A stretch of DNA of 64,000 nucleotides, from positions 62,001-126,000 of the forward strand of contig DUQH01000003.1 of NCBI GenBank assembly GCA_012837895.1, in the 5' to 3' direction. A program made the position numbers and the translations under genes. Below the pieces are notes generated by a model, which was not told where the DNA came from, searched no databases, and saw only the letters and a list, made by a program, of their open reading frames with translations. Below, one piece after another: positions 1 through 64,000 of this stretch. This DNA comes from Candidatus Fermentithermobacillaceae bacterium (GTDB lineage: Bacteria > Bacillota > Sulfobacillia > Fermentithermobacillales > Fermentithermobacillaceae). Each line of letters begins with the position of its first letter. The stretch's first letter is position 1.

Positions 1-261
1 CTCTCTTGCACCGGCAACCTTCCTAGATGCCATGGATAAGATGGCTTTCTCGTCCGCTTTGGTACTTGCTACCCCGATACCATCTGTCAGTATGCCAAAG
101 ACGATAACAAGCAGAAACAAGGGAATACTCAGGTAAACAGAAATCCCTTGGGCCAGTTCTTCAAAGGATACGTTGAGGATAAAACTTAGCAGAAACGCAA
201 AAAATCCAAGGCCTAACCCTTGGATAAAATGGCGGTTATTGTTGTTTCGTTTCTTACCCAT
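1..261 (-). CDS. Small integral membrane protein, 5' part only
   Basis: The reading frame starts at ATG 261 on the minus strand and runs off the left edge, so only the first 87 codons are visible. The N-terminus is basic and Asn-rich (MGKKRNNNNRHF). It is followed by two hydrophobic segments at about residues 14-30 and 42-62, then a conserved-looking stretch with ADEKAILSMASRKVAGA. A strong ribosome site (AGAGGTGATC) lies 5' of the ATG. The pattern resembles a family of uncharacterised Bacillota membrane proteins, but I cannot name it. The ribosome site lies in the left arm of the 15-bp inverted repeat described separately. Confidence 0.6.
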   Translation of the reverse strand, partial: MGKKRNNNNRHFIQGLGLGFFAFLLSFILNVSFEELAQGISVYLSIPLFLLVIVFGILTDGIGVASTKADEKAILSMASRKVAGARE

Positions 262-273
262 CTATTTGTGATC

Positions 274-886
274 ACCTCTTTGAGGGTAGTACCTGTGATA
301 AATCTTGTGACTTAAGGTCCAGCAGGATTTCCCGCAGGCCAACCCGGGCTTACGCCCAAGGCGGTTCCCCTTTAAGTCCTGCCTGTTCTGTCGCCAGGAA
401 CAGCGCTGGATCGCCACTTAGTTCACACCGTAATCCCACAGATACCCCCGTGAGAGACAGTCTAGGAGTTTTCCTCAGAGATCTGCCTTTCCTAGCTTCT
501 TTTGCAACCGGATTTTCAGGAAAACATCCATCCCATCCAGCCACTCAAAGCAGGCCCTTCTCCTAACGAGAATCTACCTGTGAAGACATGATAACCCGTT
601 CCTCCGGGATAACCCGTTAACCCGGGTTAGACCGTTCATCCGGGTCCAACCTTTCATCCGGGTTAAACCGTTCATCCAGGCTATACTGCCTTCCCGAAAA
701 AAGGGCAGCTTTTGGTACTCGTCACCTGCATGCCATTGCAGGCCTCCCTTTTTTCCTCTTCCCTGCCCAGACCGAACGCTGGGCGCATCCGGCCCCTGAC
801 AAGGCGATTCAGGTAAGGCCATGACGGATTTTTAGCCCCGCCCTGGGAACGCAGAATCTACTAGAATACTGTACCCTCAAAGAGGT
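274..886. repeat. 15-bp perfect inverted repeat bounding about 600 bp
   Basis: ACCTCTTTGAGGGTA at 274-288 is the exact reverse complement of 872-886. The arms enclose a gene-free stretch containing the 18-bp tandem repeats. This could be the ends of a small non-autonomous element or a duplicated ribosome-site segment. I see no target-site duplication next to the arms. The left arm overlaps the ribosome site of the membrane protein gene starting at 261. Confidence 0.55.
591..680. repeat. Five tandem 18-bp repeats
   Basis: Five consecutive units begin at 591, 609, 627, 645 and 663, with consensus close to WTAAACCGTTCATCCGGG. Units differ at two to six positions, and the period is exactly 18 bp throughout. 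The minus strand has an open frame across it that would give a six-residue repeat, but there is no ribosome site and no recognisable protein, so I treat it as a minisatellite. Confidence 0.75.
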
Positions 887-1008
887 CGCAGCAACAACTA
901 TACAAAATCCCAGCGTAAGTGTCAAATCACCCATTCACCGGATGCCGTTGGCCGCCGGGTCCGCCGGCCCGCGATACCATCACCCATGAGTGTTGTGATA
1001 GTGGAAAT

Positions 1009-1131
1009 GGCGCACCACGTGCACCGATTCTTCGGATTTCAGGCACCTCTGCAGCCAAAACGGTGCACCACGTGTACCAATCTTCGGGATTCCGCGCGCT
1101 CCTACGCATGAAATGGTGCACCAGATGCACC
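1009..1131. repeat. Three 17-bp dyads at 53-bp spacing
   Basis: Three related imperfect dyads start at 1009, 1062 and 1115: GGCGCACCACGTGCACC, GGTGCACCACGTGTACC and GGTGCACCAGATGCACC. Each has 7-bp arms with one mismatch around a 3-bp centre. Downstream of the first two is a related CTTCGG-containing segment, and the rest of each 53-bp unit has diverged. 53 bp is about five helical turns, which would suit an operator array or a structured repeat. Confidence 0.65.
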
Positions 1132-1135
1132 AATG

Positions 1136-1384
1136 CTAGCAGCGTTCGGACGAAAGGTCATCGAGTTCGGCAACAAGCTTGTCCAAGATCTTGTTGGATT
1201 CCTCAAAGGAGATGAAGTTCCGGAGCACCCGGGCCTTGTGGGTCATGGCCTCAACATAAAGGTCACGGTCGTCTTCGGTAAGCCGGGGGATGGCCGCATC
1301 CAGGCAGGTCGAGGCTTCAGTGAAGTTCCCGATACTCGACAAGTAGGCTCCCTTTGCCACAAGAAGTTCTTTATCGCAAGCCAC
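1136..1384 (-). pseudogene. Fragment of a TPR-type transcriptional activator
   Basis: The translation has two helix pairs of TPR character (ELLVAKGAYLSSIGNFTEA and AMTHKARVLRNFISFEESN). This matches, as far as I can judge by eye, the TPR region of large LuxR/MalT- or BTAD-type regulators. The same frame continues upstream to about 1470 without a start codon or ribosome site, and it ends abruptly at 1136. About 85-100 residues of what is normally an 800-1000-residue protein remain, so this is a decayed fragment. It runs antiparallel to the surface-protein remnant next door. Confidence 0.4.
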
Positions 1385-1734
1385 CCACTCGTCGCCTAGA
1401 AAAGTAGAAACACAGCTTCTAGGGTCAGTGCTATCACCTCTGCCCTGTGGAGTCCCAATACTCTTGAAGTGCCCGAAGGGGGCAGCGCGATGGAAAACAG
1501 GAAGAAGCAGGAAGGACTACCCATAACAAGACCTTTGGAGCAAGCCACGGAAACTCCATGCTGCCCCTGCCCTTCAGGTGTAACGGAAAAAGAGTTCCCA
1601 CGCATAGGCACCTGCTTTCTCAAGACTACCGCGACTACCGCGCCGGATGGAGGGTGCCAGGCGCTGTGCCCGCGCTGCAGCATTTGGACTTCTTTGCCGG
1701 AAGGAGCGGCCCTCAAGGTGACCCGCATTTTCGA

Positions 1735-2753
1735 CTGCCTCGCCAAGTGGACAATCAATACGTACACAGTGACCTTCGAATCAAGTGGCGGCAGTACCGT
1801 ACCCAGCCAAACCGTCCCGTATAACGCAGTCGCAACCGAGCCTCCGGCCCCAACAAGAACGAACTACACATTCCAAGGCTGGTATTCGGACAGCGGATTA
1901 TCCACGGAGTTCGACTTCTCGACCCCATAACGGAGGATATAACCCTCTATGCCAAGTGGCAGCGCAAACCCGCTTCTCAACAACCCAAGACCATAACGGT
2001 GACAGAAGTATCCAGCAGCCTGTTCGCCGGAAGTCAAGGAGAAGTAAACGCCAACGCTGATATGGATGACACTTTTTCAAGCTCGGTGGAGGTGAAGATC
2101 TCCGACACGCAGGAGGACGTAGCACGCTTCGGCTTTGCTGCTGGCGCCGAAGTCTACCCCTTTGGTATTTCCCTCTACATAAGTGGTACAAGCCAAAAGA
2201 CGAAGCCTGCACCAGGCTATTCAGTAACCATCTCCCTGCCAGTGCCTGAACATCTCTTGGATGTGAAGGAGCTAATCTCCGTCGTGCACAAGTCTGAAAG
2301 CGGTGTCGTGACAACCATTCCCTCCAGACTTGAGCAGAAAAACGGGATATGGCTCATCACGTTCGAAGCGACTGAGTTTTCACCGTACGCACTGGTAGTA
2401 AGGAGTGCCGGAACCGCAGCAACCGCGGGAAACTACGACGAGTCGGCAGGCGTTCCGTACTATATCAACACAGAAGGAGCAGAGCATTCATCGGCTTTGC
2501 CGCAAAGGGAAGATACATCGCTCCCCAGGGCGTAAGCGTGAATGTGATGCAGAACGACAAGAGCTTTGCCGATATCTCCGGGCACTGGGCACAAGTCTAC
2601 GTGGGCTTTGTAACCGAACGGGAGGTCTTCCTGGGGACAAGCGGCAACACCTTCTCCCCGGATGCCGGCATGACCCGCGGCATGTTCCCCACTGTCGTAG
2701 GACGGTTTTACGAGACATGCCCGTTTGTGGAGCAATACCGGAGGGTCTTGTAA
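1735..2753 (+). pseudogene. Decayed surface protein: InlB B-repeat plus SLH domain
   Basis: Three pieces in different frames form one protein remnant. The first (to 1930) begins at the end of a repeat (AKW) and holds most of one InlB B-type repeat (TVTFESSGGSTVPSQTV, then TFQGWY). A one-base loss in the CCCC run near 1925 moves the frame, after which ITEDITLYAKW completes the repeat. A linker of about 180 residues follows to about 2480. A second one-base loss near 2484 leads to FIGFAAKGRYIAPQG and a clear S-layer homology domain (FADISGHWAQ, FSPDAGMTRG). The tail after 2712 no longer resembles the family. There is no signal peptide or credible start, so the 5' end is also missing. In a live copy the SLH domain would tether the protein to the cell wall. 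Confidence 0.7.
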
Positions 2754-3008
2754 GACAGGCCCGGGTGCCCTATATAGCTGTTGCGTCTGTCGTATCGAAC
2801 CCCCTGCAAGCCTGTTCAGCAATCTGCCATTTGGACTTCCAAGACGCCAGTGTGGAATCAGATGCAGAATACATAGGCATTGTTGTAAGCACAACACACT
2901 GAAAGAGACTGTGCAGACTCTCGTAATTGCTCATGGCTCCGAAGGAGAAACTGCCGAACTGGGCGAACGATCCAAGTGTTCCTACACTAACCATGGAGGC
3001 TGTTTCGT

Positions 3009-3807
3009 TTGGAGTATTTCATATTCGCTGACGAGAGTGGCACGCATACTGGTTCCAAGTGCTATGGTATAGGGGCTCTTTGTATTTCTGAAAGCCAACT
3101 CGAGGAATTGGTTGAGTTCGTAACCACGGTCAAGGCAGAATATCGGCTGGACGAAGAGATTAAGTGGACTAGGATTCGCAAGTACAAGGCCGCAATTGAA
3201 GTGGCATTGCGTATCGTTGATTACGTTCTAGATACACGCTTGCCCACACATCATCGTAATCAAGAAGGACGTATACCGCAAGTGGTCGTTCGACACCGAG
3301 GAAGCGTTTTACGCCACCTATTGGGAGTTGCTTAGTCGTTTAGTCCAACGATTAGGCGGGACGTCGTATTGGGTCGTGCTCGACAATCGATCCGACGCAT
3401 ACGACAAACGGCATGAGGTGCTTCATATCATCACCAATCGCTATCTAACCAAAGTGGACGAACAGGCGAGATTGCTTAACGTAGAAAAGGCTGATTCGAG
3501 CTTGTTGTTGCCTCTCCAGTGTGTGGACCTATTGACCGGAGCTGTGACATCAAGTACCAATTGTTACCTGGATCCCTCTGCTGCCCTTAATCCTGGAAAG
3601 GTACAAATCATTCAGCACTTTTCGCACCGACTTGGATGGGACTCTCTGGCCTACGACACATATCCTAACGCAACATTCAACATCTGGCATTTCCCGAAGG
3701 AGTTTCGAGCCGATCCAGGCTCTCGAAACGTTAGATTGAGAAACCCTAGAGCTTCGCTTCGGTCTACCAAGGAGGGTCACTCCCGGACCCGGAGTACGGA
3801 CTCCTAG
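3009..3807 (+). pseudogene. DUF3800 protein, frameshifted
   Basis: The N-terminal half begins at TTG 3009 behind a GGAGG site and carries the DUF3800 signature start (FIFADESGTHTG). It goes off frame near 3240-3250. The +1 frame then continues with IIVIKKDVYRKWSFDTEEA and runs to 3807, including the family's usual C-terminal region (LLLPLQCVDLLTG, FNIWHFPKEF). One base change would restore a protein of about 265 residues, close to the usual length. DUF3800 proteins have an RNase H-like fold and are often found in mobile or defence settings, but their role is not established. Surrounding decay suggests a true pseudogene rather than a sequencing error. Confidence 0.7.
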
Positions 3808-4125
3808 CTGACTCTCAAGAAGTCAACAGTTGCGGTAGATATCTTCGTATGGTAATCCACTTCTTGTTCAAGACTTAGGTGGTTGTCTCCCCTTAGGTAG
3901 TTGTCTCATAGTCAAGTTGCTCTTCACGCAGTCCACTGTTTGCAACGGCTTTGTTGCTCAAGGCGGCAAGCGCTATAAGGCTTGGCACCAATGGGCTTGC
4001 TGTCTATTCCCCTCTCTAGTCGCTGTAACCGCCGATCCTTCACATCTCGTTCTCATACGATTAGTCTGGGATTGCCCTCACAGCAGGCGACGATATGAAC
4101 ACTTGCATTCACCAAATGCCTCCAT
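3808..4125. other. Intergenic region with one direct repeat
   Basis: About 320 bp without a supported gene. The only structure I see is a 16-bp direct repeat, CTTAGGTGGTTGTCTC at 3874-3889 and CTTAGGTAGTTGTCTC at 3892-3907, one mismatch apart at 18-bp spacing. It resembles the repeated ends of some insertion sequences, but no transposase is nearby. Confidence 0.45.
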
Positions 4126-4605
4126 CTAGCGGTGATATGGCTCCCCCCTACCAATCTTAAACGCCCTGTACAACTGCTCCGCAAGGAGCATCGGCATGAA
4201 CTGGTGAGGGAAGGTCATGAGACCCATGGATAGGCGGAATCGTGCACGGGAAAGGATCTCAGGCGCCAATCCCGTGGTGCTGCCGATCACAAAGGCCAGG
4301 TTGGAGTCGCCGGAAAGGGCGCGTTCCTGGATCCAGCGGCTGAGCTCTTCAGAGGACATCTGGGTGCCCCCGATGTCCAGAACAACCAGGTATTCGTTAT
4401 CCCTGAGCGTCCGCAAGATGCGTTCGGCCTCTGTCTCACGGGCTAACGCCAACTGCTTCTCCGAAAACGTCTCCGGGACCGGTTCATCTCGGAGTTCAAC
4501 CAGTTCAACCTGGGCATAGGGCTTAAGGCGTTTCATGTACTCGGAAACGCCCTCACGAAGGTATTTCTCCCGTATCTTGTCTACAAGGATAATCCGTATG
4601 CGCAT
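4126..4605 (-). CDS. rlmH: 23S rRNA (pseudouridine1915-N3)-methyltransferase RlmH
   Basis: RlmH is a SPOUT methyltransferase that methylates pseudouridine 1915 in helix 69 of 23S rRNA on assembled 70S ribosomes. The 159-residue product is the normal length and ends with the conserved LLAEQLYRAFKIGRGEPYHR block. The SAM-binding knot region reads FVIGSTTGLAPEI where most members have IGG, a small deviation. I start at ATG 4605 because GGGAGG sits just upstream of it; the longer frame to 4620 would bury that site. It is the last gene of the minus-strand block, about 140 bp after ispA. Confidence 0.92.
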   Translation of the reverse strand: MRIRIILVDKIREKYLREGVSEYMKRLKPYAQVELVELRDEPVPETFSEKQLALARETEAERILRTLRDNEYLVVLDIGGTQMSSEELSRWIQERALSGDSNLAFVIGSTTGLAPEILSRARFRLSMGLMTFPHQFMPMLLAEQLYRAFKIGRGEPYHR

Positions 4606-4746
4606 TGGCTTTCCTCCCACATGGGAATCATGGTTCCGCGGCCACGTCCCAGGGGTTCAGGGCCAAACGGTGTACTCGTACTCCTCTTTTGAGCAGCTGC
4701 ATGGTGGCATGGGGCGCCGGAAAACGCGTGAAACAGCAGCAGGTGG

Positions 4747-5730
4747 TCATCGCCGGCCATCATTAGAATTAGAATGTTCAAGACCTTCAGAATGCTCAAG
4801 GTCCTCGAGCCTGGAGAGGTAAATGCCTGACAGTTCCTTTATCAGGACCTGGCCAGGGAACACAGCTGAAGCGGCTTCGATGCTTTTCGTAAGGCTTTGT
4901 TTTGCTTCCATACATGCCTCAGATAGGCTCATTGTCTTGAGCAAGGTATTCTTGTCCTGCTCTTTGCCGCCTGCACCTGAGTCTTCAATATCATCGATTA
5001 TTTGGTATGCGTACCCGAACAGTTCGCCCCAAGTTCCGCACAGCTCAACCACATTCGTGGAAGCACCCGCCAGGATGGCCCCGGCCATGGCTGAGCACCG
5101 GAACAAGGCGCCCGTCTTCATCCTGTACATGTCCGGAATGCCGGGAACTTCGGTCTGGCCTTCGAAGAGCAAGTCCAATAGCTGTCCGCCTACCATTCCG
5201 GAAGGCCCGGCAGCCCTGGCAATCGCCAGTGCAGCCCGTAACACTTGTTCGTGTGGAATGCCCTTGCACGACACCATGCACTCAAACGCCATGGTGAGCA
5301 GCGCATCCCCGCAGAGCAAAGCGGTAGCTTCGCCGAACTTCTTGTGACAGCTCAACCTGCCCCTGCGGTAGTCATCATCATCCATACAGGGCAAATCGTC
5401 GTGTACCAGGGAATACGCCTGGATCATCTCCAGTGCTACCGCAAAAGCCATGGGCCCATCCCAATACCCCGGAGGTCGTGAAAGGTTGGATGGGTCTGGA
5501 AGTCCTGACTGACCCACCACCGGCTCTGAGGCCTCAGATGCGCTTGAGAGTTCATCATATACGGAAAGCAATATGATGCTCCTAAGCCTCTTGCCCCCCT
5601 CAAGGGAGTAGCGCACCGCTTCTTTGAGTTTAGGAACACCCCAGGGGTAACTGTCGATAGCTTCTCCTATGGCGCTGTCTATTACCTTTAGGTATTCCTC
5701 AAGTTCCTTTGCAAGGGCCGCTGAAATCAT
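4747..5730 (-). CDS. ispA: Polyprenyl (farnesyl/geranyl) diphosphate synthase
   Basis: A class I trans-prenyltransferase that condenses DMAPP with IPP to give C10-C20 prenyl diphosphates for quinone, undecaprenyl and other isoprenoid synthesis. The first Asp-rich motif is DDLPCMDDDDYRRG and the second is YQIIDDIED, both intact. At 327 residues it is slightly longer than typical IspA because of a Ser/Pro-rich stretch around residues 70-90 and a short charged C-terminal tail. I chose ATG 5730 (GGAGG six bases upstream) over TTG 5733. The gene overlaps the 3' end of xseB by about 30 bp, the common xseA-xseB-ispA order of Bacillota. Product chain length cannot be fixed by eye. Confidence 0.9.
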   Translation of the reverse strand: MISAALAKELEEYLKVIDSAIGEAIDSYPWGVPKLKEAVRYSLEGGKRLRSIILLSVYDELSSASEASEPVVGQSGLPDPSNLSRPPGYWDGPMAFAVALEMIQAYSLVHDDLPCMDDDDYRRGRLSCHKKFGEATALLCGDALLTMAFECMVSCKGIPHEQVLRAALAIARAAGPSGMVGGQLLDLLFEGQTEVPGIPDMYRMKTGALFRCSAMAGAILAGASTNVVELCGTWGELFGYAYQIIDDIEDSGAGGKEQDKNTLLKTMSLSEACMEAKQSLTKSIEAASAVFPGQVLIKELSGIYLSRLEDLEHSEGLEHSNSNDGRR

Positions 5731-6031
5731 CAAGCTCCTCCGTCTCAGAGTTACTTGTCTCTTCCTCTTTCTTGAGTATCTCCTGAACCCTGCTCTCTGC
5801 GCGTGCGAGAATAGACTCCAGTTTTCTCGCGAGCTGTACTCCTTCTTCGAACTTAGCGAGAGACTCTTCCAGGGACAATTCGCCGCTTTCCAGCCTATTC
5901 ACAATTTCCTCCAGCTGGCTAAGCATATCTGCAAAACTCATATCTTGCTGGTTGTCTCCTACCGACCCTGTCCCGGCTGCCCCGGGTACTCCGGTCATTC
6001 CTGCCACATCAATTTCGGGCTTTGAACTCAC
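5699..6031 (-). CDS. xseB: Exodeoxyribonuclease VII small subunit
   Basis: XseB binds the large subunit XseA to form exonuclease VII, which degrades single-stranded DNA from both ends. The core of about residues 30-95 shows the expected helical pattern (MLSQLEEIVNRLESGELSLE and LAKFEEGVQLARKLES). I start at GTG 6031, nine bases after a GGAGGTG site inside the end of xseA, giving 110 residues. This includes a Gly/Ala-rich N-terminal extension of about 30 residues that is longer than usual. A later start is possible but has no better ribosome site. The overlaps with xseA and ispA indicate translational coupling. Confidence 0.88.
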   Translation of the reverse strand: MSSKPEIDVAGMTGVPGAAGTGSVGDNQQDMSFADMLSQLEEIVNRLESGELSLEESLAKFEEGVQLARKLESILARAESRVQEILKKEEETSNSETEELDDFSGPCKGT

Positions 6032-7316
6032 TTGAGCTTGGCACCTCCTCACCGGTGGTTTCTTCAACACGGCAAACAAGGGAACCCTTGTACAAGTTGA
6101 CGAGTACCTGGTCTCCCTCACTAACATCCGCGTAACTCCTGATAATTCTCATATCCGGAACCGACCTGGCTACGCTGTAGCCCCTGGAAAGCACGGACAG
6201 GGGGCTGAGAGTTTCAAGTTTGAGGGCAAGGGAGCCAAATCTTTGCCTGTTTGCACTCAAGAAAAAGTCCATTGCATGGGCAAGAGCTTGCTTGAGGTCC
6301 AACACCTCGTCCCCGGCTGAAGAAATGAACTTCATTGCGTCAATCAGTTGTTGTTTGAGCCTGATGAGCGTCTCGCCTGCAGACACAAGGAACCAGTCAG
6401 GCCTCTGGAGGCACGGACGGGAACTCAGGCCCTGCAAACGGGCGCGACTGTTCCTTATCTCAAGCGCAAGGCTACCGTAGGCCCTTTGAACAAGCCTTCC
6501 CACCTTGGTTTGGAGTTCCCTTGCGTTAGGCACCACCAGCTCAGCTGCGGCCGAAGGCGTAGCAGCCCTCACATCTGCCACAAGATCCGCTATGGTAACA
6601 TCCCGCTCGTGACCTACAGCCGAAACTACAGGTACCCTGGAACTATATATGGCCCGGGCCACTAGCTCGTGGTTGAATACAAACAAGTCTTCCTGGGAGC
6701 CGCCGCCCCTCCCAACGATTATCACGTCTACATCCGGCACCTGGTTGAGCAGCTTGATACCTGCGGCGATTTCCACTTCGGCACCCTCACCCTGTACCTT
6801 GGAATCTGCAACCACAAACCGGACTCCTGGGTAGCGCCGCCTGCCTACCGACACAATGTCTTTTATGGCAGCACCGCGTATTGAAGTGACCAAACCTATC
6901 TTCCTAGGGAACATGGGAAGGGGTCTCTTGCGCTCAGTAGCAAACAGCCCTTCTTTTTCAAGCTTCGCCTTGAGCTCTTCAAGCTGGGCGTACAGCGCAC
7001 CCAGCCCCGCCGGCTCCATGTACGTAGCGTATACCTGGTAAACACCGTCGCGCTCATATACAGACACGCTTCCGGCGACGATAACCTGCATACCTTCCTT
7101 GGGAACGAAAGACATGCGCATCCTGTTGCTACGCCACATAACAGCTCTTACGCTCGACTTCTCATCCTTGAGGGTAAAATAAAGGTGGCCCTGGTAATCT
7201 CTCAGGTTTGCTATCTCACCCTGGATAAACACCTGCCGCAAGAAATCGTCTTGCCAGAATAGCTTGCGGATATAGGAGTTTAGCTGGGTAACGGAGATAA
7301 CATTCCTAAGATCCAC
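6009..7316 (-). CDS. xseA: Exodeoxyribonuclease VII large subunit
   Basis: Catalytic subunit of exonuclease VII. An N-terminal OB-fold (about residues 8-100, VFIQGEIANLRDYQGHLYF) is followed by the nuclease core with GLVTSIRGAAIKDI, DVIIVGRGGGSQEDL and VVSAVGHERDVTIADLVAD, then a long coiled-coil region and the C-terminal SPLSVLSRGYSVAR block. I prefer GTG 7316 (AAGGTGG seven bases upstream) over ATG 7334, whose only ribosome-like sequence directly abuts the start. The product is 435 residues, normal for the family. Confidence 0.93.
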   Translation of the reverse strand: MDLRNVISVTQLNSYIRKLFWQDDFLRQVFIQGEIANLRDYQGHLYFTLKDEKSSVRAVMWRSNRMRMSFVPKEGMQVIVAGSVSVYERDGVYQVYATYMEPAGLGALYAQLEELKAKLEKEGLFATERKRPLPMFPRKIGLVTSIRGAAIKDIVSVGRRRYPGVRFVVADSKVQGEGAEVEIAAGIKLLNQVPDVDVIIVGRGGGSQEDLFVFNHELVARAIYSSRVPVVSAVGHERDVTIADLVADVRAATPSAAAELVVPNARELQTKVGRLVQRAYGSLALEIRNSRARLQGLSSRPCLQRPDWFLVSAGETLIRLKQQLIDAMKFISSAGDEVLDLKQALAHAMDFFLSANRQRFGSLALKLETLSPLSVLSRGYSVARSVPDMRIIRSYADVSEGDQVLVNLYKGSLVCRVEETTGEEVPSSSEFKARN

Positions 7317-7433
7317 CCAGGTGCCACCTTTCATCCTTTCTTATCTATCCGGATCCGGGTCGAGCCCCGTGTCAGACAAACCGTCAAACCCCAAGGTAGC
7401 GGAGTTCTTCGATCCCACTCCGAACCTCTGGAA

Positions 7434-8834
7434 TTACCAGTCGGTCTTGCCGCTTTCAAGGTACTCGTGGATATTTTTCGCAGCAGCTTTGCCTGCGCCC
7501 ATGGCCAGGATTACAGTTGCCGATCCAGTTACTGCGTCTCCGCCTGCCCACACCCGCGATTTGGTCGTCCTGCCGGCTTCAGACTGGGTAATCAGGCCGC
7601 CCCACTTGTGGGCATCCAGCCCGTCTGTAGTCTGGACAAGAATCGGGTTGGGAGAAGTACCCAGGGCCATGATTACAGTATCCACATCCATCACAAATTC
7701 AGAACCTTGAATCGGAACAGGACGACGCCTTCCTGACTTGTCCGGCTCGCCTAGCTCCATCCTAATACATTCCATACCCTTAACCCAACCCTTTTCGTCT
7801 CCGAGAATCTGCACAGGGTTGGTAAGCAGGTGGAATTCCACGCCTTCTTCCTCAGCATGATGGATTTCTTCTGCCCTGGCAGGCATCTCTTCCCTGCCTC
7901 TCCTGTATACGATCATGGCTTTTTCAGCGCCTAGCCTGAGCGCACACCTGACAGCGTCCATAGCTACGTTTCCGGCGCCTACTACTGCCACTTTCTTTCC
8001 GGATACGATAGGTGTGTCGAATTCAGGGAACTTGTAAGCTTTCATCAAGTTAATGCGGGTAAGGTATTCGTTAGCTGAGTATACACCGTTTAGGTTCTCA
8101 CCCGGGATGCGCATGAACATGGGCAACCCTGCACCGCTGCCGATAAACACTGCTTCAAAACCGTTGTCAAACAGTTCCTCAATGGTCATGGTGCGGCCGA
8201 TGATGAAGCTGGTTTCGATCTTGACTCCCAGACTCTTAACATAGTCAACTTCTCTTCTCACAATATCCTTGGGCAGCCTGAACTCGGGAATTCCATAGAT
8301 CAAGACGCCGCCGGGTTCGTGGAGGGACTCGAAAATGGTTACATCGTAACCGAGCCTGGCCAAATCCCCTGCACATGTGAGCCCTGCAGGCCCTGCGCCT
8401 ACAATGGCAACCTTCTTGCCGTTGGGTTTGATCTCAGGTACTTCAGCATTGCCGTGCTCCATTTCCCAATCGGCCACAAACCGCTCCAGCCTTCCTATTG
8501 CTACAGGTTCACCCCTGCGGCCAAGGATGCACTTGGATTCACATTGTAGTTCCTGGGGACATACCCTTCCGCAGACTGCCGGGAGGCTGTTGGTTGACTT
8601 AACCACATTGATAGCTTCCTGGTACTTCTTCTCTGTGATAAGTTTGATGAACTCCGGGATTCTTACAGAGACCGGACAACCATCAACACAGAAGGGTTTC
8701 TTACAATTGAGGCACCGTGAGGCTTCTTCCAAAGCCATTTCTTCGGTGTAACCAAGAGCTACTTCATCAAAATTGGACTTTCTTACTTCTGGATCCTGCA
8801 CTGGCATTTCAGTTCTGCTTTTCTTCAAGGCCAT
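7434..8834 (-). CDS. nfnB: NfnB-type NADPH-binding subunit (GltD-like)
   Basis: Flavoprotein of the glutamate-synthase-small-chain family. Next to the NfnA-type gene it most likely forms the NADH-dependent reduced ferredoxin:NADP oxidoreductase, which couples NADH and reduced ferredoxin to NADPH by flavin-based bifurcation. Two N-terminal 4Fe-4S sites are visible (CLNCKKPFC from Cys41, and CGRVCPQELQCESKC). They are followed by an FAD Rossmann motif GAGPAGLTCAGDLARLG near residue 148 and an NAD(P) motif GAGNVAMDA near 290. It has the usual length, 466 residues. The start overlaps the nfnA stop by one base. A glutamate synthase small subunit is the alternative label, but no large subunit is present. 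Confidence 0.88.
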   Translation of the reverse strand: MALKKSRTEMPVQDPEVRKSNFDEVALGYTEEMALEEASRCLNCKKPFCVDGCPVSVRIPEFIKLITEKKYQEAINVVKSTNSLPAVCGRVCPQELQCESKCILGRRGEPVAIGRLERFVADWEMEHGNAEVPEIKPNGKKVAIVGAGPAGLTCAGDLARLGYDVTIFESLHEPGGVLIYGIPEFRLPKDIVRREVDYVKSLGVKIETSFIIGRTMTIEELFDNGFEAVFIGSGAGLPMFMRIPGENLNGVYSANEYLTRINLMKAYKFPEFDTPIVSGKKVAVVGAGNVAMDAVRCALRLGAEKAMIVYRRGREEMPARAEEIHHAEEEGVEFHLLTNPVQILGDEKGWVKGMECIRMELGEPDKSGRRRPVPIQGSEFVMDVDTVIMALGTSPNPILVQTTDGLDAHKWGGLITQSEAGRTTKSRVWAGGDAVTGSATVILAMGAGKAAAKNIHEYLESGKTDW

Positions 8835-9676
8835 CAGTGCTCACCTCCGCAGCGGCAACGTTCGTTGGCAATGTGTTCTTGTTCCCTGTATGAGTTCGCC
8901 CGTCTCCAAGCTTCATCCCAATCCACTAGGTGACCGTCGAACATTGGCCCGTCTACGCAGGCAAACTTGGTTTCCCCGCCTACAGTAACCCTGCAAGCGC
9001 CGCACATGCCGGTTCCGTCAACCATAATCGGGTTCATGGATACCCATGTCTTGACGCCGAATTCCTTGGTAACGGCACATGTAGCTTTCATCATGGGAAT
9101 AGGCCCGATAGCGATCACTTCGTCAACTTCATCGGGATTCAAGCCGGTCTCGAACATTTGCTTGAGCTTGTCCGACACAAACCCCTTAAAACCACGGCTT
9201 CCGTCGTCTGTACAGATATGCAGTTCATTTGAACATGCTCTCATCTCGTCTTCGAGAATCACGAGGTCAGAGGAACGTGCGCCAATGATGCTGATTAGCT
9301 CGATGCCCCGCCTGTGGAGTTCCTTGCACTTAGGCAGCAAAGGAGCGACTCCCACTCCCCCGCCCACTGCCACTACACGTCCTTTTTCCGGAAGCTCGGC
9401 AGGCAATCCTAGGGGGCCGGCCAGATCCATAATGCTGTCGTTGGTTTCAAGTTTGCCTAAGAGCCGGGTAGTATAGCCGACTTCCTGGTACACAAGTGTA
9501 ACAGTGCCTTCCTCACGGTCAAAATCTGCGATTGTAAGCGGAATCCGTTCTCCTTCCTCACTCACTCGCAAGATAACGAACTGGCCCGGTTGGGCTTTTC
9601 TTGCGATGCGAGGAGCTGAAACCACTATTTCTTTGGTTACAGGAGTCAGCACTCGCTTCTTCAGTATTTCGTTCAT
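8834..9676 (-). CDS. nfnA: NfnA-type FAD/NAD-binding 2Fe-2S subunit
   Basis: Member of the ferredoxin:NADP reductase/PyrK-like family. It begins with a beta-barrel FAD domain (GQFVILRVSEEGERIPLTI), then an NAD-binding half with VGGGVGVAPLLPKCKEL, then a C-terminal 2Fe-2S cluster motif (GMCGACRVTVGG and FACVDGPMFDG). That cluster and the adjoining GltD-like gene are the defining features of NfnAB. I start at ATG 9676 behind GGAGG/GGTGG rather than 16 codons upstream. The product is 280 residues. The complex is cytoplasmic and typical of fermenting or acetogenic clostridia. Confidence 0.88.
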   Translation of the reverse strand: MNEILKKRVLTPVTKEIVVSAPRIARKAQPGQFVILRVSEEGERIPLTIADFDREEGTVTLVYQEVGYTTRLLGKLETNDSIMDLAGPLGLPAELPEKGRVVAVGGGVGVAPLLPKCKELHRRGIELISIIGARSSDLVILEDEMRACSNELHICTDDGSRGFKGFVSDKLKQMFETGLNPDEVDEVIAIGPIPMMKATCAVTKEFGVKTWVSMNPIMVDGTGMCGACRVTVGGETKFACVDGPMFDGHLVDWDEAWRRANSYREQEHIANERCRCGGEH

Positions 9677-9743
9677 TCCACCTATCCTCCCACACCTACA
9701 ATGATTTACGCTATTGAGTCTCACTAAATCATGTACACCCTCA

Positions 9744-10190
9744 CTACCGTATTGTACCGTTTTTCACAATCCTTGACCACCCCAATTTGCGGAAAATACC
9801 CATAAGCAATCCGTTAACAAATTTGGGGGAAGCATGGGAGCCGAACTCCTTGGCCAGCTCTATAGCTTCGTCCAGCACTACTTCGATAGGAGCTCCTTTC
9901 AAAATGATCGCTTCCGCATAGGCAAGCCTGATAATCGATAGGTCAACTTTGGGCATCCTTGACACAGGCCAACCCACTGATACATCGTCAATGGCCTGGT
10001 CGATTTCGTTTACCTTCATGATTGCGGTTTGTGTGAGCTGCCGGGCATATTCCACATTTGCAGGGTCAAGCAAGTACTCCTGTTGAGCCTCGCTGACCAG
10101 GTAATTGAAGCCGTCTTCAGGATCCATATTGCCTACGTCCCAACAAAAAAGCGCACGCAGCGCTAATATCCGTGAATCGTGTCTCGTCAT
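9744..10190 (-). CDS. nusB: Transcription antitermination factor NusB
   Basis: NusB binds boxA RNA with NusE (S10) and supports antitermination of rRNA operons. The all-helical sequence shows the N-terminal SRILALRALFCWDVG pattern and the C-terminal KGAPIEVVLDEAIELAKEFG and SPKFVNGLLMGIF blocks. I start at ATG 10190 (MTRHDSR), giving 148 residues. An in-frame TTG at 10205 overlapping the upstream gene end is the alternative, and neither has a strong ribosome site. The gene follows the Asp23/AmaP/DUF2273 trio, a common order in Bacillota. Confidence 0.92.
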   Translation of the reverse strand: MTRHDSRILALRALFCWDVGNMDPEDGFNYLVSEAQQEYLLDPANVEYARQLTQTAIMKVNEIDQAIDDVSVGWPVSRMPKVDLSIIRLAYAEAIILKGAPIEVVLDEAIELAKEFGSHASPKFVNGLLMGIFRKLGWSRIVKNGTIR

Positions 10191-10201
10191 TCTTCGTATG
10201 C

Positions 10202-10444
10202 TCAATGGAAATACGGTCTTCCTGGAAACCTTTCTTCCAGGTAATCCCTTATCCCCTTTCCTTCATCATCTGTCCATTTACCTATAGAATACCCCAACCA
10301 GGTAGCTAACCAAATCACAAGGGTTTTCCAAAACCCGAGAAATATCAGGGATAATCCTGTGGCAAAACCGATTAACGTTCCCAGTGCCCGGCCAGGATAC
10401 TCCCGTACCCAAGTAACGATCGTGCTCAAGAGTCCGCCTTCCAC
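10202..10444 (-). CDS. DUF2273 small membrane protein
   Basis: An 80-residue protein with two closely spaced transmembrane helices (about residues 19-36 and 38-55). The G-containing segment GTLIGFATGLSLIFLGFWKT followed by GYSIGKWTDD is the DUF2273 pattern. These proteins are almost always encoded beside AmaP and Asp23 and are thought to be part of that envelope-stress membrane assembly; a biochemical role is not known. It ends on the start region of nusB. Confidence 0.85.
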   Translation of the reverse strand: MEGGLLSTIVTWVREYPGRALGTLIGFATGLSLIFLGFWKTLVIWLATWLGYSIGKWTDDEGKGIRDYLEERFPGRPYFH

Positions 10445-10458
10445 CGCCGGGTCACCTC

Positions 10459-10983
10459 CTAACGCCGGCCTTCCAACGCAATATCCGCTACAGATACTGA
10501 TACTCTTTCCACATTGACACCTACAATATCCCGGACGTAGGTAGACACTGCCTTCTGAAGCTTGTCAGCCAGTTCAGGCAAGTTCGCGTCTACAGCAGCT
10601 TTCAATTCCAGGGAAACACAAAGTCCAAGTTCACCTGTGGTCACCACTGCCCTAACGTTCCTTACGCCCGGAATCCTTGACGCCACGCGGGTCACCAGGT
10701 TCTTTACGGCAACCAGGGAAATACATACCTGGCCCATTTCTGTGTCGTGGACAAGGGCATGGACAGGCGCCTTCTTTACACCCACGTACACAAAGCGAAG
10801 GCCTATCAGGAACAAGAAGCCTGACACGACGCCCAATACAGTCCTACCTGTAGATGTCCTCACACTTTCAACGAAAGCCGTGATAGGCCTTTCCCACCCG
10901 AAGCTAACTATGAGGAGCACGAATGAGATTAACGAGAGGGATACTGCATAGATGGTCAGGACCACCCTGTCAGCTAGGCGCAC
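10459..10983 (-). CDS. amaP: Alkaline shock response membrane anchor protein AmaP
   Basis: AmaP anchors Asp23 to the membrane in Staphylococcus. This 174-residue protein has the matching layout: two N-terminal transmembrane helices (about residues 6-28 and 47-68), then a soluble Asp23-like region with the GQVCISLVAVKNLVTRVA segment and a beta-rich C-terminus. It sits between asp23 and the DUF2273 gene with 15-18 bp gaps, so the three are one transcription unit. Confidence 0.85.
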   Translation of the reverse strand: MRLADRVVLTIYAVSLSLISFVLLIVSFGWERPITAFVESVRTSTGRTVLGVVSGFLFLIGLRFVYVGVKKAPVHALVHDTEMGQVCISLVAVKNLVTRVASRIPGVRNVRAVVTTGELGLCVSLELKAAVDANLPELADKLQKAVSTYVRDIVGVNVERVSVSVADIALEGRR

Positions 10984-11001
10984 AAAACCACCTCTTTCTG
11001 T

Positions 11002-11400
11002 TCACGCGTCAGAACCACCGGCTCTTACGCTGTCATGGGAGACTCCCTGAATGTGGATGTTTACCTGCGTCACTTTTAGATCTGTCATGCTTTCTATGGA
11101 CTTTTTCACATTCTCCTGGACGCTGTAAGCTACTTCGGGGATCCTTGCCCCATAACTGACGTTAAGGTATAGGTCCAACGATACCTCTTTTTCCCCCAAG
11201 GAGACTTTGACTCCCCTGCCTTTGCTTTTCTTGCCCAGGATGGCACTGCTGATATCACCCACAATGTTGCCTGACATAGCAGCTACTCCCTCTACTTGGG
11301 ATGCAGCCACACCTGCAATGGCAGCGATCACTTCGTCAGAGATGCGCACTTTCGACCCCTTATTTTGCAAGTCATCTGAAACATTAATATAGTCAGGCAT
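11002..11400 (-). CDS. Asp23/Gls24 family envelope stress response protein
   Basis: Soluble protein of the Asp23/Gls24 family, abundant at the cytoplasmic membrane in Gram-positive bacteria and linked to cell-envelope homeostasis. The signature segments are ISDEVIAAIAGVAASQVEGV, then the two-strand VKVSLGEKEVSLDLYLNVSYG block and the C-terminal VTQVNIHIQGV. I start at ATG 11400, ten bases after GGAGG, giving 132 residues. A good vegetative promoter lies directly upstream at 11436-11465, so this gene probably begins a new unit (asp23-amaP-DUF2273-nusB) separate from spoIIIA. Confidence 0.9.
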   Translation of the reverse strand: MPDYINVSDDLQNKGSKVRISDEVIAAIAGVAASQVEGVAAMSGNIVGDISSAILGKKSKGRGVKVSLGEKEVSLDLYLNVSYGARIPEVAYSVQENVKKSIESMTDLKVTQVNIHIQGVSHDSVRAGGSDA

Positions 11401-11435
11401 TGCAGTGTGCCTCCTCTGCACGTGTATCCATGTCC

Positions 11436-11465
11436 ATTATACAGACCCTTCTTATCCGCCTGCAA
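11436..11465 (-). promoter_or_regulatory. Predicted vegetative promoter of the asp23 unit
   Basis: On the minus strand TTGCAG (11465-11460) and a perfect TATAAT (11441-11436) are separated by 18 bp. The site lies between the spoIIIAH stop and the asp23 start, about 35 bp before the start codon. Confidence 0.6.
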
Positions 11466-11471
11466 TCCCAA

Positions 11472-12011
11472 TCACTTGGGTGTGGGTATAACGGTAATGT
11501 TTTGCAAACTTACCCTGGCAATCCTCCTCACTGCATCACCTATTTGAGCCACATCCTTTTCTGACAACGCGGTTGTCTTGATGACAACGGTACAAGAGTC
11601 TCCTGACAAGAACACCAGCGAATCCATGCCCTTGGCTTTGAGTATCCCTTCAATCCTTAGTTCCTTCCCTATTGCATCCACGAGATCAAGATAGCGCAAA
11701 TGAGCTTCGTCCCGCACTTCAGGCGACGCATTCTTGTCTTCCATCACTTTCTTAACAAGATCCATCTGCTCCTTTTGAACCTTTTCCCGGGCCAGCCTGA
11801 ATTCTGCGAAAAAGTCTTCTGTGTCTACCAGAGCTCCGGCAGGAGCTTCACCGGTACCCAACCCTACCACGTCGATGGCCTTGGTGGATACGTAGTACAA
11901 GAGGCCAGCGACGATAAGCAGAAACACCAGCACTTGCCATATTTGTTTTTTTGCGCTTTTTGTTATCTCCAGACTTTCATGAAATCTTCTCATGGCAGAG
12001 TGAGATTTCAT
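11472..12011 (-). CDS. spoIIIAH: Stage III sporulation protein AH
   Basis: SpoIIIAH is the mother-cell half of the SpoIIIAH-SpoIIQ channel spanning the intermembrane space around the forespore. The 179-residue product has a single transmembrane helix at about residues 24-42, then a linker and the YscJ/FliF-like ring-building domain (about 75-175, with DEAHLRYLDLVDAIGKELRI and DSCTVVIKTTALSEKDVAQI). It abuts spoIIIAG and is the last gene of the octet. Confidence 0.9.
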   Translation of the reverse strand: MKSHSAMRRFHESLEITKSAKKQIWQVLVFLLIVAGLLYYVSTKAIDVVGLGTGEAPAGALVDTEDFFAEFRLAREKVQKEQMDLVKKVMEDKNASPEVRDEAHLRYLDLVDAIGKELRIEGILKAKGMDSLVFLSGDSCTVVIKTTALSEKDVAQIGDAVRRIARVSLQNITVIPTPK

Positions 12012-12620
12012 TTATCTCCCTCCTTGCATTGGAAGCACTTCGATCTTGTAAATAGGGATGTCCAAGAGTACCTGGACAGCCCTGTATATGTTGGTTTTTA
12101 CAACCGGATCCAAGGCGCCCTCTGCCACAACCACACAGCCTGAGATTTTCGGGGCTAGCACTGTTTCAGGGATGAGGGAATCGCCTGCGCTAATGCCCCT
12201 TCCGGTTACAGCTTGGGACGTTTCTGTTTCTGTAACCGTCTGCCTGCTTTGCCCTTGGGGCGTAGATTCCGACTGGGCGTTTCTCGAGGTGGATGTGTTC
12301 GCCACGTAAATCGTCTCAGGGCCTCTTTCCATGGTTATCGACACACGCACTTTCCCTGCGCCCTGAATTGCCGATATCACTTGCTCCAATTGGCTTGTTA
12401 GTGCCTCCTGATATTCCCTTAATTCAGAAAGAACATGGTGATCCCCGGAGTCTGCCGCCTTCCCCGAGCCTGACATGAGACTCCCTGCGATAATCAAGAT
12501 CAGGCCCAAGGCGCCTACCAAAGCGAGCTTTAGGTACTCTGGCTTTAGCAACGGAATGTCAAAGGCTCTCGCCTTGGCGTCAAACCTCCCCTTCCCGGCT
12601 GCCGCCTTTTTATCTTCCAA
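12012..12620 (-). CDS. spoIIIAG: Stage III sporulation protein AG
   Basis: SpoIIIAG forms a large ring in the sporulation channel. This 202-residue copy has one transmembrane helix at about residues 32-50 and a ring domain split by a low-complexity Ser/Thr/Gln insert (about residues 115-145). The insert corresponds to the beta-barrel-forming insertion region of the Bacillus protein. The conserved ISAIQGAGKVRVSITMERG and GCVVVAEGALDPVVKTNIYR segments are intact. It starts at TTG 12620, nine bases after GGGAGG. Confidence 0.88.
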   Translation of the reverse strand: MEDKKAAAGKGRFDAKARAFDIPLLKPEYLKLALVGALGLILIIAGSLMSGSGKAADSGDHHVLSELREYQEALTSQLEQVISAIQGAGKVRVSITMERGPETIYVANTSTSRNAQSESTPQGQSRQTVTETETSQAVTGRGISAGDSLIPETVLAPKISGCVVVAEGALDPVVKTNIYRAVQVLLDIPIYKIEVLPMQGGR

Positions 12621-12642
12621 TCAGCCACACCTCCCTGTCCGC

Positions 12643-13122
12643 CTACTCCTGGAACTGCTCAAAGCAGATGTTCTCCGGATCTATGCCAAGATGGGTCGCG
12701 AGCAACTCCTTGAAACTGTGCATTACCCCGGCATCTGATTCATCAAGGGGTGCGCTCAGGTACAAACACACTTTGCTCCCTGAAAAATCAGGCGCAAGCC
12801 CCTGGGTCTCAACCTCCACACTATGGATTGGCAGCCCTGCGGCAATACCCATCTCCATTGCGCGCCTTTGGACTTCACTTGCATAGAAGCGTTCCAAGGA
12901 AAAAGATTCAGGCTCCCACCCTTCGAGAGTCCACGTCATGCCTGCCACCTGGTGGGGCTTACCCACAAAGCCTGCCACAGGTGCCACAATGCACAAGAGT
13001 AGCAGCAGCTCTATGACGAACTTGGATTGCTTTTGCATTGACCTGGGAATCAACACAAGGGCTGCAGACGATATAACTGCGACCAGGTAAACTGTCTTTG
13101 CCCATGATTTCAAAGACTCCAC
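12643..13122 (-). CDS. spoIIIAF: Stage III sporulation protein AF
   Basis: A 159-residue membrane protein with two N-terminal transmembrane helices (about residues 8-25 and 34-52) followed by a soluble ring-like domain containing VCLYLSAPLDESD and a C-terminal HLGIDPENICFEQF. It belongs to the mother-cell membrane part of the sporulation channel. It starts at GTG 13122 behind AAAGGAGGTC. Confidence 0.85.
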   Translation of the reverse strand: MESLKSWAKTVYLVAVISSAALVLIPRSMQKQSKFVIELLLLLCIVAPVAGFVGKPHQVAGMTWTLEGWEPESFSLERFYASEVQRRAMEMGIAAGLPIHSVEVETQGLAPDFSGSKVCLYLSAPLDESDAGVMHSFKELLATHLGIDPENICFEQFQE

Positions 13123-13138
13123 TTTTGACCTCCTTTGT

Positions 13139-14329
13139 TCATAGTGCCTTGGCCGCCTGGGCTACCAAGGACAGGCATATTATGAATATGAAAGACGTGG
13201 CAAATAATACCACCGCCAGGAGCCCAACCCCACCTGCCATTGCTTGCAGCGAACGCTTTACCTGGGGTCCACAAGTAGGGCCAAGCAGTGCCAGAGCGAT
13301 CCGCCATGCCACAAAACACGAGAACACTTTCACCAGTGGCGACAGTACAATACCTATCAGGGCGATGCTTCCTGCCAGCCCGATGGCCGACCTTAAGGCA
13401 AATAGGGAATGGAAAAACATGTCCATAGTGTCTCCCACCATCTTGCCCGCTACAGGAACGAAAGTTGAACTCATGTACTTGGCTGTGCGCAGGGCAATGC
13501 CGTCGGCAACTCCTGCCGCTGCCCGTTCCCCCGCAACCACCCCGACAAATGCGGACAGCAAGAGACCCATGCCCACGAAAGCTGTCTGCCTTAGCACGTC
13601 AGCCACGCCCGAAACCCTCTCGCCACCGCCAAGATTGCCCGCCAAATCAATGGCGATAGATGTGAAGATAAGGGGAAAAGCTACATCCAAAATGAAAACG
13701 CTGACAAAAGTGCCCATCCCGAACACTGTAGGATAAAGCACGCCTGCTGTGACAGGTGCCCCTGAGGCTAGCACCATGCCTGTCACAACAGGGATGAAAG
13801 CGAAGAAAGCTGTCCTAAGACCGTTCACCGCTTCTACAGACACATTCAGCACATCTCTGAACGAAAGTACTGCTACAAGCACAAGCACCATGTGGGCGGA
13901 AGTCTGGGCTATCCGGCTTGAACCGTCAGGCGCCATAGTCTGTCCCAGGATGTTGAGGCAGCTGATGGTCACCCCTATCAAAATTATCTGCCCGAGGATT
14001 TTTGCATAGCCTGAGATATTACCGAGAGCTTGGCCGAGCAGGAGTTTCAGGCAATCCTTGAGCTTCACGCCTTTTCCTGTGAGAATGCCCTGCACAATAT
14101 CTTTGAAACTGGGCCCTTCCTGCTTGAAAATCTCTTCAAACACTTGCTCTATAGGCACACCCAGTCCTGAACCTTCTATATTGTCCAAAGACTCTTTCCA
14201 AATGGAATCAGGAGTCTGGGCATAAGCAGCACCGGCGGCTGAGACCAGAATAGCTAGAGCTATAGATGCGGTTACCGGGTATATCAACACACCGAGTGAT
14301 TTGCGCAAACTCCTGAAATGCACGGCCAT
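13139..14329 (-). CDS. spoIIIAE: Stage III sporulation protein AE
   Basis: SpoIIIAE is the large polytopic membrane component of the mother-cell feeding-tube complex. The 396-residue protein has an N-terminal hydrophobic segment that could be a signal, then a soluble stretch of about 80 residues, then multiple transmembrane helices from about residue 100 to the end. Family-typical segments include VPVAGKMVGDTMD and LIGIVLSPLVKVF. Spacing to the neighbouring genes is 16-37 bp. SpoIIIAE resembles permeases, but the substrate is unknown. Confidence 0.88.
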   Translation of the reverse strand: MAVHFRSLRKSLGVLIYPVTASIALAILVSAAGAAYAQTPDSIWKESLDNIEGSGLGVPIEQVFEEIFKQEGPSFKDIVQGILTGKGVKLKDCLKLLLGQALGNISGYAKILGQIILIGVTISCLNILGQTMAPDGSSRIAQTSAHMVLVLVAVLSFRDVLNVSVEAVNGLRTAFFAFIPVVTGMVLASGAPVTAGVLYPTVFGMGTFVSVFILDVAFPLIFTSIAIDLAGNLGGGERVSGVADVLRQTAFVGMGLLLSAFVGVVAGERAAAGVADGIALRTAKYMSSTFVPVAGKMVGDTMDMFFHSLFALRSAIGLAGSIALIGIVLSPLVKVFSCFVAWRIALALLGPTCGPQVKRSLQAMAGGVGLLAVVLFATSFIFIICLSLVAQAAKAL

Positions 14330-14366
14330 CTACACCCCATATCCCCTTGTAATCTCACTTGTAATC

Positions 14367-14753
14367 TCAAGCCAAGAGCGTCCTTATGAGTTCCACAATC
14401 CCCTGGATGATAGGAATCGAGCACACAAGTATGAGGATCTTGCCTGCCATTTCAATCCGCGAAGCTATAAGGTTCTCGTCTGCATCCCTGCAGATTGAAG
14501 CGCCGAGATCAGCTATGTACGATATTGCAACTACCTTCAGGATGATGCCGAAATACAGCGGCCCTACCCCTGACTCTGACGCAATGTCAGAAAAAGCCGA
14601 GATTACAGTCGTTAAGCTTGGCAACACAGCCAAAAGGATAGAAACCCCTGCAACTAACGAAAACGCCAGAGCCAGTTCAGGCCTTTCACGGCGAATGACA
14701 AGCAATATCACGCTAGCGGTTATTCCCCAAATCACTATCTGGAATATGTCCAC
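14367..14753 (-). CDS. spoIIIAD: Stage III sporulation protein AD
   Basis: A 128-residue polytopic protein with about four transmembrane segments, homologous in layout to SpoIIIAC. LYFGIILKVVAISYIADLGA and ICRDADENLIASRIEMAGKI are the conserved family segments. It starts at GTG 14753 with GAGGTG upstream and lies 11 bp from spoIIIAC. Confidence 0.88.
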   Translation of the reverse strand: MDIFQIVIWGITASVILLVIRRERPELALAFSLVAGVSILLAVLPSLTTVISAFSDIASESGVGPLYFGIILKVVAISYIADLGASICRDADENLIASRIEMAGKILILVCSIPIIQGIVELIRTLLA

Positions 14754-14764
14754 TTACACGCACC

Positions 14765-14974
14765 TCATGGAAGGCTAAAGGTAGACTTCACCGCCTGGAA
14801 AAAATCGGCCACCAGGCCCATGACCATGTACAGTACTATCACCACGCCTGTAAGCGTGATGAGCCAGGCATATTCCTCCTTGCCTGCTTGTTTCACAACG
14901 GCATGCAATACAGATACAATGATTGCCAACCCTGCAATCTTGAAAATCAAGTCGGTATTGGGCAACTCCTTCAC
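14765..14974 (-). CDS. spoIIIAC: Stage III sporulation protein AC
   Basis: A 69-residue protein with two transmembrane helices (about residues 10-26 and 36-56) and the KIAGLAIIVSVLHAVVKQAG pattern with GKEEYAWLITLTGVV. Length and position match SpoIIIAC. The start at GTG 14974 has an unusually close ribosome-like sequence (GAGAGG directly before it), so coupling to spoIIIAB, which ends 4 bp upstream, is likely. Confidence 0.88.
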   Translation of the reverse strand: MKELPNTDLIFKIAGLAIIVSVLHAVVKQAGKEEYAWLITLTGVVIVLYMVMGLVADFFQAVKSTFSLP

Positions 14975-14977
14975 CTC

Positions 14978-15511
14978 TCACAAGAGAACTACTACAATAC
15001 CTAGTGCGAACAGCAGTCCGAGAGAACGGTACATCCGGGCTTTTTTCAAATACTCTTCCTTAATCGAGGCCCTGTAGTTTCTCGATTCGGTCAAAGCAAT
15101 TTCTATGAAGCTGACCTGCTCCTTGCATCCCCATATTCCAAGGTTTCTCACAAGGGCGCGCATTATCTCGATCTCCCATTGAGGCAGGTCCAACCCTTGA
15201 GCCTGTTCCAATGCCAGTTTGAAAGCTTCCTCTACCGTCCTCCTTTGCTCTAGGCCACAAAGGCTTCCGGTAAGAGAGAATAAGGCGCCTGTGTCCCCGC
15301 CTGCTTTGTTCCCTGCATTTAGCAGCGCTTGGGGTAAGGAAGAGAGGGAATATGAGATCTCGGTTGACAGGTTTAGCAGCGCAAGTTCGAACCTGCTCAA
15401 TTCTTCAAGCTCTTTCTCGAGCTTGCCGGCCATAAGTTTGCCACCCAGGGCACCTGCACAAAGTATGAAAGCGGAACCAAGGACTTTGGTCCAGAAATGC
15501 ACGCCGCCCAT
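14978..15511 (-). CDS. spoIIIAB: Stage III sporulation protein AB
   Basis: A 177-residue protein anchored by N- and C-terminal hydrophobic helices with a helical body between (LEELSRFELALLNLSTEISY). It resembles GspF-type secretion proteins as known for SpoIIIAB. I start at ATG 15511, which overlaps the spoIIIAA stop (TGATG), rather than at the longer frame reaching 15604. Confidence 0.88.
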   Translation of the reverse strand: MGGVHFWTKVLGSAFILCAGALGGKLMAGKLEKELEELSRFELALLNLSTEISYSLSSLPQALLNAGNKAGGDTGALFSLTGSLCGLEQRRTVEEAFKLALEQAQGLDLPQWEIEIMRALVRNLGIWGCKEQVSFIEIALTESRNYRASIKEEYLKKARMYRSLGLLFALGIVVVLL

Positions 15512-16446
15512 CACCTTATGTCTCCCACGTATTCGACGGTGCCCGGCCCGTTGCGCTTTGAGAGCACCACTGCCTTCGTGAAGTATCCTCTGGAAACCAG
15601 CCACTCAGAATAGGGTTTGCTCCTTATGTCATCAAGGTCTTTGCCGTGACAGCTGGCGATCACCTTGACACCTCCAGATAAGGCCAAAGCTACCGATCTG
15701 GCATCCTCTTCGCCGCCTAACTCGTCTGTCACGATTACTTCAGGGTTCATAGACCTGAGGAGCATGTTGATGCCCTTGGCTTTGGGGCACCTGTCCAGCA
15801 CGTCTGCCCGGGGGCCCACGTCAAGTTGAGGCGCGCCGCCATAGCATGCAGCGATTTCCGACCGTTCGTCCACTATGGCAACCTGGGCAGGAGGCAATTT
15901 GCAGTTGTCAAGCCCGTTTCCCAAGATCCTGCACAAGTCCCTCAGAAACGTTGTTTTGCCGCAGCCAGGAGGCGATATGACCAGGGTAGAAGCTATTCCT
16001 GTATCAGGTAGGGTTAGCCGGGGCACTGTGTTTTCAGCCACGCCCTTCACTTCCCTGGCAATCCTGAAGCAAAGTGCAGACACATGCCTGAGCTTGTGTT
16101 CCCCGTCTGCTGGCGCAATTACCTGCCCTGACAAGCCCACCCTGTGCCCGCCTGGGATCGTGATGTAGCCACCCCTGAACTCGTCTTCCAAGGCGTAGTA
16201 GGAACAGTCTGTTATGAGCGAAAGGGTTTTTTGGATGTCCGCCCTGGACACGATCAGGTCATGTAGTAACTCATCGCCGTCTGAAAGCCCTATGCACAGG
16301 GGAAGTCCGGTTCTCAGCCTTATTTCCTGAACAGTCTCTGCTTGCCGGGGGTGGCAGCTAATCCAGTGGCCAAGGGCGTTCGCTATCCTGCCTGAATAAA
16401 GGGGCATTATGTCCTGCACGAGAACGGAAGTAACGGTCCTTGACAT
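15511..16446 (-). CDS. spoIIIAA: Stage III sporulation protein AA (ATPase)
   Basis: SpoIIIAA is the secretion-type ATPase of the mother-cell channel complex. Walker A is PPGCGKTTFLRDL near residue 168, followed by VAIVDERSEIAACYGG and VIVTDELGGEEDA. It has the usual length, 311 residues. As the first gene of the octet it would carry the operon's promoter. In Bacillus this is a mother-cell sigma-E promoter, and a 9-bp inverted repeat lies just upstream here (16466-16503). Confidence 0.92.
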   Translation of the reverse strand: MSRTVTSVLVQDIMPLYSGRIANALGHWISCHPRQAETVQEIRLRTGLPLCIGLSDGDELLHDLIVSRADIQKTLSLITDCSYYALEDEFRGGYITIPGGHRVGLSGQVIAPADGEHKLRHVSALCFRIAREVKGVAENTVPRLTLPDTGIASTLVISPPGCGKTTFLRDLCRILGNGLDNCKLPPAQVAIVDERSEIAACYGGAPQLDVGPRADVLDRCPKAKGINMLLRSMNPEVIVTDELGGEEDARSVALALSGGVKVIASCHGKDLDDIRSKPYSEWLVSRGYFTKAVVLSKRNGPGTVEYVGDIR

Positions 16447-16465
16447 AGAACGCTTTCCCTCCCTG

Positions 16466-16503
16466 TTGTCATAACTATTGCTGCGGACGAGCTCTTATGA
16501 CAA
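16466..16503. promoter_or_regulatory. 9-bp inverted repeat upstream of spoIIIAA
   Basis: TTGTCATAA (16466-16474) and TTATGACAA (16495-16503) form a perfect dyad with a 20-bp centre, ending about 20 bp before the spoIIIAA start codon. It could be an operator, or it could contain the -35 of a sporulation promoter (TCATAA). I cannot decide which. Confidence 0.4.
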
Positions 16504-16522
16504 AAGAAGGAAAGCGCCCAAT

Positions 16523-16548
16523 AAAAAAGCAGCCATGTAATGGCTGCT
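16523..16548 (-). terminator. Intrinsic terminator
   Basis: On the minus strand AGCAGCCAT, a 3-nt loop and ATGGCTGCT are followed by a run of six T. The 9-bp stem is perfect. It sits after the CD1247-type gene and before spoIIIAA, so it ends the efp-side transcript and leaves spoIIIA under its own promoter. Confidence 0.85.
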
Positions 16549-16604
16549 GTCTGGCTTGGGTTTTGCCGGCATCCGGCTTATTTAGGCTGGTTTACCTGCT
16601 CATA

Positions 16605-17081
16605 TTAATCCTCGTCGTCTTCCTCATCGTCATCATCTTCGTCTTCATCGTCGTCATCCCAGTCATAATCCTCGTCATCGTCGTCATCCCATTCATCGTC
16701 ATCCAGCTCGCAATAGCACGTTATCCAGTCAACGTCTTCAGGAGTGAACATCTCAGAGCATTCAGGGCATATGATGGTCACATCAGCTTCTTCAAGCGCT
16801 GACGCATCAATTTCAACTGGCTCCCCGCATTTCGGGCACTCTATTTCAACAAGATCCCCGACGTACACTTCATCTTCAAGGTCTGCAAGATCGTCGTCTA
16901 TGCAATCTATGTACTCTTCAAGTTGTTTTTGCGCCTCAATCAGGTCGGAAATAATATAAGCAATTTCCTCCAAAATGTCAGCTACAACGCTGATAGCTTT
17001 CCCCTCTTTGGTGTCGCCCGCGATGTTCAAACCATCGATTAACCCTTGAAGGTAAGAAACGCGTTCGTTAAGGTCGTGCAC
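16605..17081 (-). CDS. CD1247-type zinc-ribbon protein with acidic tail
   Basis: A 158-residue protein. The N-terminal helical region (about 1-70, LNERVSYLQGLIDGLNIAGD) matches the CD1247 N-terminal domain of clostridia. It is followed by two CxxC knuckles (CPKCGEPVEI and CPECSEMF) likely to bind one zinc, and a C-terminal tail of about 35 residues that is almost entirely Asp and Glu. I start at GTG 17081 because AAGGAGG lies eight bases upstream; the frame to 17126 would bury this site. Function is unknown. It lies 25 bp after efp, and a terminator follows. Confidence 0.75.
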   Translation of the reverse strand: MHDLNERVSYLQGLIDGLNIAGDTKEGKAISVVADILEEIAYIISDLIEAQKQLEEYIDCIDDDLADLEDEVYVGDLVEIECPKCGEPVEIDASALEEADVTIICPECSEMFTPEDVDWITCYCELDDDEWDDDDDEDYDWDDDDEDEDDDDEEDDED

Positions 17082-17106
17082 CTTAATACCTCCTTTGCCT
17101 ATATGG

Positions 17107-17670
17107 TTAGCTGGAAACTCTTTCAATATACTCCCCGGTTCTAGTGTCTATTTTCAACACATCGCCTACGTTGACGAACAGGGGCACCTTGACGACCGCC
17201 CCTGTTTCCAGAGTGGCCGGCTTCGACCCTCCGGTGGCAGTATCCCCTTTGAAGCCAGGGTCAGTCTGGACAACCTCCAGCTCCACAAAAGTAGGCAGCT
17301 CCAAACCTATAACCCGGCCTTCATAGGTCATAATATGAGCGTTCATGTTCTCTTTGAGGTACAAGATCCCTTCGCCGATGGTCTCCTTAGGTATTGTTGT
17401 CTGATCGTACGTATCAACATCCATGAAAGTATAGTCGTCGCCGATACTGTACAGGTACTGGACCTCGCGCCTTTCAATGCGCGCCCTGGGCACCCTTTCG
17501 CCGGCACTGAAGGTCTTCTCTAGCACCGCTCCTGTTATGACATTCTTGAGCTTGGTCCTGACAAAAGCTGAACCTTTGCCGGGCTTTACATGTTGAAAGT
17601 CGATGACAACCCACGGCTGTCCGTCAACCTCAATGGTAACTCCCGTACGGAAGTCGTTGGTCGATATCAT
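17107..17670 (-). CDS. efp: Elongation factor P
   Basis: EF-P relieves ribosome stalling at polyproline motifs. The 187-residue product has the three beta-barrel domains of the family: KOW-like N-terminal ([20 protein letters not shown] with the tip loop [10 protein letters not shown], Lys at the usual modified position), the OB domain ([19 protein letters not shown]) and the C-terminal [16 protein letters not shown] signature. The start is ATG 17670. It is followed by the CD1247-type gene and preceded by the Xaa-Pro peptidase, a common pair in Bacillota. Confidence 0.96.
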
Positions 17671-17708
17671 CAAAACTACCCCGCTTCCTATATCCTTCCT
17701 ATACCTTT

Positions 17709-18770
17709 CTAGACCACTATGAGTTGCTTCTCGCTTGCCGTCAAGTTCTTCTTGCCGTCTTCCGTGACCAGTACAAGGTCTTCTATCCTTACCCCGCCAA
17801 AGCCAGGTATATATATCCCCGGCTCAATGGTTATTACCATTCCTGGCTTAAGCACGTCTTCTGAAGTTTTGCCCACAGAAGGCTTTTCATGCACATTGAG
17901 CCCTACCCCGTGCCCGATGCCGTGGCCGAAATACTCACCGTACCCTGCCTCTTCAATCACCCTTCTTCCGGCGAGGTCGACTTCCCTTGCCATGACACCC
18001 GGCTTGATCACTTCAAGCGCCGCAAGTTGCGCCCTTAACACAAGATCGTATATTTCGCGGTGCTTGTCAGATGCGTGTCCAACCACAACTGTCCTGGTCA
18101 TGTCCGAACAATACCCGTTGCAACGGGCCCCGAAATCAAACGTTACGAAATCCCCTGGTTCAAGTTTCTTAGACGTAGGCACTCCGTGGGGTAAGGAAGA
18201 CCTCGCCCCGGATACTACTATGAACGGAAAGGCAATACCTTCTGAACCTAACTTTCTTATGGTGAACTCCAGTTCCAATGCCAGGTCCATCTCGCTCGCC
18301 CCGGCTTTCACCAAAGGCAACAGCCGGCTGAAAGCTTCGTCTGCAATGCCTTGAGCTCTTGCTATATACCCGGCTTCTTCCTCAGACTTCACCGCCCTGA
18401 GTTCTTCAACCCACCCTGAAACGCCTATGAGTTCCTGGCCGCTGAGGGTTTCCTTGAGTTTCTCCCAACGGGAATAGGTAACGTAATCCTTCTCAAAAGC
18501 AATCCTGCTTATTCGAATCTTGTCTATAGTTTCTTTCAGGACATTCTTTTCTACTACAGTTTTTATGACTGTATAGTCAGGCGCCTCTTGTTCCGCTTGT
18601 TCTGTGTAGCGGGAATCTGTAAAGATAATCGCCTCATCCCTGGTTATGAGCAAAGTCCCGGCGTCGCCGGTAAACCCTGATACAAAGCGCCAGTTCTGCA
18701 TATTCGACACCAGGAATGCATCTACAGGAACCTGGCTCATTTTGAGCCTAAGCTTTTCCAACGTGCCCAT
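17709..18770 (-). CDS. Xaa-Pro peptidase, M24 family
   Basis: Metal-dependent pita-bread peptidase removing residues ahead of proline. The N-terminal creatinase-like domain (about 1-130) is followed by the catalytic domain. Its two-metal ligand segments are visible: [17 protein letters not shown] (two Asp), [14 protein letters not shown] (His), ITIEPGIYI (Glu) and [10 protein letters not shown] (Glu). The 353-residue length is normal for PepQ/YqhT-type enzymes. It starts at ATG 18770 behind GGAGGTG and lies 38 bp before efp. Confidence 0.9.
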
Positions 18771-18790
18771 TTGGCCACCTCCTAAGCTAA

Positions 18791-20041
18791 TCAGGCATTA
18801 TAAAAGGGATACCTGTCTGTGAGTTCCTTTACCTGGCGCGCAACAGTTTCCAGTTTATGTTCGTCACCATTGGATGACAAGGCCGCATCAATAAGGGAAG
18901 CAATCACTTCCATATCGGCTTCCTTCATGCCCCTGGTCGTTACTGCAGGGGTACCGATCCTTATACCGCTGGTAACAGTGGGTTTTCTCTTGTCAAAGGG
19001 AATAGCATTCTTGTTCACTGTAATCCCTACGCTGTCCAGGATGGTTTCAGCCCTCCTGCCTGTCATGTTCTTGGGAGTAAGATCGACCAGGATAAGATGG
19101 GTGTCAGTCCCTCCTGAGACCAGCCTGTACCCCCTGGACAGTAGCCCGTCAGCCAAAGCTCTTGCGTTTCTCAAAATTTGCTCCTGGTACTGCTTGAACG
19201 CAGGTTCAAGGGCTTCCTTGAAGGCAACTGCTTTAGCCGCAATTATGTGCATGAGAGGACCGCCCTGAATCCCTGGGAACACCGCCTTGTCTACCGGCTG
19301 GGCCCATTCCTCTGTACACAGGATCATGCCACCCCTGGGACCCCTGAGAGTCTTGTGGGTTGTGGTGGTCACAAAATCAGCATAGGGAACAGGTGACGGG
19401 TGAAGGCCGGCTGCTACAAGCCCTGCAAAATGAGCCATGTCTACCATCAGCAGCGCATCTACCTCGTCGGCAATTGCCCTGAACATCTCAAAATCGATAG
19501 TTCTGGGATATGCGCTTCCCCCGGCCACAATCATCTTAGGCTTGTGTTGCTTGGCCAGGGCTCTCACCTGGTCAAAATCAATCACTTCGGTCTCAGGGTT
19601 TACGCCGTACGATACAAAATTGTAGTATTTCCCGGAAATATTCACAGGGCTGCCGTGGGTAAGGTGGCCCCCATGGGCCAGGTTCATACCCAAAACCGTA
19701 TCCCCGGGTTTTAGGGCCGCGAAGTACACTGCGGTATTTGCCTGGGAACCGGAATGAGGCTGGACATTTGCATGTGCTGCCCCAAAGATCTGCTTCGCCC
19801 TGTCCTGGGCCAGGGTCTCAGCTACGTCAACAAATTCACAGCCACCGTAGTATCTCCTACCAGGATAGCCCTCTGCATACTTGTTTGTGAGCACAGAACC
19901 GGCAGCTTCAAGTACTGCTTTGGAAACCATGTTTTCTGACGCAATAAGCTCTATCACGTTAAGTTGCCGTTTTTCCTCGTTGTCCAGAACCTCTTTGATC
20001 TGGGGATCAACCTCAGCCAGACTCCTTAAGTGCAATTTCAT
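18791..20041 (-). CDS. glyA: Serine hydroxymethyltransferase
   Basis: PLP enzyme interconverting serine plus tetrahydrofolate with glycine plus methylene-tetrahydrofolate. The PLP lysine is in [16 protein letters not shown]. The N-terminal LIASENMVS and [15 protein letters not shown] blocks are intact. The 416-residue product is standard. Here it lies downstream of the glycine cleavage and lipoate genes on the same strand, tying glycine and one-carbon metabolism together. Confidence 0.97.
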
Positions 20042-20086
20042 TACTGTTCCCCCTTTCAGTTGTAAACCTTGTCGAGGCCTGCACTT

Positions 20087-21475
20087 TTACCTGCGGCTTA
20101 ATAGGTGAATCGGGCCGTCGCCCAAACCTAAGAACGCCTCCATAACCGCTTCCGACAATGTTGGGTGCGCATAAACCAAGTCTTCAAGTTGTTCAGTGCC
20201 AAGCCCTAACCTCACAGCTATCGCACCCAGGTGGATCAGATCATCGGCATGCGCCCCTAGTATGTGCATACCAATCACCTTGCCGGTGCCGCTGCCTGCC
20301 AACACTTTTACCAGGCCGTCAGTAGCGCCCATTGACAAAGCTTTGCCATTTGCGCCAAAAGGAAACTTCGAGATCTTAATATCCAAACCTTGTTTCTTAG
20401 CTTCTTGCTCAGTATATCCCACTGACGAACACTCCGGAATTGAAAACACACACGCGGGAATCGCTGCATAGTCCATACTCTTACGGGTCCGGAAGATGTT
20501 TTCCATTACCGTGATTGCTTCAGCTGAAGCCCCGTGGGCAAGGAGGGTGCGTCCAACTACGTCCCCTATAGCCCAGATCCCCGGCACATTGGTGGCCATC
20601 CGGTCATCGGTCCTTATACCCTTCCTATCATAAGCGATACACAAGGCATCCAAGTCTATGCCGCCAAAGTTGGGCACCCTGCCCACAGCTGAGAGCACCA
20701 GGTCCGCTTCAAAGCGGAGCTCGGAACCGTCTTTAGCTTTAGCCAGCACAACCTTGGCTCCGCCTTCACCGGTGACCCCGGTGACCTGGGTGTTTGTGTG
20801 GATCTTGATGCCTTTCCTCCTGAGCATCAGGGCTAACCTGCGGGATATCTCCTGATCCATATTGGGCAGTATTGAAGGCAGAAGCTCGATTACGGTGACT
20901 TCAGATCCAAAGGCTGAGAAAATACACGCAAATTCAATGCCTATCACACCGCCCCCGATTATGCACAACCGGTCAGGCACATAGTCAAGCTCCAGCAGTT
21001 CATCAGAGGAAACCGTGTGTTGCTCCAGAAACGGCAAGGTGAAGTGCTTCGATCCTGTTGCAATCACTATGTTCTTGGTCTCCAGCATTTCCCTTGAGCC
21101 ATCTTCTGTGGTTATTTCAACTTTGCCTGGAGCCGGTATCCTGGCCCAGCCTTGGTAAACCTCAACACCGTTGCCTTGCACCAGTTTTTCAATACCTGAA
21201 ACCAGCTGCTCAACTGTATTCCGCTTATGGGCCATCACTGCAGCCATGTCAAGCGCGACTTCTTTGGCTTCTACACCGAACTCATGCCCGTTGAGGGCGC
21301 TCAGGTACGTTGATGCAGAATGCACCAATGCCTTGGTAGGGATACACCCCACGTTCAGGCAGGTGCCTCCCATTCTGGCACCTTCGACCAGCGCAACCTT
21401 GCCTCCCAGTTGAGCACCTTTTATGGCAGCTACATATCCGCCTGGCCCGGCTCCGATTACCACAACATCAAACAT
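20087..21475 (-). CDS. lpdA: Dihydrolipoyl dehydrogenase
   Basis: Flavoprotein that reoxidises dihydrolipoyl groups with NAD; in this context it is the L-protein of the glycine cleavage system. Visible are the FAD motif (VVVIGAGPGGYVAA), the redox disulfide (GGTCLNVGCIPTKAL), the NAD motif (CIIGGGVIGIEFA), the second FAD segment (NVPGIWAIGDV) and the catalytic HPTLSEAV near the C-terminus. I start at ATG 21475 (GGGAGG eight bases upstream), 462 residues. The gene follows the lipoate genes by about 60 bp. Confidence 0.95.
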   Translation of the reverse strand: MFDVVVIGAGPGGYVAAIKGAQLGGKVALVEGARMGGTCLNVGCIPTKALVHSASTYLSALNGHEFGVEAKEVALDMAAVMAHKRNTVEQLVSGIEKLVQGNGVEVYQGWARIPAPGKVEITTEDGSREMLETKNIVIATGSKHFTLPFLEQHTVSSDELLELDYVPDRLCIIGGGVIGIEFACIFSAFGSEVTVIELLPSILPNMDQEISRRLALMLRRKGIKIHTNTQVTGVTGEGGAKVVLAKAKDGSELRFEADLVLSAVGRVPNFGGIDLDALCIAYDRKGIRTDDRMATNVPGIWAIGDVVGRTLLAHGASAEAITVMENIFRTRKSMDYAAIPACVFSIPECSSVGYTEQEAKKQGLDIKISKFPFGANGKALSMGATDGLVKVLAGSGTGKVIGMHILGAHADDLIHLGAIAVRLGLGTEQLEDLVYAHPTLSEAVMEAFLGLGDGPIHLLSRR

Positions 21476-21533
21476 ATGCCTAACCTCCCCTATACCTGTG
21501 TTTATCCTGGGTTGTTGCAACCAGCAGTTCCTG

Positions 21534-22364
21534 TCAACGAGCGGTTGCCCGTTCCATGGTCCAATGAACAGCGCCGTACTTGCCTTGGGATAATTTGACC
21601 GCCTCCCTGATTTCCCCTGTAGTCAGGGAGCCTTTTTCGAGTTTCCAGTCAAAAGCGTTTTCAAATGCCCTTACCAGCTCCTGTTGCAGTTCACAAGCGC
21701 TCACTTGACGCCCGCACACTTCTGTTAAACCTGCCGCCTTGCCCGGCAACATAGATTCCAGACGCTTTGCATGAGCGGGGGACCGGGTTTTGAAACACCT
21801 GGCCAGTTTGGAGTAATCCATGCTTAAGGGGATAGAACCGTGTTGCAGGATTACCCCGTCCTTCCGGAATTGGGCTGAACCGGTAATCTTTTTGCCGCAG
21901 GCTTCGATTTCATACCAGGAAGGTGCTGAAAAACAGGCCGCACCTTTGAACCTTGGATCCCTTGCGGTAACTCCCCGCTCCAGCTCTGACAAGCGGGCGG
22001 GAATACCCAAGGCTCTCAGCCCATCCACAAGCGCCTGGGACAATATCCTGTAGGTCTCAAGTACTGACCCTGGCAGCAACCCTTCTGAAATCACCAGGCT
22101 GTACGTAAGTTCGTCATCGTGAAGCACTGCCCTGCCGCCGCTTGGGCGTCTTACAAGGTCTATACCCAACTGCTTTAAGCTTTCGAGGTCAACTTGTCTT
22201 TCCACACTTTGGAACCGCCCTACTGACAGGCAAGCCGGCTTCCACCGGTAAAAACGCAGGGTCGGGCCTGATTCTCCCCTTTGGTACGCATTGTGTATTG
22301 CTTCGTCCACAGCCATGTTGTACCTGCCCGTCATTGGCCTGTGGGACAGAAGCCTGACTTTCAC
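21534..22364 (-). CDS. lipM: LipM-type octanoyl/lipoyl transferase
   Basis: Member of the BPL/LplA/LipB cofactor-transferase fold. Diagnostic segments are RRPSGGRAVLHDDELTYSLV and FSAPSWYEIEACGKKITGSA. The Cys in GAACFSAPS corresponds to the position of the catalytic Cys of Bacillus LipM, so octanoyl transfer to GcvH or other acceptors is more likely than ATP-dependent lipoate ligation. It starts at GTG 22364 with GGAGG upstream and overlaps the stop of the radical-SAM gene, implying coupling. The exact substrate (LipM, LipL or LplA) needs experiment. Confidence 0.8.
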   Translation of the reverse strand: MKVRLLSHRPMTGRYNMAVDEAIHNAYQRGESGPTLRFYRWKPACLSVGRFQSVERQVDLESLKQLGIDLVRRPSGGRAVLHDDELTYSLVISEGLLPGSVLETYRILSQALVDGLRALGIPARLSELERGVTARDPRFKGAACFSAPSWYEIEACGKKITGSAQFRKDGVILQHGSIPLSMDYSKLARCFKTRSPAHAKRLESMLPGKAAGLTEVCGRQVSACELQQELVRAFENAFDWKLEKGSLTTGEIREAVKLSQGKYGAVHWTMERATAR

Positions 22365-23365
22365 CGGTTTGCCTCCTTCCCCTTGCCACTCAATTTGAGC
22401 CGGCTGATATCCAGTTCCGACTCTAGGAGACAGTCCTGTGCCTCAGCGGCAGTAAGAGGCCTGGGGTAGTTCATAGGCGCTTGCCCCGGCCTTTCATTGT
22501 AGTAAGGCCTATTGCAGTGAGAACACCCTGAGGTCTCAAAAGGAATTCCCTTTTGAATGTCGCTGATCAATGCCCTGTCCGGAATCGTGATACCGAAAAC
22601 CCTGCCATCCCGGAATTCAATCCAGTCAAGGCTGCCGCCTTTTGAAAGGCAATACGCGGCCAATTGAACCCTCCTGTAAGACGACAGGCTTGGGGCAGGT
22701 GCATCTTGCATCAGGGTGCCCCTTACAGGGGTAAATGCAAACAAGCCTACGGTTATCCCCAAGTCATATGCTTTAGCGATACAGCTTACGATATCTTCTT
22801 CAGTCTCCCCTAAGCCGGCTATAAAATGGGTGGAAATCCTGCCTGGCCACATCTCTGATGCTTTCCTGAGCACTTCCCATGTATCATGGAAGCCCCGGCC
22901 TTTGATTTGCTCATGAAGGCTGCTTGAAGCAACGTCAACAGGAAGCCCCACCGTTGATGCCCCTGCTTCAATAAGCAGCCTGACCCTAGAAACAGAGCTT
23001 GGGGTTACACACACACTTACCGGAATCACGCTGCTTATAGCGCAGATTTTCCTGGCCAGGGCGAGCGCGGCCGGGGTAGCTCCAGGCGCTTCCACCACTT
23101 GAAGGCAAATCCTCTTGACTGCCCCTGATGCTATTGCCTCTGCGAGAGGCTCTCCTATTTCACTCCACGGTTTCTGGGGCCATGTAATCCTCGACAGCAT
23201 GTTCTGAGAACAATCGCTGGAGCTGGCCTGGGAGCAGAATTTGCACGAATAGACACAGTTTTCGCCCAGAAGAAAGTGGGCTGTAGTCGGCCTGGCCAGC
23301 GGCCGGGCATTGTTCAGCCCTAGGAGCGTCAAAGTGCCGTAAGAAACTCCAATCTTTTCAGTCAA
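22361..23365 (-). CDS. Radical SAM protein, probable LipS1/LipS2 lipoyl synthase subunit
   Basis: The radical SAM cluster motif ENCVYSCKFCSQ (CX3CX2C) is near residue 36 and belongs to a biotin-synthase-like TIM barrel. A C-terminal CSHCNRPYYNERP motif could hold an auxiliary cluster. A partner radical SAM gene overlaps upstream, and the LipM gene and glycine cleavage genes flank it. No classical lipA is seen in the window. In archaea and some bacteria two such proteins, LipS1 and LipS2, together insert the two sulfurs of lipoate. I cannot tell by eye which of the two this is. It starts at TTG 23365, 334 residues. Confidence 0.7.
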   Translation of the reverse strand: MTEKIGVSYGTLTLLGLNNARPLARPTTAHFLLGENCVYSCKFCSQASSSDCSQNMLSRITWPQKPWSEIGEPLAEAIASGAVKRICLQVVEAPGATPAALALARKICAISSVIPVSVCVTPSSVSRVRLLIEAGASTVGLPVDVASSSLHEQIKGRGFHDTWEVLRKASEMWPGRISTHFIAGLGETEEDIVSCIAKAYDLGITVGLFAFTPVRGTLMQDAPAPSLSSYRRVQLAAYCLSKGGSLDWIEFRDGRVFGITIPDRALISDIQKGIPFETSGCSHCNRPYYNERPGQAPMNYPRPLTAAEAQDCLLESELDISRLKLSGKGKEANR

Positions 23366-24281
23366 AAGCGCAACACTCTTCCTTCCTGGTAATCCTCAAG
23401 CCCCGGCGCCTGGCTTCGCTTAATGCCTGGGAGTAGGGCAGCACAATAGCATCCACACCGGCCCTCACCGCTCCCAGGTCAAGAGCTTGACGGTATTTTC
23501 CCCTTGACCTCATGCAGCCCAGGGTGATCTTGGCCTGGGGATTTCTCACCCGTGTCCACGCTATGAGGCGCAGTACCTCATCCACATCAGGCGGGGACAA
23601 GTGCTCCCACCTGGTTCCCGGCGTTGGGATAAACACTATGAGAATCAACCGGTCGATGCCTTCCCGGGCAAGAAATTCCACAGCTTGGTATTCCCCGCGT
23701 ATCTGCCCCTTGTAAAGCCCCACAAGGATATGTGGGACCACCCTGGCCTGGCCTTTGCTCAAGTTTCTCAGAGTATTGATATAATCCCTGCCCGTCCGGA
23801 AGTTGCCGAAAGCAGACTGTATGGTCTCATCATCAATAATAAAGTCAAAAGATATCACGTCTGCAAACTCTGCTATTACCTGGGCTTCCTCCTCGTCCAC
23901 AATGCCTGGGTGGACGTTTACTCTAAGGGGGTGATTGGTTTCAGCCAGTATCCTGCGTACCCTGTCTATCAGCGGGACAAGGGGGACCCGCCCTGAGTAA
24001 TCGCAACCACCGCTTAACAAAATGCTGTTTGGGTTCTTCTTTGACAGCGCCTGGCCTAGAGTGTCCAGATCCATCATGTGCTCTAGGTACTTGCCCCCGC
24101 AGTGGGCGCAGTTTAGGGAACACCCGGTGCCGGTGACGCTTACCGGCAAGGTCCGGCCAGGATAGACCGGTTCAAAACAAGATGGCCTTGATGATTGCCT
24201 GGTTTGCCATGAAAGCCCGAGCAATTCCTCCAATGGCATTTGTCGTGCAACCACAGGTTCAAGAGTCAACAATTGTGACAC
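23358..24281 (-). CDS. Radical SAM protein, probable LipS1/LipS2 lipoyl synthase subunit
   Basis: Second member of the radical SAM pair. The cluster motif is TGTGCSLNCAHCGGKYLEHM, followed by the barrel strands SILLSGGCDYSGRVPL and RVVPHILVGLYKGQI. Several Cys lie near the C-terminus (ITLGCMRSRG and EECCAFD). I start at GTG 24281, six bases after a GGGAGGAG site, giving 307 residues; an in-frame ATG at 24359 overlapping the gcvPB stop is possible. Its 3' end overlaps the next radical SAM gene by 8 bp. With that gene it would make lipoyl groups for GcvH. The role is inferred from family and neighbours. Confidence 0.7.
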   Translation of the reverse strand: MSQLLTLEPVVARQMPLEELLGLSWQTRQSSRPSCFEPVYPGRTLPVSVTGTGCSLNCAHCGGKYLEHMMDLDTLGQALSKKNPNSILLSGGCDYSGRVPLVPLIDRVRRILAETNHPLRVNVHPGIVDEEEAQVIAEFADVISFDFIIDDETIQSAFGNFRTGRDYINTLRNLSKGQARVVPHILVGLYKGQIRGEYQAVEFLAREGIDRLILIVFIPTPGTRWEHLSPPDVDEVLRLIAWTRVRNPQAKITLGCMRSRGKYRQALDLGAVRAGVDAIVLPYSQALSEARRRGLRITRKEECCAFD

Positions 24282-24355
24282 ATTTCTCCTCCCGGCTTCA
24301 TGAGGAGGTATGCCCAGTCCAGAAGCGTGGGCGGCCGGACCCGGCCGCCCTGCTT

Positions 24356-25819
24356 TCATTCAGGCTTCTCCCATCTAATATTGAGATTGCGCGCGGCTCC
24401 TGCCTCGTCAAGCCTACCTACCACTGTAGTATGGGGCGCGCTCTTGACTGCCTCAGGATCCTCATACGCTTCCTTTGCGATGGCGATCAGGGCATCGGCA
24501 AAGTAGTCCAGAGTCTCCTTTGATTCAGTCTCAGTAGGTTCGATCATGAGCGCCTCATCCACTATCAGCGGGAAGTAGTTTGTTGGAGGATGAACGCCAT
24601 AGTCAAGCAATCTCTTGGAAATGTCCAGGGTTCTTACTCCAGTTTCTTTCTTGATCTTCCCAGGGCTTATCACAAACTCGTGTTTGCAGTGCCTGTCGTA
24701 CGGTACGTCATAGTACCCGGCGATCCGCCTTAGGATATAGTTGGCGTTGAGCACTGCGTCCCTGGAAGCTTCCCTGAGCCCGTCAGGCCCCAGCGACCGG
24801 ATATAGGCGTAAGCCTTCACCATTACCAGGAAGTTTCCGTAGAACGATTTCATCCTGCCGATAGTCTGTGGCCTGTCATAGCTCAGCCGGTATTTCCCGT
24901 CCTCCAAGACCACTGTGGGTACAGGCAAGAACGGTTCAAGGAACGACTTCACTGCAACAGGACCGGAACCAGGACCTCCCCCACCGTGAGGAGTCCCGAA
25001 AGTCTTGTGCAAGTTGAAGTGAAGTACGTCAAACCCCATGTCTCCCGGTCTTGAGGTACCGAGAATGGCGTTGGCGTTTGCGCCGTCGTAGTAGAGCAGC
25101 CCGCCTTTGCTATGGACAATCTTCTCGATTCTCTGGATGTTCTCATCAAACAGTCCCAGGGTGTTGGGGTTGGTAAGCATCAGGCCTGCAACAGTTTCGT
25201 CCATTGCTGCTTCAAGGGCTTCAACATCTACTCCGCCGCGCTCATCTGAGGGCACTTCGACAACGGTAAAGCCACCAAGCGCTGCAGATGCCGGGTTGGT
25301 GCCGTGTGCCGAGTCTGGAATAAGGATCTTGGTCCTTTTCATATCGTTCCTGGCTCTGTGGTAAGCGCGGATTATCAGGATGCCTGCAAGCTCACCGTGG
25401 GCGCCTGCAGCAGGTTGAAGCGAGACATAATCCATGCCTGCGATTTCGGCCAGGTAGCTTTGGAGTTCATACATAAGTTGCAGGGCACCTTGGGCCAATT
25501 CGTCAGGTACGTAGGGATGGATGTTGTTAAACCCAGGAAGATTGGCTGCATCTTCGTTAACCTTCGGGTTGTACTTCATGGTACATGAGCCGAGCGGGTA
25601 AAACCCTATATCCACCCCGTGGTTGAGCTGGGACAGCCTCGTAAAATGCCTTACCAGATCAATTTCAGACACTTCAGGCAGTCCGGCAGGCTCCCTTCTT
25701 ATTTCACTCTCAGGCAAGAGCTCTGCCACGTCCCTTGCAGGCACATCGAGTTCCGGAAGGGAGTACGCCCTCCTGCCAGGCTTGGAGATCTCAAAAATCA
25801 AAGGTTCGGGACTTCTCAT
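24356..25819 (-). CDS. gcvPB: Glycine dehydrogenase (decarboxylating) subunit 2
   Basis: C-terminal half of the split P-protein, which decarboxylates glycine and transfers aminomethyl to lipoylated GcvH. The PLP lysine lies in [33 protein letters not shown] and [12 protein letters not shown] are further family blocks. The length of 487 residues fits. The start ATG 25819 overlaps the gcvPA stop and is preceded by GGAGG. Confidence 0.96.
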
Positions 25820-27153
25820 GCCAATCCCTCCAATCCGGCCACAAGTGCGTCCATTTCCTGCCTGGTGCGTTTCTCAGTGACTGCAATGAGCAGGTACTGT
25901 TCCAGTCCAGGGCAGCAACGCCCCAAGGGGTATCCTGCCAGGATGTTCTTCTCAAGGAGTGATTCCACCACCTGGCCGGCGTCAACAGGGCACTTCACTG
26001 CAAACTCGTTGAAGAAGGGCGCCTGCCAGGCAATGCTGTACCCATCTATCCGGGATATCCTGTCTGCCAGGTACGCAGCTTTCTGGACACATTGCTCACC
26101 GATTTGCCTGATCCCTTCTTTGCCTGCCCATGACAGGTACACCACGGCAGCCAGGGCATTCAAAGCTTGGTTGGAGCAGATGTTAGATGTAGCCCTTTCC
26201 CGCCTGATGTGCTGCTCCCTGGTTTGCAGCGTAAGCACAAAGCCTCTCTTGCCCTGGTTATCTGTGGTCATCCCCACCAGCCGGCCGGGCATACGGCGGA
26301 GAAATTTCTTGTTAACTGCCATGATGCCCAGGTACGGACCGCCAAAAGCCATGGGGTTGCCAAACACCTGGCCCTCACCCACTACGATGTCAGCCCCGTA
26401 CTCAGCAGGCGGACGCAACAACCCCAGGGTCATCGGATTGACTGAGACTATGAATGTTGCCCCGGCGCCTTTCACCTTAGCTGATATTTCATCCACAGGC
26501 TCAAGCGCACCGAAGAAATTTGGCTGCTGGATCACTACACATGCCACGTCATCGCCCAACTTACCGGCTAAGCACCCGGTATCGGTTATCCCGTCTTTGT
26601 AGTCGATTTCCTCAACCCGGATATCATGGGCGTCTGCATAAGTCCTTATCACCGCCCTGGTTTCAGGGTGTACAGTGCTTGATACCAACGCGCGTTTGCG
26701 CCTGGCCATGCCCGCCGCTATGGTTACGGATTCTGCCGCTGCAGAAGCCCCGTCGTACATAGAAGCATTAGCTGCATCCATGCCCGTAAGTTCGCAAATC
26801 ATTGTCTGGTATTCGTATATTGACTGGAGCACTGCCTGGCTGATCTCAGGCTGATAAGGCGTGTATGCAGTATAAAACTCGGACCTGCCCAATACGTGCC
26901 TCACTACAGACGGGATGTAGTGATCATAGGAACCCGCGCCGATAAAGTTCACATAGTCCTGGGCGGCGTTCTTCGATGCAAGTTCCTGCATGTGCTTAGC
27001 TAGTTCAAGCTCGCTCAAGCCGGGCGGTATGTTCAGGTCACCCTTGAGCCTGAGGTCGGAAGGAATATCGCTGAACAACTCTTCAACAGAGCCTACTCCG
27101 ATTACCTTTAGCATTTCCTCCCTGTCTTTGTCTGTATTGGGTAAGAAGTTCAT
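25816..27153 (-). CDS. gcvPA: Glycine dehydrogenase (decarboxylating) subunit 1
   Basis: N-terminal half of the split P-protein, forming a heterotetramer with GcvPB. Family segments are [38 protein letters not shown] and [17 protein letters not shown], with the C-terminal RREKATSN-like block as [15 protein letters not shown]. It has 445 residues, with a start at ATG 27153 overlapping the gcvH stop by one base. Confidence 0.96.
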
Positions 27154-27542
27154 TACTCTCCGCCCTCTTCAACCATTTTTTGATAAGCTTTGCTATCCAT
27201 GAGGTTGTCAAGTTCCGAAGGATCGGACAGTTCAATTACAATCATCCAACCATCGTTGTAGGGATCTTCGTTCACCAGTTCCGGCGAATCGTTGAGTGCT
27301 TCATTGACCTCTACGATGGTTCCTGAAACCGGCGCGTACACATCTGAAACAGCCTTGACCGACTCCACAGTCGCAAACATTGCTCCGGCCTTGAGCTCGG
27401 TTCCTACTTCAGGAAGTTCCACGAAAACCACGTCACCGAGCTGGTCTTGAGCATAAGAAGTAATGCCTACCCGCGCATTGCCGTTTTCAACCAGAACCCA
27501 CTCATGTTCCTTGGTGTACTTGAGATTCTCAGGATAACTCAT
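27153..27542 (-). CDS. gcvH: Glycine cleavage system H protein
   Basis: Lipoyl carrier protein of glycine cleavage. The lipoylation site is the Lys in ATVESVKAVSDVYAPVSG, and the N-terminal KYTKEHEWVLVENG block is typical. At 129 residues it is full length. It overlaps gcvT and gcvPA, so the four genes are tightly coupled. Lipoylation would use the LipM and radical SAM genes downstream in the same unit. Confidence 0.97.
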   Translation of the reverse strand: MSYPENLKYTKEHEWVLVENGNARVGITSYAQDQLGDVVFVELPEVGTELKAGAMFATVESVKAVSDVYAPVSGTIVEVNEALNDSPELVNEDPYNDGWMIVIELSDPSELDNLMDSKAYQKMVEEGGE

Positions 27543-28663
27543 CTTTTCTTAACCTCCCTGCGATAAAATGGCATTCTTACAACCTTGGCAGGGACTTTTC
27601 TGCCCCTGATATCAATGCTCAGGCCGGTGCCTCGCTGGCTGTATTCCACAGGCACGTACGCCATGGCAAGATATTTCTCCAAGTACGGGGCATAAGTCCC
27701 GGTGGTAACATAGCCGATTTCCTTCTCGCCTGATTCGTCGAACACTTTGTAGCCGTTTCTGGGTACGCCTTTGCCTACCATCTCAATCCCGACCAGTCTG
27801 ACCTGCAAGCCTTTCTCCCTTTGCTTCATGAGGGCTTTGGAACCGATAAAGAAAGTTCCCTTGTCAAAAGCAACTGTCCTTCCAAGTCCTGCCTCCATGG
27901 GAGTGTGGTTCTCGTCAAGCTCATGTCCGTATAGGGACATTGAAGCTTCAAACCTGAGGGTATCCCTGGCACCTAATCCTGCCAGCACAAGGCCGTAACC
28001 TTTCCCTGCTTCAACTACCGCTTCATACAGTTGGGACCCTTTACCAGCCTGGCAATACAATTCAAACCCGTCTTCTCCTGTGTAACCGGTTCTGGTAACA
28101 AGGCAGTTGATCCCTGCAACATCTACATCTTGAGTTCCGTGATAGTACCGTATCTCGTCAATAGGATATCCGGTCAGCTGTTTCAGGATTTCTACCGAAT
28201 TAGGCCCTTGAAGCGCTAGCTGTGCTATGCTGTCTGATATGTTCTCAAAGACTGTGTCGTTAAAATAGCGTACGATAGGTTGTATCCATTCAACGTCCTT
28301 TTCTATGTTGGCACCGTTGACGATGAGCCAGTACTTGTCCTCAGCCAGGCACATCACCAACAGGTCGTCCACTATGCCTCCGTGGGGGTAGCACATAGGC
28401 GAGTAAATCAGTTTGCCAGGATAGATCTTGGACACATCGTTAACCAGGATCATCTGGAGAAGGTCAAGAGCTTCTTTGCCTCGAACCAGCAGCTCACCCA
28501 TGTTTGATACATCCCAAAGCGCAGCAGTTGTCCTACAGGCGTTGTGCTCTTCCTTGATCCCGGAAAACTGCACAGGAAGCGCCCAACCGCCGAAGTCCAC
28601 GATCCTGCCGCCGTTTTTTACATGGGTGTCATATAAGGGGGTCTTCTTAGGTACCTCTGCCAC
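27539..28663 (-). CDS. gcvT: Glycine cleavage system T protein
   Basis: Aminomethyltransferase releasing ammonia from aminomethyl-GcvH and forming methylene-tetrahydrofolate. Intact blocks include RIVDFGGWALPVQFSGI, WDVSNMGELLVRG and LGARDTLRFEASMSLYGHEL. I start at GTG 28663 because the earlier GTG at 28675 is itself part of the AGGAGGTG ribosome site. The product is 374 residues. It is the first gene after the tandem glycine riboswitch. Confidence 0.95.
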   Translation of the reverse strand: MAEVPKKTPLYDTHVKNGGRIVDFGGWALPVQFSGIKEEHNACRTTAALWDVSNMGELLVRGKEALDLLQMILVNDVSKIYPGKLIYSPMCYPHGGIVDDLLVMCLAEDKYWLIVNGANIEKDVEWIQPIVRYFNDTVFENISDSIAQLALQGPNSVEILKQLTGYPIDEIRYYHGTQDVDVAGINCLVTRTGYTGEDGFELYCQAGKGSQLYEAVVEAGKGYGLVLAGLGARDTLRFEASMSLYGHELDENHTPMEAGLGRTVAFDKGTFFIGSKALMKQREKGLQVRLVGIEMVGKGVPRNGYKVFDESGEKEIGYVTTGTYAPYLEKYLAMAYVPVEYSQRGTGLSIDIRGRKVPAKVVRMPFYRREVKKR

Positions 28664-28742
28664 CTTTGCCGTCACCTCCTGTTTATTTTGGGCGATAAGC
28701 CTGAATCTTTGCCTGCCATCGCGCCGGAAAACTTGAAAAAGT

Positions 28743-28781
28743 GAAAAAAGGACCGAACTTCCGTGAAGTCCCTGTCCTTTT
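28743..28781 (-). terminator. Riboswitch expression-platform terminator
   Basis: On the minus strand, AAAAGGAC followed by GACTTC, an ACG loop, GAAGTT and GTCC forms an interrupted hairpin followed by TTTTTT. It begins at the end of the second glycine aptamer, sharing the AAAAGGAC segment with it, as expected for a transcription-controlling glycine switch. It lies about 80 bp before gcvT. Confidence 0.75.
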
Positions 28782-28946
28782 ACCTGAGAGATTCTCCGCT
28801 TGTGAAGCGGGTTACCCCTTTGGTGCCATTCTGAAATGGCTCTCCAGAGATGCGTCCGGCGACGGTGTTTCTGCCTGAGAGTTTCAGATGGACATCCTTG
28901 CTCCTTCGGCGCCTGCTTCCCCGCAGGACTCTCCCGGCGCCTTCAT
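28772..28946 (-). promoter_or_regulatory. Tandem glycine riboswitch
   Basis: Two glycine aptamers read on the minus strand. The first (about 28946-28862) has GGGAGAGTCC, GGCGCCGAAGGAGCAAG and TGAAACTCTCAGGCA. The second (about 28858-28772) has TGGAGAGCC, ACCAAAGGGG and AATCTCTCAGGTAAAAGGAC. These conserved segments, the order and the short linker fit the cooperative tandem glycine riboswitch found ahead of gcvT operons, where glycine binding switches transcription on. A terminator hairpin follows directly. Confidence 0.92.
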
Positions 28947-28998
28947 CCGCCCGGATATTCAATTGGCGCTCCTTGGATACGCATGGCATGACAACACC

Positions 28999-29027
28999 TA
29001 TATAAGCGTTGATAAACCAGCATGCAA
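28999..29027 (-). promoter_or_regulatory. Predicted promoter of the gcv operon
   Basis: On the minus strand TTGCAT (29027-29022) and TATATA (29004-28999) are separated by 17 bp. The site is about 50 bp before the first glycine aptamer, placing the riboswitch at the 5' end of the transcript. The hexamers are only moderate matches. Confidence 0.45.
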
Positions 29028-29079
29028 TTAATCAGTTTCTACATACCAGGGCAAATTCCTCCAAGCGGGTTTCCCAATT

Positions 29080-30090
29080 TCAGCTCAGGCCGTTTTTCGC
29101 ATGCCAGGCCCAGGCAGTAGAAATAATGTCCTCCAGCGAGGATAAGCGTGGTTTCCATCCCAACACCTGAGCTGCTTTATCTGAAGATGCCACCAGGACT
29201 GCCGGATCCCCTTCCCGCCGCTTGCCTACTGTGTAAGGTGCTTTCTTTCCGGTTACACGCTCAGCTTCCCTGATAATTTCCAGTACAGAATACCCTTTCC
29301 CTGAACCCAGGTTCAGCACCAGACTGCGGTTGTTGTTCCTCAAGAAGTCCAAAGCCCGCACGTGAGCTTCTGCCAAATCAGTAACGTGGACGTAGTCGCG
29401 GATTGCAGTGCCGTCAGGGGTGGGGTAATCATCCCCGTAGACGGTAAGGGGTGTATGGGTTGCTATCGCACGCAAGACCAGGGGGATCAAGTGGGTCTCA
29501 GGTTCATGATCTTCGCCGATGGTGGAACCGGGATCCGCCCCTGCAGCGTTAAAGTACCGGAGAGATACTGACTTGAGCCCGTAAGCATGGTCGTACCAGG
29601 CCAGTGCCTTTTCAAGGAATGCCTTGCTCTCGCCATAGGGGCTCTTTGGCCTCACCGGAGCTTCCTCTGTAATGGGTATTTCTTCAGGATCACCGTAAAC
29701 TGCAGCTGATGAGGAAAATACCAGTTTGTTGACTCCTTTTCTCACCATGGCTGAGCATAGGTTCAGACCTCCTATGATGTTCCGCCTGAAATACTTGTCA
29801 GGCTTGGTCACTGATTCCCCTGCCTGGCTTTCCCCTGCAAAGTGTATTACCGCATCGAACTCATGGGATTCAAAGACGTCCATCAGAGCTTTGTCATCTT
29901 CCATAAGCCCGATAATCAGGGGAATTCCAGGAATGTGCTCAGGGTGGCCCCTAGAAAGGTCATCGAAAACTGTTACGTGGTATCCGGCTTCCGACAAAGC
30001 TTTGACTGTGTGGGCCCCGATGTAGCCTGCCCCACCAGTCACCAGTACCTTTTCCGGCCTGTTACCGGCCTTCACCTTAGACAAGCTCAA
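29080..30090 (-). CDS. galE: UDP-glucose 4-epimerase
   Basis: Extended SDR enzyme interconverting UDP-glucose and UDP-galactose. The NAD motif VTGGAGYIGAHTVKAL is near residue 17, the catalytic YGESKAFLEK (YxxxK) is intact, and FSSSAAVYGDPEEIPITE and SLRYFNAAGADP are typical GalE blocks. The length of 336 residues is normal. It is a single gene between the gcv promoter region and the divergent regulator gene. GlcNAc specificity cannot be excluded. Confidence 0.92.
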   Translation of the reverse strand: MSLSKVKAGNRPEKVLVTGGAGYIGAHTVKALSEAGYHVTVFDDLSRGHPEHIPGIPLIIGLMEDDKALMDVFESHEFDAVIHFAGESQAGESVTKPDKYFRRNIIGGLNLCSAMVRKGVNKLVFSSSAAVYGDPEEIPITEEAPVRPKSPYGESKAFLEKALAWYDHAYGLKSVSLRYFNAAGADPGSTIGEDHEPETHLIPLVLRAIATHTPLTVYGDDYPTPDGTAIRDYVHVTDLAEAHVRALDFLRNNNRSLVLNLGSGKGYSVLEIIREAERVTGKKAPYTVGKRREGDPAVLVASSDKAAQVLGWKPRLSSLEDIISTAWAWHAKNGLS

Positions 30091-30215
30091 CCAACTCCCC
30101 GGTTAGACTCTGCTTACACGCATATATCATAACGGAGGAAAAGGCAATCTTCCAGCTTGGGAGCATACACTCTGAATAGAATGGAATGTGTACTAATCCG
30201 GAAGGGAACAGGGAC

Positions 30216-30719
30216 ATGAGGAAACAAGAACAATTCCGGACATTCAGGGGCTACTCCCTTGTAGATGCTGACGGCCTTACCCCTGGCATGGAAGATTACC
30301 TTGAGATGCTTTACCGGCTAGCCTCAGGCAACACATACGTGCGGTTGGTAGATCTTGCCGAAAAGCTGAGCGTACAACCTCCCTCAGCCTCAAGGATGAT
30401 GCAGAGATTGTCAGAGCAAGGGCTGGTGGAATACGAACGATACGGGATAATCCGCCTCACTGAAGCCGGCAAGCAGCTAGGTGATTCTCTCCTCCAGCGG
30501 CACCGGCTGATAGAGCAGTTCCTCAGACTCATGGGAGTAAAGCAAAACGTACTCAAAGACACTGAGAGGATAGAACATATTATCAGCGATGAATTAGTAT
30601 GCAGGATCAAATGGTTCGTCTTGTTTGCGACTGAGCACCCTGAATGGCTCGGCGATTTTGAAGACTGGGTAAGCAGGCAATCCCCTCTGACCGGTGACAG
30701 CTCACAAGAGCTTCTGTGA
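30216..30719 (+). CDS. DtxR/MntR-family metal-dependent regulator
   Basis: A winged-helix regulator of the iron/manganese-sensing family. The N-terminal HTH (LTPGMEDYLEMLYRL, VRLVDLAEKLSVQPPSASRM) is followed by the dimerisation domain with metal-ligand type residues (HRLIEQFLRLMGV, ERIEHIISDEL). At 167 residues it lacks the SH3-like third domain, so it resembles MntR more than DtxR. I prefer ATG 30216 to an in-frame ATG at 30186 with no better site. No metal transporter is adjacent, so its targets are unknown. Confidence 0.82.
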   Translation: MRKQEQFRTFRGYSLVDADGLTPGMEDYLEMLYRLASGNTYVRLVDLAEKLSVQPPSASRMMQRLSEQGLVEYERYGIIRLTEAGKQLGDSLLQRHRLIEQFLRLMGVKQNVLKDTERIEHIISDELVCRIKWFVLFATEHPEWLGDFEDWVSRQSPLTGDSSQELL

Positions 30720-30835
30720 CTCCAAGCCCGCTGGATTCATGCAGGAATCACCCAGTTGGTGTAGTATTGTTCATATAGATACATGACTCCATCGGATACT
30801 GGGCCATCATTTGTCTTGAGCAAAGGAAGGTACAT

Positions 30836-32521
30836 ATGGACCAGCAACCAAGTACTTTGTGCACCTCCTTCGATAACCTAGATAAAGGTACTCACATATG
30901 CTACTTCTATGAAAATGACAGGGACCTGGCTGATGCGGTTATACAGTACTTCCGGGCAGGGTTAGCCAAGAACGAAAGGGGCCTATGGGTATGCGCCGGG
31001 CCCTTTGACGCAAAAACTGCAACTGCCTTGCTCCAACGAGACTATCCAGAGTTAGCTTCAACGCTTGAAACGGGACAGCTCATAGTAGCTGACTATGACC
31101 AACTGTATCTTACAGGGGAACGGGAATTTGACATATCTGTAGTCCTGGACCGGTGGGCTACTGCGGTATCAGATGCAATCGCTGCCGGGTTTGACGGCTT
31201 AAGAGTAGCGGGCGATCTGGCCTGGTCAAGGTCAAAACAAGTTCTTAAAGAGTATGAAGAACGCTTTTGTGCCTTTGCCATGCAGACACCTATCGTTACC
31301 CTGTGCTGCTACCCGCTGGCCCACATGGATCACGTTGACATCCTAGACATTTCATACATACACCATTTTGTGCTGGCACTTAAGGACTCAAGCTGGCACC
31401 TTATCCCGTCGGCCAGGCACAGGGATCTCATGTGGCAATCCCTTTTGGATACCCTTACCAAGGGCATGCTGGCAATTGACGCTTCAGGAGCAATTATCAC
31501 TGCCAGCAACATGTGCTTGGAGCTTTTCGGCTGCGATAGCCTGTCATGCCTTGGATCTGATATCAAAGAGTTCACAACCCGTTTCAAAGTGAGCTCAATC
31601 ACAGGCCGCGTCCGGCCTGAAACAGCAAATCTCATATCATCATGTGATGTTGACGACTACTGGAAAGCTGCATCTCCCACACACGGCGATTTGGAATTAC
31701 TGGTCAACATCAAGGTAGCTAAGTCAAACGCAATCATGCCGGAAGTGTTGCTCCTGATCTTCCATGACATTACAGGCTTAAGGACCGTCGACACAATCGA
31801 AGGCAACTTCCTTCAAGTGGTAAGCCACGAACTAAAGAATCCTATCCAGACCATGACAGCAATCATCAACCTCATGAAAGCATCGGTGCCAGACCGGGAA
31901 ACACCCGTTTACAAGTACATCAAAATGGCTGATTCATGTTTGTCCAGGATCACCGGGGTAGTGGAAGACCTGCTGTCGACCGGCCGGATTAAGCAGGACA
32001 GTGCTGTTATTAACCCTGTGCAGACCGATCTCAAAGCACTGGTACTGGAAGCTCTCGAGCCTTACCTGACAGACCCCAAACATGCATTCATCTGCCGGTT
32101 TGACAAATCACAGGTTATACGGGCAATGGTTGATCCTGTACGCCTACACCAGATCCTCGCCAACGTGCTCAACAACGCTGTGAAGTACACACCTCCGGGC
32201 AAGAGGATCTGGTTGGACTTGGTTATTTCAGACAATACCGCCACCCTTGTTGTCGAAGACGAAGGGATCGGCATCCCTCCCACAGAGCTTGAGCGTGTAT
32301 TTGAGCAGTTTTACCGGGGCATAAGAACCAGAGGCAGATTCTCAGGGATCGGCCTTGGACTTTATGTAAGCAGGTGCCTGGCGAGGATGCACGGAGGAGA
32401 CCTGTGGGCAGAGACAAGATCCGGGGGAGGGACAGTTATCAAACTCTCGCTGCCCATCGTGACAGAAGACGCAAGCCAGGAAAACCTTGAGCAGGAAAGC
32501 CTTGAAAAGGAGACGATGTAA
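30836..32521 (+). CDS. MEDS-PAS sensor histidine kinase
   Basis: A soluble sensor kinase of 561 residues with no transmembrane helix. The N-terminal 165 residues are a MEDS domain (GTHICYFYENDRDLADAV, RGLWVCAGPFD), a RecA-like sensory module. A PAS domain follows (about 196-310, GMLAIDASGAIITASN), then HisKA with the phosphorylated His in VVSHELKNPIQ near residue 331 and a HATPase with NAVKYT, DEGIGIP and GIGLGL motifs. It begins behind AAGGAAGG and ends 1 bp before the NamZ start, so it is probably co-transcribed with the peptidoglycan-recycling genes. No response regulator is adjacent. Confidence 0.85.
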   Translation: MDQQPSTLCTSFDNLDKGTHICYFYENDRDLADAVIQYFRAGLAKNERGLWVCAGPFDAKTATALLQRDYPELASTLETGQLIVADYDQLYLTGEREFDISVVLDRWATAVSDAIAAGFDGLRVAGDLAWSRSKQVLKEYEERFCAFAMQTPIVTLCCYPLAHMDHVDILDISYIHHFVLALKDSSWHLIPSARHRDLMWQSLLDTLTKGMLAIDASGAIITASNMCLELFGCDSLSCLGSDIKEFTTRFKVSSITGRVRPETANLISSCDVDDYWKAASPTHGDLELLVNIKVAKSNAIMPEVLLLIFHDITGLRTVDTIEGNFLQVVSHELKNPIQTMTAIINLMKASVPDRETPVYKYIKMADSCLSRITGVVEDLLSTGRIKQDSAVINPVQTDLKALVLEALEPYLTDPKHAFICRFDKSQVIRAMVDPVRLHQILANVLNNAVKYTPPGKRIWLDLVISDNTATLVVEDEGIGIPPTELERVFEQFYRGIRTRGRFSGIGLGLYVSRCLARMHGGDLWAETRSGGGTVIKLSLPIVTEDASQENLEQESLEKETM

Positions 32522-32522
32522 A

Positions 32523-33671
32523 ATGCGCGTGTCAACTGGATTGGAAGTCATGATCGCTAACAAATCATATATGAACAAGAGGATAGGTCTTATTACCAAC
32601 CACACAGGCGTTGGCCCTGAACTTGACCAGAATATCGATCTCATGCTCAAGCAAGGGTACAAGATAACCGCCCTGTTTTCACCTGAACACGGCCTATTTG
32701 GGGATTACCCTGACGGCGAATATGTGGAAAGTTCCATGTACCCTGGAACCGGAATCCCGATTTACAGCTTGTTTGGAGAAACCCAACAACCTACTCAAGA
32801 TATGCTGCAAGACGTGGATGTCTTGATCTTTGATATCCAGGACATAGGAGCACGGTATTACACATACATGTCCACAATGCTGCTTTCCCTGGAAGCAGCA
32901 TCAGCCAATGACATCGAATTTGTGGTGCTGGACAGGGCCAATCCCATAGGAGGCATAGCTGTAGAGGGCAATGTCACAAGGCCCTCCTGGATATCCCCTG
33001 TAGCTTACGCCCACATTGCCATCCGCCACGGGATGACTCCAGGGGAGATTGCCATGTTTGTAGCTTCTGAAAAGGGCCTCGCCCGGCCTTCAGTTGTACC
33101 CTTGAAAAACTGGTCCCGTGATATGTACTTCCCGGATACAGGGCTGCCCTGGGTACCCACATCACCCAGCGCCCCGTCAATCGAAATGGCCTTGCTTTAT
33201 CCCGGTACGTGCCTGCTTGAAGGCACCAACGTATCAGAAGGCCGGGGCACTTCAGTTCCGTTTCAAGTATTGGGCGCGCCATGGATCGACGGGCCTGAAC
33301 TGTCGCAAACCCTCAATGAAATGGGATTGCCTGGCATAAGGACCAGACCTGTGTATTTCCGGCCGTCATTCAGCAAGTGGACCAATCAGGTTTGCAGAGG
33401 GATTCAAATACACATACTTGAACCTGAGAAAGTACAGCCTGTAGAACTGGGCGTGAGGTTGGTTTTTGCGTTGAGGGACCTGTACCCTGATGATTTTGAA
33501 CTTACGCCCCCAGGCCCGGACAGAAAGCATTTCCTGGATCTGTTGTGCGGCGGGGATCAGCTGAGCGCCGCCTTGGCAGATGACGATTCGCCTGAATCAC
33601 TCCTTAGCATCTGGTCTCAAGAGGCTGAAGAGTTCAAGAAGAAACGTCAAGATTACTTGATATATGTGTGA
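32523..33671 (+). CDS. namZ: Exo-beta-N-acetylmuramidase NamZ (DUF1343)
   Basis: NamZ-family (DUF1343, formerly YbbC) enzymes cleave MurNAc from the non-reducing end of peptidoglycan fragments. The family blocks RIGLITNHTGVG, TALFSPEHGLFGD, DVLIFDIQDIGARYYTY and LLYPGTCLLEGTNVSEGRGT are present, and the 382 residues fit the core enzyme. The Bacillus protein is exported, but here no signal peptide is visible, so cytosolic action is inferred. I start at ATG 32523 directly after the kinase stop, with GGAG upstream. It heads the recycling gene set. Confidence 0.88.
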   Translation: MRVSTGLEVMIANKSYMNKRIGLITNHTGVGPELDQNIDLMLKQGYKITALFSPEHGLFGDYPDGEYVESSMYPGTGIPIYSLFGETQQPTQDMLQDVDVLIFDIQDIGARYYTYMSTMLLSLEAASANDIEFVVLDRANPIGGIAVEGNVTRPSWISPVAYAHIAIRHGMTPGEIAMFVASEKGLARPSVVPLKNWSRDMYFPDTGLPWVPTSPSAPSIEMALLYPGTCLLEGTNVSEGRGTSVPFQVLGAPWIDGPELSQTLNEMGLPGIRTRPVYFRPSFSKWTNQVCRGIQIHILEPEKVQPVELGVRLVFALRDLYPDDFELTPPGPDRKHFLDLLCGGDQLSAALADDDSPESLLSIWSQEAEEFKKKRQDYLIYV

Positions 33672-33685
33672 AAGAAGGGTCCGGA

Positions 33686-34624
33686 ATGCGTTTTTTCCTG
33701 GGAATCGATGGCGGGGGCACTTCCGCCACAGCGTGCATAATCGATGAAACAGGCCAAGTGGTTGCTCTGGGCGCAGGCGGGCCCAGCAACATAAACTACA
33801 CCCCTGAAGACCAAGCCAAAAAATCCGTACAAGACGCCCTGGATGCTGCACGTAGGGCAGCGAGCGCCAAATATCCGGGACTTACGGTTTCAGCTGCTTG
33901 TGCAGCCCTTGCCGGGGCCGGCTCTGACCAAAACAAAGTGAGAGCTGCTGATCTCCTCAAGCCTCTGTTCGCCGGTATCCCGTTCTTGGTTGTGGAAGAC
34001 GTAAAAGGAGCCCTCCACGGAGCCCTTGAAGGCCAGGACGGTATAGCTGTGATCTCAGGCACAGGGTCCAACTGCTTGGGAGTGCGCAATGGGAAATACA
34101 AGCGCTCCGGCGGATGGGGCTCCCTCTTGGGCGATGAAGGGAGCGGGTTCATGATAGCCAAGAAAGGGCTTACCGCTGCGCTGCGTGCTTATGACGGGAG
34201 AAGCCAGGCCACCTCCCTCACTGACAGGTTTGTTGCCCATTTCTGCCTGAATACCCCTGAGGATATCTTTGCTGCAGTTCACCCCCTGAGCAGAGAGCAA
34301 ATCGCAGCCCTAGCCGTAGTGGTTTTCGAAGAGTATGAAAAAGGCGACGCGGCTGCACGCAAGATCATTCAGGAAGAATCTATGGAACTAGCTGTCATGG
34401 TCCGGGCAGTGCATAAAGCACTAGAGTTCGCAGGCGAAACACTTGTAGCCATGATAGGCGGCTGCTTTTCACAAGCCGGTTTCAAGAATGCGTTTATCTC
34501 ACACCTGGAAACAACCGTTCCAAAGGCCAGGGCAATATTCCCCCTGGAACCGCCCCACGTAGGGGCAGCTTTGCTTGCGCGGGACACTATGCTCCGGCAG
34601 CAAGCGCGACTACACCGATGTTGA
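33686..34624 (+). CDS. murK: BadF-type kinase, probable MurNAc/GlcNAc kinase MurK
   Basis: ASKHA-fold kinase of the BadF/BadG/BcrA type. The phosphate-1 segment FLGIDGGGTSATACIID is at the N-terminus, followed by VSGTGSNCLGV and GGWGSLLGDEGSG. In clostridia MurK phosphorylates both MurNAc and GlcNAc, and placement between NamZ and MurQ supports that role: it would supply MurNAc-6-phosphate to MurQ. ATG 33686 is chosen over GTG 33668, which overlaps the NamZ stop; GAAGGG lies upstream. 312 residues. Confidence 0.82.
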   Translation: MRFFLGIDGGGTSATACIIDETGQVVALGAGGPSNINYTPEDQAKKSVQDALDAARRAASAKYPGLTVSAACAALAGAGSDQNKVRAADLLKPLFAGIPFLVVEDVKGALHGALEGQDGIAVISGTGSNCLGVRNGKYKRSGGWGSLLGDEGSGFMIAKKGLTAALRAYDGRSQATSLTDRFVAHFCLNTPEDIFAAVHPLSREQIAALAVVVFEEYEKGDAAARKIIQEESMELAVMVRAVHKALEFAGETLVAMIGGCFSQAGFKNAFISHLETTVPKARAIFPLEPPHVGAALLARDTMLRQQARLHRC

Positions 34625-34636
34625 GGGGTCATGCCA

Positions 34637-36721
34637 ATGAATAAGGAAGCTTTTGTTCCCAGAACTGAAAACTCAAATCCACTGACAAGAGACATAGATA
34701 CATGGCCGTTGCGCAAAATCCTTGAGGTCATGAACTGCGAAGACCACAGGATCGCTCCTGCGATAGCCCGCGAGATCCCCAAAATCCAAGAAGCTGTGGA
34801 AATGGTGGTTGAGAGCTTGTCAAACGGGGGCCGTCTGTTCTATGTAGGTGCAGGCACAAGCGGTCGCCTGGGAATCCTTGACGCAGCGGAACTCAGTCCT
34901 ACGTTTGGCTTGCCCAGGGACAGGGCTATAGCGATCATATCCGGTGGTAAACAAGCTGTGTTCTCCGCAATTGAAGGCGCTGAAGACAGCGAACAAGACG
35001 GCAAGGAAGCCCTCATGGCACACCGGCCCAACCGCGACGATGTGGTCGTGGGCATTGCTGCCAGCGGGAGGACTCCCTTTGTGCTGGGGGCAATGAAGGC
35101 AGCAATTTCATCAGGCTGCAAGACCATAGCTGTCGTAGGTGACCCCAGGGGGCCTGTGGCCGGTTGCGCTCAGACTACCATATCCCCTGACGTAGGGCCT
35201 GAAGTGATCACAGGCTCCACCCGCCTGAAGAACGGTACGGCTCAGAAAATGGTACTCAATATGATATCCACAGCAGCAATGATAGCTCTGGGCAGGACCT
35301 ACTCAAACCTCATGGCAGGCACCAGCCCGACCAACCAAAAACTGTCCTCAAGGGCCAGGCGCATCCTTCAGGAAGCCACACAGTGTGAACCTGACCAGAT
35401 ACAAGCTGCTTTAGAACAATCGGACGGCGAAATTGCGCCTGCGCTGATCATGCTGATGTCAGGGCTCGACCTTGATGACGCCAGGAACGCCCTTAGACAA
35501 GCTTCCGGTTCCATAAGGAAAGCTCTTAGACTGGCCATGGGAGAAGACTTTACTGAAAGGAGAATCCCTCAAATGACCTGTAAGACTGTTTCAACTGAGG
35601 CCAAACAAACACTGTACTTCGGTACGCCGGAAGAAGCAGGGTTCGACCCTGGAAGACTTGAACAAGCGTTTGGAGTAGTCCGTGAAACTGTGGGTGACGG
35701 CGAAGGGCCCATACCCGGCGCGGTAGCTGCAGTAATCAGGAACAACGTGGTCATCGGTCCGCGGGCTTGGGGTTGGGCTGCCCGGACACCTGAGCGGGTG
35801 CCTGTAACCCCCAACACCATTTTCGACATGGCTTCACTCACCAAGGTGATAGCTACCACCCCGTCAGTACTGATGCTATGCGAACAAGGCAAATTCCGCC
35901 TTGATGACCCTGTCTCCATGTTCATACCTGAATTCGGAGCCCACGGCAAACACGCTATCACTATAAGGCACCTGATGAGCCATACTTCCGGGTTGCCCGA
36001 CCACATCCAATTCTGGAAGGAAGGGCTCGAAGGCAAGCAGATTATCGAAAGGATATGCTCCCTGGAAATCCCCGAAGGCAACCATCCTGGAAAACAGGTG
36101 ATATATAGCGACCTCGGCTTCATACTCTTAGGCGAGATAGTTGAAAGGGTAACCGGAATGAACATCAAGCAATTCTCTGAAGAAAAGGTGTTCCGGCCCC
36201 TTGGCATGTATGATACTGGTTTCGTGCCGCCTGAATCTTTAAGACACAGGATAGCTGCTACAGAATACCGTGAGGACTTCGGCAAGGTGATGTGGGGCGA
36301 AGTGCACGATGAAAACGCCCATGCATTGGGAGGAATAGCCGGCCACGCAGGGCTCTTCAGCACTGCAGAAGATACGGCCAAGTATGCCCTTATGTGGCTC
36401 AACAACGGCCGTTGGGGAGACACCCGGATCCTGGGCAAGAGCACAGTCTTGGCAGCCATAAAAGAACAAGTGAACCTCGAAGAACGGAGATGCCTCGGCT
36501 GGATGCTCAAGTCGATGACCTTTTCATCAGGCGGAGACTTCCTGTCCGATGTGGCATACGGGCATACCGGGTTTACAGGTACAAGCCTGTGGTGCGATCC
36601 TGCCCAGAACCTTGCCATCATCCTGCTGACCAACAGGGTGCACTCAGGGCGGGAAGGCAATGCCCACATCAGGCTGCGGGCAAGGTTCGCCAACGGAGTT
36701 TCGGCAGCAATTGAAAAATAG
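34637..36721 (+). CDS. Fusion of MurQ etherase and AmiE-like serine hydrolase
   Basis: One frame of 694 residues carries two enzymes. Residues 1 to about 300 are MurQ, the MurNAc-6-phosphate etherase, with the SIS-fold signature YVGAGTSGRLGILDAAE, VGIAASGRTPFV and GSTRLKNGTAQKMVLN. Residues from about 330 to the end are a class-C beta-lactamase-fold serine hydrolase (SxxK as SLTK, YSD, and HTG in YGHTGFTG), like Bacillus AmiE, an N-acetylmuramyl-L-alanine amidase encoded near murQ there. An internal ATG (35573) is preceded by AAAGGAG, so the hydrolase half may also be made alone. The start is ATG 34637 behind GAGGGG; ATG 34631 is closer to the site. No signal peptide is seen. Confidence 0.88.
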   Translation: MNKEAFVPRTENSNPLTRDIDTWPLRKILEVMNCEDHRIAPAIAREIPKIQEAVEMVVESLSNGGRLFYVGAGTSGRLGILDAAELSPTFGLPRDRAIAIISGGKQAVFSAIEGAEDSEQDGKEALMAHRPNRDDVVVGIAASGRTPFVLGAMKAAISSGCKTIAVVGDPRGPVAGCAQTTISPDVGPEVITGSTRLKNGTAQKMVLNMISTAAMIALGRTYSNLMAGTSPTNQKLSSRARRILQEATQCEPDQIQAALEQSDGEIAPALIMLMSGLDLDDARNALRQASGSIRKALRLAMGEDFTERRIPQMTCKTVSTEAKQTLYFGTPEEAGFDPGRLEQAFGVVRETVGDGEGPIPGAVAAVIRNNVVIGPRAWGWAARTPERVPVTPNTIFDMASLTKVIATTPSVLMLCEQGKFRLDDPVSMFIPEFGAHGKHAITIRHLMSHTSGLPDHIQFWKEGLEGKQIIERICSLEIPEGNHPGKQVIYSDLGFILLGEIVERVTGMNIKQFSEEKVFRPLGMYDTGFVPPESLRHRIAATEYREDFGKVMWGEVHDENAHALGGIAGHAGLFSTAEDTAKYALMWLNNGRWGDTRILGKSTVLAAIKEQVNLEERRCLGWMLKSMTFSSGGDFLSDVAYGHTGFTGTSLWCDPAQNLAIILLTNRVHSGREGNAHIRLRARFANGVSAAIEK

Positions 36722-36743
36722 GGGCGACAAGGAGGTAAGGCCG

Positions 36744-38366
36744 GTGGAACAGCTTACTCTCGAAGAGAAAATCGGACAGGTGTTCATGTTTGGATTCCCG
36801 GGAAAGGACCCTGAAGACGCCCACTACCTGATCAGGAACTTCAAACCTGCAGGCATTATATATTTTGCCCGCAACTGCGGCACTGTGGAAGAAACAGCTA
36901 TGCTGTCAGCCCAACTGCAAGAGTGGGCACGCAATTCAAGCCCGGGCATCCCGCTGTTTATTGCCGCAGACCAAGAAGGAGGGGTTGTGGCAAGGCTGAC
37001 CCAGGGTATACCGGTCATGCCGGGACCCATGTCCCTGGCTGCAGCAGTTGCCGGCGGGGACGACAAGTTCATAGAAGAAGCATCGTACGCTACAGCCATC
37101 CAGCTTCGCAGCGCAGGGATAAACCTCAACGCCGCTCCGGTGCTTGACGTCAACGACAATCCTGAAAACCCGATCATAGGCATCAGGTCTTTCGGCGAAG
37201 ACCCTGAGCTTGTTGCCAGGTACGGCGTGCTTGCTGCAGAAGGCTACCGCCGCGGAGGGGTGATTGCAACCGGCAAGCATTTCCCGGGACACGGCAATAC
37301 CTCTGTAGACTCCCATCTGGACTTACCGGTATTGCCCCATTCCATGGAACGGCTAAACTCATGTGAACTGGTTCCGTTCAAGAAGGCAATAAAAGCGGGT
37401 ATCCCTGCAATTATGACCGCCCATATCGTATTTCAGGCAATTGACAGCCAAAAGCCTGCCACCTTATCTAACGCGGTACTGAGAGGGCTGCTGAGGGACA
37501 CCTTAGGATTCCAAGGTGCGATAATGACTGACTGCCTTGAGATGAACGCAATTTCTAAGCATCCTGGGACTGCAAGGGGCGCTGTGGAAGCGTTCAAGGC
37601 AGGATGTGACTTGCTCCTCATCTCACATACACGCGAGTTCCAGGAACAAGCATGGGCCGGTCTGTTGGAAGCTGTAAAATCAGGTGAGGTTTCAGAAAAG
37701 CGGCTGGATGAATCAGTAAACCGCGTACTTGATCTCAAGCGGGCGTTCCAGATTCCTAACCCTGTCCCAGCCGGAAATGCGTACGACCCACGGTTTGAAG
37801 AGCTTTTTCACGAACTCCACCTGCGATCGATTACCCTGGTGAAAAACGACAAAAACCTGCTCCCCCTGGTCCCACCTGATGGCCGCAAGATGAGACTGTG
37901 CCTGGCCGCCACTATGCCCAAGAGGCTGCTCCAGGTCGAGGATGATCCTCTAAAGCAACAAAGTGCCGTGGCCGAAACCGGGCCGAGGACCGGATTGGGA
38001 AAGAGCCTTCTGAGCTTGTGCAGCACCCTCAAGATAGATGAGATTGACATAGACGGGCCGGACGCCCTGGAGACCTGCCTAACGCTGGCAGACAAAGCAG
38101 ACGCGACTATCATCCTCACCCAGGACGCAGTCAAAAACCCGTTCCAAGCAAAGTTTGCACAGAAGGTTATCGAAGCTGTGCCCAACGCTTTGCTCATTGC
38201 AACTAGGAGCCCCTATGACATCAGGGTGATCCCTGCTGCCCATACCTACTTGTGCACATACAGCAGCCGCCCTGAAACTATGCGCGCCCTTGCCCACGTG
38301 CTTACCGGCAAGAGGGCACCCTCAGGCAAACTGCCTGTAACTATTCCAGGGCTCAGCCTAAACTAG
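36744..38366 (+). CDS. nagZ: Beta-N-acetylglucosaminidase NagZ (GH3)
   Basis: GH3 enzyme removing non-reducing GlcNAc from muropeptides. The N-terminal barrel shows GKHFPGHGNTSVDSHLDLP (Asp-His dyad loop of bacterial NagZ) and the nucleophile Asp in IMTDCLEMNAI. A second domain (about residues 360-540) gives the two-domain layout seen in Gram-positive NagZ. I start at GTG 36744, behind AAGGAGG, giving 540 residues. The Bacillus enzyme is secreted; no signal peptide is visible here. Confidence 0.9.
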   Translation: MEQLTLEEKIGQVFMFGFPGKDPEDAHYLIRNFKPAGIIYFARNCGTVEETAMLSAQLQEWARNSSPGIPLFIAADQEGGVVARLTQGIPVMPGPMSLAAAVAGGDDKFIEEASYATAIQLRSAGINLNAAPVLDVNDNPENPIIGIRSFGEDPELVARYGVLAAEGYRRGGVIATGKHFPGHGNTSVDSHLDLPVLPHSMERLNSCELVPFKKAIKAGIPAIMTAHIVFQAIDSQKPATLSNAVLRGLLRDTLGFQGAIMTDCLEMNAISKHPGTARGAVEAFKAGCDLLLISHTREFQEQAWAGLLEAVKSGEVSEKRLDESVNRVLDLKRAFQIPNPVPAGNAYDPRFEELFHELHLRSITLVKNDKNLLPLVPPDGRKMRLCLAATMPKRLLQVEDDPLKQQSAVAETGPRTGLGKSLLSLCSTLKIDEIDIDGPDALETCLTLADKADATIILTQDAVKNPFQAKFAQKVIEAVPNALLIATRSPYDIRVIPAAHTYLCTYSSRPETMRALAHVLTGKRAPSGKLPVTIPGLSLN

Positions 38367-38382
38367 GGACGGAGGTAGATCA

Positions 38383-39615
38383 ATGACCGGTTGGCTAACA
38401 AGAATCTGCAGCAAACCTTCAAGAATGATAATAGGACTGATGTCAGGCACTTCCGCCGACGAAGTAGATGCCTGCCTGTGCGAAATCTCAGGGTTCGGGC
38501 CGGATACCCGGGCCAGGGTTGTACACCTTGCATCAGTGGATTACCCCTCACATGTGAGGCACCTGCTTACCCACAAGATAGGCAGCCTGGACGTTGAGGA
38601 AGTCGCCAGGCTGAATTTCCTGATAGCAAGGGTTTTCGCTCAAGCGACGCTCAAATGCATTGAAGAAGCAGACTATGATAAGTCAGATATGGACCTCATT
38701 GCTTCCCACGGGCAAACCCTTGCCCACTTTCCTGATACAGACCGCGAATCCCTTCCTGTACGCGCTACCCTGCAGGTAGGCGACATCTCAGTGATAGCCC
38801 AGCTCACCGGGATTGTCACAGTAGGCGATTTCCGGCCTGCTGACATGGCCCAAGGAGGCCAGGGAGCACCCCTGGTTCCGTTTGCAGACTACATCCTGTT
38901 CAGGGATGCTTCACTAGGCAGGATCGTGCAGAACATCGGGGGGATAGCTAACCTGACCTACCTCCCACCTGGGTGTACCCCTGAAGATGTGATAGCCTTC
39001 GATACCGGCCCTGGCAACATGGTGGTTGATGCCGTAGTGGATATGTTGACTCAGGGCAAACAAACCATGGACACTGACGGCAAGTTAGCTTTCTCAGGAA
39101 CTGTCAACCGCCTTTTTCTCGACCATCTCATGTCAAACGAATACTTCGCCAAGCTCCCGCCTAAGTCAACAGGCAGGGAAGCTTTTGGCCAGCAGTATAC
39201 GGCGGAGATCCTGGATGAGTACAAGCACTTCCTGGGCACATCCGGAGAATCGTGGGATCCTGTTCCCTATCTTGAGGACATAGCTGCCACAGTGTCAGAA
39301 CTTACAGTACAGTCGATAATCTCGTCCTATAAGTCGTGGGTGCTTCCAAAAGGACCTATTGACGAAGTGATACTCGGCGGTGGCGGTGCGCGGAATGCCT
39401 ATTTCGTCACCAGGCTGAAGCAGGAACTCTCCAAGCTGAACCCTTGCACCAAGGTGCTTACCCATCAAGACTTCGGGATCTCTGACAAGGCTAAAGAAGC
39501 TTTGGCGTTTGCCATTTTAGGTAACCAGTTTATCGGGGGAATGGCTAACAATATCCCGTCAGCAACAGGAGCTGCCAGGCCTGTGGTCATGGGCAAACTA
39601 GCGTTGCCGTGGTGA
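38383..39615 (+). CDS. anmK: Anhydro-N-acetylmuramic acid kinase
   Basis: AnmK opens and phosphorylates 1,6-anhydro-MurNAc to MurNAc-6-phosphate. Conserved segments include IGLMSGTSADEVDACLCEI near residue 16, IASHGQTLAHFPD, QGGQGAPLVPFADYILF and EVILGGGGARNAYF. The N-terminal motif reads SADEVDA where most copies have a Gly after the first Asp. The length of 410 residues is normal. It is 17 bp after nagZ with GGAGG upstream. Its presence implies anhydro-muropeptides, the product of lytic transglycosylases, are also recycled. Confidence 0.93.
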   Translation: MTGWLTRICSKPSRMIIGLMSGTSADEVDACLCEISGFGPDTRARVVHLASVDYPSHVRHLLTHKIGSLDVEEVARLNFLIARVFAQATLKCIEEADYDKSDMDLIASHGQTLAHFPDTDRESLPVRATLQVGDISVIAQLTGIVTVGDFRPADMAQGGQGAPLVPFADYILFRDASLGRIVQNIGGIANLTYLPPGCTPEDVIAFDTGPGNMVVDAVVDMLTQGKQTMDTDGKLAFSGTVNRLFLDHLMSNEYFAKLPPKSTGREAFGQQYTAEILDEYKHFLGTSGESWDPVPYLEDIAATVSELTVQSIISSYKSWVLPKGPIDEVILGGGGARNAYFVTRLKQELSKLNPCTKVLTHQDFGISDKAKEALAFAILGNQFIGGMANNIPSATGAARPVVMGKLALPW

Positions 39616-39720
39616 ACTATCCAAGACCGAAAGGTACCCCGTGGCACAAGTCATAACCTGCCCGTGGGTTGTAATAGCGATGCACCCAAGAATCCGAAGT
39701 TACCAGGAGAAAAAGGAACT

Positions 39721-40740
39721 ATGAACACACCAGATTACATAAGATTTCCGGGAAACACGCGCGTGAAATATGACATCTTATACATGCTGTTGGAATCACA
39801 AGGCAGGGTGTTTTCGTGGGACGAGATAGCCGGCAGAACCGGTATCACCGTGGAGGAAGCAAAACGGAATATCCAGAGTTTGCTTGACGAAGGTTTCAGT
39901 GTGATAACTGCGAGCGAAGCAGGCTGCACCGTTTCAGAAGGCCAGGACAGCCTGTCTGCCCCCGGGATTTACAGTCAACTAAGGACCCAGGTGCTTGGAA
40001 GGCAAATATGCTACACCCTTACCACAGCTTCTACCAACGATGACGCCCGGGTGCTGGCTGAATCTTGCCCTGACGGCACGTTGGTCATATGCGAAACCCA
40101 GACCAAGGGCAAAGGCAGATTGGGCAGGCAATGGGAATCACCCAGGGGCGGGATATTCATGTCGCTCATCCTTAAGCCGGAGATACAACCTGCCAGAATA
40201 CCCCCACTGGCACTTGTGGCAGGTTACGCCACTGCAAGGGCCCTTGAGCGCGCCGGGCTGAACGCCGTGGTGAAGTGGCCCAATGACGTGTTGGTACAAG
40301 GCAGGAAACTGGCTGGGATATTGTGCGAAATCAGCGCCCAGCAAGGCAGAATCCAATACCTGATTGTGGGGATCGGGATTAACGCCAATATTCCGGCAGC
40401 CCTCATGCCCCCTGGGGTGAGAGAGCGGTCGACGTCTGTATTGGATCAGACCGGGAAGATTACAGACAGGAACTTACTCATAGCCGGAGTGCTAAACGAG
40501 TTTGAGCCTTGTTATCTCCGGTTCCTTGAATCAGGACTCGAAGATCTCATCCCAGAGATTGAACCTAAACTAGCTTATGTGGGAAGCCCCGTGATGATAC
40601 ATAATGCAGCCCTGGGTTCAGAGGAGATACAGCATGGCATCCTCCAGGGCCTGGACAGCGACGGCAGCCTTCTGCTCAGTAGCTCAGCGGGAGAAATCAA
40701 ACGCTTTGCTGCAGGAGATCTGTCGCTCAGGCCCAAGTAA
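39721..40740 (+). CDS. birA: Biotin operon repressor / biotin-protein ligase
   Basis: Class II BirA: N-terminal winged HTH (about residues 8-65, DEIAGRTGITVEEAKRNI), then the ligase core with TTASTNDDARVLAE, GKGRLGRQWESPRGGIFMSL and VKWPNDVLVQGRKLAGIL, and a C-terminal SH3-like domain. It biotinylates carboxylases and could repress biotin genes. I start at ATG 39721 (339 residues), after AGGAG, not at the upstream frame start 39664. It is 105 bp after anmK and may or may not share the transcript. Confidence 0.92.
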   Translation: MNTPDYIRFPGNTRVKYDILYMLLESQGRVFSWDEIAGRTGITVEEAKRNIQSLLDEGFSVITASEAGCTVSEGQDSLSAPGIYSQLRTQVLGRQICYTLTTASTNDDARVLAESCPDGTLVICETQTKGKGRLGRQWESPRGGIFMSLILKPEIQPARIPPLALVAGYATARALERAGLNAVVKWPNDVLVQGRKLAGILCEISAQQGRIQYLIVGIGINANIPAALMPPGVRERSTSVLDQTGKITDRNLLIAGVLNEFEPCYLRFLESGLEDLIPEIEPKLAYVGSPVMIHNAALGSEEIQHGILQGLDSDGSLLLSSSAGEIKRFAAGDLSLRPK

Positions 40741-40741
40741 A

Positions 40742-40773
40742 CGCCTGCCGGTTGAGTCCGGCAGGCGCAAGCC
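40742..40773 (+). terminator. Probable intrinsic terminator after birA
   Basis: CGCCTGCCGG, a 6-nt loop and CCGGCAGGCG form a perfect 10-bp stem directly after the birA stop. It is followed by a poor T tract (GCCTTTGTTT). It lies between convergent genes. Confidence 0.65.
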
Positions 40774-40808
40774 TTTGTTTATGGGTTCTATTCCAACGTC
40801 ACCGTGGC

Positions 40809-41612
40809 CTATGCCAAGGCCATCATGGTCCTTGCCCCCCGGTACGCTTCCAGGTAATCCTTGCCTGTGAATTCAACTGTCACCGGGTCTATACGGACAG
40901 CCCCAGGCATGATTGACGCCCCGTCTGCGTTACCGGACGTATGGAACTGAAGCCTCACTGTGCTTGGTGTGTCAGGCACCAACGGCTTAAACTTGTCAAG
41001 GTTCTTAAGGCTTATAGCAACCTTCTCCCGTATCAGTTCTTGGGCTTTCTCAGGATGGATGCAAAGCGCAGCAAACTGGCTCCTGGGCTCTTTCACAGCT
41101 ACCGTTTCCACCTGGCCAAGGAGTTCCTTTGCTTCTGCAACAACCACCGAGTCTCCTGAAACGAACACCACAGGCACCCCGTAGTGCCCGGCTATCATGG
41201 CATTCATACCTGTTTCACCCAAACACTTGCCGCTAACCCAGAAATTCGCTACCCTGCCTGTATAGGTGTGGTTAAGCACACCTGTAGTCGACGCCCCGGA
41301 GTGATAACCGATGAACATAGCCGCGTCGAAGTCGGGGCCGATCCCTTCCATCATGGATAGTGGCTTTGACGATCCGGTTATCAGCTTTACCCTGGGATCC
41401 AGGTCTTCAATGATGATGTTCCGCATTCCGCCATGTGAATCGTTGATGATTACCTCGGTGGCACCCGCGTCGAAAGCTCCCTTGGCGGCAGCATCTGCCT
41501 CCTTAGTCATAAGCCTTCTGAATCTCTCATAGCTGTCTTTGCCGTACGCAGTGTGGTCCCAGTTGACTACACCTGTAATGCCTTCCATGTCGACTGAAAT
41601 GAACACCTTCAT
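40809..41612 (-). CDS. M55-family D-aminopeptidase (DppA-like)
   Basis: Zinc peptidase releasing N-terminal D-residues such as D-Ala from D-Ala-D-Ala. The metal-binding N-terminal VFISVDMEGITGVVNWDH, the NDSHGGMRNI motif and the GYHSGASTTGVLNHTYTG segment are intact. I start at ATG 41612, 267 residues. It is convergent with birA. Next to the recycling genes a role in using peptidoglycan-derived D-amino-acid peptides is reasonable but inferred. Confidence 0.88.
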   Translation of the reverse strand: MKVFISVDMEGITGVVNWDHTAYGKDSYERFRRLMTKEADAAAKGAFDAGATEVIINDSHGGMRNIIIEDLDPRVKLITGSSKPLSMMEGIGPDFDAAMFIGYHSGASTTGVLNHTYTGRVANFWVSGKCLGETGMNAMIAGHYGVPVVFVSGDSVVVAEAKELLGQVETVAVKEPRSQFAALCIHPEKAQELIREKVAISLKNLDKFKPLVPDTPSTVRLQFHTSGNADGASIMPGAVRIDPVTVEFTGKDYLEAYRGARTMMALA

Positions 41613-41777
41613 GCTCAAATGCCCCCAATTCCCTTATAGCATTAGCCAACCGCTTAACAATATACTGTTCTGCGTTGGACACAGCTTTCCTGCCTTGAAT
41701 CGCTCCTTTGGCCACGCAAATGTGAATCCCGCCGGTAACCTTCGCAAACCCTGGCGATTACCTGCAAGGGGCATTTG

Positions 41778-43586
41778 CTAGGTGTCCATTGCAACCGGAC
41801 CGGATCTGCCGGATATGACCAACCTGTCCTCAACTATCCGGATCTCAACCGATTCCAAGGGGTTTTCTGTCCTCGCTTTGAGCCTGCCCAAGATAATTGT
41901 GGTATTAGGGAAGATCGTGCCTGCAATGATCCTGCCTTTTTCAGACACTCTGAGTATTGTTGTAGCGGAACCCCGCCCTCCAGCTTGATTGACCTGGATC
42001 AGCTCGGAAGCTGTCACTTCACCCCCACGGACAATACCCGGACTTCCGGCAATTTTGACTGCCCTGCCCGCAGACAGGTTTGAATACAAAGCTCCTTGCC
42101 CTGTCACTATGATATCCCTGGAAGCTTCAAGGTAAGAACTCTGGACGTAGGGCAATACTATGTCTGATTCGCCACGCGACAACTCATAATCAATCCAGGA
42201 TCTCACATGACTTATGTCCTCTTCAAGAGCTTGTGCCCTGTGATAAACACCGCTGTCACGTCCTGCGATCTTTTTCCTTGTGCTCAAAATCCTGCGGACA
42301 ATTTCCTGGGGCAGCTGGGACAAGTCTTCCTTATACAAAGCTCCCAATGACACGATCAGCTGCCTGAAGTAATCAAACAGCACTTCTGAATCTGAGACAG
42401 TTATCATGTCTGGTACTTGATTCTCATCCCCGTTCTCGGCTTCTTCTGCCAAACGCTTGTCGAGGGCCCTGATCTCCATAATCCGGACAAGGCTCTCTTC
42501 CACGTTGGAGAGCAAGTCATTCAATTTGTGAAGCCATCTGACATCTTTGCCGGCTGAAATACGCGACTTGAACACATTGCCCCTGATTGTTACACTTCCC
42601 CAGGCATTGAGTTCAGCATCTGTGACAGTCCCGGTGATAATCTGGTTGCCCTCACTTTCGACTCTCATGCCTTCAAACACGTTACCTGCTATCTCTATAC
42701 TTCCTGATGTCCTGAGGTTTCCTGAAGAGAGGTCCACATCCCCCCGGTGGTAGTACACTTCATCAACTTCCACTATTCCTGAACTTTCGTTGTATCTAGG
42801 CCAACCCGAAGTTGTAGCTACAGCAAAAAGCAACTCCCTTTCTTGCTTCAACTCGACCCCTTTCCCTGCCCTGAGCCCGGGATCCCGCGGCTTCTTCGGG
42901 TGAAGCGTCTTGCCACTCACTCCTTTGCCGGGCAGTCCTGGGATTGCCTGCCTCTTTACTGCGATTGTCTGTCCGGCCCTTACATCAGGGATCCTGATAG
43001 AAGATCTGAAGTCAATCCTGATTTCGTCAAGGGGGAGTTCCACCACTTTCTCCAGGGGAACTGCAAATTCAAGTTTCCCATCTTGCCCGGGTGTAGGAGG
43101 GATACCTGATGCAATAAGCACCGGTTTAGCCGGTTTTTCTGCACATACCATGTGGCATGCCTGGGTATCCAGGCCAAACCTGATACCTGCTTTTTGTGCA
43201 CCTTCAATGATAACTTGCGGTTCCACACGTGCAGGGATTGTCTCGCTTTCAACTGCCAACTGCAATACAGGTGAAGGTTCCGTATCCTTCAGCATGTACC
43301 GCACGCCGTCTTTGACTTCTAGTATTACATAAGCCTCCAGATCATCTTTGCTTACCTGAAATCTGAAGGATATTTGGGGCAGTTGTTCCACAGGGCGCAA
43401 TATGACGTTGCTGGACCCTGTGACCTCGGTCTCGCCTGTTATCTTGACCCCTTGTACGAAAACCTCCACCTCATCAACAGGCCTTATCTTCGCAGGCGCC
43501 CCTCCGGGATCAGGATCGGCAACCCTGAGTCTTCCGTTTTCAACCCAAGCTAAACCTGAGGTAGTCTTACCGCTGTTGGGCTGCAT
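41778..43586 (-). CDS. FapA-family (DUF342) protein
   Basis: A 602-residue protein of the flagellar assembly protein A type. The N-terminal beta-rich region (about 1-200) precedes the DUF342 core with AIPGLPGKGVSGKTLHP and a beta-helix of repeated short strands (GNLRTSGSIEIAGNVFEG, GTVTDAELNAWGSVTIRGN). A helical segment of about 160 residues then interrupts before more beta-helix (GRAVKIAGSPGIVRGGEV). Such proteins affect polarity or flagellar assembly in Vibrio; the role in spore formers is unclear and no flagellar genes are in the window. GGAGGG precedes ATG 43586. Confidence 0.78.
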   Translation of the reverse strand: MQPNSGKTTSGLAWVENGRLRVADPDPGGAPAKIRPVDEVEVFVQGVKITGETEVTGSSNVILRPVEQLPQISFRFQVSKDDLEAYVILEVKDGVRYMLKDTEPSPVLQLAVESETIPARVEPQVIIEGAQKAGIRFGLDTQACHMVCAEKPAKPVLIASGIPPTPGQDGKLEFAVPLEKVVELPLDEIRIDFRSSIRIPDVRAGQTIAVKRQAIPGLPGKGVSGKTLHPKKPRDPGLRAGKGVELKQERELLFAVATTSGWPRYNESSGIVEVDEVYYHRGDVDLSSGNLRTSGSIEIAGNVFEGMRVESEGNQIITGTVTDAELNAWGSVTIRGNVFKSRISAGKDVRWLHKLNDLLSNVEESLVRIMEIRALDKRLAEEAENGDENQVPDMITVSDSEVLFDYFRQLIVSLGALYKEDLSQLPQEIVRRILSTRKKIAGRDSGVYHRAQALEEDISHVRSWIDYELSRGESDIVLPYVQSSYLEASRDIIVTGQGALYSNLSAGRAVKIAGSPGIVRGGEVTASELIQVNQAGGRGSATTILRVSEKGRIIAGTIFPNTTIILGRLKARTENPLESVEIRIVEDRLVISGRSGPVAMDT

Positions 43587-43679
43587 ATTTCTGCCCTCCG
43601 TTCCAAATCATCTAACTGTGCCCTCTCAAGACCTATCGGAAAGTTGAAGGGCAAGTATGAGAAGAAAATAAGACAGACA

Positions 43680-43708
43680 TTGTTGCATTTGACTCGCTGT
43701 GGTATACT
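43680..43708 (+). promoter_or_regulatory. Predicted promoter for the 43743 gene pair
   Basis: TTGTTG (43680-43685) and TATACT (43703-43708) lie 17 bp apart, about 35 bp before the start codon at 43743. The -10 is good, the -35 weak. Confidence 0.45.
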
Positions 43709-43742
43709 AAACTTGCTCATGCATGATGAGGAGTGAATCGCA

Positions 43743-44198
43743 ATGTCAAACGCTGACCCCTACACACGGAAACTTGTCAACCCAAGCTACTACGCACAAA
43801 GAAACGAGCTCGTAGCAAAAGTGGTAGCGGTTCTAAGAGGCCAACTTGATAACCGCAACCTGCAGCTCATTCCTCAGCCGTCGCGAGCCATAAGGCAAGG
43901 CGAAATCCACGAACTTATCGTCACTGACGAAAATGCAGCCCCTGGCTGCCAAGTTCAAAGAATTGCGTACGTTGCTTTCGTTGAGTTTCTTAACGGAGGG
44001 GTTTTGCTGCATAAAGACAGTGTGCTCACAGAAAAAGGCTATCTGGGTACCATAGCAGGCTACGATCTGGCCCACTTTCCTAACCACATGAACGTAGCGC
44101 TGCAAGGAAGCCTCGAGTCAGGTGAGGACAGGGGCTTGGAAGTTGGTATGCAAGTGGTCTTTAAGGCGCACACTGTTTGCAATGAACACTCAAGCTGA
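43743..44198 (+). CDS. Hypothetical protein paired with a PLP-type enzyme
   Basis: A soluble protein of 151 residues that I cannot name. No transmembrane segment, signal peptide, Cys pairs or HTH is evident. The centre looks beta-rich (EIHELIVTDENAAPGCQVQR, AYVAFVEFLNGGVLLHKDSV) and the end has GLEVGMQVVFKAHTVC. It starts at ATG 43743 behind GAGGAG and is followed after 36 bp by the PLP-type enzyme gene on the same strand, so the two are probably co-expressed. A partner or accessory role for that enzyme is the simplest guess. Confidence 0.7.
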   Translation: MSNADPYTRKLVNPSYYAQRNELVAKVVAVLRGQLDNRNLQLIPQPSRAIRQGEIHELIVTDENAAPGCQVQRIAYVAFVEFLNGGVLLHKDSVLTEKGYLGTIAGYDLAHFPNHMNVALQGSLESGEDRGLEVGMQVVFKAHTVCNEHSS

Positions 44199-44234
44199 AG
44201 AAAACAAAACAAAGGAAAGGGTGGAAAAGGTCTC

Positions 44235-45695
44235 ATGTCCAACTTCAAGTACAAGTTCCAGATGTACAAACATCTGCAGGCAAAGACACCGGAGATTTAC
44301 GCAGAAGCCCGCAAAGCAGCTGACGACCTTGGTATCACCAAGTACAGAGGCCAGATAGGGCTTACAGGCGCTATCTCAGGCTGCCCAGCGCCAATGAGGA
44401 AGAATGTGGCGGAAGCTATCATGGAAGGCGAACGCCGCACCATCCCCTTGGCAACCCTGGTCGATGAAATCAGGGAGATCGTAAAAGACGTATACGGTGA
44501 CGAGTACGATGCTTGTCCCGTAGCTACCTGCGAAGGTGGCCTTTGGGTTACTTTTGACACACTGTTCTCACCGCCTATCTCCGGCCGCGGAGACAAGTAT
44601 CGCGCAAGATACATAGTACCGTGGGAGAAGCACATGCATCACCAGGCCGGTTACGGACGCCCGGTACCTCCTAAGTACAAGGAAATCCTTGCAGACCGTG
44701 GAACCACCCCCGGCGAGTTCGGGTTCTCAGGAAAACGCCTGGACAATTTGGATGTAGTCATCGTGCCTCTGGAAGGCGCCAAGTACGACCTGCACGGGAT
44801 CAAGTATCATCCAGTTCCCATGCTGACTGAAGTCGATGTCGAGGCGTCCCTCGAGGTAATCGCAGCCACTGCAGAATCCCACGCTCCTTACGTGTCAGGA
44901 TTCGCATCCTTGGCCTATGACACTCCCGGATACGGTTACGGGGCAAAAGATGAGACAGGAACTCCTCTCCTGCAGAAGGGCTTGGCCGAACTTGCCAAGG
45001 AATTCGACGTACCGTACGTCCTCGACAACGCGTGGGGACTCCCCTTCGTAGGCCACGACCTGAGGAAGTCAGGCGGAGACGTCATCATCTACAGCATGGA
45101 CAAAGCCTCCGGTTCAGGAACCTCAGGCCTGATTATCGGGCGTGAAGACGTAATGGTCCCGATAAGGCGCGGCATGGGCTTCCATGGCGACAGGTACGGC
45201 ACCACCGCTTCCTACGGCAAAGCCGCCTACGTAATGATCGACCCGGGCAAGGAAGCACTGCTCACACAAGTTGCCGTGCTCAAAGACCTGAGAGACAACC
45301 CGAAGATGTACACTGAACAGGTAGACAAACTGTATGAAATCGTGACTTCCGAGCTTGACAAGGTCCATCCCAAGCTCAAGCAAGGACTGCTCGTCTCCAA
45401 ATCCTACAACTCGGGAACAGTCGAAATCAACTACGAGAATACATGGAAAGAAGGAATGGGCTTCCCCATCTTCTCCATCGAAGACATGTACGCAGGCTCC
45501 CACCTGCTGCAGGTGGGCTGCGCCCAGATGGGCATCATAGCCACCATCTCCTACGACGGCAACATCTTCATCTCACCCGGTCAGGGCACTTCCGACGAGG
45601 AAGGCAACTTGGATGAAGAAAAGATGCGTCTGGCCGTCAAAGGCCTGCTCACACTCATGGAAATCATCGGGAGAAACGCAGGATTCTTATCCTAG
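44235..45695 (+). CDS. Fold-type I PLP-dependent enzyme, specificity unknown
   Basis: A 486-residue protein with the layout of a fold-type I PLP enzyme: PLP-Asp type segment FDVPYVLDNAWGLPFVGHD near residue 260, followed by a Schiff-base Lys candidate in IIYSMDKASGSGTSGLIIG near residue 295. The N-terminal ITKYRGQIGLTGAISGCPAP and CPVATCEGGLWVTFDTLFSP blocks do not match any family I know well. It could be a lyase, desulfurase or aminotransferase relative. A terminator follows, so the pair with the 43743 gene forms a two-gene unit. Confidence 0.75.
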   Translation: MSNFKYKFQMYKHLQAKTPEIYAEARKAADDLGITKYRGQIGLTGAISGCPAPMRKNVAEAIMEGERRTIPLATLVDEIREIVKDVYGDEYDACPVATCEGGLWVTFDTLFSPPISGRGDKYRARYIVPWEKHMHHQAGYGRPVPPKYKEILADRGTTPGEFGFSGKRLDNLDVVIVPLEGAKYDLHGIKYHPVPMLTEVDVEASLEVIAATAESHAPYVSGFASLAYDTPGYGYGAKDETGTPLLQKGLAELAKEFDVPYVLDNAWGLPFVGHDLRKSGGDVIIYSMDKASGSGTSGLIIGREDVMVPIRRGMGFHGDRYGTTASYGKAAYVMIDPGKEALLTQVAVLKDLRDNPKMYTEQVDKLYEIVTSELDKVHPKLKQGLLVSKSYNSGTVEINYENTWKEGMGFPIFSIEDMYAGSHLLQVGCAQMGIIATISYDGNIFISPGQGTSDEEGNLDEEKMRLAVKGLLTLMEIIGRNAGFLS

Positions 45696-45710
45696 CCTTC
45701 CCCCATATGA

Positions 45711-45746
45711 AACCGGAGGCGGGTACATTGCCCGCCTCCGGTTTTG
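45711..45746. terminator. Strong terminator hairpin between convergent genes
   Basis: AACCGGAGGCGGG (45711-45723), a 7-nt loop and CCCGCCTCCGGTT (45731-45743) make a perfect 13-bp stem with TTT within and after the right arm. It ends the PLP-enzyme transcript and may also act on the opposing ABC transporter transcript. Confidence 0.85.
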
Positions 45747-45781
45747 TCATGGCTAAGGTCAATCAGCCAATGAGCTTCAGG

Positions 45782-47479
45782 TTACAGCTTGGGATATACC
45801 GATTCGGCCGCGCTATCAAGCCAGGTGAGCAGCCCATAAGAAGACACCGCCATCAGCACGCCTAGGACGGCATACAGCAGCCGGATAGATAGTCCCAGTA
45901 AGAGAAAGCCTCTTGTCACCAATACCAGGATACCCAAGTACAGTAACGAAAACAGCCACGCCACCAAGGTCTGGAAGTTGCCTTTCATGGCTTGCTGGGG
46001 TTCAGTCCAGTTGACTTTCGGACTGCGCAAGTCATTCAACAGACATATGATGCTCACCGGTGCGGATACCAGGATACCCAAGGCTATGAGTACCACAGAC
46101 CGCACAAAGTCAAGTTTCAGGAACCATATAGCCGCGCCTGCAAGTATTGCCAGTTGCGCCAAGGAAAACAACAGGCTGTAGATGAGCTTTGCTCGCATCT
46201 GTACCTTGGGGGCTACGGGGATGAGTTTGCTCATCCAGAACATGGGCCCTTCTCTGGACACTGCAGTTGATGCAACCTGGTTCATCCCCGTGAACAAGCC
46301 GTGGATCCCCAGCATGACCAGGACCACTACGTCTTTTGTCTTGGCGCCCAACAAGGTCTGGAGGATTTGCGGTATCGCGTCTCCTCCTGTGATGTACATG
46401 GATACTACCAAGATGGGGAGAACCAACAGGTTGAGCAAGACCGTCAAGAGAAAGTTGGGCGTCCGGGCTATGATCCTGTGTTCCCTGAGTATCAGCGCAC
46501 TCATGGTACCCCTTGGCCTTGCAACCGCCGCGCCGGCCCTGGGAACATGCTTCTTGGTAGCTCCGGAGCTTGCCGGGGCAATCCCGCCAAAGAACCAGCC
46601 CTGGGTCAATGAGATCACAAGGTTGACTAAGCCTACAGACACGCCTGCATAAAGCGCTAATCCCAACAACTGCCTGGCCGCATCGCCGCCGGTAAGCGCC
46701 CATGCCGCCCATTTGAGCACAGGGTAGTATCCTGCCGCTGTACTGACCAGGCCGTCCCTCTCCATGAGTCTGGCTATAAGGGTTTCCGGACCGTAACGGA
46801 GCATTGTGTTGTTGAGGTACTGAAACGCAAATATGAGCACCACAAATACCAGTCCCAACAAAACCCTGAACGTGTCCCGCCTACGCGAACCCGCGGTGGC
46901 TTTCATAATAGGCACCAGTATCAACAAGCTGACGCCAAGGGGAACCAAGGGAATAAGCAGGTATACCAGCAAGGCAAGGGGCCAGTAAACTGCACCGCCC
47001 AGGTTCTTGCCCAGGGTTATGAGAAAGGGCGCTACCACAAAGGCCGCGATTACCAGTTGGCCGGCATAAACCACGGCCACTTTGCCGTACATTATCTGCC
47101 ACGGTTTCAGAGGAAACGACTGCAGCTGATCCAGGTCGCTGCTGTAATACATGCTGGACATGAGGTGACTCAGGCCGAATAACACCACCGTTAACTGCCC
47201 TGCCAACACGGCAATCACCACAGCCAACCCCGGCTGGTTTGCCCGTACAAGTTCCAACGTCAAGCTATCTGCAAGCCTGAACAACATCACGGTGAAGGGA
47301 ATGAAAGCCAAGGCCACGAGCGCCAGGTAGAGGTATCCGTACTGACGTTTGCTCTCGTCCATCCCAAGGCTCTCTACCAGTTTCCCTGGGTTGTACCGGA
47401 CCTTGAGCTGCATCCTCACCAGTGCCCAGAAAGGCTTCCGGGTACCTTTCCTCTTGAACCCTCTTATAGCGGTGGTCAC
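45782..47479 (-). CDS. ABC transporter permease, ABC-2-like large type
   Basis: A 565-residue polytopic membrane protein with about 12 predicted helices. An N-terminal soluble segment is followed by helices near residues 48-70 and 85-108, then the conserved SSDLDQLQSFPLKPWQIMYGK loop. Two halves of similar topology are joined by a cytoplasmic linker rich in Lys and Arg (about 310-335). This resembles the putative permease subunits paired with single exporter ATPases in Bacillota. The ATPase gene overlaps no base and lies 19 bp upstream. The substrate is unknown. GTG 47479 follows GGGGGG. Confidence 0.82.
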   Translation of the reverse strand: MTTAIRGFKRKGTRKPFWALVRMQLKVRYNPGKLVESLGMDESKRQYGYLYLALVALAFIPFTVMLFRLADSLTLELVRANQPGLAVVIAVLAGQLTVVLFGLSHLMSSMYYSSDLDQLQSFPLKPWQIMYGKVAVVYAGQLVIAAFVVAPFLITLGKNLGGAVYWPLALLVYLLIPLVPLGVSLLILVPIMKATAGSRRRDTFRVLLGLVFVVLIFAFQYLNNTMLRYGPETLIARLMERDGLVSTAAGYYPVLKWAAWALTGGDAARQLLGLALYAGVSVGLVNLVISLTQGWFFGGIAPASSGATKKHVPRAGAAVARPRGTMSALILREHRIIARTPNFLLTVLLNLLVLPILVVSMYITGGDAIPQILQTLLGAKTKDVVVLVMLGIHGLFTGMNQVASTAVSREGPMFWMSKLIPVAPKVQMRAKLIYSLLFSLAQLAILAGAAIWFLKLDFVRSVVLIALGILVSAPVSIICLLNDLRSPKVNWTEPQQAMKGNFQTLVAWLFSLLYLGILVLVTRGFLLLGLSIRLLYAVLGVLMAVSSYGLLTWLDSAAESVYPKL

Positions 47480-47498
47480 AACTATCCCCCCATCCGTG

Positions 47499-48263
47499 TC
47501 ACTTGGCCAAGGACGCCAGTTGCTCCTGGGGCAGTTTGGCTCCTGTAACCTCCAGGAAGATCTCTTCCAGGGATTTGTCTCCCTCTTTAGCGAACAGTTC
47601 TTTCATTTCTTCCACGGTGTTCACCGCAATGAGTTTGCCTTTGTGGATGATGCCCACCCGATCGCACAGCCTTTCGGCCACTTCCAGCACATGGGTGGAG
47701 AAGAACACCGCTCCCCCCTGTTCAACGTGGGAACGCATGAGCTCCTTCAGCAAGTATGAAGACCTGGGATCCAGGCCAACCATGGGTTCATCCAGAACCC
47801 ACACCGGAGGGCGGTGCATGAGCGAGCCTATCAAGGCGATCTTCTGGCGCATACCCCTGGAATAGCTGCCGATGGGGTCGTTCACTGCGTGAAGCATCTC
47901 GAAGGTCTCAAGCATCTTCACAGCTTCAGCCTCCCGCCTTACCCCGGGAACCCCATATACATCGCACACAAAGTCAAGGTATTCGGCTCCTGTTAGTTTT
48001 TCCCACAGTTGAGCTTCGTCAGGAACATAGCCTATCCGCTTCTTGGCCTCTATAGGGTTATCGAGCATGCTGATACCGGCTACTTCGATTGAGCCTTCAT
48101 CGGGTTGAAGGATCCCCACCAGCATTTTGATGGTGGTTGTCTTTCCGGCACCGTTAGGCCCCAGAAACCCGAAGATCTCACCGGGAATCACATGCAAGCC
48201 CAGACTGTCTACAGCCTTTACTTCACGGCCGTAGCTCTTGGAAACCTTGGACATCTTAATCAT
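47499..48263 (-). CDS. ABC transporter ATP-binding protein
   Basis: An exporter-type ABC ATPase of 254 residues. Walker A is GFLGPNGAGKTTTIKML, the signature is SYSRGMRQKIAL (SRGMRQ variant common in ABC-2 exporters), Walker B is PPVWVLDEPMVGLD, and the switch His is in FFSTHVLE. I start at ATG 48263, nine bases after GGAGG. It pairs with the permease downstream as an export system of unknown cargo. Confidence 0.9.
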   Translation of the reverse strand: MIKMSKVSKSYGREVKAVDSLGLHVIPGEIFGFLGPNGAGKTTTIKMLVGILQPDEGSIEVAGISMLDNPIEAKKRIGYVPDEAQLWEKLTGAEYLDFVCDVYGVPGVRREAEAVKMLETFEMLHAVNDPIGSYSRGMRQKIALIGSLMHRPPVWVLDEPMVGLDPRSSYLLKELMRSHVEQGGAVFFSTHVLEVAERLCDRVGIIHKGKLIAVNTVEEMKELFAKEGDKSLEEIFLEVTGAKLPQEQLASLAK

Positions 48264-48311
48264 CCATGTACACCTCCACTGCACTTGGGAATAACATGGC
48301 GAATGGGACAT

Positions 48312-50579
48312 TCATACACTAATGTAATACGCATGGACCATATCTTGGTAACCCAGTTTGATGATTTCCGCCTCCAAGCAGGCGCTGCACCTCTTGACTA
48401 CCAGTCCGTCGGCGGTAACCGTCCCGGCCGGTGTAAAGGGCACCTTGTTGTCGCGGCAGAGTGCCTCAATGTGACGTTCGTGCTCCGGTGCAAAACTCAC
48501 GATGACCACGGAATCGCTCTCCCCGAAGAGTACCCCGTCAGGCCTGTGGGAAGGCTCAATTATCCCGTGGAGGGCGCCCAGGCGGATGTCTGCGCCCCTG
48601 GCTCCCTCTTGGCCCCAGATACACGACTGGGCCAGGGCAACTGCCAAACCGCCTAATGAAACGCTATGGGCTGAAGCAAACAGCCCCTGCTTTGCCCCCT
48701 CGGTTAAGACCCTGACGATGCCTGTTTCCATCTCAAGGTCAGGATACCTTATGTCCCCGGCGGCAACATCGTGAACCTGGTCAAGATACTCACTGCCGTG
48801 CAACGATTTGGTGTCCCCGTACACTTTCCCGACAATGGCAATCTTGTGGCCGGCAGCTTTGAACCCTGGCGTAACTACCTTGCCCACATCTTCCAATAGC
48901 CCGATCATCCCTATGACAGGTGTGGGGTAAACCGGTTCACCCTGGGTTTCGTTGTACAAGCTTACGTTGCCTCCGGTAACAGGAGTGCCCAGCGCAGTGC
49001 ACGCTTCTGCCATACCTTCAACGCTTTCTTTCAGTTGCCAGAAGATTTCGGGTTTCTCAGGGTTGCCGAAGTTCAGGCAGTTGCTGATTGCCAAAGGAAC
49101 AGCCCCGGCTGCTGCTATGGTCCTGGCTGCATGGGCAACAGCCCACTGGGTACCTGCCCTGGGATTCAAGTAAACCACCCTGCCGTTACACCTGGTGGTG
49201 ATCGCCAAGCCCTTGGAGGTCCCCTCTACCCTGATTATCCCGGCCCCCGCCTCAGGAATCTGGACTTGGGTCTGATCTTCACTTGGGTCATTACCAAACC
49301 GGCTGTACAACGCCTGTTTTGAAACTACATTCGGTGAAGCCAGAAGTTCAGTCAAAATGCCGTTGAATTCATCTACTTCTGGAACAGGGATGGAGCCCGC
49401 TGAAAATCTCTTGACATCTTCCAGGTATCCAGGCTCTTTGAATTCAGGATCGTATACAGGGGCCTGGGTCAATAGCTTCACAGGCAGGTCAGCTACTTTG
49501 ACACCGTTTTCGTAAACCTGAAGATTGCCGGAATCATTGACCACACCTATCTCGGCAACATTGAGGCCCCACTTCTCGCCGATCTCCATCACTTTGTCAA
49601 TATTTTCAGGTGACACAATAAGAAGCATGCGTTCCTGGCTTTCTGACAGCATGATTTCGTAAGCGGTCATCCCTTCTTCCCTTACCGGAACCTTAGAAAC
49701 CTCGATGGCAAGCCCTGTACTTGCCCTGGCTGCCGTTTCCGCTCCGGAAGAAGTAATCCCTGCGGCACCCATGTCCTGGATTCCCAAGACTGCGCCTTCC
49801 GCCATCATTTCCAGGCAAGCTTCAATCAAGCGTTTGCCCATCAGGGGATCACCCGCTGTGACCTTGGAGGACCCTTCCTCGCCGACGCCACCGAGTTCGT
49901 CAGAAGCAAAGGTACATCCGTGGATGCCATCCCTTCCTGTGGAGTTGCCCACGATCATGACCACGTTGCCAACCCCTGCAGCTAAGCCCTTGTGGAGGTC
50001 ATCGTGGCACAAGATGCCGGCGCACAATACGTTGCATAGAGGGTTGTTGGTGTACTGTGGTGCAAACATGATCTCAGAGCTAATTGTCGGTATGCCGAGG
50101 GTATTGCCGTAGCCGGTTGCCCCTGCAATCGCCTGGGAAAAAAGGAACCTTGTCCTTTCACCCCCTGGAGGGCCAAACCTCAAAGAACTTGCCAAAGCCA
50201 CAGGGCGTGAACCCATGGCGAGGATATCCCGTACAATTCCCCCTACTCCTGTAGCTGCCCCTTCATAAGGTTCAACTGCGCAAGGGTGATTGTGGGATTC
50301 AATCTTGAAAGCTGCGCCCATCCCGTCTCCCATGTCTACCACGCCTGCGTTTTCGCCGGGGCCAACCAGAATCTGCGGGCCCGTCACAGGCAGCTTCTTG
50401 AGAAGGTTCTTTGAATGCTTGTACCCGCAATGTTCTGACCACATTACGGCAAACATCCCTAATTCGGTGAAATCCGGCTCGCGGCCGAGCTGTTCAACGA
50501 TCAGGCGGTATTCGTCATCTCTTAGGCCCATCTCTCTCCAAATACCATCTCTAAGTGTTCCGTTATGATTGCTCACCAT
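48312..50579 (-). CDS. purL: Phosphoribosylformylglycinamidine synthase subunit PurL
   Basis: The small-type PurL of the PurLSQ complex, making FGAM from FGAR, ATP and glutamine-derived ammonia. The core shows WSEHCGYKHSK, KIESHNHPCAVEPYEGAATGVGG and GMGAAGITSSGAETAARA. At 755 residues it lacks a fused glutaminase, so PurS and PurQ are needed, but neither is in the window. It is followed by purB and the GMP synthase subunit upstream in transcription order. GGGGGCGGGC precedes ATG 50579. Confidence 0.95.
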   Translation of the reverse strand: MVSNHNGTLRDGIWREMGLRDDEYRLIVEQLGREPDFTELGMFAVMWSEHCGYKHSKNLLKKLPVTGPQILVGPGENAGVVDMGDGMGAAFKIESHNHPCAVEPYEGAATGVGGIVRDILAMGSRPVALASSLRFGPPGGERTRFLFSQAIAGATGYGNTLGIPTISSEIMFAPQYTNNPLCNVLCAGILCHDDLHKGLAAGVGNVVMIVGNSTGRDGIHGCTFASDELGGVGEEGSSKVTAGDPLMGKRLIEACLEMMAEGAVLGIQDMGAAGITSSGAETAARASTGLAIEVSKVPVREEGMTAYEIMLSESQERMLLIVSPENIDKVMEIGEKWGLNVAEIGVVNDSGNLQVYENGVKVADLPVKLLTQAPVYDPEFKEPGYLEDVKRFSAGSIPVPEVDEFNGILTELLASPNVVSKQALYSRFGNDPSEDQTQVQIPEAGAGIIRVEGTSKGLAITTRCNGRVVYLNPRAGTQWAVAHAARTIAAAGAVPLAISNCLNFGNPEKPEIFWQLKESVEGMAEACTALGTPVTGGNVSLYNETQGEPVYPTPVIGMIGLLEDVGKVVTPGFKAAGHKIAIVGKVYGDTKSLHGSEYLDQVHDVAAGDIRYPDLEMETGIVRVLTEGAKQGLFASAHSVSLGGLAVALAQSCIWGQEGARGADIRLGALHGIIEPSHRPDGVLFGESDSVVIVSFAPEHERHIEALCRDNKVPFTPAGTVTADGLVVKRCSACLEAEIIKLGYQDMVHAYYISV

Positions 50580-50589
50580 GCCCGCCCCC

Positions 50590-51900
50590 TTAACTGAGAT
50601 TCTTGCCCGTTAGGCCTAGACGTTCAAAAACAGCATCTACATGCACGAGTGTCTTATTCAAATCAAAACACGATTCTATTTCTCCGGCAGCGCAAACCTG
50701 GGAGATTTCAGGATCTTCAAGCACCCTTTGTTTGAAACAGGCGCCCCCTTCCCAGGAAGCCATGGCCAGTTCCTGCACTTTGGCATAAGCCTGTTCGCGG
50801 GCAAACCCTTTGGAAATCAGGAGAAGCATGACTTCTTCAGAAAACACAAGCCCGCCTGTGAGATTCAGGTTAGCGAGCATCCTGTCAGGATACACCCTGA
50901 GGTCAGCCAGGATGCCGGTCATGCGGTTGAGCATGTAGTTAAGCAGAATCACAGAATCAGGCAGGATAATGCGCTCTACAGAAGAGTTTGAGATGTCCCT
51001 TTGATCCCAGAGGTTGTTGTTCTCCATAGCAGCCAGAGCGTAACCCCGCATCAGCCGCGACATACCGCATATTTGCTCCAAGCCTACGGGATTCCTCTTG
51101 TGAGGCATGGCAGAAGAGCCTTTTTGTCCTTGCCTGAAAGGTTCTTCGACTTCCCGGATCTCGGTTCTTGCCAATCCCCTCAAGGTGGTCGCCATTTTCT
51201 CCAAGGTGCCGGCAACTGCAGCAAGAATGCTCACACACATGGCGTGCCTGTCCCGCTGGATTACCTGGTTTGACACAGGAGCAGGCGTAAGTCCCAGTTT
51301 TTCACACACGTATCGTTCCACAAACGGTTCTACGTGAGCGTAAGTGCCAACGGCACCTGAAAGCTTTCCTACTGAAATCTCTGAGACAGCTGATTCAACC
51401 CTGCACAGGTTTCGTTTCATTTCCTCGTACCAGAGAGCAAGCACAAGTCCAAAGGTAACCGGTTCTGCGTGAACCCCGTGGGTCCGTCCTATCATTGGCG
51501 TATGCTTGTACCTCACAGCCATCCTGCCGAGCACGCCCAAGAGTTTGCTTATGTCATCAAAGATGATCATGAGCGAATCCTTGAGCAGTGATGATAAGGC
51601 AGTGTCAACTACGTCGTATGAAGTAAGGCCGTAGTGGATATACTTTCCCGCTTCGCCTGCAGTTTCAGCCACCTGGCTCACAAAGGCGATAACATCGTGC
51701 CGCACCTGGGATTCTATTTCAGCTATCCGTTTCACGTCTATTCTGGCTTTCTCCCTGACAGCCATTGACGTGCCCGGCGGCACTTTCCCGAGGATCTCCC
51801 ACGCCTCCAGGGCAAGTATCTCAACTTCAAGCCAGCGGCGGTACTTGTTTTCATCGCTCCATAAACGGGCCATTTCAGGCCTGGTATAACGGGGGATCAT
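50590..51900 (-). CDS. purB: Adenylosuccinate lyase
   Basis: Lyase acting twice in purine synthesis, on SAICAR and adenylosuccinate. The superfamily signature GSSAMPHKRNPVGLEQI is intact, as are HYGLTSYDVVDTA and MIGRTHGVHAEPVTFG with the catalytic His. I start at ATG 51900, behind GGAGGGAGG, giving 436 residues. It is 10 bp from purL and 14 bp from the GMP synthase gene, so the three purine genes are one unit. Confidence 0.96.
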   Translation of the reverse strand: MIPRYTRPEMARLWSDENKYRRWLEVEILALEAWEILGKVPPGTSMAVREKARIDVKRIAEIESQVRHDVIAFVSQVAETAGEAGKYIHYGLTSYDVVDTALSSLLKDSLMIIFDDISKLLGVLGRMAVRYKHTPMIGRTHGVHAEPVTFGLVLALWYEEMKRNLCRVESAVSEISVGKLSGAVGTYAHVEPFVERYVCEKLGLTPAPVSNQVIQRDRHAMCVSILAAVAGTLEKMATTLRGLARTEIREVEEPFRQGQKGSSAMPHKRNPVGLEQICGMSRLMRGYALAAMENNNLWDQRDISNSSVERIILPDSVILLNYMLNRMTGILADLRVYPDRMLANLNLTGGLVFSEEVMLLLISKGFAREQAYAKVQELAMASWEGGACFKQRVLEDPEISQVCAAGEIESCFDLNKTLVHVDAVFERLGLTGKNLS

Positions 51901-51914
51901 GCGATTCCTCCCTC

Positions 51915-52925
51915 CTATTCCCACTCGATTGTTCCCGGAGGTTTCGAGGTAATGTCATATACTACCCTGTTTACCTGGGGGACTTCTTCAGTAATCTTTA
52001 GCGCTATCCTGTCGAGCAAATCGTGGGGGATTGGAGCCCATTTGGCTATCATAGCATCAGAAGACAATACTGCCCTTATTGCAACCAGATGTCCGCAAGT
52101 CCTCCCGCCTTCTTTGACGCCGACGGTCCTTACATCTGGAAGCACGCAGAAATACTGCCACAGCCTGTCATACCAGCCAGACTTGATGATCTCCCTGTCG
52201 AGCACAGCTTGGGCCTTCCTGAGGATGTCAAGCTTCTCCTGTGTCACCTCGCCCAGTACCCTCACGGCCAAACCGGGCCCTGGGAACGGATGCCTGTAGA
52301 TGAGGGGCTTTGGCAGCCCCAGCTCCTCTCCTACGAGCCTAACTTGCTCTTTGTACAGATCCCTTAAAGGTTCAAGCAGTTCGAGATCCATCTGCTCAGG
52401 TAAGCCCCCTACGTTGTGATGGCTCTTGACCAGCTGCGCCGGCCTCTGGTCTCCTGTATCTTGCTTCGCATCTTCCTCCACGTCTTCCACTGAGGTACCG
52501 GACTCGACCACATCAGAGCGGATAGTGCCCTGAACGAGAAAACGCACGTCCTGGTACTTCGCAGCTTCTTCTTCAAACACCCGTATGAATTCCTCGCCGA
52601 TAATCTTCCGCTTAGCCTCGGGATCCCTCACGCCTGCAAGCCTTGCCAGGAAACGGGAGCTTGCGTCAACCACCCTAAGGTCAATGCCAAGGCCTTCAAA
52701 GGAGGAGACTACAAAGTCAATTTCACCTTCCCTAAGCAGGCCGTTGTCAATCATAACCGGTATCAGCTTGCCGCCTATAGCCCTGTGGACCAAAACAGCT
52801 GCAACCGTGGAGTCTACTCCTCCGGAAATCCCTACAATTGCCCGGGCACTTCCGGTTATTTCCCTGATGCGGGCTACTGAATCGCAGACAAACTGCGTGT
52901 ACCATTCCCTGTCTCCTTGTGCCAT
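51915..52925 (-). CDS. guaA: GMP synthase ATP-pyrophosphatase subunit without glutaminase domain
   Basis: Corresponds to the C-terminal part of GuaA: the ATP-PPase P-loop IVGISGGVDSTVAAVLVHRA near residue 30, the lid region VKSHHNVGGLP, and the dimerisation domain with YRHPFPGPGLAVRVLGEV ending at GTIEWE. The N-terminal class I glutaminase (about 190 residues) is missing, as in the archaeal two-subunit enzyme; the ribosome site GGGAGG before ATG 52925 shows this is the genuine start. Ahead of the lid motif there is an acidic insert of about 14 residues (SVEDVEEDAKQDTGDQ) absent from the Bacillus and E. coli proteins I recall. 336 residues. Confidence 0.9.
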   Translation of the reverse strand: MAQGDREWYTQFVCDSVARIREITGSARAIVGISGGVDSTVAAVLVHRAIGGKLIPVMIDNGLLREGEIDFVVSSFEGLGIDLRVVDASSRFLARLAGVRDPEAKRKIIGEEFIRVFEEEAAKYQDVRFLVQGTIRSDVVESGTSVEDVEEDAKQDTGDQRPAQLVKSHHNVGGLPEQMDLELLEPLRDLYKEQVRLVGEELGLPKPLIYRHPFPGPGLAVRVLGEVTQEKLDILRKAQAVLDREIIKSGWYDRLWQYFCVLPDVRTVGVKEGGRTCGHLVAIRAVLSSDAMIAKWAPIPHDLLDRIALKITEEVPQVNRVVYDITSKPPGTIEWE

Positions 52926-53005
52926 GGTTATCATCCTCCCGTACCCTTCCACACAATGACTGTACCACCTGGAAGGCAAGCCCAACAAGTGCTGTGGTTT
53001 AGTCT

Positions 53006-54742
53006 TTAGGCTCCCCCATCCAGGTGTTTGAGTTGGGCCAGTGTTTCCTCGTACTCAGATTCAAGTTGGAGCTTTTCAAGTTCATCATCTACAACTGCCA
53101 GTTGTGAAGCAATGTACGCCAGCCTGGTCTTGAGCGCCAGTTCCATGGCTTTCCGGTCTTCTGGCAAAGCCGGGTCGGGCTGTGCACCTCCTGAGTCGCC
53201 TTTGTCCTGCGTACTGCCCTGCTTGCGGGTTTCAATCCAGTTACGAAACCCTGAGTATGAACCCTGGTATACATGGAGTCTTCCTTTTTCAAGATACCAT
53301 ATGGATGTACACACCTTATCAATCAGGAACCTGTCATGTGTAGCTACAATCACAGCCCCTGGAAACGCCGCTAGGGCTTCCTCTGCAGCTTCCCTGGCTG
53401 TCACATCCAGGTGATTGGTGGGTTCGTCCAGAAGCAACAGATCAAACGGGGCGAAGGTAAGGCATGCCAGTGCAACCTTAGTGCGTTGCCCGGTGCTGAG
53501 GTCCTCCAAAGGCCGCACTTGAGTGTGTTTGGATATCCCCAGATATCCGAGAAGATGTTTTGCTTCTTGAACAGTCCTGCCTGTCTGTATTGAAACGTTG
53601 TCAGCTGCGCTGCGTGACAAATCCAGGTGATCGAGCATTTGGGCTAGGTATCCCACTTGTATGTTTGGATTTACCCAAAGGCTGCCCTGTTCCGGATGCA
53701 GATCCCTGGCAAACAGCCTTATCATAGTTGTCTTACCGCAACCGTTCGGGCCTACAATGGCAATTTTCTCACCAGGAGACACAGAAAAGCCAGCGTGACT
53801 AATGATTGGAGGGGTTCCTGCTTCATAGCTGAATGAGAGATTGTCAGCCCTGAGAATGGTCTTGGTTCTGTATGAACCTTCCTGAAATGTTATGGTCACA
53901 GGCTTAACTGCGCGGGGTTTTTCAGGTTTGTGCTCCATGAGCTTATCCAACCGCCTTCTCTTGGCCTTAAACTGCGAGGCATGCTTCTTGGACCGCCTCC
54001 TCAGGTAATCGTTCTTACCCGCATCCCTATGAGCTTTTTCATACCATTGCTGCCTTGACCGCACCTCCGCACCTAACCGGCCCACCGCGTCCTGCCACTT
54101 TGAATACTCCCTGGCCAGGTTAGCTTCTTCCGCCCGCCTGGCTTCCATATACGCTGAGTAGTTGCCCTTATATGTTTTCACCTGGTGGTTTTCTATCCGC
54201 CAAATCTCGGTGCACACTGAGTCCAGGAAGTAACGGTCATGGGATGCAATAAATACGGTTCCTGCGAACCCCTTAATCAGCGTCTCCAGTGCTTCAATCC
54301 CGTTGATGTCCATGTGATTGGTGGGTTCGTCAATAACCAGCAGATCAGGATTTCGTGAGAGCGCCACGGCAAGGAGCAGTCTACCACGTTCCCCGCCACT
54401 GAGTGCAGACACAGGTTGGTCGCACAGGCGCCGGGCAAGCCCAAACCTGCCCAGCATCCCAGAATGCTCTGGGCCTATAAGGTCCAGTGGCGTTCCGTCA
54501 TAAAAGGCCCAGGAGTCTTCCTGGGGTGGCATGTAGCCTACCTTGGGCGTCTTCGCCCAATCGATAGCGCCTTGGCCAGGTTTGATGCTGCCGGTGATCA
54601 TCTTGAGAAGCGTCGATTTGCCACACCCGTTGGGGCCAATGATCCCTACCCGGGCGCCCTGGGAAACGAAAGCATTGACGTCCTCCAACACAGGAACACC
54701 CTGGAAGGAAATACTTACATTGCGAAGCCAAAACAAGACCAT
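53006..54742 (-). CDS. ABC-F family ATPase
   Basis: A soluble tandem ABC protein of 578 residues acting on ribosomes rather than in transport. Domain 1 has GIIGPNGCGKSTLLKM and SALSGGERGRLLLAVAL; domain 2 has AIVGPNGCGKTTMIRL and DLSTGQRTKVALACL, joined by a basic linker (about 225-300). The C-terminal tail is charged and helical. Members include translation factors and antibiotic-resistance proteins; I cannot decide which. I start at ATG 54742 after GGGAG. The leader of about 100 nt contains an orphan ribosome site and a two-codon frame, discussed in the findings. Confidence 0.88.
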   Translation of the reverse strand: MVLFWLRNVSISFQGVPVLEDVNAFVSQGARVGIIGPNGCGKSTLLKMITGSIKPGQGAIDWAKTPKVGYMPPQEDSWAFYDGTPLDLIGPEHSGMLGRFGLARRLCDQPVSALSGGERGRLLLAVALSRNPDLLVIDEPTNHMDINGIEALETLIKGFAGTVFIASHDRYFLDSVCTEIWRIENHQVKTYKGNYSAYMEARRAEEANLAREYSKWQDAVGRLGAEVRSRQQWYEKAHRDAGKNDYLRRRSKKHASQFKAKRRRLDKLMEHKPEKPRAVKPVTITFQEGSYRTKTILRADNLSFSYEAGTPPIISHAGFSVSPGEKIAIVGPNGCGKTTMIRLFARDLHPEQGSLWVNPNIQVGYLAQMLDHLDLSRSAADNVSIQTGRTVQEAKHLLGYLGISKHTQVRPLEDLSTGQRTKVALACLTFAPFDLLLLDEPTNHLDVTAREAAEEALAAFPGAVIVATHDRFLIDKVCTSIWYLEKGRLHVYQGSYSGFRNWIETRKQGSTQDKGDSGGAQPDPALPEDRKAMELALKTRLAYIASQLAVVDDELEKLQLESEYEETLAQLKHLDGGA

Positions 54743-54847
54743 ATAGATCACTCCCGATCCATTCGTGTGGTGTTTCAAACGCGTTTAGCAGATGAGATTA
54801 GCGCATGGCTCCGGGAGCGATCCTCCTTTTTCCGTGATAGTATATTT

Positions 54848-54877
54848 ATCATAACACGGGGCAAGCTTTCCGGGCAA
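54848..54877 (-). promoter_or_regulatory. Predicted promoter of the ABC-F gene
   Basis: On the minus strand TTGCCC (54877-54872) and TATGAT (54853-54848) are 18 bp apart, about 105 bp before the start codon. Confidence 0.45.
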
Positions 54878-54935
54878 TTAAGGGCCTGCTAGACACGTGA
54901 CGGCCGCAGCGGCCGCCCCTGCCAACCCTGCCCGT

Positions 54936-55433
54936 CTAATCCTGCCACCGGTCGTCTACATACAGTTCTTCGTAAGTTTTCCTGCTCCTCATTACTCCGG
55001 GTTTTGCAGGTATGCCTATAGGCAAGAGGCATACTACGCTCACATGCTCAGGAATACCCAGCAGTTCCTTTACCTTTTCTTCAGAAAAAGCCCCAATCCA
55101 ACAAGTTCCCAGTCCATGGGCCTGGGCAACAAGGGTCATGTGATCCATGGCTATTGCAACGTCAACGAAGGAATACCTCCGGCTGGGATTTGTTGCACAC
55201 CCTACGATTACCACAGGCGCTTCGCCGACAAAAGCCTGGTCGCGGCAGATGGGCACCAAGGCCTTCCTAAGAGCTTCATCTTTGACCAATATGAACTTGT
55301 ACTCCTGGCGGTTTCCCGCTGAGGGGGCAATCCTTGCTGCCTCCAGCACTGCGTTAAGAGCTTCCTCAGGCACCGGGTCGCTCTTGTAACCCCTGATGGA
55401 CCGTCTGGTCCGGACAGCTTCCATAACTTCCAC
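54936..55433 (-). CDS. Nitroreductase-family FMN protein
   Basis: A small flavin reductase of 165 residues. The FMN-binding start VMEAVRTRRSIRGY is followed by EAARIAPSAGNRQEYKFIL and a GLGTCWIGAFSEEKVKELLG block near the C-terminus. I start at GTG 55433, ten bases after GGGAGG; the frame extends to 55544 but lacks family features there. The function is probably reduction of small molecules with NAD(P)H, substrate unknown. Confidence 0.88.
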   Translation of the reverse strand: MEVMEAVRTRRSIRGYKSDPVPEEALNAVLEAARIAPSAGNRQEYKFILVKDEALRKALVPICRDQAFVGEAPVVIVGCATNPSRRYSFVDVAIAMDHMTLVAQAHGLGTCWIGAFSEEKVKELLGIPEHVSVVCLLPIGIPAKPGVMRSRKTYEELYVDDRWQD

Positions 55434-55635
55434 AGTATCACGACCTCCCTTTTGAGACTCGTTAACTCCAAAGAACATTCCATATAGCTTCTGCCATAGA
55501 CTTCTTTGGGCTGGCATAAAAACCCTTTCGCCGAGCCTGTTCATATCTCGGCTGCACCGAAGCTGACCTTTCTGGTGCTGTGTTGACCGGAACCAGAGGT
55601 TGATTTCTGGCAGCAGTCGGTCGGAAGCAAAGCGG

Positions 55636-56003
55636 TCTGGTCAATTCAGAACCAGATTTCTGTCCCAAGTGGGCGATTCCAGACCGGGTTCAGCTCGGAA
55701 CTGGACGATCCCAGACCAGTCTTGGCTGGAAAACAGGCAGAGTGGTCAATTCCAGACCGGGTTCAGCGGGGAACTGGACAATTCATGGCCACTAGGGGCT
55801 TGTAGAAAGGCAGAGTGGTCAATCCGGAGCCAGATTCCGGTAAGAAGTGGCGGATTCGAGACCACATTCAGCCAGCAACTGGACGATCCGAAACCAGTTC
55901 CTGACTGCAGGAACGTGAACTGGTCAATTCCGAGCCAGCTTCCAGCCGGAAGTAGTCAATTCCAGACCGGGTCCGGTCCGGAGCTGGAGAATTTGGAACC
56001 AGA
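55636..56003. repeat. Array of 11 hairpin-forming repeats, 32/41-bp spacing
   Basis: Eleven copies of TGG-N11-CCA (or CCG) begin at 55638, 55670, 55702, 55743, 55775, 55816, 55848, 55880, 55921, 55953 and 55985. The steps are exactly 32 or 41 bp. N11 is usually of the form (A/T)C(A/G)ATYC followed by four purine-rich bases. Flanking bases change together so that pairing is kept: TCTGG/CCAGA, ACTGG/CCAGT, GTGG/CCAC. Several 15-bp spacers also pair (GTTC/GAAC, CTTC/GAAG). Neither step is a multiple of three, so this is not a coding repeat. The function is unknown. Confidence 0.85.
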
Positions 56004-56257
56004 TGCGGGCACCACATTCCTGCAGTAAACGGGCAAAACGGGCACCCCGAGGCTTGACTTATAAAACCAGTAGGTAGACAATGAACTGAGATACAGTGCC
56101 TGGATCATGGCACTGGGATACCTGACCCCAGCGTCTTGTAGAAGCTGAGGCCAACCAGTAGGTCCTATAAAACAGCTTAGAGCACTCAATACACCATAAT
56201 AACAAGACAATCCTAAACGAAGTACCAACAACGAAACAGGATAAGGAGCGCTAACTG
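56004..56257 (+). promoter_or_regulatory. Leader of the MFS gene with promoter and hairpin
   Basis: TTGACT (56054-56059) and GACAAT (56077-56082), 17 bp apart, are a plausible promoter. Downstream is a 7-bp hairpin CAGTGCC/GGCACTG (56094-56115) with no T tract. The segment ACCAGTAGGT occurs at about 56066 and again at about 56154. The leader to the TTG start at 56258 would be about 170 nt. The hairpin or repeat could be a regulator site. Confidence 0.4.
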
Positions 56258-57661
56258 TTGAGTAAGACTGCCAAGTACATAGCTTTTACCGCCATTCTAG
56301 TTGCTTCGTTTCTCACTGTGATAAACACCAACATGATTAGGGTGGCATCCCCCCACCTGCAGGAAGCTCTAGACGTTAACTACTCGAATCTTTCATGGGT
56401 GTTAAACAGCTACCAGATCGCTTACGCAGTACTGCTTCCTGTGTTCGGGCAAATAGGTGACAAGTTCGGACGGAGACAGTGTCTTGTAGTAGGGATTGCC
56501 GTATTCGCAATAGGGGCCCTCTTAGGAGGTCTTGCCTGGGATTTTGCCTCGCTGGTCATTTTCAGGACGCTGCAAGCGGTTGGCGCCGCAGCCATTTTCC
56601 CCAACGCGCTGGTAACCGGAACTGCCCTGTTTCCCCCTGAACACAGCGGCAAAGTGATGGGGATATGGGGAATGTCAACGTCAATGGCGTCTGTGTTAGG
56701 GCCTACAGTCGGTGGGTTCATCGTCCAGTATCTGGGCTGGCAGTACATTTTCCACGTTAACGTACCTTTTGCCGTGCTATCCGGAATAGCAATTCTCCTG
56801 CTGATCAAGTCAGATTGGCGCAAACCTTCTTCCTTTCACTTTGACTACTTCGGGACTTTTGTGCTGGCAACAATGATCATTGCCCTCATCGCAGGGCTTC
56901 AGGCCGGTTCCGAAGCCGGATGGACCTCACCCCGGGCGGTGATAATGCTTGCCACCGCCTTTGTCTGCTTGCCCCTATTCAACAAGATCGAACAGAATTG
57001 CAGCGAACCTGTGATCCAGCTTGAGATGTTTCAAAACCTTTCATTCCTCTCGGCAGTGTATTGTGGCAGCACTCACCTTATCGCCATCCAGGGGATGCAG
57101 TTTCTGATGCCCATTTACTTGTCGACTGTGAAAGGGTTTGACCCTGTGAAGATTGGCCTGATACTCATGCCTCAGGCCCTTATCCGCCTTGTAGTATCTC
57201 CCATCGCCGGGTGGCTGGAAGACCGTTACGGTTCAAAGATACCTGTAGCTGCCGGGCTCATACTCCGCACCCTGGCTTTGGTGTCCCTGGGACTGCTGAC
57301 GGCATCGTCCACCAATACAGTCATAACCCTTGCGCTTCTACTTGATGGCATAGGTGCAGCATTGGTATGGTCACCCTCTCTTAACGCTGCAATCAACTCA
57401 TCGCCGAAAGAAATGGCCAGCTCTGCCACGGGGCTTTTCAACATGATCAGGCTTATTATGGCAGCTACCAGCATGGTGCTTGTCGGCTTGGCCATGGACA
57501 AGTTGTTTACGGGTATGCCCCAAAGCAGCTCAACCCCTGTCCCTGGATTCTTCCAGATATATATGGCCTTTGCAGCTGTCACTGCCCTGGGCCTTCTCAC
57601 TGTAAGATATCTTGAGGTGCGTACCCCTGAAGACGAAAGGATCAAAATCCTGCACAGGTGA
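56258..57661 (+). CDS. MFS drug-efflux type transporter (DHA2 family)
   Basis: A 467-residue membrane protein with 14 predicted helices, matching the EmrB/QacA proton-antiport drug exporters. Motif A is GQIGDKFGRRQCLVVG after helix 2, and the motif C-like GIWGMSTSMASVLGPTVGG is in helix 5. It starts at TTG 56258, with AAGGAG upstream. Its substrate is unknown. The repeat array and a structured leader lie directly upstream; no TetR or MarR regulator is adjacent. Confidence 0.9.
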   Translation: MSKTAKYIAFTAILVASFLTVINTNMIRVASPHLQEALDVNYSNLSWVLNSYQIAYAVLLPVFGQIGDKFGRRQCLVVGIAVFAIGALLGGLAWDFASLVIFRTLQAVGAAAIFPNALVTGTALFPPEHSGKVMGIWGMSTSMASVLGPTVGGFIVQYLGWQYIFHVNVPFAVLSGIAILLLIKSDWRKPSSFHFDYFGTFVLATMIIALIAGLQAGSEAGWTSPRAVIMLATAFVCLPLFNKIEQNCSEPVIQLEMFQNLSFLSAVYCGSTHLIAIQGMQFLMPIYLSTVKGFDPVKIGLILMPQALIRLVVSPIAGWLEDRYGSKIPVAAGLILRTLALVSLGLLTASSTNTVITLALLLDGIGAALVWSPSLNAAINSSPKEMASSATGLFNMIRLIMAATSMVLVGLAMDKLFTGMPQSSSTPVPGFFQIYMAFAAVTALGLLTVRYLEVRTPEDERIKILHR

Positions 57662-57807
57662 GAATCCTCCGCGTTAGTTCCTATGGTCCGGAGATATTAC
57701 GCTACAAAATACTTCCCGGAGGCACCAATTCCTGTTGGTAATTAACGCTCTTACCAAGTTTTACGATACTTGAGATAGCACCTCGCCGCTCGGGAGGGTA
57801 CAGATAG

Positions 57808-58929
57808 ATGAGAATCGTTGATCTGCATGACAGGCTCGAAGGTGCGTACCTCGCGTTGCCGATCCACGGTGACGGCGGCAAACTTATGCTTCGCACAGGA
57901 ACGCGCCTCACACGGAACCTGATAAGGACGCTCAGGTCCCGCGGCTACATCAAGGTAGTGGTGAAGAAACCCCTGATATCGGACTTAGAGCCCGATCACC
58001 CCATCAGCTTTCAGACACGGGTCCAGACTGAAACCGCACTCGAAGAAGCAACCAGCAAGCTGCTGGCAGGAAAGCCTCCTGACCTCAAGCAGGTGTTAGA
58101 AGCAGTGGACGCAATTATCGCCGAACTATGGAGCAATTCGCGAATGTCTTCAGGAATCGTGTCAATCCAATCGTATGACCGGAACACATATACTCACAGT
58201 ATTAGCGTATGTGTGCTGAGCATCTCTATAGGGCACTGCTATGGATGGCCCTTGCAGAAACTAAGGCAACTGGGAACAGCCGCCTTGCTCCACGATATCG
58301 GCAAGGTCCTCATTCCCCTGGACTTGCTCAACAAGCCAGGACCCCTTACTGCTGAAGAGTACGCCCTTATGAGAACCCATTGCGAGAAGGGTTGGAAGCT
58401 CTTGTCAGAATGCCTTAACGCAAGCGGCTATATTGCCAGTGGCGCACTGGAACACCACGAGAGGCTTGACGGGTCAGGGTACCCAAGAGGTTTGACGGGA
58501 GACAGTATTTCAGAGGTTGGCAAAATCACTGCGGTGGCAGATGTCTATGATGCAATGACTGCAGACAGGCCCCACAGAAAGGCGATTTTCCCCGATGCGG
58601 TGTATGCTCACATGATTCAATACAAGGATGTGCTTTTTGACGGCGCTGCAGTGGATGCGCTCTTCAGTAAAGTAGCCCTTTATCCAACAGGCACTTTCCT
58701 CTCTTTATGGGGAGGCTACATAGCTGTTGTCACGGCCCAGGACCCCCGGTCAAACCTCCGCCCCTTTGTACGGATTGTAGGAGGGCCAGGCATAGCCAAA
58801 CCTATAGACGTATCGTTGTATTCAAGGCCGGATATCAGAATCAACTTCCTCCTCAACGACTATGTGCCTGACGGGCATCGTATGATAGGCGGCAATCTAC
58901 AGGATGTTGTTTCCGATTCCGATACCTGA
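57808..58929 (+). CDS. HD-GYP domain phosphodiesterase
   Basis: A 373-residue soluble protein. The N-terminal 120 residues are a helical and beta region without a recognised sensor domain, followed by the HD-GYP core: HSISVCVLSISIGH, ALLHDIGKVLIP and LEHHERLDGSGYPRGLTG, with DVYDAMTADRPHR. Such enzymes hydrolyse cyclic di-GMP. The key HD and GYP residues are intact, so activity is likely. It starts at ATG 57808 with GGGAGG upstream. Confidence 0.9.
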   Translation: MRIVDLHDRLEGAYLALPIHGDGGKLMLRTGTRLTRNLIRTLRSRGYIKVVVKKPLISDLEPDHPISFQTRVQTETALEEATSKLLAGKPPDLKQVLEAVDAIIAELWSNSRMSSGIVSIQSYDRNTYTHSISVCVLSISIGHCYGWPLQKLRQLGTAALLHDIGKVLIPLDLLNKPGPLTAEEYALMRTHCEKGWKLLSECLNASGYIASGALEHHERLDGSGYPRGLTGDSISEVGKITAVADVYDAMTADRPHRKAIFPDAVYAHMIQYKDVLFDGAAVDALFSKVALYPTGTFLSLWGGYIAVVTAQDPRSNLRPFVRIVGGPGIAKPIDVSLYSRPDIRINFLLNDYVPDGHRMIGGNLQDVVSDSDT

Positions 58930-58951
58930 CTGTAATTCTTCTCCAATTTGA

Positions 58952-58980
58952 TTGCAAAAATCTCAGGTTCGGTGTACACT
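58952..58980 (+). promoter_or_regulatory. Predicted promoter of the XRE-cupin gene
   Basis: TTGCAA (58952-58957) and TACACT (58975-58980) with a 17-bp spacer lie about 65 bp before the start at 59045. Both hexamers match the consensus at four of six positions. Confidence 0.45.
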
Positions 58981-59044
58981 GTTAAGTAAGTGATATGATT
59001 CGCTTTCCATAACCTACCATCGTCATATGAGAGGAGGCTTAACG

Positions 59045-59602
59045 ATGTCCATTGGGGAAAAGGTTCGCAGAATCAGACTGACTCAAGGATTGAGCATGAG
59101 AGAACTGGCCAAACAAGTAGGAGTTTCGCCCAGCCTCATATCCCAGATTGAGCGGAACCAGGTGTCTCCTTCCTATTCCACCTTAAAGGGCTTAGCTAGG
59201 GCACTCAGTGAGGACCCTTCAAGCTTGATCGATGAAAGAGCGCCCCTGGAATGGTTGCTCGTAAAGAAGGATGCACGGCGCAATGTATATACAGGCCAGG
59301 AAGGCGTAGCTTTGGAGTTATTTGCATTCCCTGGACCCAGAGACAGGCGGATGGAAGTCTACATGGTTACCCTGGAACCCGGAGCGGTTTTTGTGGCAGA
59401 CATGCTCTACTCTGACAGATTCAGCGGACAAGACGACTTCATTTACGTTATTGCAGGTACGGTAAACATCACCACAGACAGACGCAGCATGACAGTACAA
59501 CACAATGAAGCATGCTACTTAACCTATGAAAACATCCAATCACTGACCAACAGCAATCAGATTCAAACAAAGCTTATCTGGTGCATTCATCGCATCCTGT
59601 AA
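59045..59602 (+). CDS. XRE-family regulator with cupin domain
   Basis: A 185-residue regulator: an N-terminal HTH (about 4-60, VRRIRLTQGLSMRELAKQVG, SPSLISQIERNQVSPS) joined to a C-terminal cupin that would bind a small ligand (DDFIYVIAGTVNITTDRRSM). The domain layout is like that of PuuR and SutR. The start is ATG 59045 behind GAGGAGG. It may regulate itself or the hydrogenase module downstream, but a 115-bp gap separates them and no operator can be assigned. Confidence 0.85.
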   Translation: MSIGEKVRRIRLTQGLSMRELAKQVGVSPSLISQIERNQVSPSYSTLKGLARALSEDPSSLIDERAPLEWLLVKKDARRNVYTGQEGVALELFAFPGPRDRRMEVYMVTLEPGAVFVADMLYSDRFSGQDDFIYVIAGTVNITTDRRSMTVQHNEACYLTYENIQSLTNSNQIQTKLIWCIHRIL

Positions 59603-59717
59603 CGCAACAACGGCTAGGTTCAAAGTCGCAGCTAGCGTTGGGATTCTACTCTGAGTACCGGGGACCAATGTTGTTCTGACAGTTCACACTTATTCAGAAA
59701 GCTCCGGAGGGACGCCC

Positions 59718-59963
59718 ATGATAGAGGTAGAGGTTTGCGTAGGCAGTTCGTGCTTTCTGAGGGGATCCGAAGGGGTAGTCAAAGCTTTTCAAGACCTCAT
59801 AGAAGAGAAGTGCCCCGGCCAGGCAGTGCTCAGAGGCAGTTTCTGCATGGGCCAATGCGCCACAGGAGTTACAGTGAAAATCCAGGGCCAGCAGTTTTCC
59901 TCTGTAACCCCTCAGGATGTCCCTGCACTGTTTGAAAAGTACATTCTTCCACATATAAGGTGA
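59718..59963 (+). CDS. Thioredoxin-like 2Fe-2S ferredoxin
   Basis: An 81-residue protein of the NuoE/HydC-like thioredoxin fold. The four cluster cysteines appear as EVCVGSSCFLRG and GSFCMGQCATGVTV. Such single-domain ferredoxins commonly lie directly before group C sensory [FeFe] hydrogenase genes, as here, with 6 bp to the next start. It probably passes electrons to or from that protein. Confidence 0.88.
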   Translation: MIEVEVCVGSSCFLRGSEGVVKAFQDLIEEKCPGQAVLRGSFCMGQCATGVTVKIQGQQFSSVTPQDVPALFEKYILPHIR

Positions 59964-59969
59964 TTGATT

Positions 59970-61754
59970 ATGGGTTTCATAGAACGCACCTCGGCTAAGT
60001 GCAAAGATTGTTACAGGTGCCTGAGGGAATGCCCTGTCAAAGCCATTCAAGTCGTGCAGGAAGACAACAGCCCTGAAATGCACGTCAAGATAATCGAAGA
60101 CAGGTGTATCCTTGACGGCAAGTGCATAACCGTTTGCCCGCAAAACGCCAAACAGCCGAGGTCAGATACAAAGACTGTCAAGACTATGCTGTCTCGTGGG
60201 TACAAGGTGGCAGCCACGGTAGCACCCTCTTTCGCCGCTTTGTTACCCCTGGTTGACCCGCTAAAACTGCCCACTATCTTGAGAAAACTGGGTCTTGCTA
60301 TGGTTTCAGAGACAGCTTTCGGGGCTGAACTTGTGGCAAGAGCCCAGCGTAAACTGTTAGAAGAAGGTAAGCGGCCTTATATCACCAGTCCTTGCCCTGC
60401 GGTGGTAAACCTGGTGGAAAGACATTACCCTGAAGCTATCCCTTACTTAACACCCTTGGTTTCACCTGCAGTAGCCCATGCAAGATATCTTAAGTCTGTG
60501 GACCCGGATCTGAAAGTGGTTTTCATAGGCCCGTGCGTAGCAAAGAAAGAAGAATGCACCAGGCCAGATGCAGCGTTGTCAGTTGATGTAGCTCTCACTT
60601 TCCGGGAACTGTGGTCGTGGGTTGAAGAAGACAACATTGATGTAGAAGCTCTTGAAGCCTCTGATTTTGATCCTCCCTACCCTGATCTAGGGAGATTGTT
60701 TCCCACTGAAGGCGGGATTCTGAAAGCTGCCGGAATCACGAGCAGTATGGTTTCTTCTGATGTGGTAGCCATTTCAGGCATTGAAAACTGCATTGAGATG
60801 ATTTCGTATATCACCTCAGGACAAGCTACAGTTGACTTGGTTGATCTCATGGCATGCAACGGAGGCTGCCTAGGCGGCCCGGGAGCGGCTAATGAACTCA
60901 ACATTTTCGCAAGGCGGCAAAGACTTCTGGACTATTGGCAGTCAAGGAGACCTGAACCAACAGGCGGGGATAAGCAAGCCGGGGAACCTTCCGATGCGCT
61001 TCCTGAATCACAACTGCGGCGCACGTACCGCGATAAGAAACACAAACCCGTAGAAGTACCGGAAGAAGCCATCAGGGAAATCCTCGCCGCAACGGGTAAG
61101 TACACACCTGAAGATGAACTAAACTGCGGGGCATGCGGATACCATACTTGCCGGGACAAAGCCATAGCTTGTTATATGGGATATGCTGACCCGGTGATGT
61201 GCATTCCTTATATGAGACAACGGGCTGAATCCATGGCAAACCTGATTGTGTCTGCAATTCCAAGTGCGATTTTCGTGGTCTCCCGTGACGACCGCATCCT
61301 TGAGGTAAACAGGCTTGCCCAGCTACTGGCTAAACAGTCCCTTCACGATCTGATCGGAGAGAGCATCGAGCACATCTTTCCTCCTGAATTGTGTTCCAAA
61401 CTGCGCCAGTTGGTAGACGACGAAGACGTATTCAGGGGGCTCATGGTACTTGACGACCGGTGGTTTGACGTCACAATCTTCTCTGAACCCACTCAACGTG
61501 TCAAAGTGATCGTACTCACCGACAAGAGCAAAGAGATACAAGACAGGGAACGCCTGTCCCAGCTGAGAAATGAAACCCTCGGCAGAGTCGAACAAGTGAT
61601 CAACAAACAAATGCAAGTCGCCCAGAAGGTGGCAGGCTTGCTCGGGGAAACAACAGCCGAAACAAAAGGTACCCTGAGCCAGCTGGTAAAGATTCTAAAG
61701 GACGAAACAAGCAATGCGATTGGACGGGGTGAAGTCAGTGGCTCTGAAGATTGA
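59970..61754 (+). CDS. Sensory-type [FeFe] hydrogenase with PAS domain (HsfB-like)
   Basis: A 594-residue protein. Two N-terminal 4Fe-4S motifs (CKDCYRCLRECP, CILDGKCITVCP) precede a hydrogenase H-domain whose cluster motifs are TSPCPAVV (residue 139; catalytic hydrogenases usually have TSCCP), GPCVAKKEE and DLMACNGGCLGG. A further 4Fe-4S site follows (CGACGYHTC, then Cys411), then a PAS domain (about 425-530) and a helical end. The Pro in place of the first Cys and the C-terminal PAS domain are features of group C hydrogenases thought to sense hydrogen or redox state. It starts at ATG 59970 after AAGGTG. The SpoIIE-type phosphatase gene overlaps its end. Confidence 0.88.
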   Translation: MGFIERTSAKCKDCYRCLRECPVKAIQVVQEDNSPEMHVKIIEDRCILDGKCITVCPQNAKQPRSDTKTVKTMLSRGYKVAATVAPSFAALLPLVDPLKLPTILRKLGLAMVSETAFGAELVARAQRKLLEEGKRPYITSPCPAVVNLVERHYPEAIPYLTPLVSPAVAHARYLKSVDPDLKVVFIGPCVAKKEECTRPDAALSVDVALTFRELWSWVEEDNIDVEALEASDFDPPYPDLGRLFPTEGGILKAAGITSSMVSSDVVAISGIENCIEMISYITSGQATVDLVDLMACNGGCLGGPGAANELNIFARRQRLLDYWQSRRPEPTGGDKQAGEPSDALPESQLRRTYRDKKHKPVEVPEEAIREILAATGKYTPEDELNCGACGYHTCRDKAIACYMGYADPVMCIPYMRQRAESMANLIVSAIPSAIFVVSRDDRILEVNRLAQLLAKQSLHDLIGESIEHIFPPELCSKLRQLVDDEDVFRGLMVLDDRWFDVTIFSEPTQRVKVIVLTDKSKEIQDRERLSQLRNETLGRVEQVINKQMQVAQKVAGLLGETTAETKGTLSQLVKILKDETSNAIGRGEVSGSED

Positions 61755-62889
61755 CGTCGGCAAAGCCCTTCTCCCTAAGAAAGGGGAAGAGCTTCCCGGC
61801 GACACGATTGAAGTAGACTTTTCTGAATCGTCGACTGTGGTAGTGCTCTCAGACGGGCTGGGTAGCGGCGTAAAGGCTAACATCCTGTCTTCTTTGACCG
61901 CGAAAATGACAGTGGGTATGCTCAGGCACGGATGCGATCTCAGCGAAGTTATTGAAACCCTTGCAGGCACGTTGCCTGTTTGCGAAGTAAGAAACATCGC
62001 TTATTCCACTTTCACCATTCTCCAGGTGTTCGATGATGGCAGTGCGTATCTGGCAGAATACGATAACCCGCCGGCGATTATCGGGCAAGGCGGCAACATA
62101 ATCGATGTGCCAAGACAAACCAGGGTCCTCTCCGGCAGAAAGATAAAAGAGGCACGCTTTAAGCTGGATGAAAAGAGTTGGGTCGTGCTAGTGTCTGACG
62201 GAGTGATTCACGCAGGCATAGGTGGTATATGGAATCTTGGCTGGACCCATGAACGCGTTCAGAACTATGTTTCCAGGGTCATCACTACCTTTGAAGACGC
62301 CCAAGAGATGTGTGACGACCTTTGCCACGTGTGTGAAAGGCTCTATGCAGGCGAAATCGGGGATGATGTAGCTGTGGCGACGGTTATGATCAGGAAACCA
62401 AGGTACCTGACGCTTATGATCGGCTTGCCCAAAGACAAGTCAAAAGACAGGGAGATGCTCGCCCAGTTCATGGCAAGGGAAGGCAAACGGGCTGTGGCAG
62501 GCGGTTCAACCAGCCAGATGGTAGCCAGGGAACTCGGGCGTGAACTCAGGGTCAACCTCGGTTCAATGATAGACAATATCCCTCCAACCGGGTACATCGA
62601 AGGCATAGACCTGGCGGTTGAAGGCACGCTGACAATCGAAAGAACCCTTAAGTACCTGAGAGAAGACAGGAAAAAAGTGTCCGTCATGTACAAGCCTGAC
62701 GGGGCCTCAAGGCTGTTTTCGGCTTTACTTGAGGCAGACGACATCCACATCCTTATAGGTACAGCGGTCAACCCTGCACACCAAAGCCCGGATCTACCTG
62801 AAGCTTTGCACCTTAAGAGCAGAATGGTCGAAGAGTTCTCAAAGATACTGTCTGATAAAGGAAAGAATGTTACTGTAACAAGATTCTAA
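61714..62889 (+). CDS. SpoIIE-family protein phosphatase
   Basis: A PP2C-like serine/threonine phosphatase of 391 residues. The metal-binding segments VVVLSDGLGSGVKAN, VVLVSDGVIHAG and IGDDVAVATVMI are intact. The last 150 residues form an additional domain without a clear match (LMIGLPKDKSKDREMLAQFM). Its gene overlaps the hydrogenase gene by 41 bp, so the two are coupled. Output by dephosphorylation is the simplest reading of a hydrogen-sensing module. Later in-frame GTG starts at 61729 and 61738 are possible. Confidence 0.85.
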   Translation: MRLDGVKSVALKIDVGKALLPKKGEELPGDTIEVDFSESSTVVVLSDGLGSGVKANILSSLTAKMTVGMLRHGCDLSEVIETLAGTLPVCEVRNIAYSTFTILQVFDDGSAYLAEYDNPPAIIGQGGNIIDVPRQTRVLSGRKIKEARFKLDEKSWVVLVSDGVIHAGIGGIWNLGWTHERVQNYVSRVITTFEDAQEMCDDLCHVCERLYAGEIGDDVAVATVMIRKPRYLTLMIGLPKDKSKDREMLAQFMAREGKRAVAGGSTSQMVARELGRELRVNLGSMIDNIPPTGYIEGIDLAVEGTLTIERTLKYLREDRKKVSVMYKPDGASRLFSALLEADDIHILIGTAVNPAHQSPDLPEALHLKSRMVEEFSKILSDKGKNVTVTRF

Positions 62890-62904
62890 GGTATCGGAAA
62901 ATTG

Positions 62905-62946
62905 AGCAGGTGGGAACAACAATTGATTCCCACCTGCTTGGTTTTC
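62905..62946. terminator. Strong terminator hairpin
   Basis: AGCAGGTGGGAA (62905-62916), a 10-nt loop and TTCCCACCTGCT (62927-62938) make a perfect 12-bp stem, followed by TGGTTTT. It lies between the phosphatase gene and the convergent kbl gene. The opposite strand also has a T-rich end. Confidence 0.82.
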
Positions 62947-63001
62947 CCACTGTTCTAAGGTTTTTCCTCGCGGTGTTTTCTTACGGTGCTATCCTGTTCT
63001 T

Positions 63002-64000
63002 CTAGCTTAGAACACCAAGTTCCCTTGCCGTCTCAGCGAACTTCTCCAAGGCAAAATCCAGGTCCTCTCTAGAGTGGGCAGCCGACAGCATGCAACGTAT
63101 CCTGGCTTTGCCCCTCGGCACTGTGGGATAACTTATGGACTGGGCAAATATGCCCTTTTGGAACAGTTTCTTGGAAAAATCAGAAGCTAGCTTGGCGTCA
63201 CCCAGCATCACCGGAGTAATCGGGGTTTGTGTTACACCTGTGTCAAATCCTGCTTCCTTTAGCCCCTTCTGGAAATACGCAGCATTGTCCCATAGCTTCT
63301 TCACGGGCTCATCGCTCTCTAACAGCACGTCAACCGCAGCGATAGCAGCTGCTGTATCCGCCGCGGTAAGCCCTGAACTAAACAGGAACGGCCGTGCCCT
63401 CTGCCTCAGGTAATCAATCAACACTTTGGGACCGGTCACGAACCCGCCCATCACGCCAAAAGCCTTGGACAAAGTTCCTACCTCGATTTCAACTTTGCCT
63501 TCGAGTTTGAAGTGGTTCACGATACCTCTTCCGCTGTCTCCGAGCACCCCTTCACCATGGGCGTCGTCAACCATGACAATGACTCCGAATTCATCTGCGA
63601 CTTCAACTATGTCAGGAAGAGGGGCAATGTCCCCGTCCATGCTGAACACGCCATCGGTAATAACCAGCATCCTGCGGGCTGAGTCTTTGTGTTCGATGAT
63701 CTTGTTCCGCAGGTCAGCTACATCGTTATGGGCGTACCTGACCACGTCAGCCCTGGACAGCCTGCAACCGTCAATGATACTGGCGTGATTCAGCTCATCT
63801 GAAAAGATCACGTCCCCCCTGCCTGTAATTGTAGGGATTACCGCTGTGTTTGCAGAGAAACCTGACTGCAGCACTATGCATGCCGGTGCATGCTTGAACT
63901 CTGCCAGTTTCTTCTCAAGCTCCAAGTGAATGGACTGGGTACCGGCTATGCTTCTTACCGCTCCAGGTCCAACGCCGTATTCATCAATAGCTTTCTTAGC
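63002..64000 (-). CDS. kbl: Glycine C-acetyltransferase, partial
   Basis: PLP enzyme of the alpha-oxoamine synthase family converting 2-amino-3-oxobutyrate and CoA to glycine and acetyl-CoA. The PLP lysine is in [19 protein letters not shown], and [33 protein letters not shown] and [18 protein letters not shown] are typical. The frame runs to the right edge without a start, so the N-terminus (about 60 residues) lies outside. The paralogue BioF (8-amino-7-oxononanoate synthase) is the alternative, but threonine/glycine use fits the window better. Confidence 0.88.

Follow-up and report, generated by a model that had tools for sequence, protein, structure and literature searches.

Operators of the FadR/GntR type carry TGGT...ACCA half-sites, arranged in FadR as TGGT-N3-ACCA. 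The REP/BIME sequences linked to RAYT genes are short intergenic palindromes, often clustered and located mainly between tandem or convergent genes (PMC3733652). In the EDxHD class of homing endonucleases, an enzyme has been found to dimerise on a very long target (PMC3943268). Here we analysed a stretch of 64,000 nucleotides from a Candidatus Fermentithermobacillaceae bacterium (contig DUQH01000003.1), referred to as the window. It carries a phased array of dyads which, together with a nuclease gene found elsewhere in the same genome, looks like an undescribed two-part genetic element. The array and its surroundings are organized as follows:

54936..55544, - strand: left flanking gene, nitroreductase family, divergent (Pfam PF00881; L063:6437-7045)
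55635..56004, + strand: whole array of 11 type-1 dyads, ordered as A(32)B(32)C(41), one of the repeats having two units
55638..55654, + strand: unit 1, TGGTCAATTCAGAACCA
55670..55686, + strand: unit 2, TGGGCGATTCCAGACCG
55702..55718, + strand: unit 3, TGGACGATCCCAGACCA
55743..55759, + strand: unit 4, TGGTCAATTCCAGACCG
55775..55791, + strand: unit 5, TGGACAATTCATGGCCA
55816..55832, + strand: unit 6, TGGTCAATCCGGAGCCA
55848..55864, + strand: unit 7, TGGCGGATTCGAGACCA
55880..55896, + strand: unit 8, TGGACGATCCGAAACCA
55921..55937, + strand: unit 9, TGGTCAATTCCGAGCCA
55953..55969, + strand: unit 10, TAGTCAATTCCAGACCG, one base off
55985..56001, + strand: unit 11, TGGAGAATTTGGAACCA
56051..56115, + strand: stretch 5' of the MFS gene, just outside the array, conserved with the sister species G002 (80% identity to L326:1400-1464)
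56258..57661, + strand: right flanking gene, MFS transporter (Pfam PF07690)

An earlier note on this DNA had described 11 repeat units at 55636-56003 with steps of 32/32/41/32/41/32/32/41/32/32 bp; all are present, as dyads at 55,638-56,001, and the steps are exact. The pattern it gave, TGG-N11-CCA/CCG, holds for 10 of the 11 units as TGG-N11-CC[AG], while unit 10 (55,953) reads TAG-N11-CCG. The GTTC/GAAC stretches that it took for pairing spacers fit as the outer arms of a longer dyad of ~25 bp, roughly GAAsTGGTCAA...TTGACCAsTTC. Counting strict units, the window array forms a chain of 9, and the longest 32/41 chain in 200 dinucleotide shuffles of the window is 2. We also considered a coding origin, given that 105 bp makes 35 codons. 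A protein repeat is opposed, however, by the steps of 31, 40 and 42 and by the diverged units. Annotators should be warned that the window array translates as a spurious open frame of 142 aa. Similarly, the arrays of L111 and of further JAAYXB/JACIXY loci give long spurious open frames on translation (50 similar ORFs), a trap for gene callers. Many of the arrays are found at the ends of contigs.

Searching for the repeat in the same genome and in relatives, a check that the earlier note had proposed, revealed many further arrays that it had missed. In the genome that contains the window (G000; 2.05 Mb, 146 contigs), a DNA search detected further arrays. A profile built from sequence alone on the 105-bp triad A(32)B(32)C(41) gave 47 matches. 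Arrays are carried by 4 of the 5 genomes of the Candidatus Fermentithermobacillaceae genus, with about 7-10 per species in four species. The stretches fetched from these four species contain 33 arrays and 427 units, in which the commonest steps are 32 (259 times) and 41 or 42 bp (111 times), followed by 52, 63 and 73. An array may hold up to 21 sites. The arrays are intergenic and lie mostly at orthologous places across sister species, many of them between convergent or tandem genes. Their neighbours are unrelated and include nitroreductase, MFS, the leucyl-, arginyl- and methionyl-tRNA synthetases, trigger factor, malate dehydrogenase, MreB, HydF and MeaB, among others. One array (L062, G000:C79, ~6400-7312) is located between a carboxypeptidase gene and leuS, and the sequence 5' of leuS at this locus resembles a T-box leader by eye.

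Outside the genus, no genome of the same class has more than 3 matches of the TGG-N11-CCA pair pattern, and most genera of the class are without type-1 arrays. In a pattern scan of 85,000 genomes, arrays were found, among the matches listed, in further Bacillota MAGs. In a second Bacillota order, that of G061, the pattern is present in 9 of 13 genomes, each of which has between 2 and 188 unit pairs. The symmetrised consensus motifs differ by lineage (AaCTGGTCAAtaaTTGACCAGtT in the window genus, AGCTGGTCCCCaGGGGACCAGCT in G061/G062, AGGTGGtAAGTaACTTaCCACCT in G063 and a fourth in G064), as do the step patterns (32/41/52, 31/32 and 33/51). The outer letters common to the lineages partly reflect ascertainment, because the loci were chosen by the TGG-N11-CCA pattern. 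Some of the matches listed, from Planctomycetes, Actinomycetota, Myxococcota and Sorangium, show no unit chain by the motif used and look like chance or unrelated repeats. A viral origin was likewise discarded, as the array pattern occurs in four IMG/VR contigs, none of which has a chain of at least 4 units. Three loci of G069 (JAKPFY; L134, L307 and L318) are nearly identical to G002 loci, and this public bin is probably contaminated by a G002-like Fermentithermobacillaceae strain.

The earlier note had weighed a protein-binding array against an RNA of serial hairpins, and had regarded the changes in the outer bases as compensating. This compensation did not hold up: across 431 distinct units, Watson-Crick matches at mirrored positions are at or below independence (0.37 observed vs 0.43 expected at -1/+17), and the same applies to covariation between mirrored positions in 5 of the 5 lineages examined. 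The phased steps recur in relatives but the paired changes do not rise above independence, which argues for protein-binding dyads and not RNA hairpins. When the modal steps of 13 lineages or paralogues are compared, they group around multiples of 10.5 bp (Rayleigh R 0.85, p about 1.5e-8, mean phase 0.08 bp; p about 8e-4 without the 30-33 class). Between genomes, sites are 61% identical and spacers 36%. In aligned orthologous gene-less arrays, substitutions affect 7.1% of the TGG/CCA core vs 22% of the spacer (p 7e-9), a contrast perhaps somewhat exaggerated, the arrays having been called by motif score. Together, the 10.5-bp clustering and the sites kept while spacers drift give good support to the predicted helically phased protein-binding array, and the reading of the window dyads as protein-binding sites rather than RNA hairpins is well supported.

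Transcription into serial RNA hairpins, as a small RNA or as REP-like RNA elements, seems to us extremely improbable. The units are inverted repeats, and the 381-nt array stretch folds somewhat better than its shuffles (z -2.7). However, the best fold does not consist of serial unit hairpins, covariation is absent in five lineages, Rfam has no match for the window array, and the DNA-helix phasing would be left unexplained. Folding the triad alignment with RNAalifold yields no more than -4.7 kcal/mol. Elsewhere in the window, Rfam identifies an OLE RNA at 267-893 (- strand; RF01071, 281 bits) and tandem glycine riboswitch aptamers at 28769-28946 (- strand; RF00504).

If the dyads bind a protein, this could be an ordinary transcription factor for which the arrays serve as operators of the neighbouring genes. 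The dyad shape fits an HTH dimer and the window array is upstream of the MFS gene, yet we judge this very unlikely: the neighbours share no function, many arrays have convergent or tandem genes on either side, as many as 21 sites occur in one array, and the conserved stretch 5' of the MFS gene persists in G002 without a type-1 array. A regulon was discarded too, as the genes flanking the arrays have no common theme. We see no special link to the MFS exporter, since other arrays flank unrelated housekeeping genes and the MFS locus is without a type-1 array in two sister species.

Candidate binders were drawn from the proteins encoded near arrays and compared across lineages. Besides ABC ATPases, a single family, which we call wHTH-nuclease, is found next to arrays in at least 4 lineages, and it is the likely binder of the arrays. 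Overall, the interpretation in the earlier note is partly supported; the probable protein partner of the array had escaped it. The wHTH-nuclease has ~267 aa, with a winged HTH at about residues 39-77 and a homing-endonuclease-like C-terminal domain at about 135-220. The latter matches phage homing endonucleases (phrog_9084 homing endonuclease, E 6e-8, plus phage tblastn hits), a match repeated in six other family members. Across 57 members, the active-site-like residues are conserved, D151 in 100% and E163, Q168, H169, D189 and K192 in 98%. On sequence, the C-terminal domain probably belongs with the EDxHD/Vsr-like (PD-(D/E)XK-like) homing endonucleases. The structure model is a weak one (pLDDT 61); its PDB matches are not significant, and viral predicted nucleases are matched weakly.

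In G000, the gene of one member (C52:3860-4663) is followed after 35 bp by a type-1 array, and we infer that this C52 protein binds the arrays. Three more members are present in G000, at C40, at C95:171421 and, in a broken form interrupted by a stop codon, at C64 (27918-28640). At L074 (G000:C40, ~7011-7225), the paralogous gene has its own small array with core TGGTACC and steps of ~32-33. The family is present in 36 of the 154 genomes of the class. Members from the two orders are intermixed in its protein tree, a pattern suggestive of transfer or of old paralogy. In L245 (G151; 2668-3509), 181-bp tandem repeats adjoin a family member.

The pairing of gene and array was scored by looking for recurring gapped palindromes in 700-bp gene flanks, with z >= 3 taken as positive. 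A dyad array was found beside 21 of the 60 family members vs 2 of 127 control segments (Fisher p 3e-6), and one of the two positive controls is itself such an array. The motifs are phased and specific to each member: AGTGCcAACC.GGTTgGCACT every 42 bp, GCGGCGC..GCGCCGC with steps of 31/32, AAAGTGGC..GCCACTTT with steps of 53/54, and CTGGTC..GACCAG with steps of 32/32/30. In G006, a closed genome, there is another group of matching sites about 26 kb away from the array that adjoins the gene. Within a set made of the order of G061 and three further array-bearing or unassigned bins, the gene is present in 8 of the 10 genomes with at least 5 unit pairs vs 2 of the 5 others. In G004, a genome only 80% complete, only gene fragments were found, and its arrays are the shortest (5.7 units vs 14-15.5; p 3e-4). 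Some observations count against a two-part element. About two thirds of the family members had no array by this test, some of these lying at contig ends and some having degenerate arrays; no gene was detected in the array-bearing G064 and G066; and the gene-bearing G166 is without TGG-N11-CCA pairs. G066 (JACUUV; C32:18182 and C52:30) has perfect palindromes, TGGTTCAC.GTGAACCA, as 32-bp tandem repeats, in a genome where no wHTH-nuclease gene was detected.

The C95:171421 member is flanked by ATGGTGCACCACATGCACCAT every 53 bp, its sites being TGGTGCAC..GTGCACCA-like. A scan with this motif gave 12 sites at 52-53 bp in L062, 14 sites in L073, and 3 in the window:

1008..1132, + strand: short array of the second type, with three TGG-N13-CCA dyads (TGGTGCAC-like) and steps of exactly 53 bp; it matches the array next to the wHTH-nuclease gene G000:C95:171421-172179

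The motif of a second paralogue predicts a second set of dispersed arrays, which at the sequence level is an internal replication. This window array lies about 115 bp from the OLE RNA. The slot that holds the type-1 array in the window is occupied in G001 (L329, G001:C50, about 2050-2470) by an array of the second type, whose steps are about 42 and 54 bp, resembling the one beside G001's own copy of the C95:171421-type gene; in G002 this slot has no array. At the meaB-merR slot, G000 has 13 units, G004 has 5, G001 has traces (about 2), and G002 and G003 have none. Arrays are thus gained, lost or exchanged at some slots, although many of them persist.

This turnover bears on the possibility that the arrays are chromosome-organising or partition-like platforms, where a domesticated wHTH protein, this or another, would coat the phased sites at conserved intergenic loci and shape the nucleoid. 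Such platforms would fit the orthologous positions across species, the selection on gene-less arrays, the unrelated housekeeping neighbours and the helical phasing. Nonetheless, we find them unlikely, as they have no need for the conserved nuclease residues, the arrays appear and vanish between sister species, this array type is missing from most genera of the class, and each paralogue has a separate array set.

We consider it probable that the window array belongs, as a satellite without a gene, to a two-part element that consists of a wHTH-nuclease gene and its cognate array and is spread by the nuclease. Our model suggests that wHTH-nuclease dimers would bind the TGG-N11-CCA dyads, and that steps of 3, 4 or 5 helical turns would place adjacent dimers on one DNA face; we propose that they would therefore bind cooperatively, bringing the nuclease domains together. 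The array would thus act as a cooperative landing platform for the wHTH-nuclease. The bound enzyme may promote breaks or recombination by which arrays expand, and break-promoted recombination could carry them to other intergenic slots, roughly in parallel to the spread of REPs driven by RAYT transposases. Homing nucleases can amplify DNA segments, as described for phage SegB, which makes array spread by a nuclease plausible (PMC13096335). A nuclease cutting its own arrays would be harmful, and we count this against the model. At the sequence level, we have established that the arrays exist and are phased, that their sites are conserved, that genes and arrays are adjacent and that motifs are specific to paralogues, while cleavage, recombination-driven spread and any host benefit are speculative.

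Because gene-less arrays are under purifying selection, selfish spread may not be their only role; they could also serve the host or act as decoys. As decoys, the arrays would restrain a dangerous nuclease as a DNA-based antidote, possibly releasing it as a defence upon phage damage to the host chromosome. The adjacency of gene and array, the far larger number of sites than a promoter needs, the selection on gene-less arrays and the conserved active site would all agree with this. However, no defence-island context was seen (PADLOC matches are weak, at HTH level), and short arrays are retained in G004, where only gene fragments were found; we hold the decoy role to be unlikely.

Extending the satellite reading beyond this locus, we lean, a little past even, towards a new class of bacterial gene-plus-array elements, in which each wHTH homing-endonuclease-type gene has its own phased cognate array and seeds gene-less intergenic satellites, with specificity, site and step co-varying between paralogues or lineages while helical phase is kept. 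In the open-access literature, we found no description of such a gene-array pair. If true, uncultured anaerobic Bacillota would have a system of repeats plus nuclease that is of neither the REP/RAYT nor the CRISPR type, and in which helical phase governs the array as a clear physical rule. It would provide many natural protein-site pairs for studying the evolution of DNA-binding specificity and cooperative spacing, and would make the spread of bacterial satellite-like arrays and the selection on gene-less arrays testable.

Compared with described systems, the array dyads share TGGT...ACCA half-sites with FadR/GntR operators, but are TGGT-N9-ACCA or wider and occur in long phased arrays. As in CRISPR, repeat arrays are tied to a nuclease gene; in contrast, the array units diverge and measure 17-25 bp, the steps are set by helical turns, there are no unique acquired spacers, and no cas genes are among the array-flanking families examined. 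EDxHD/Vsr-type homing endonucleases (I-Bth0305I and phage relatives) resemble the wHTH-nuclease in the C-terminal catalytic domain and its conserved acidic residues, whereas the wHTH-nuclease is chromosomal, present as multiple paralogues, fused to a winged HTH and adjoins arrays of intact dyads; we know of no homing endonuclease with such arrays. REP/RAYT is the nearest in logic, as there too intergenic palindromes are dispersed through a genome and linked to a gene that has copies of the repeat on its flanks. However, its defining transposase and folding palindromes are missing here, where the arrays are strictly phased, lack hairpin covariation and a GTAG/CGTC tag, and vary in motif by paralogue. 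Among 40 array-flanking proteins there is no transposase, RAYT (Y1) included, and the recurrent partner is instead the wHTH-nuclease.
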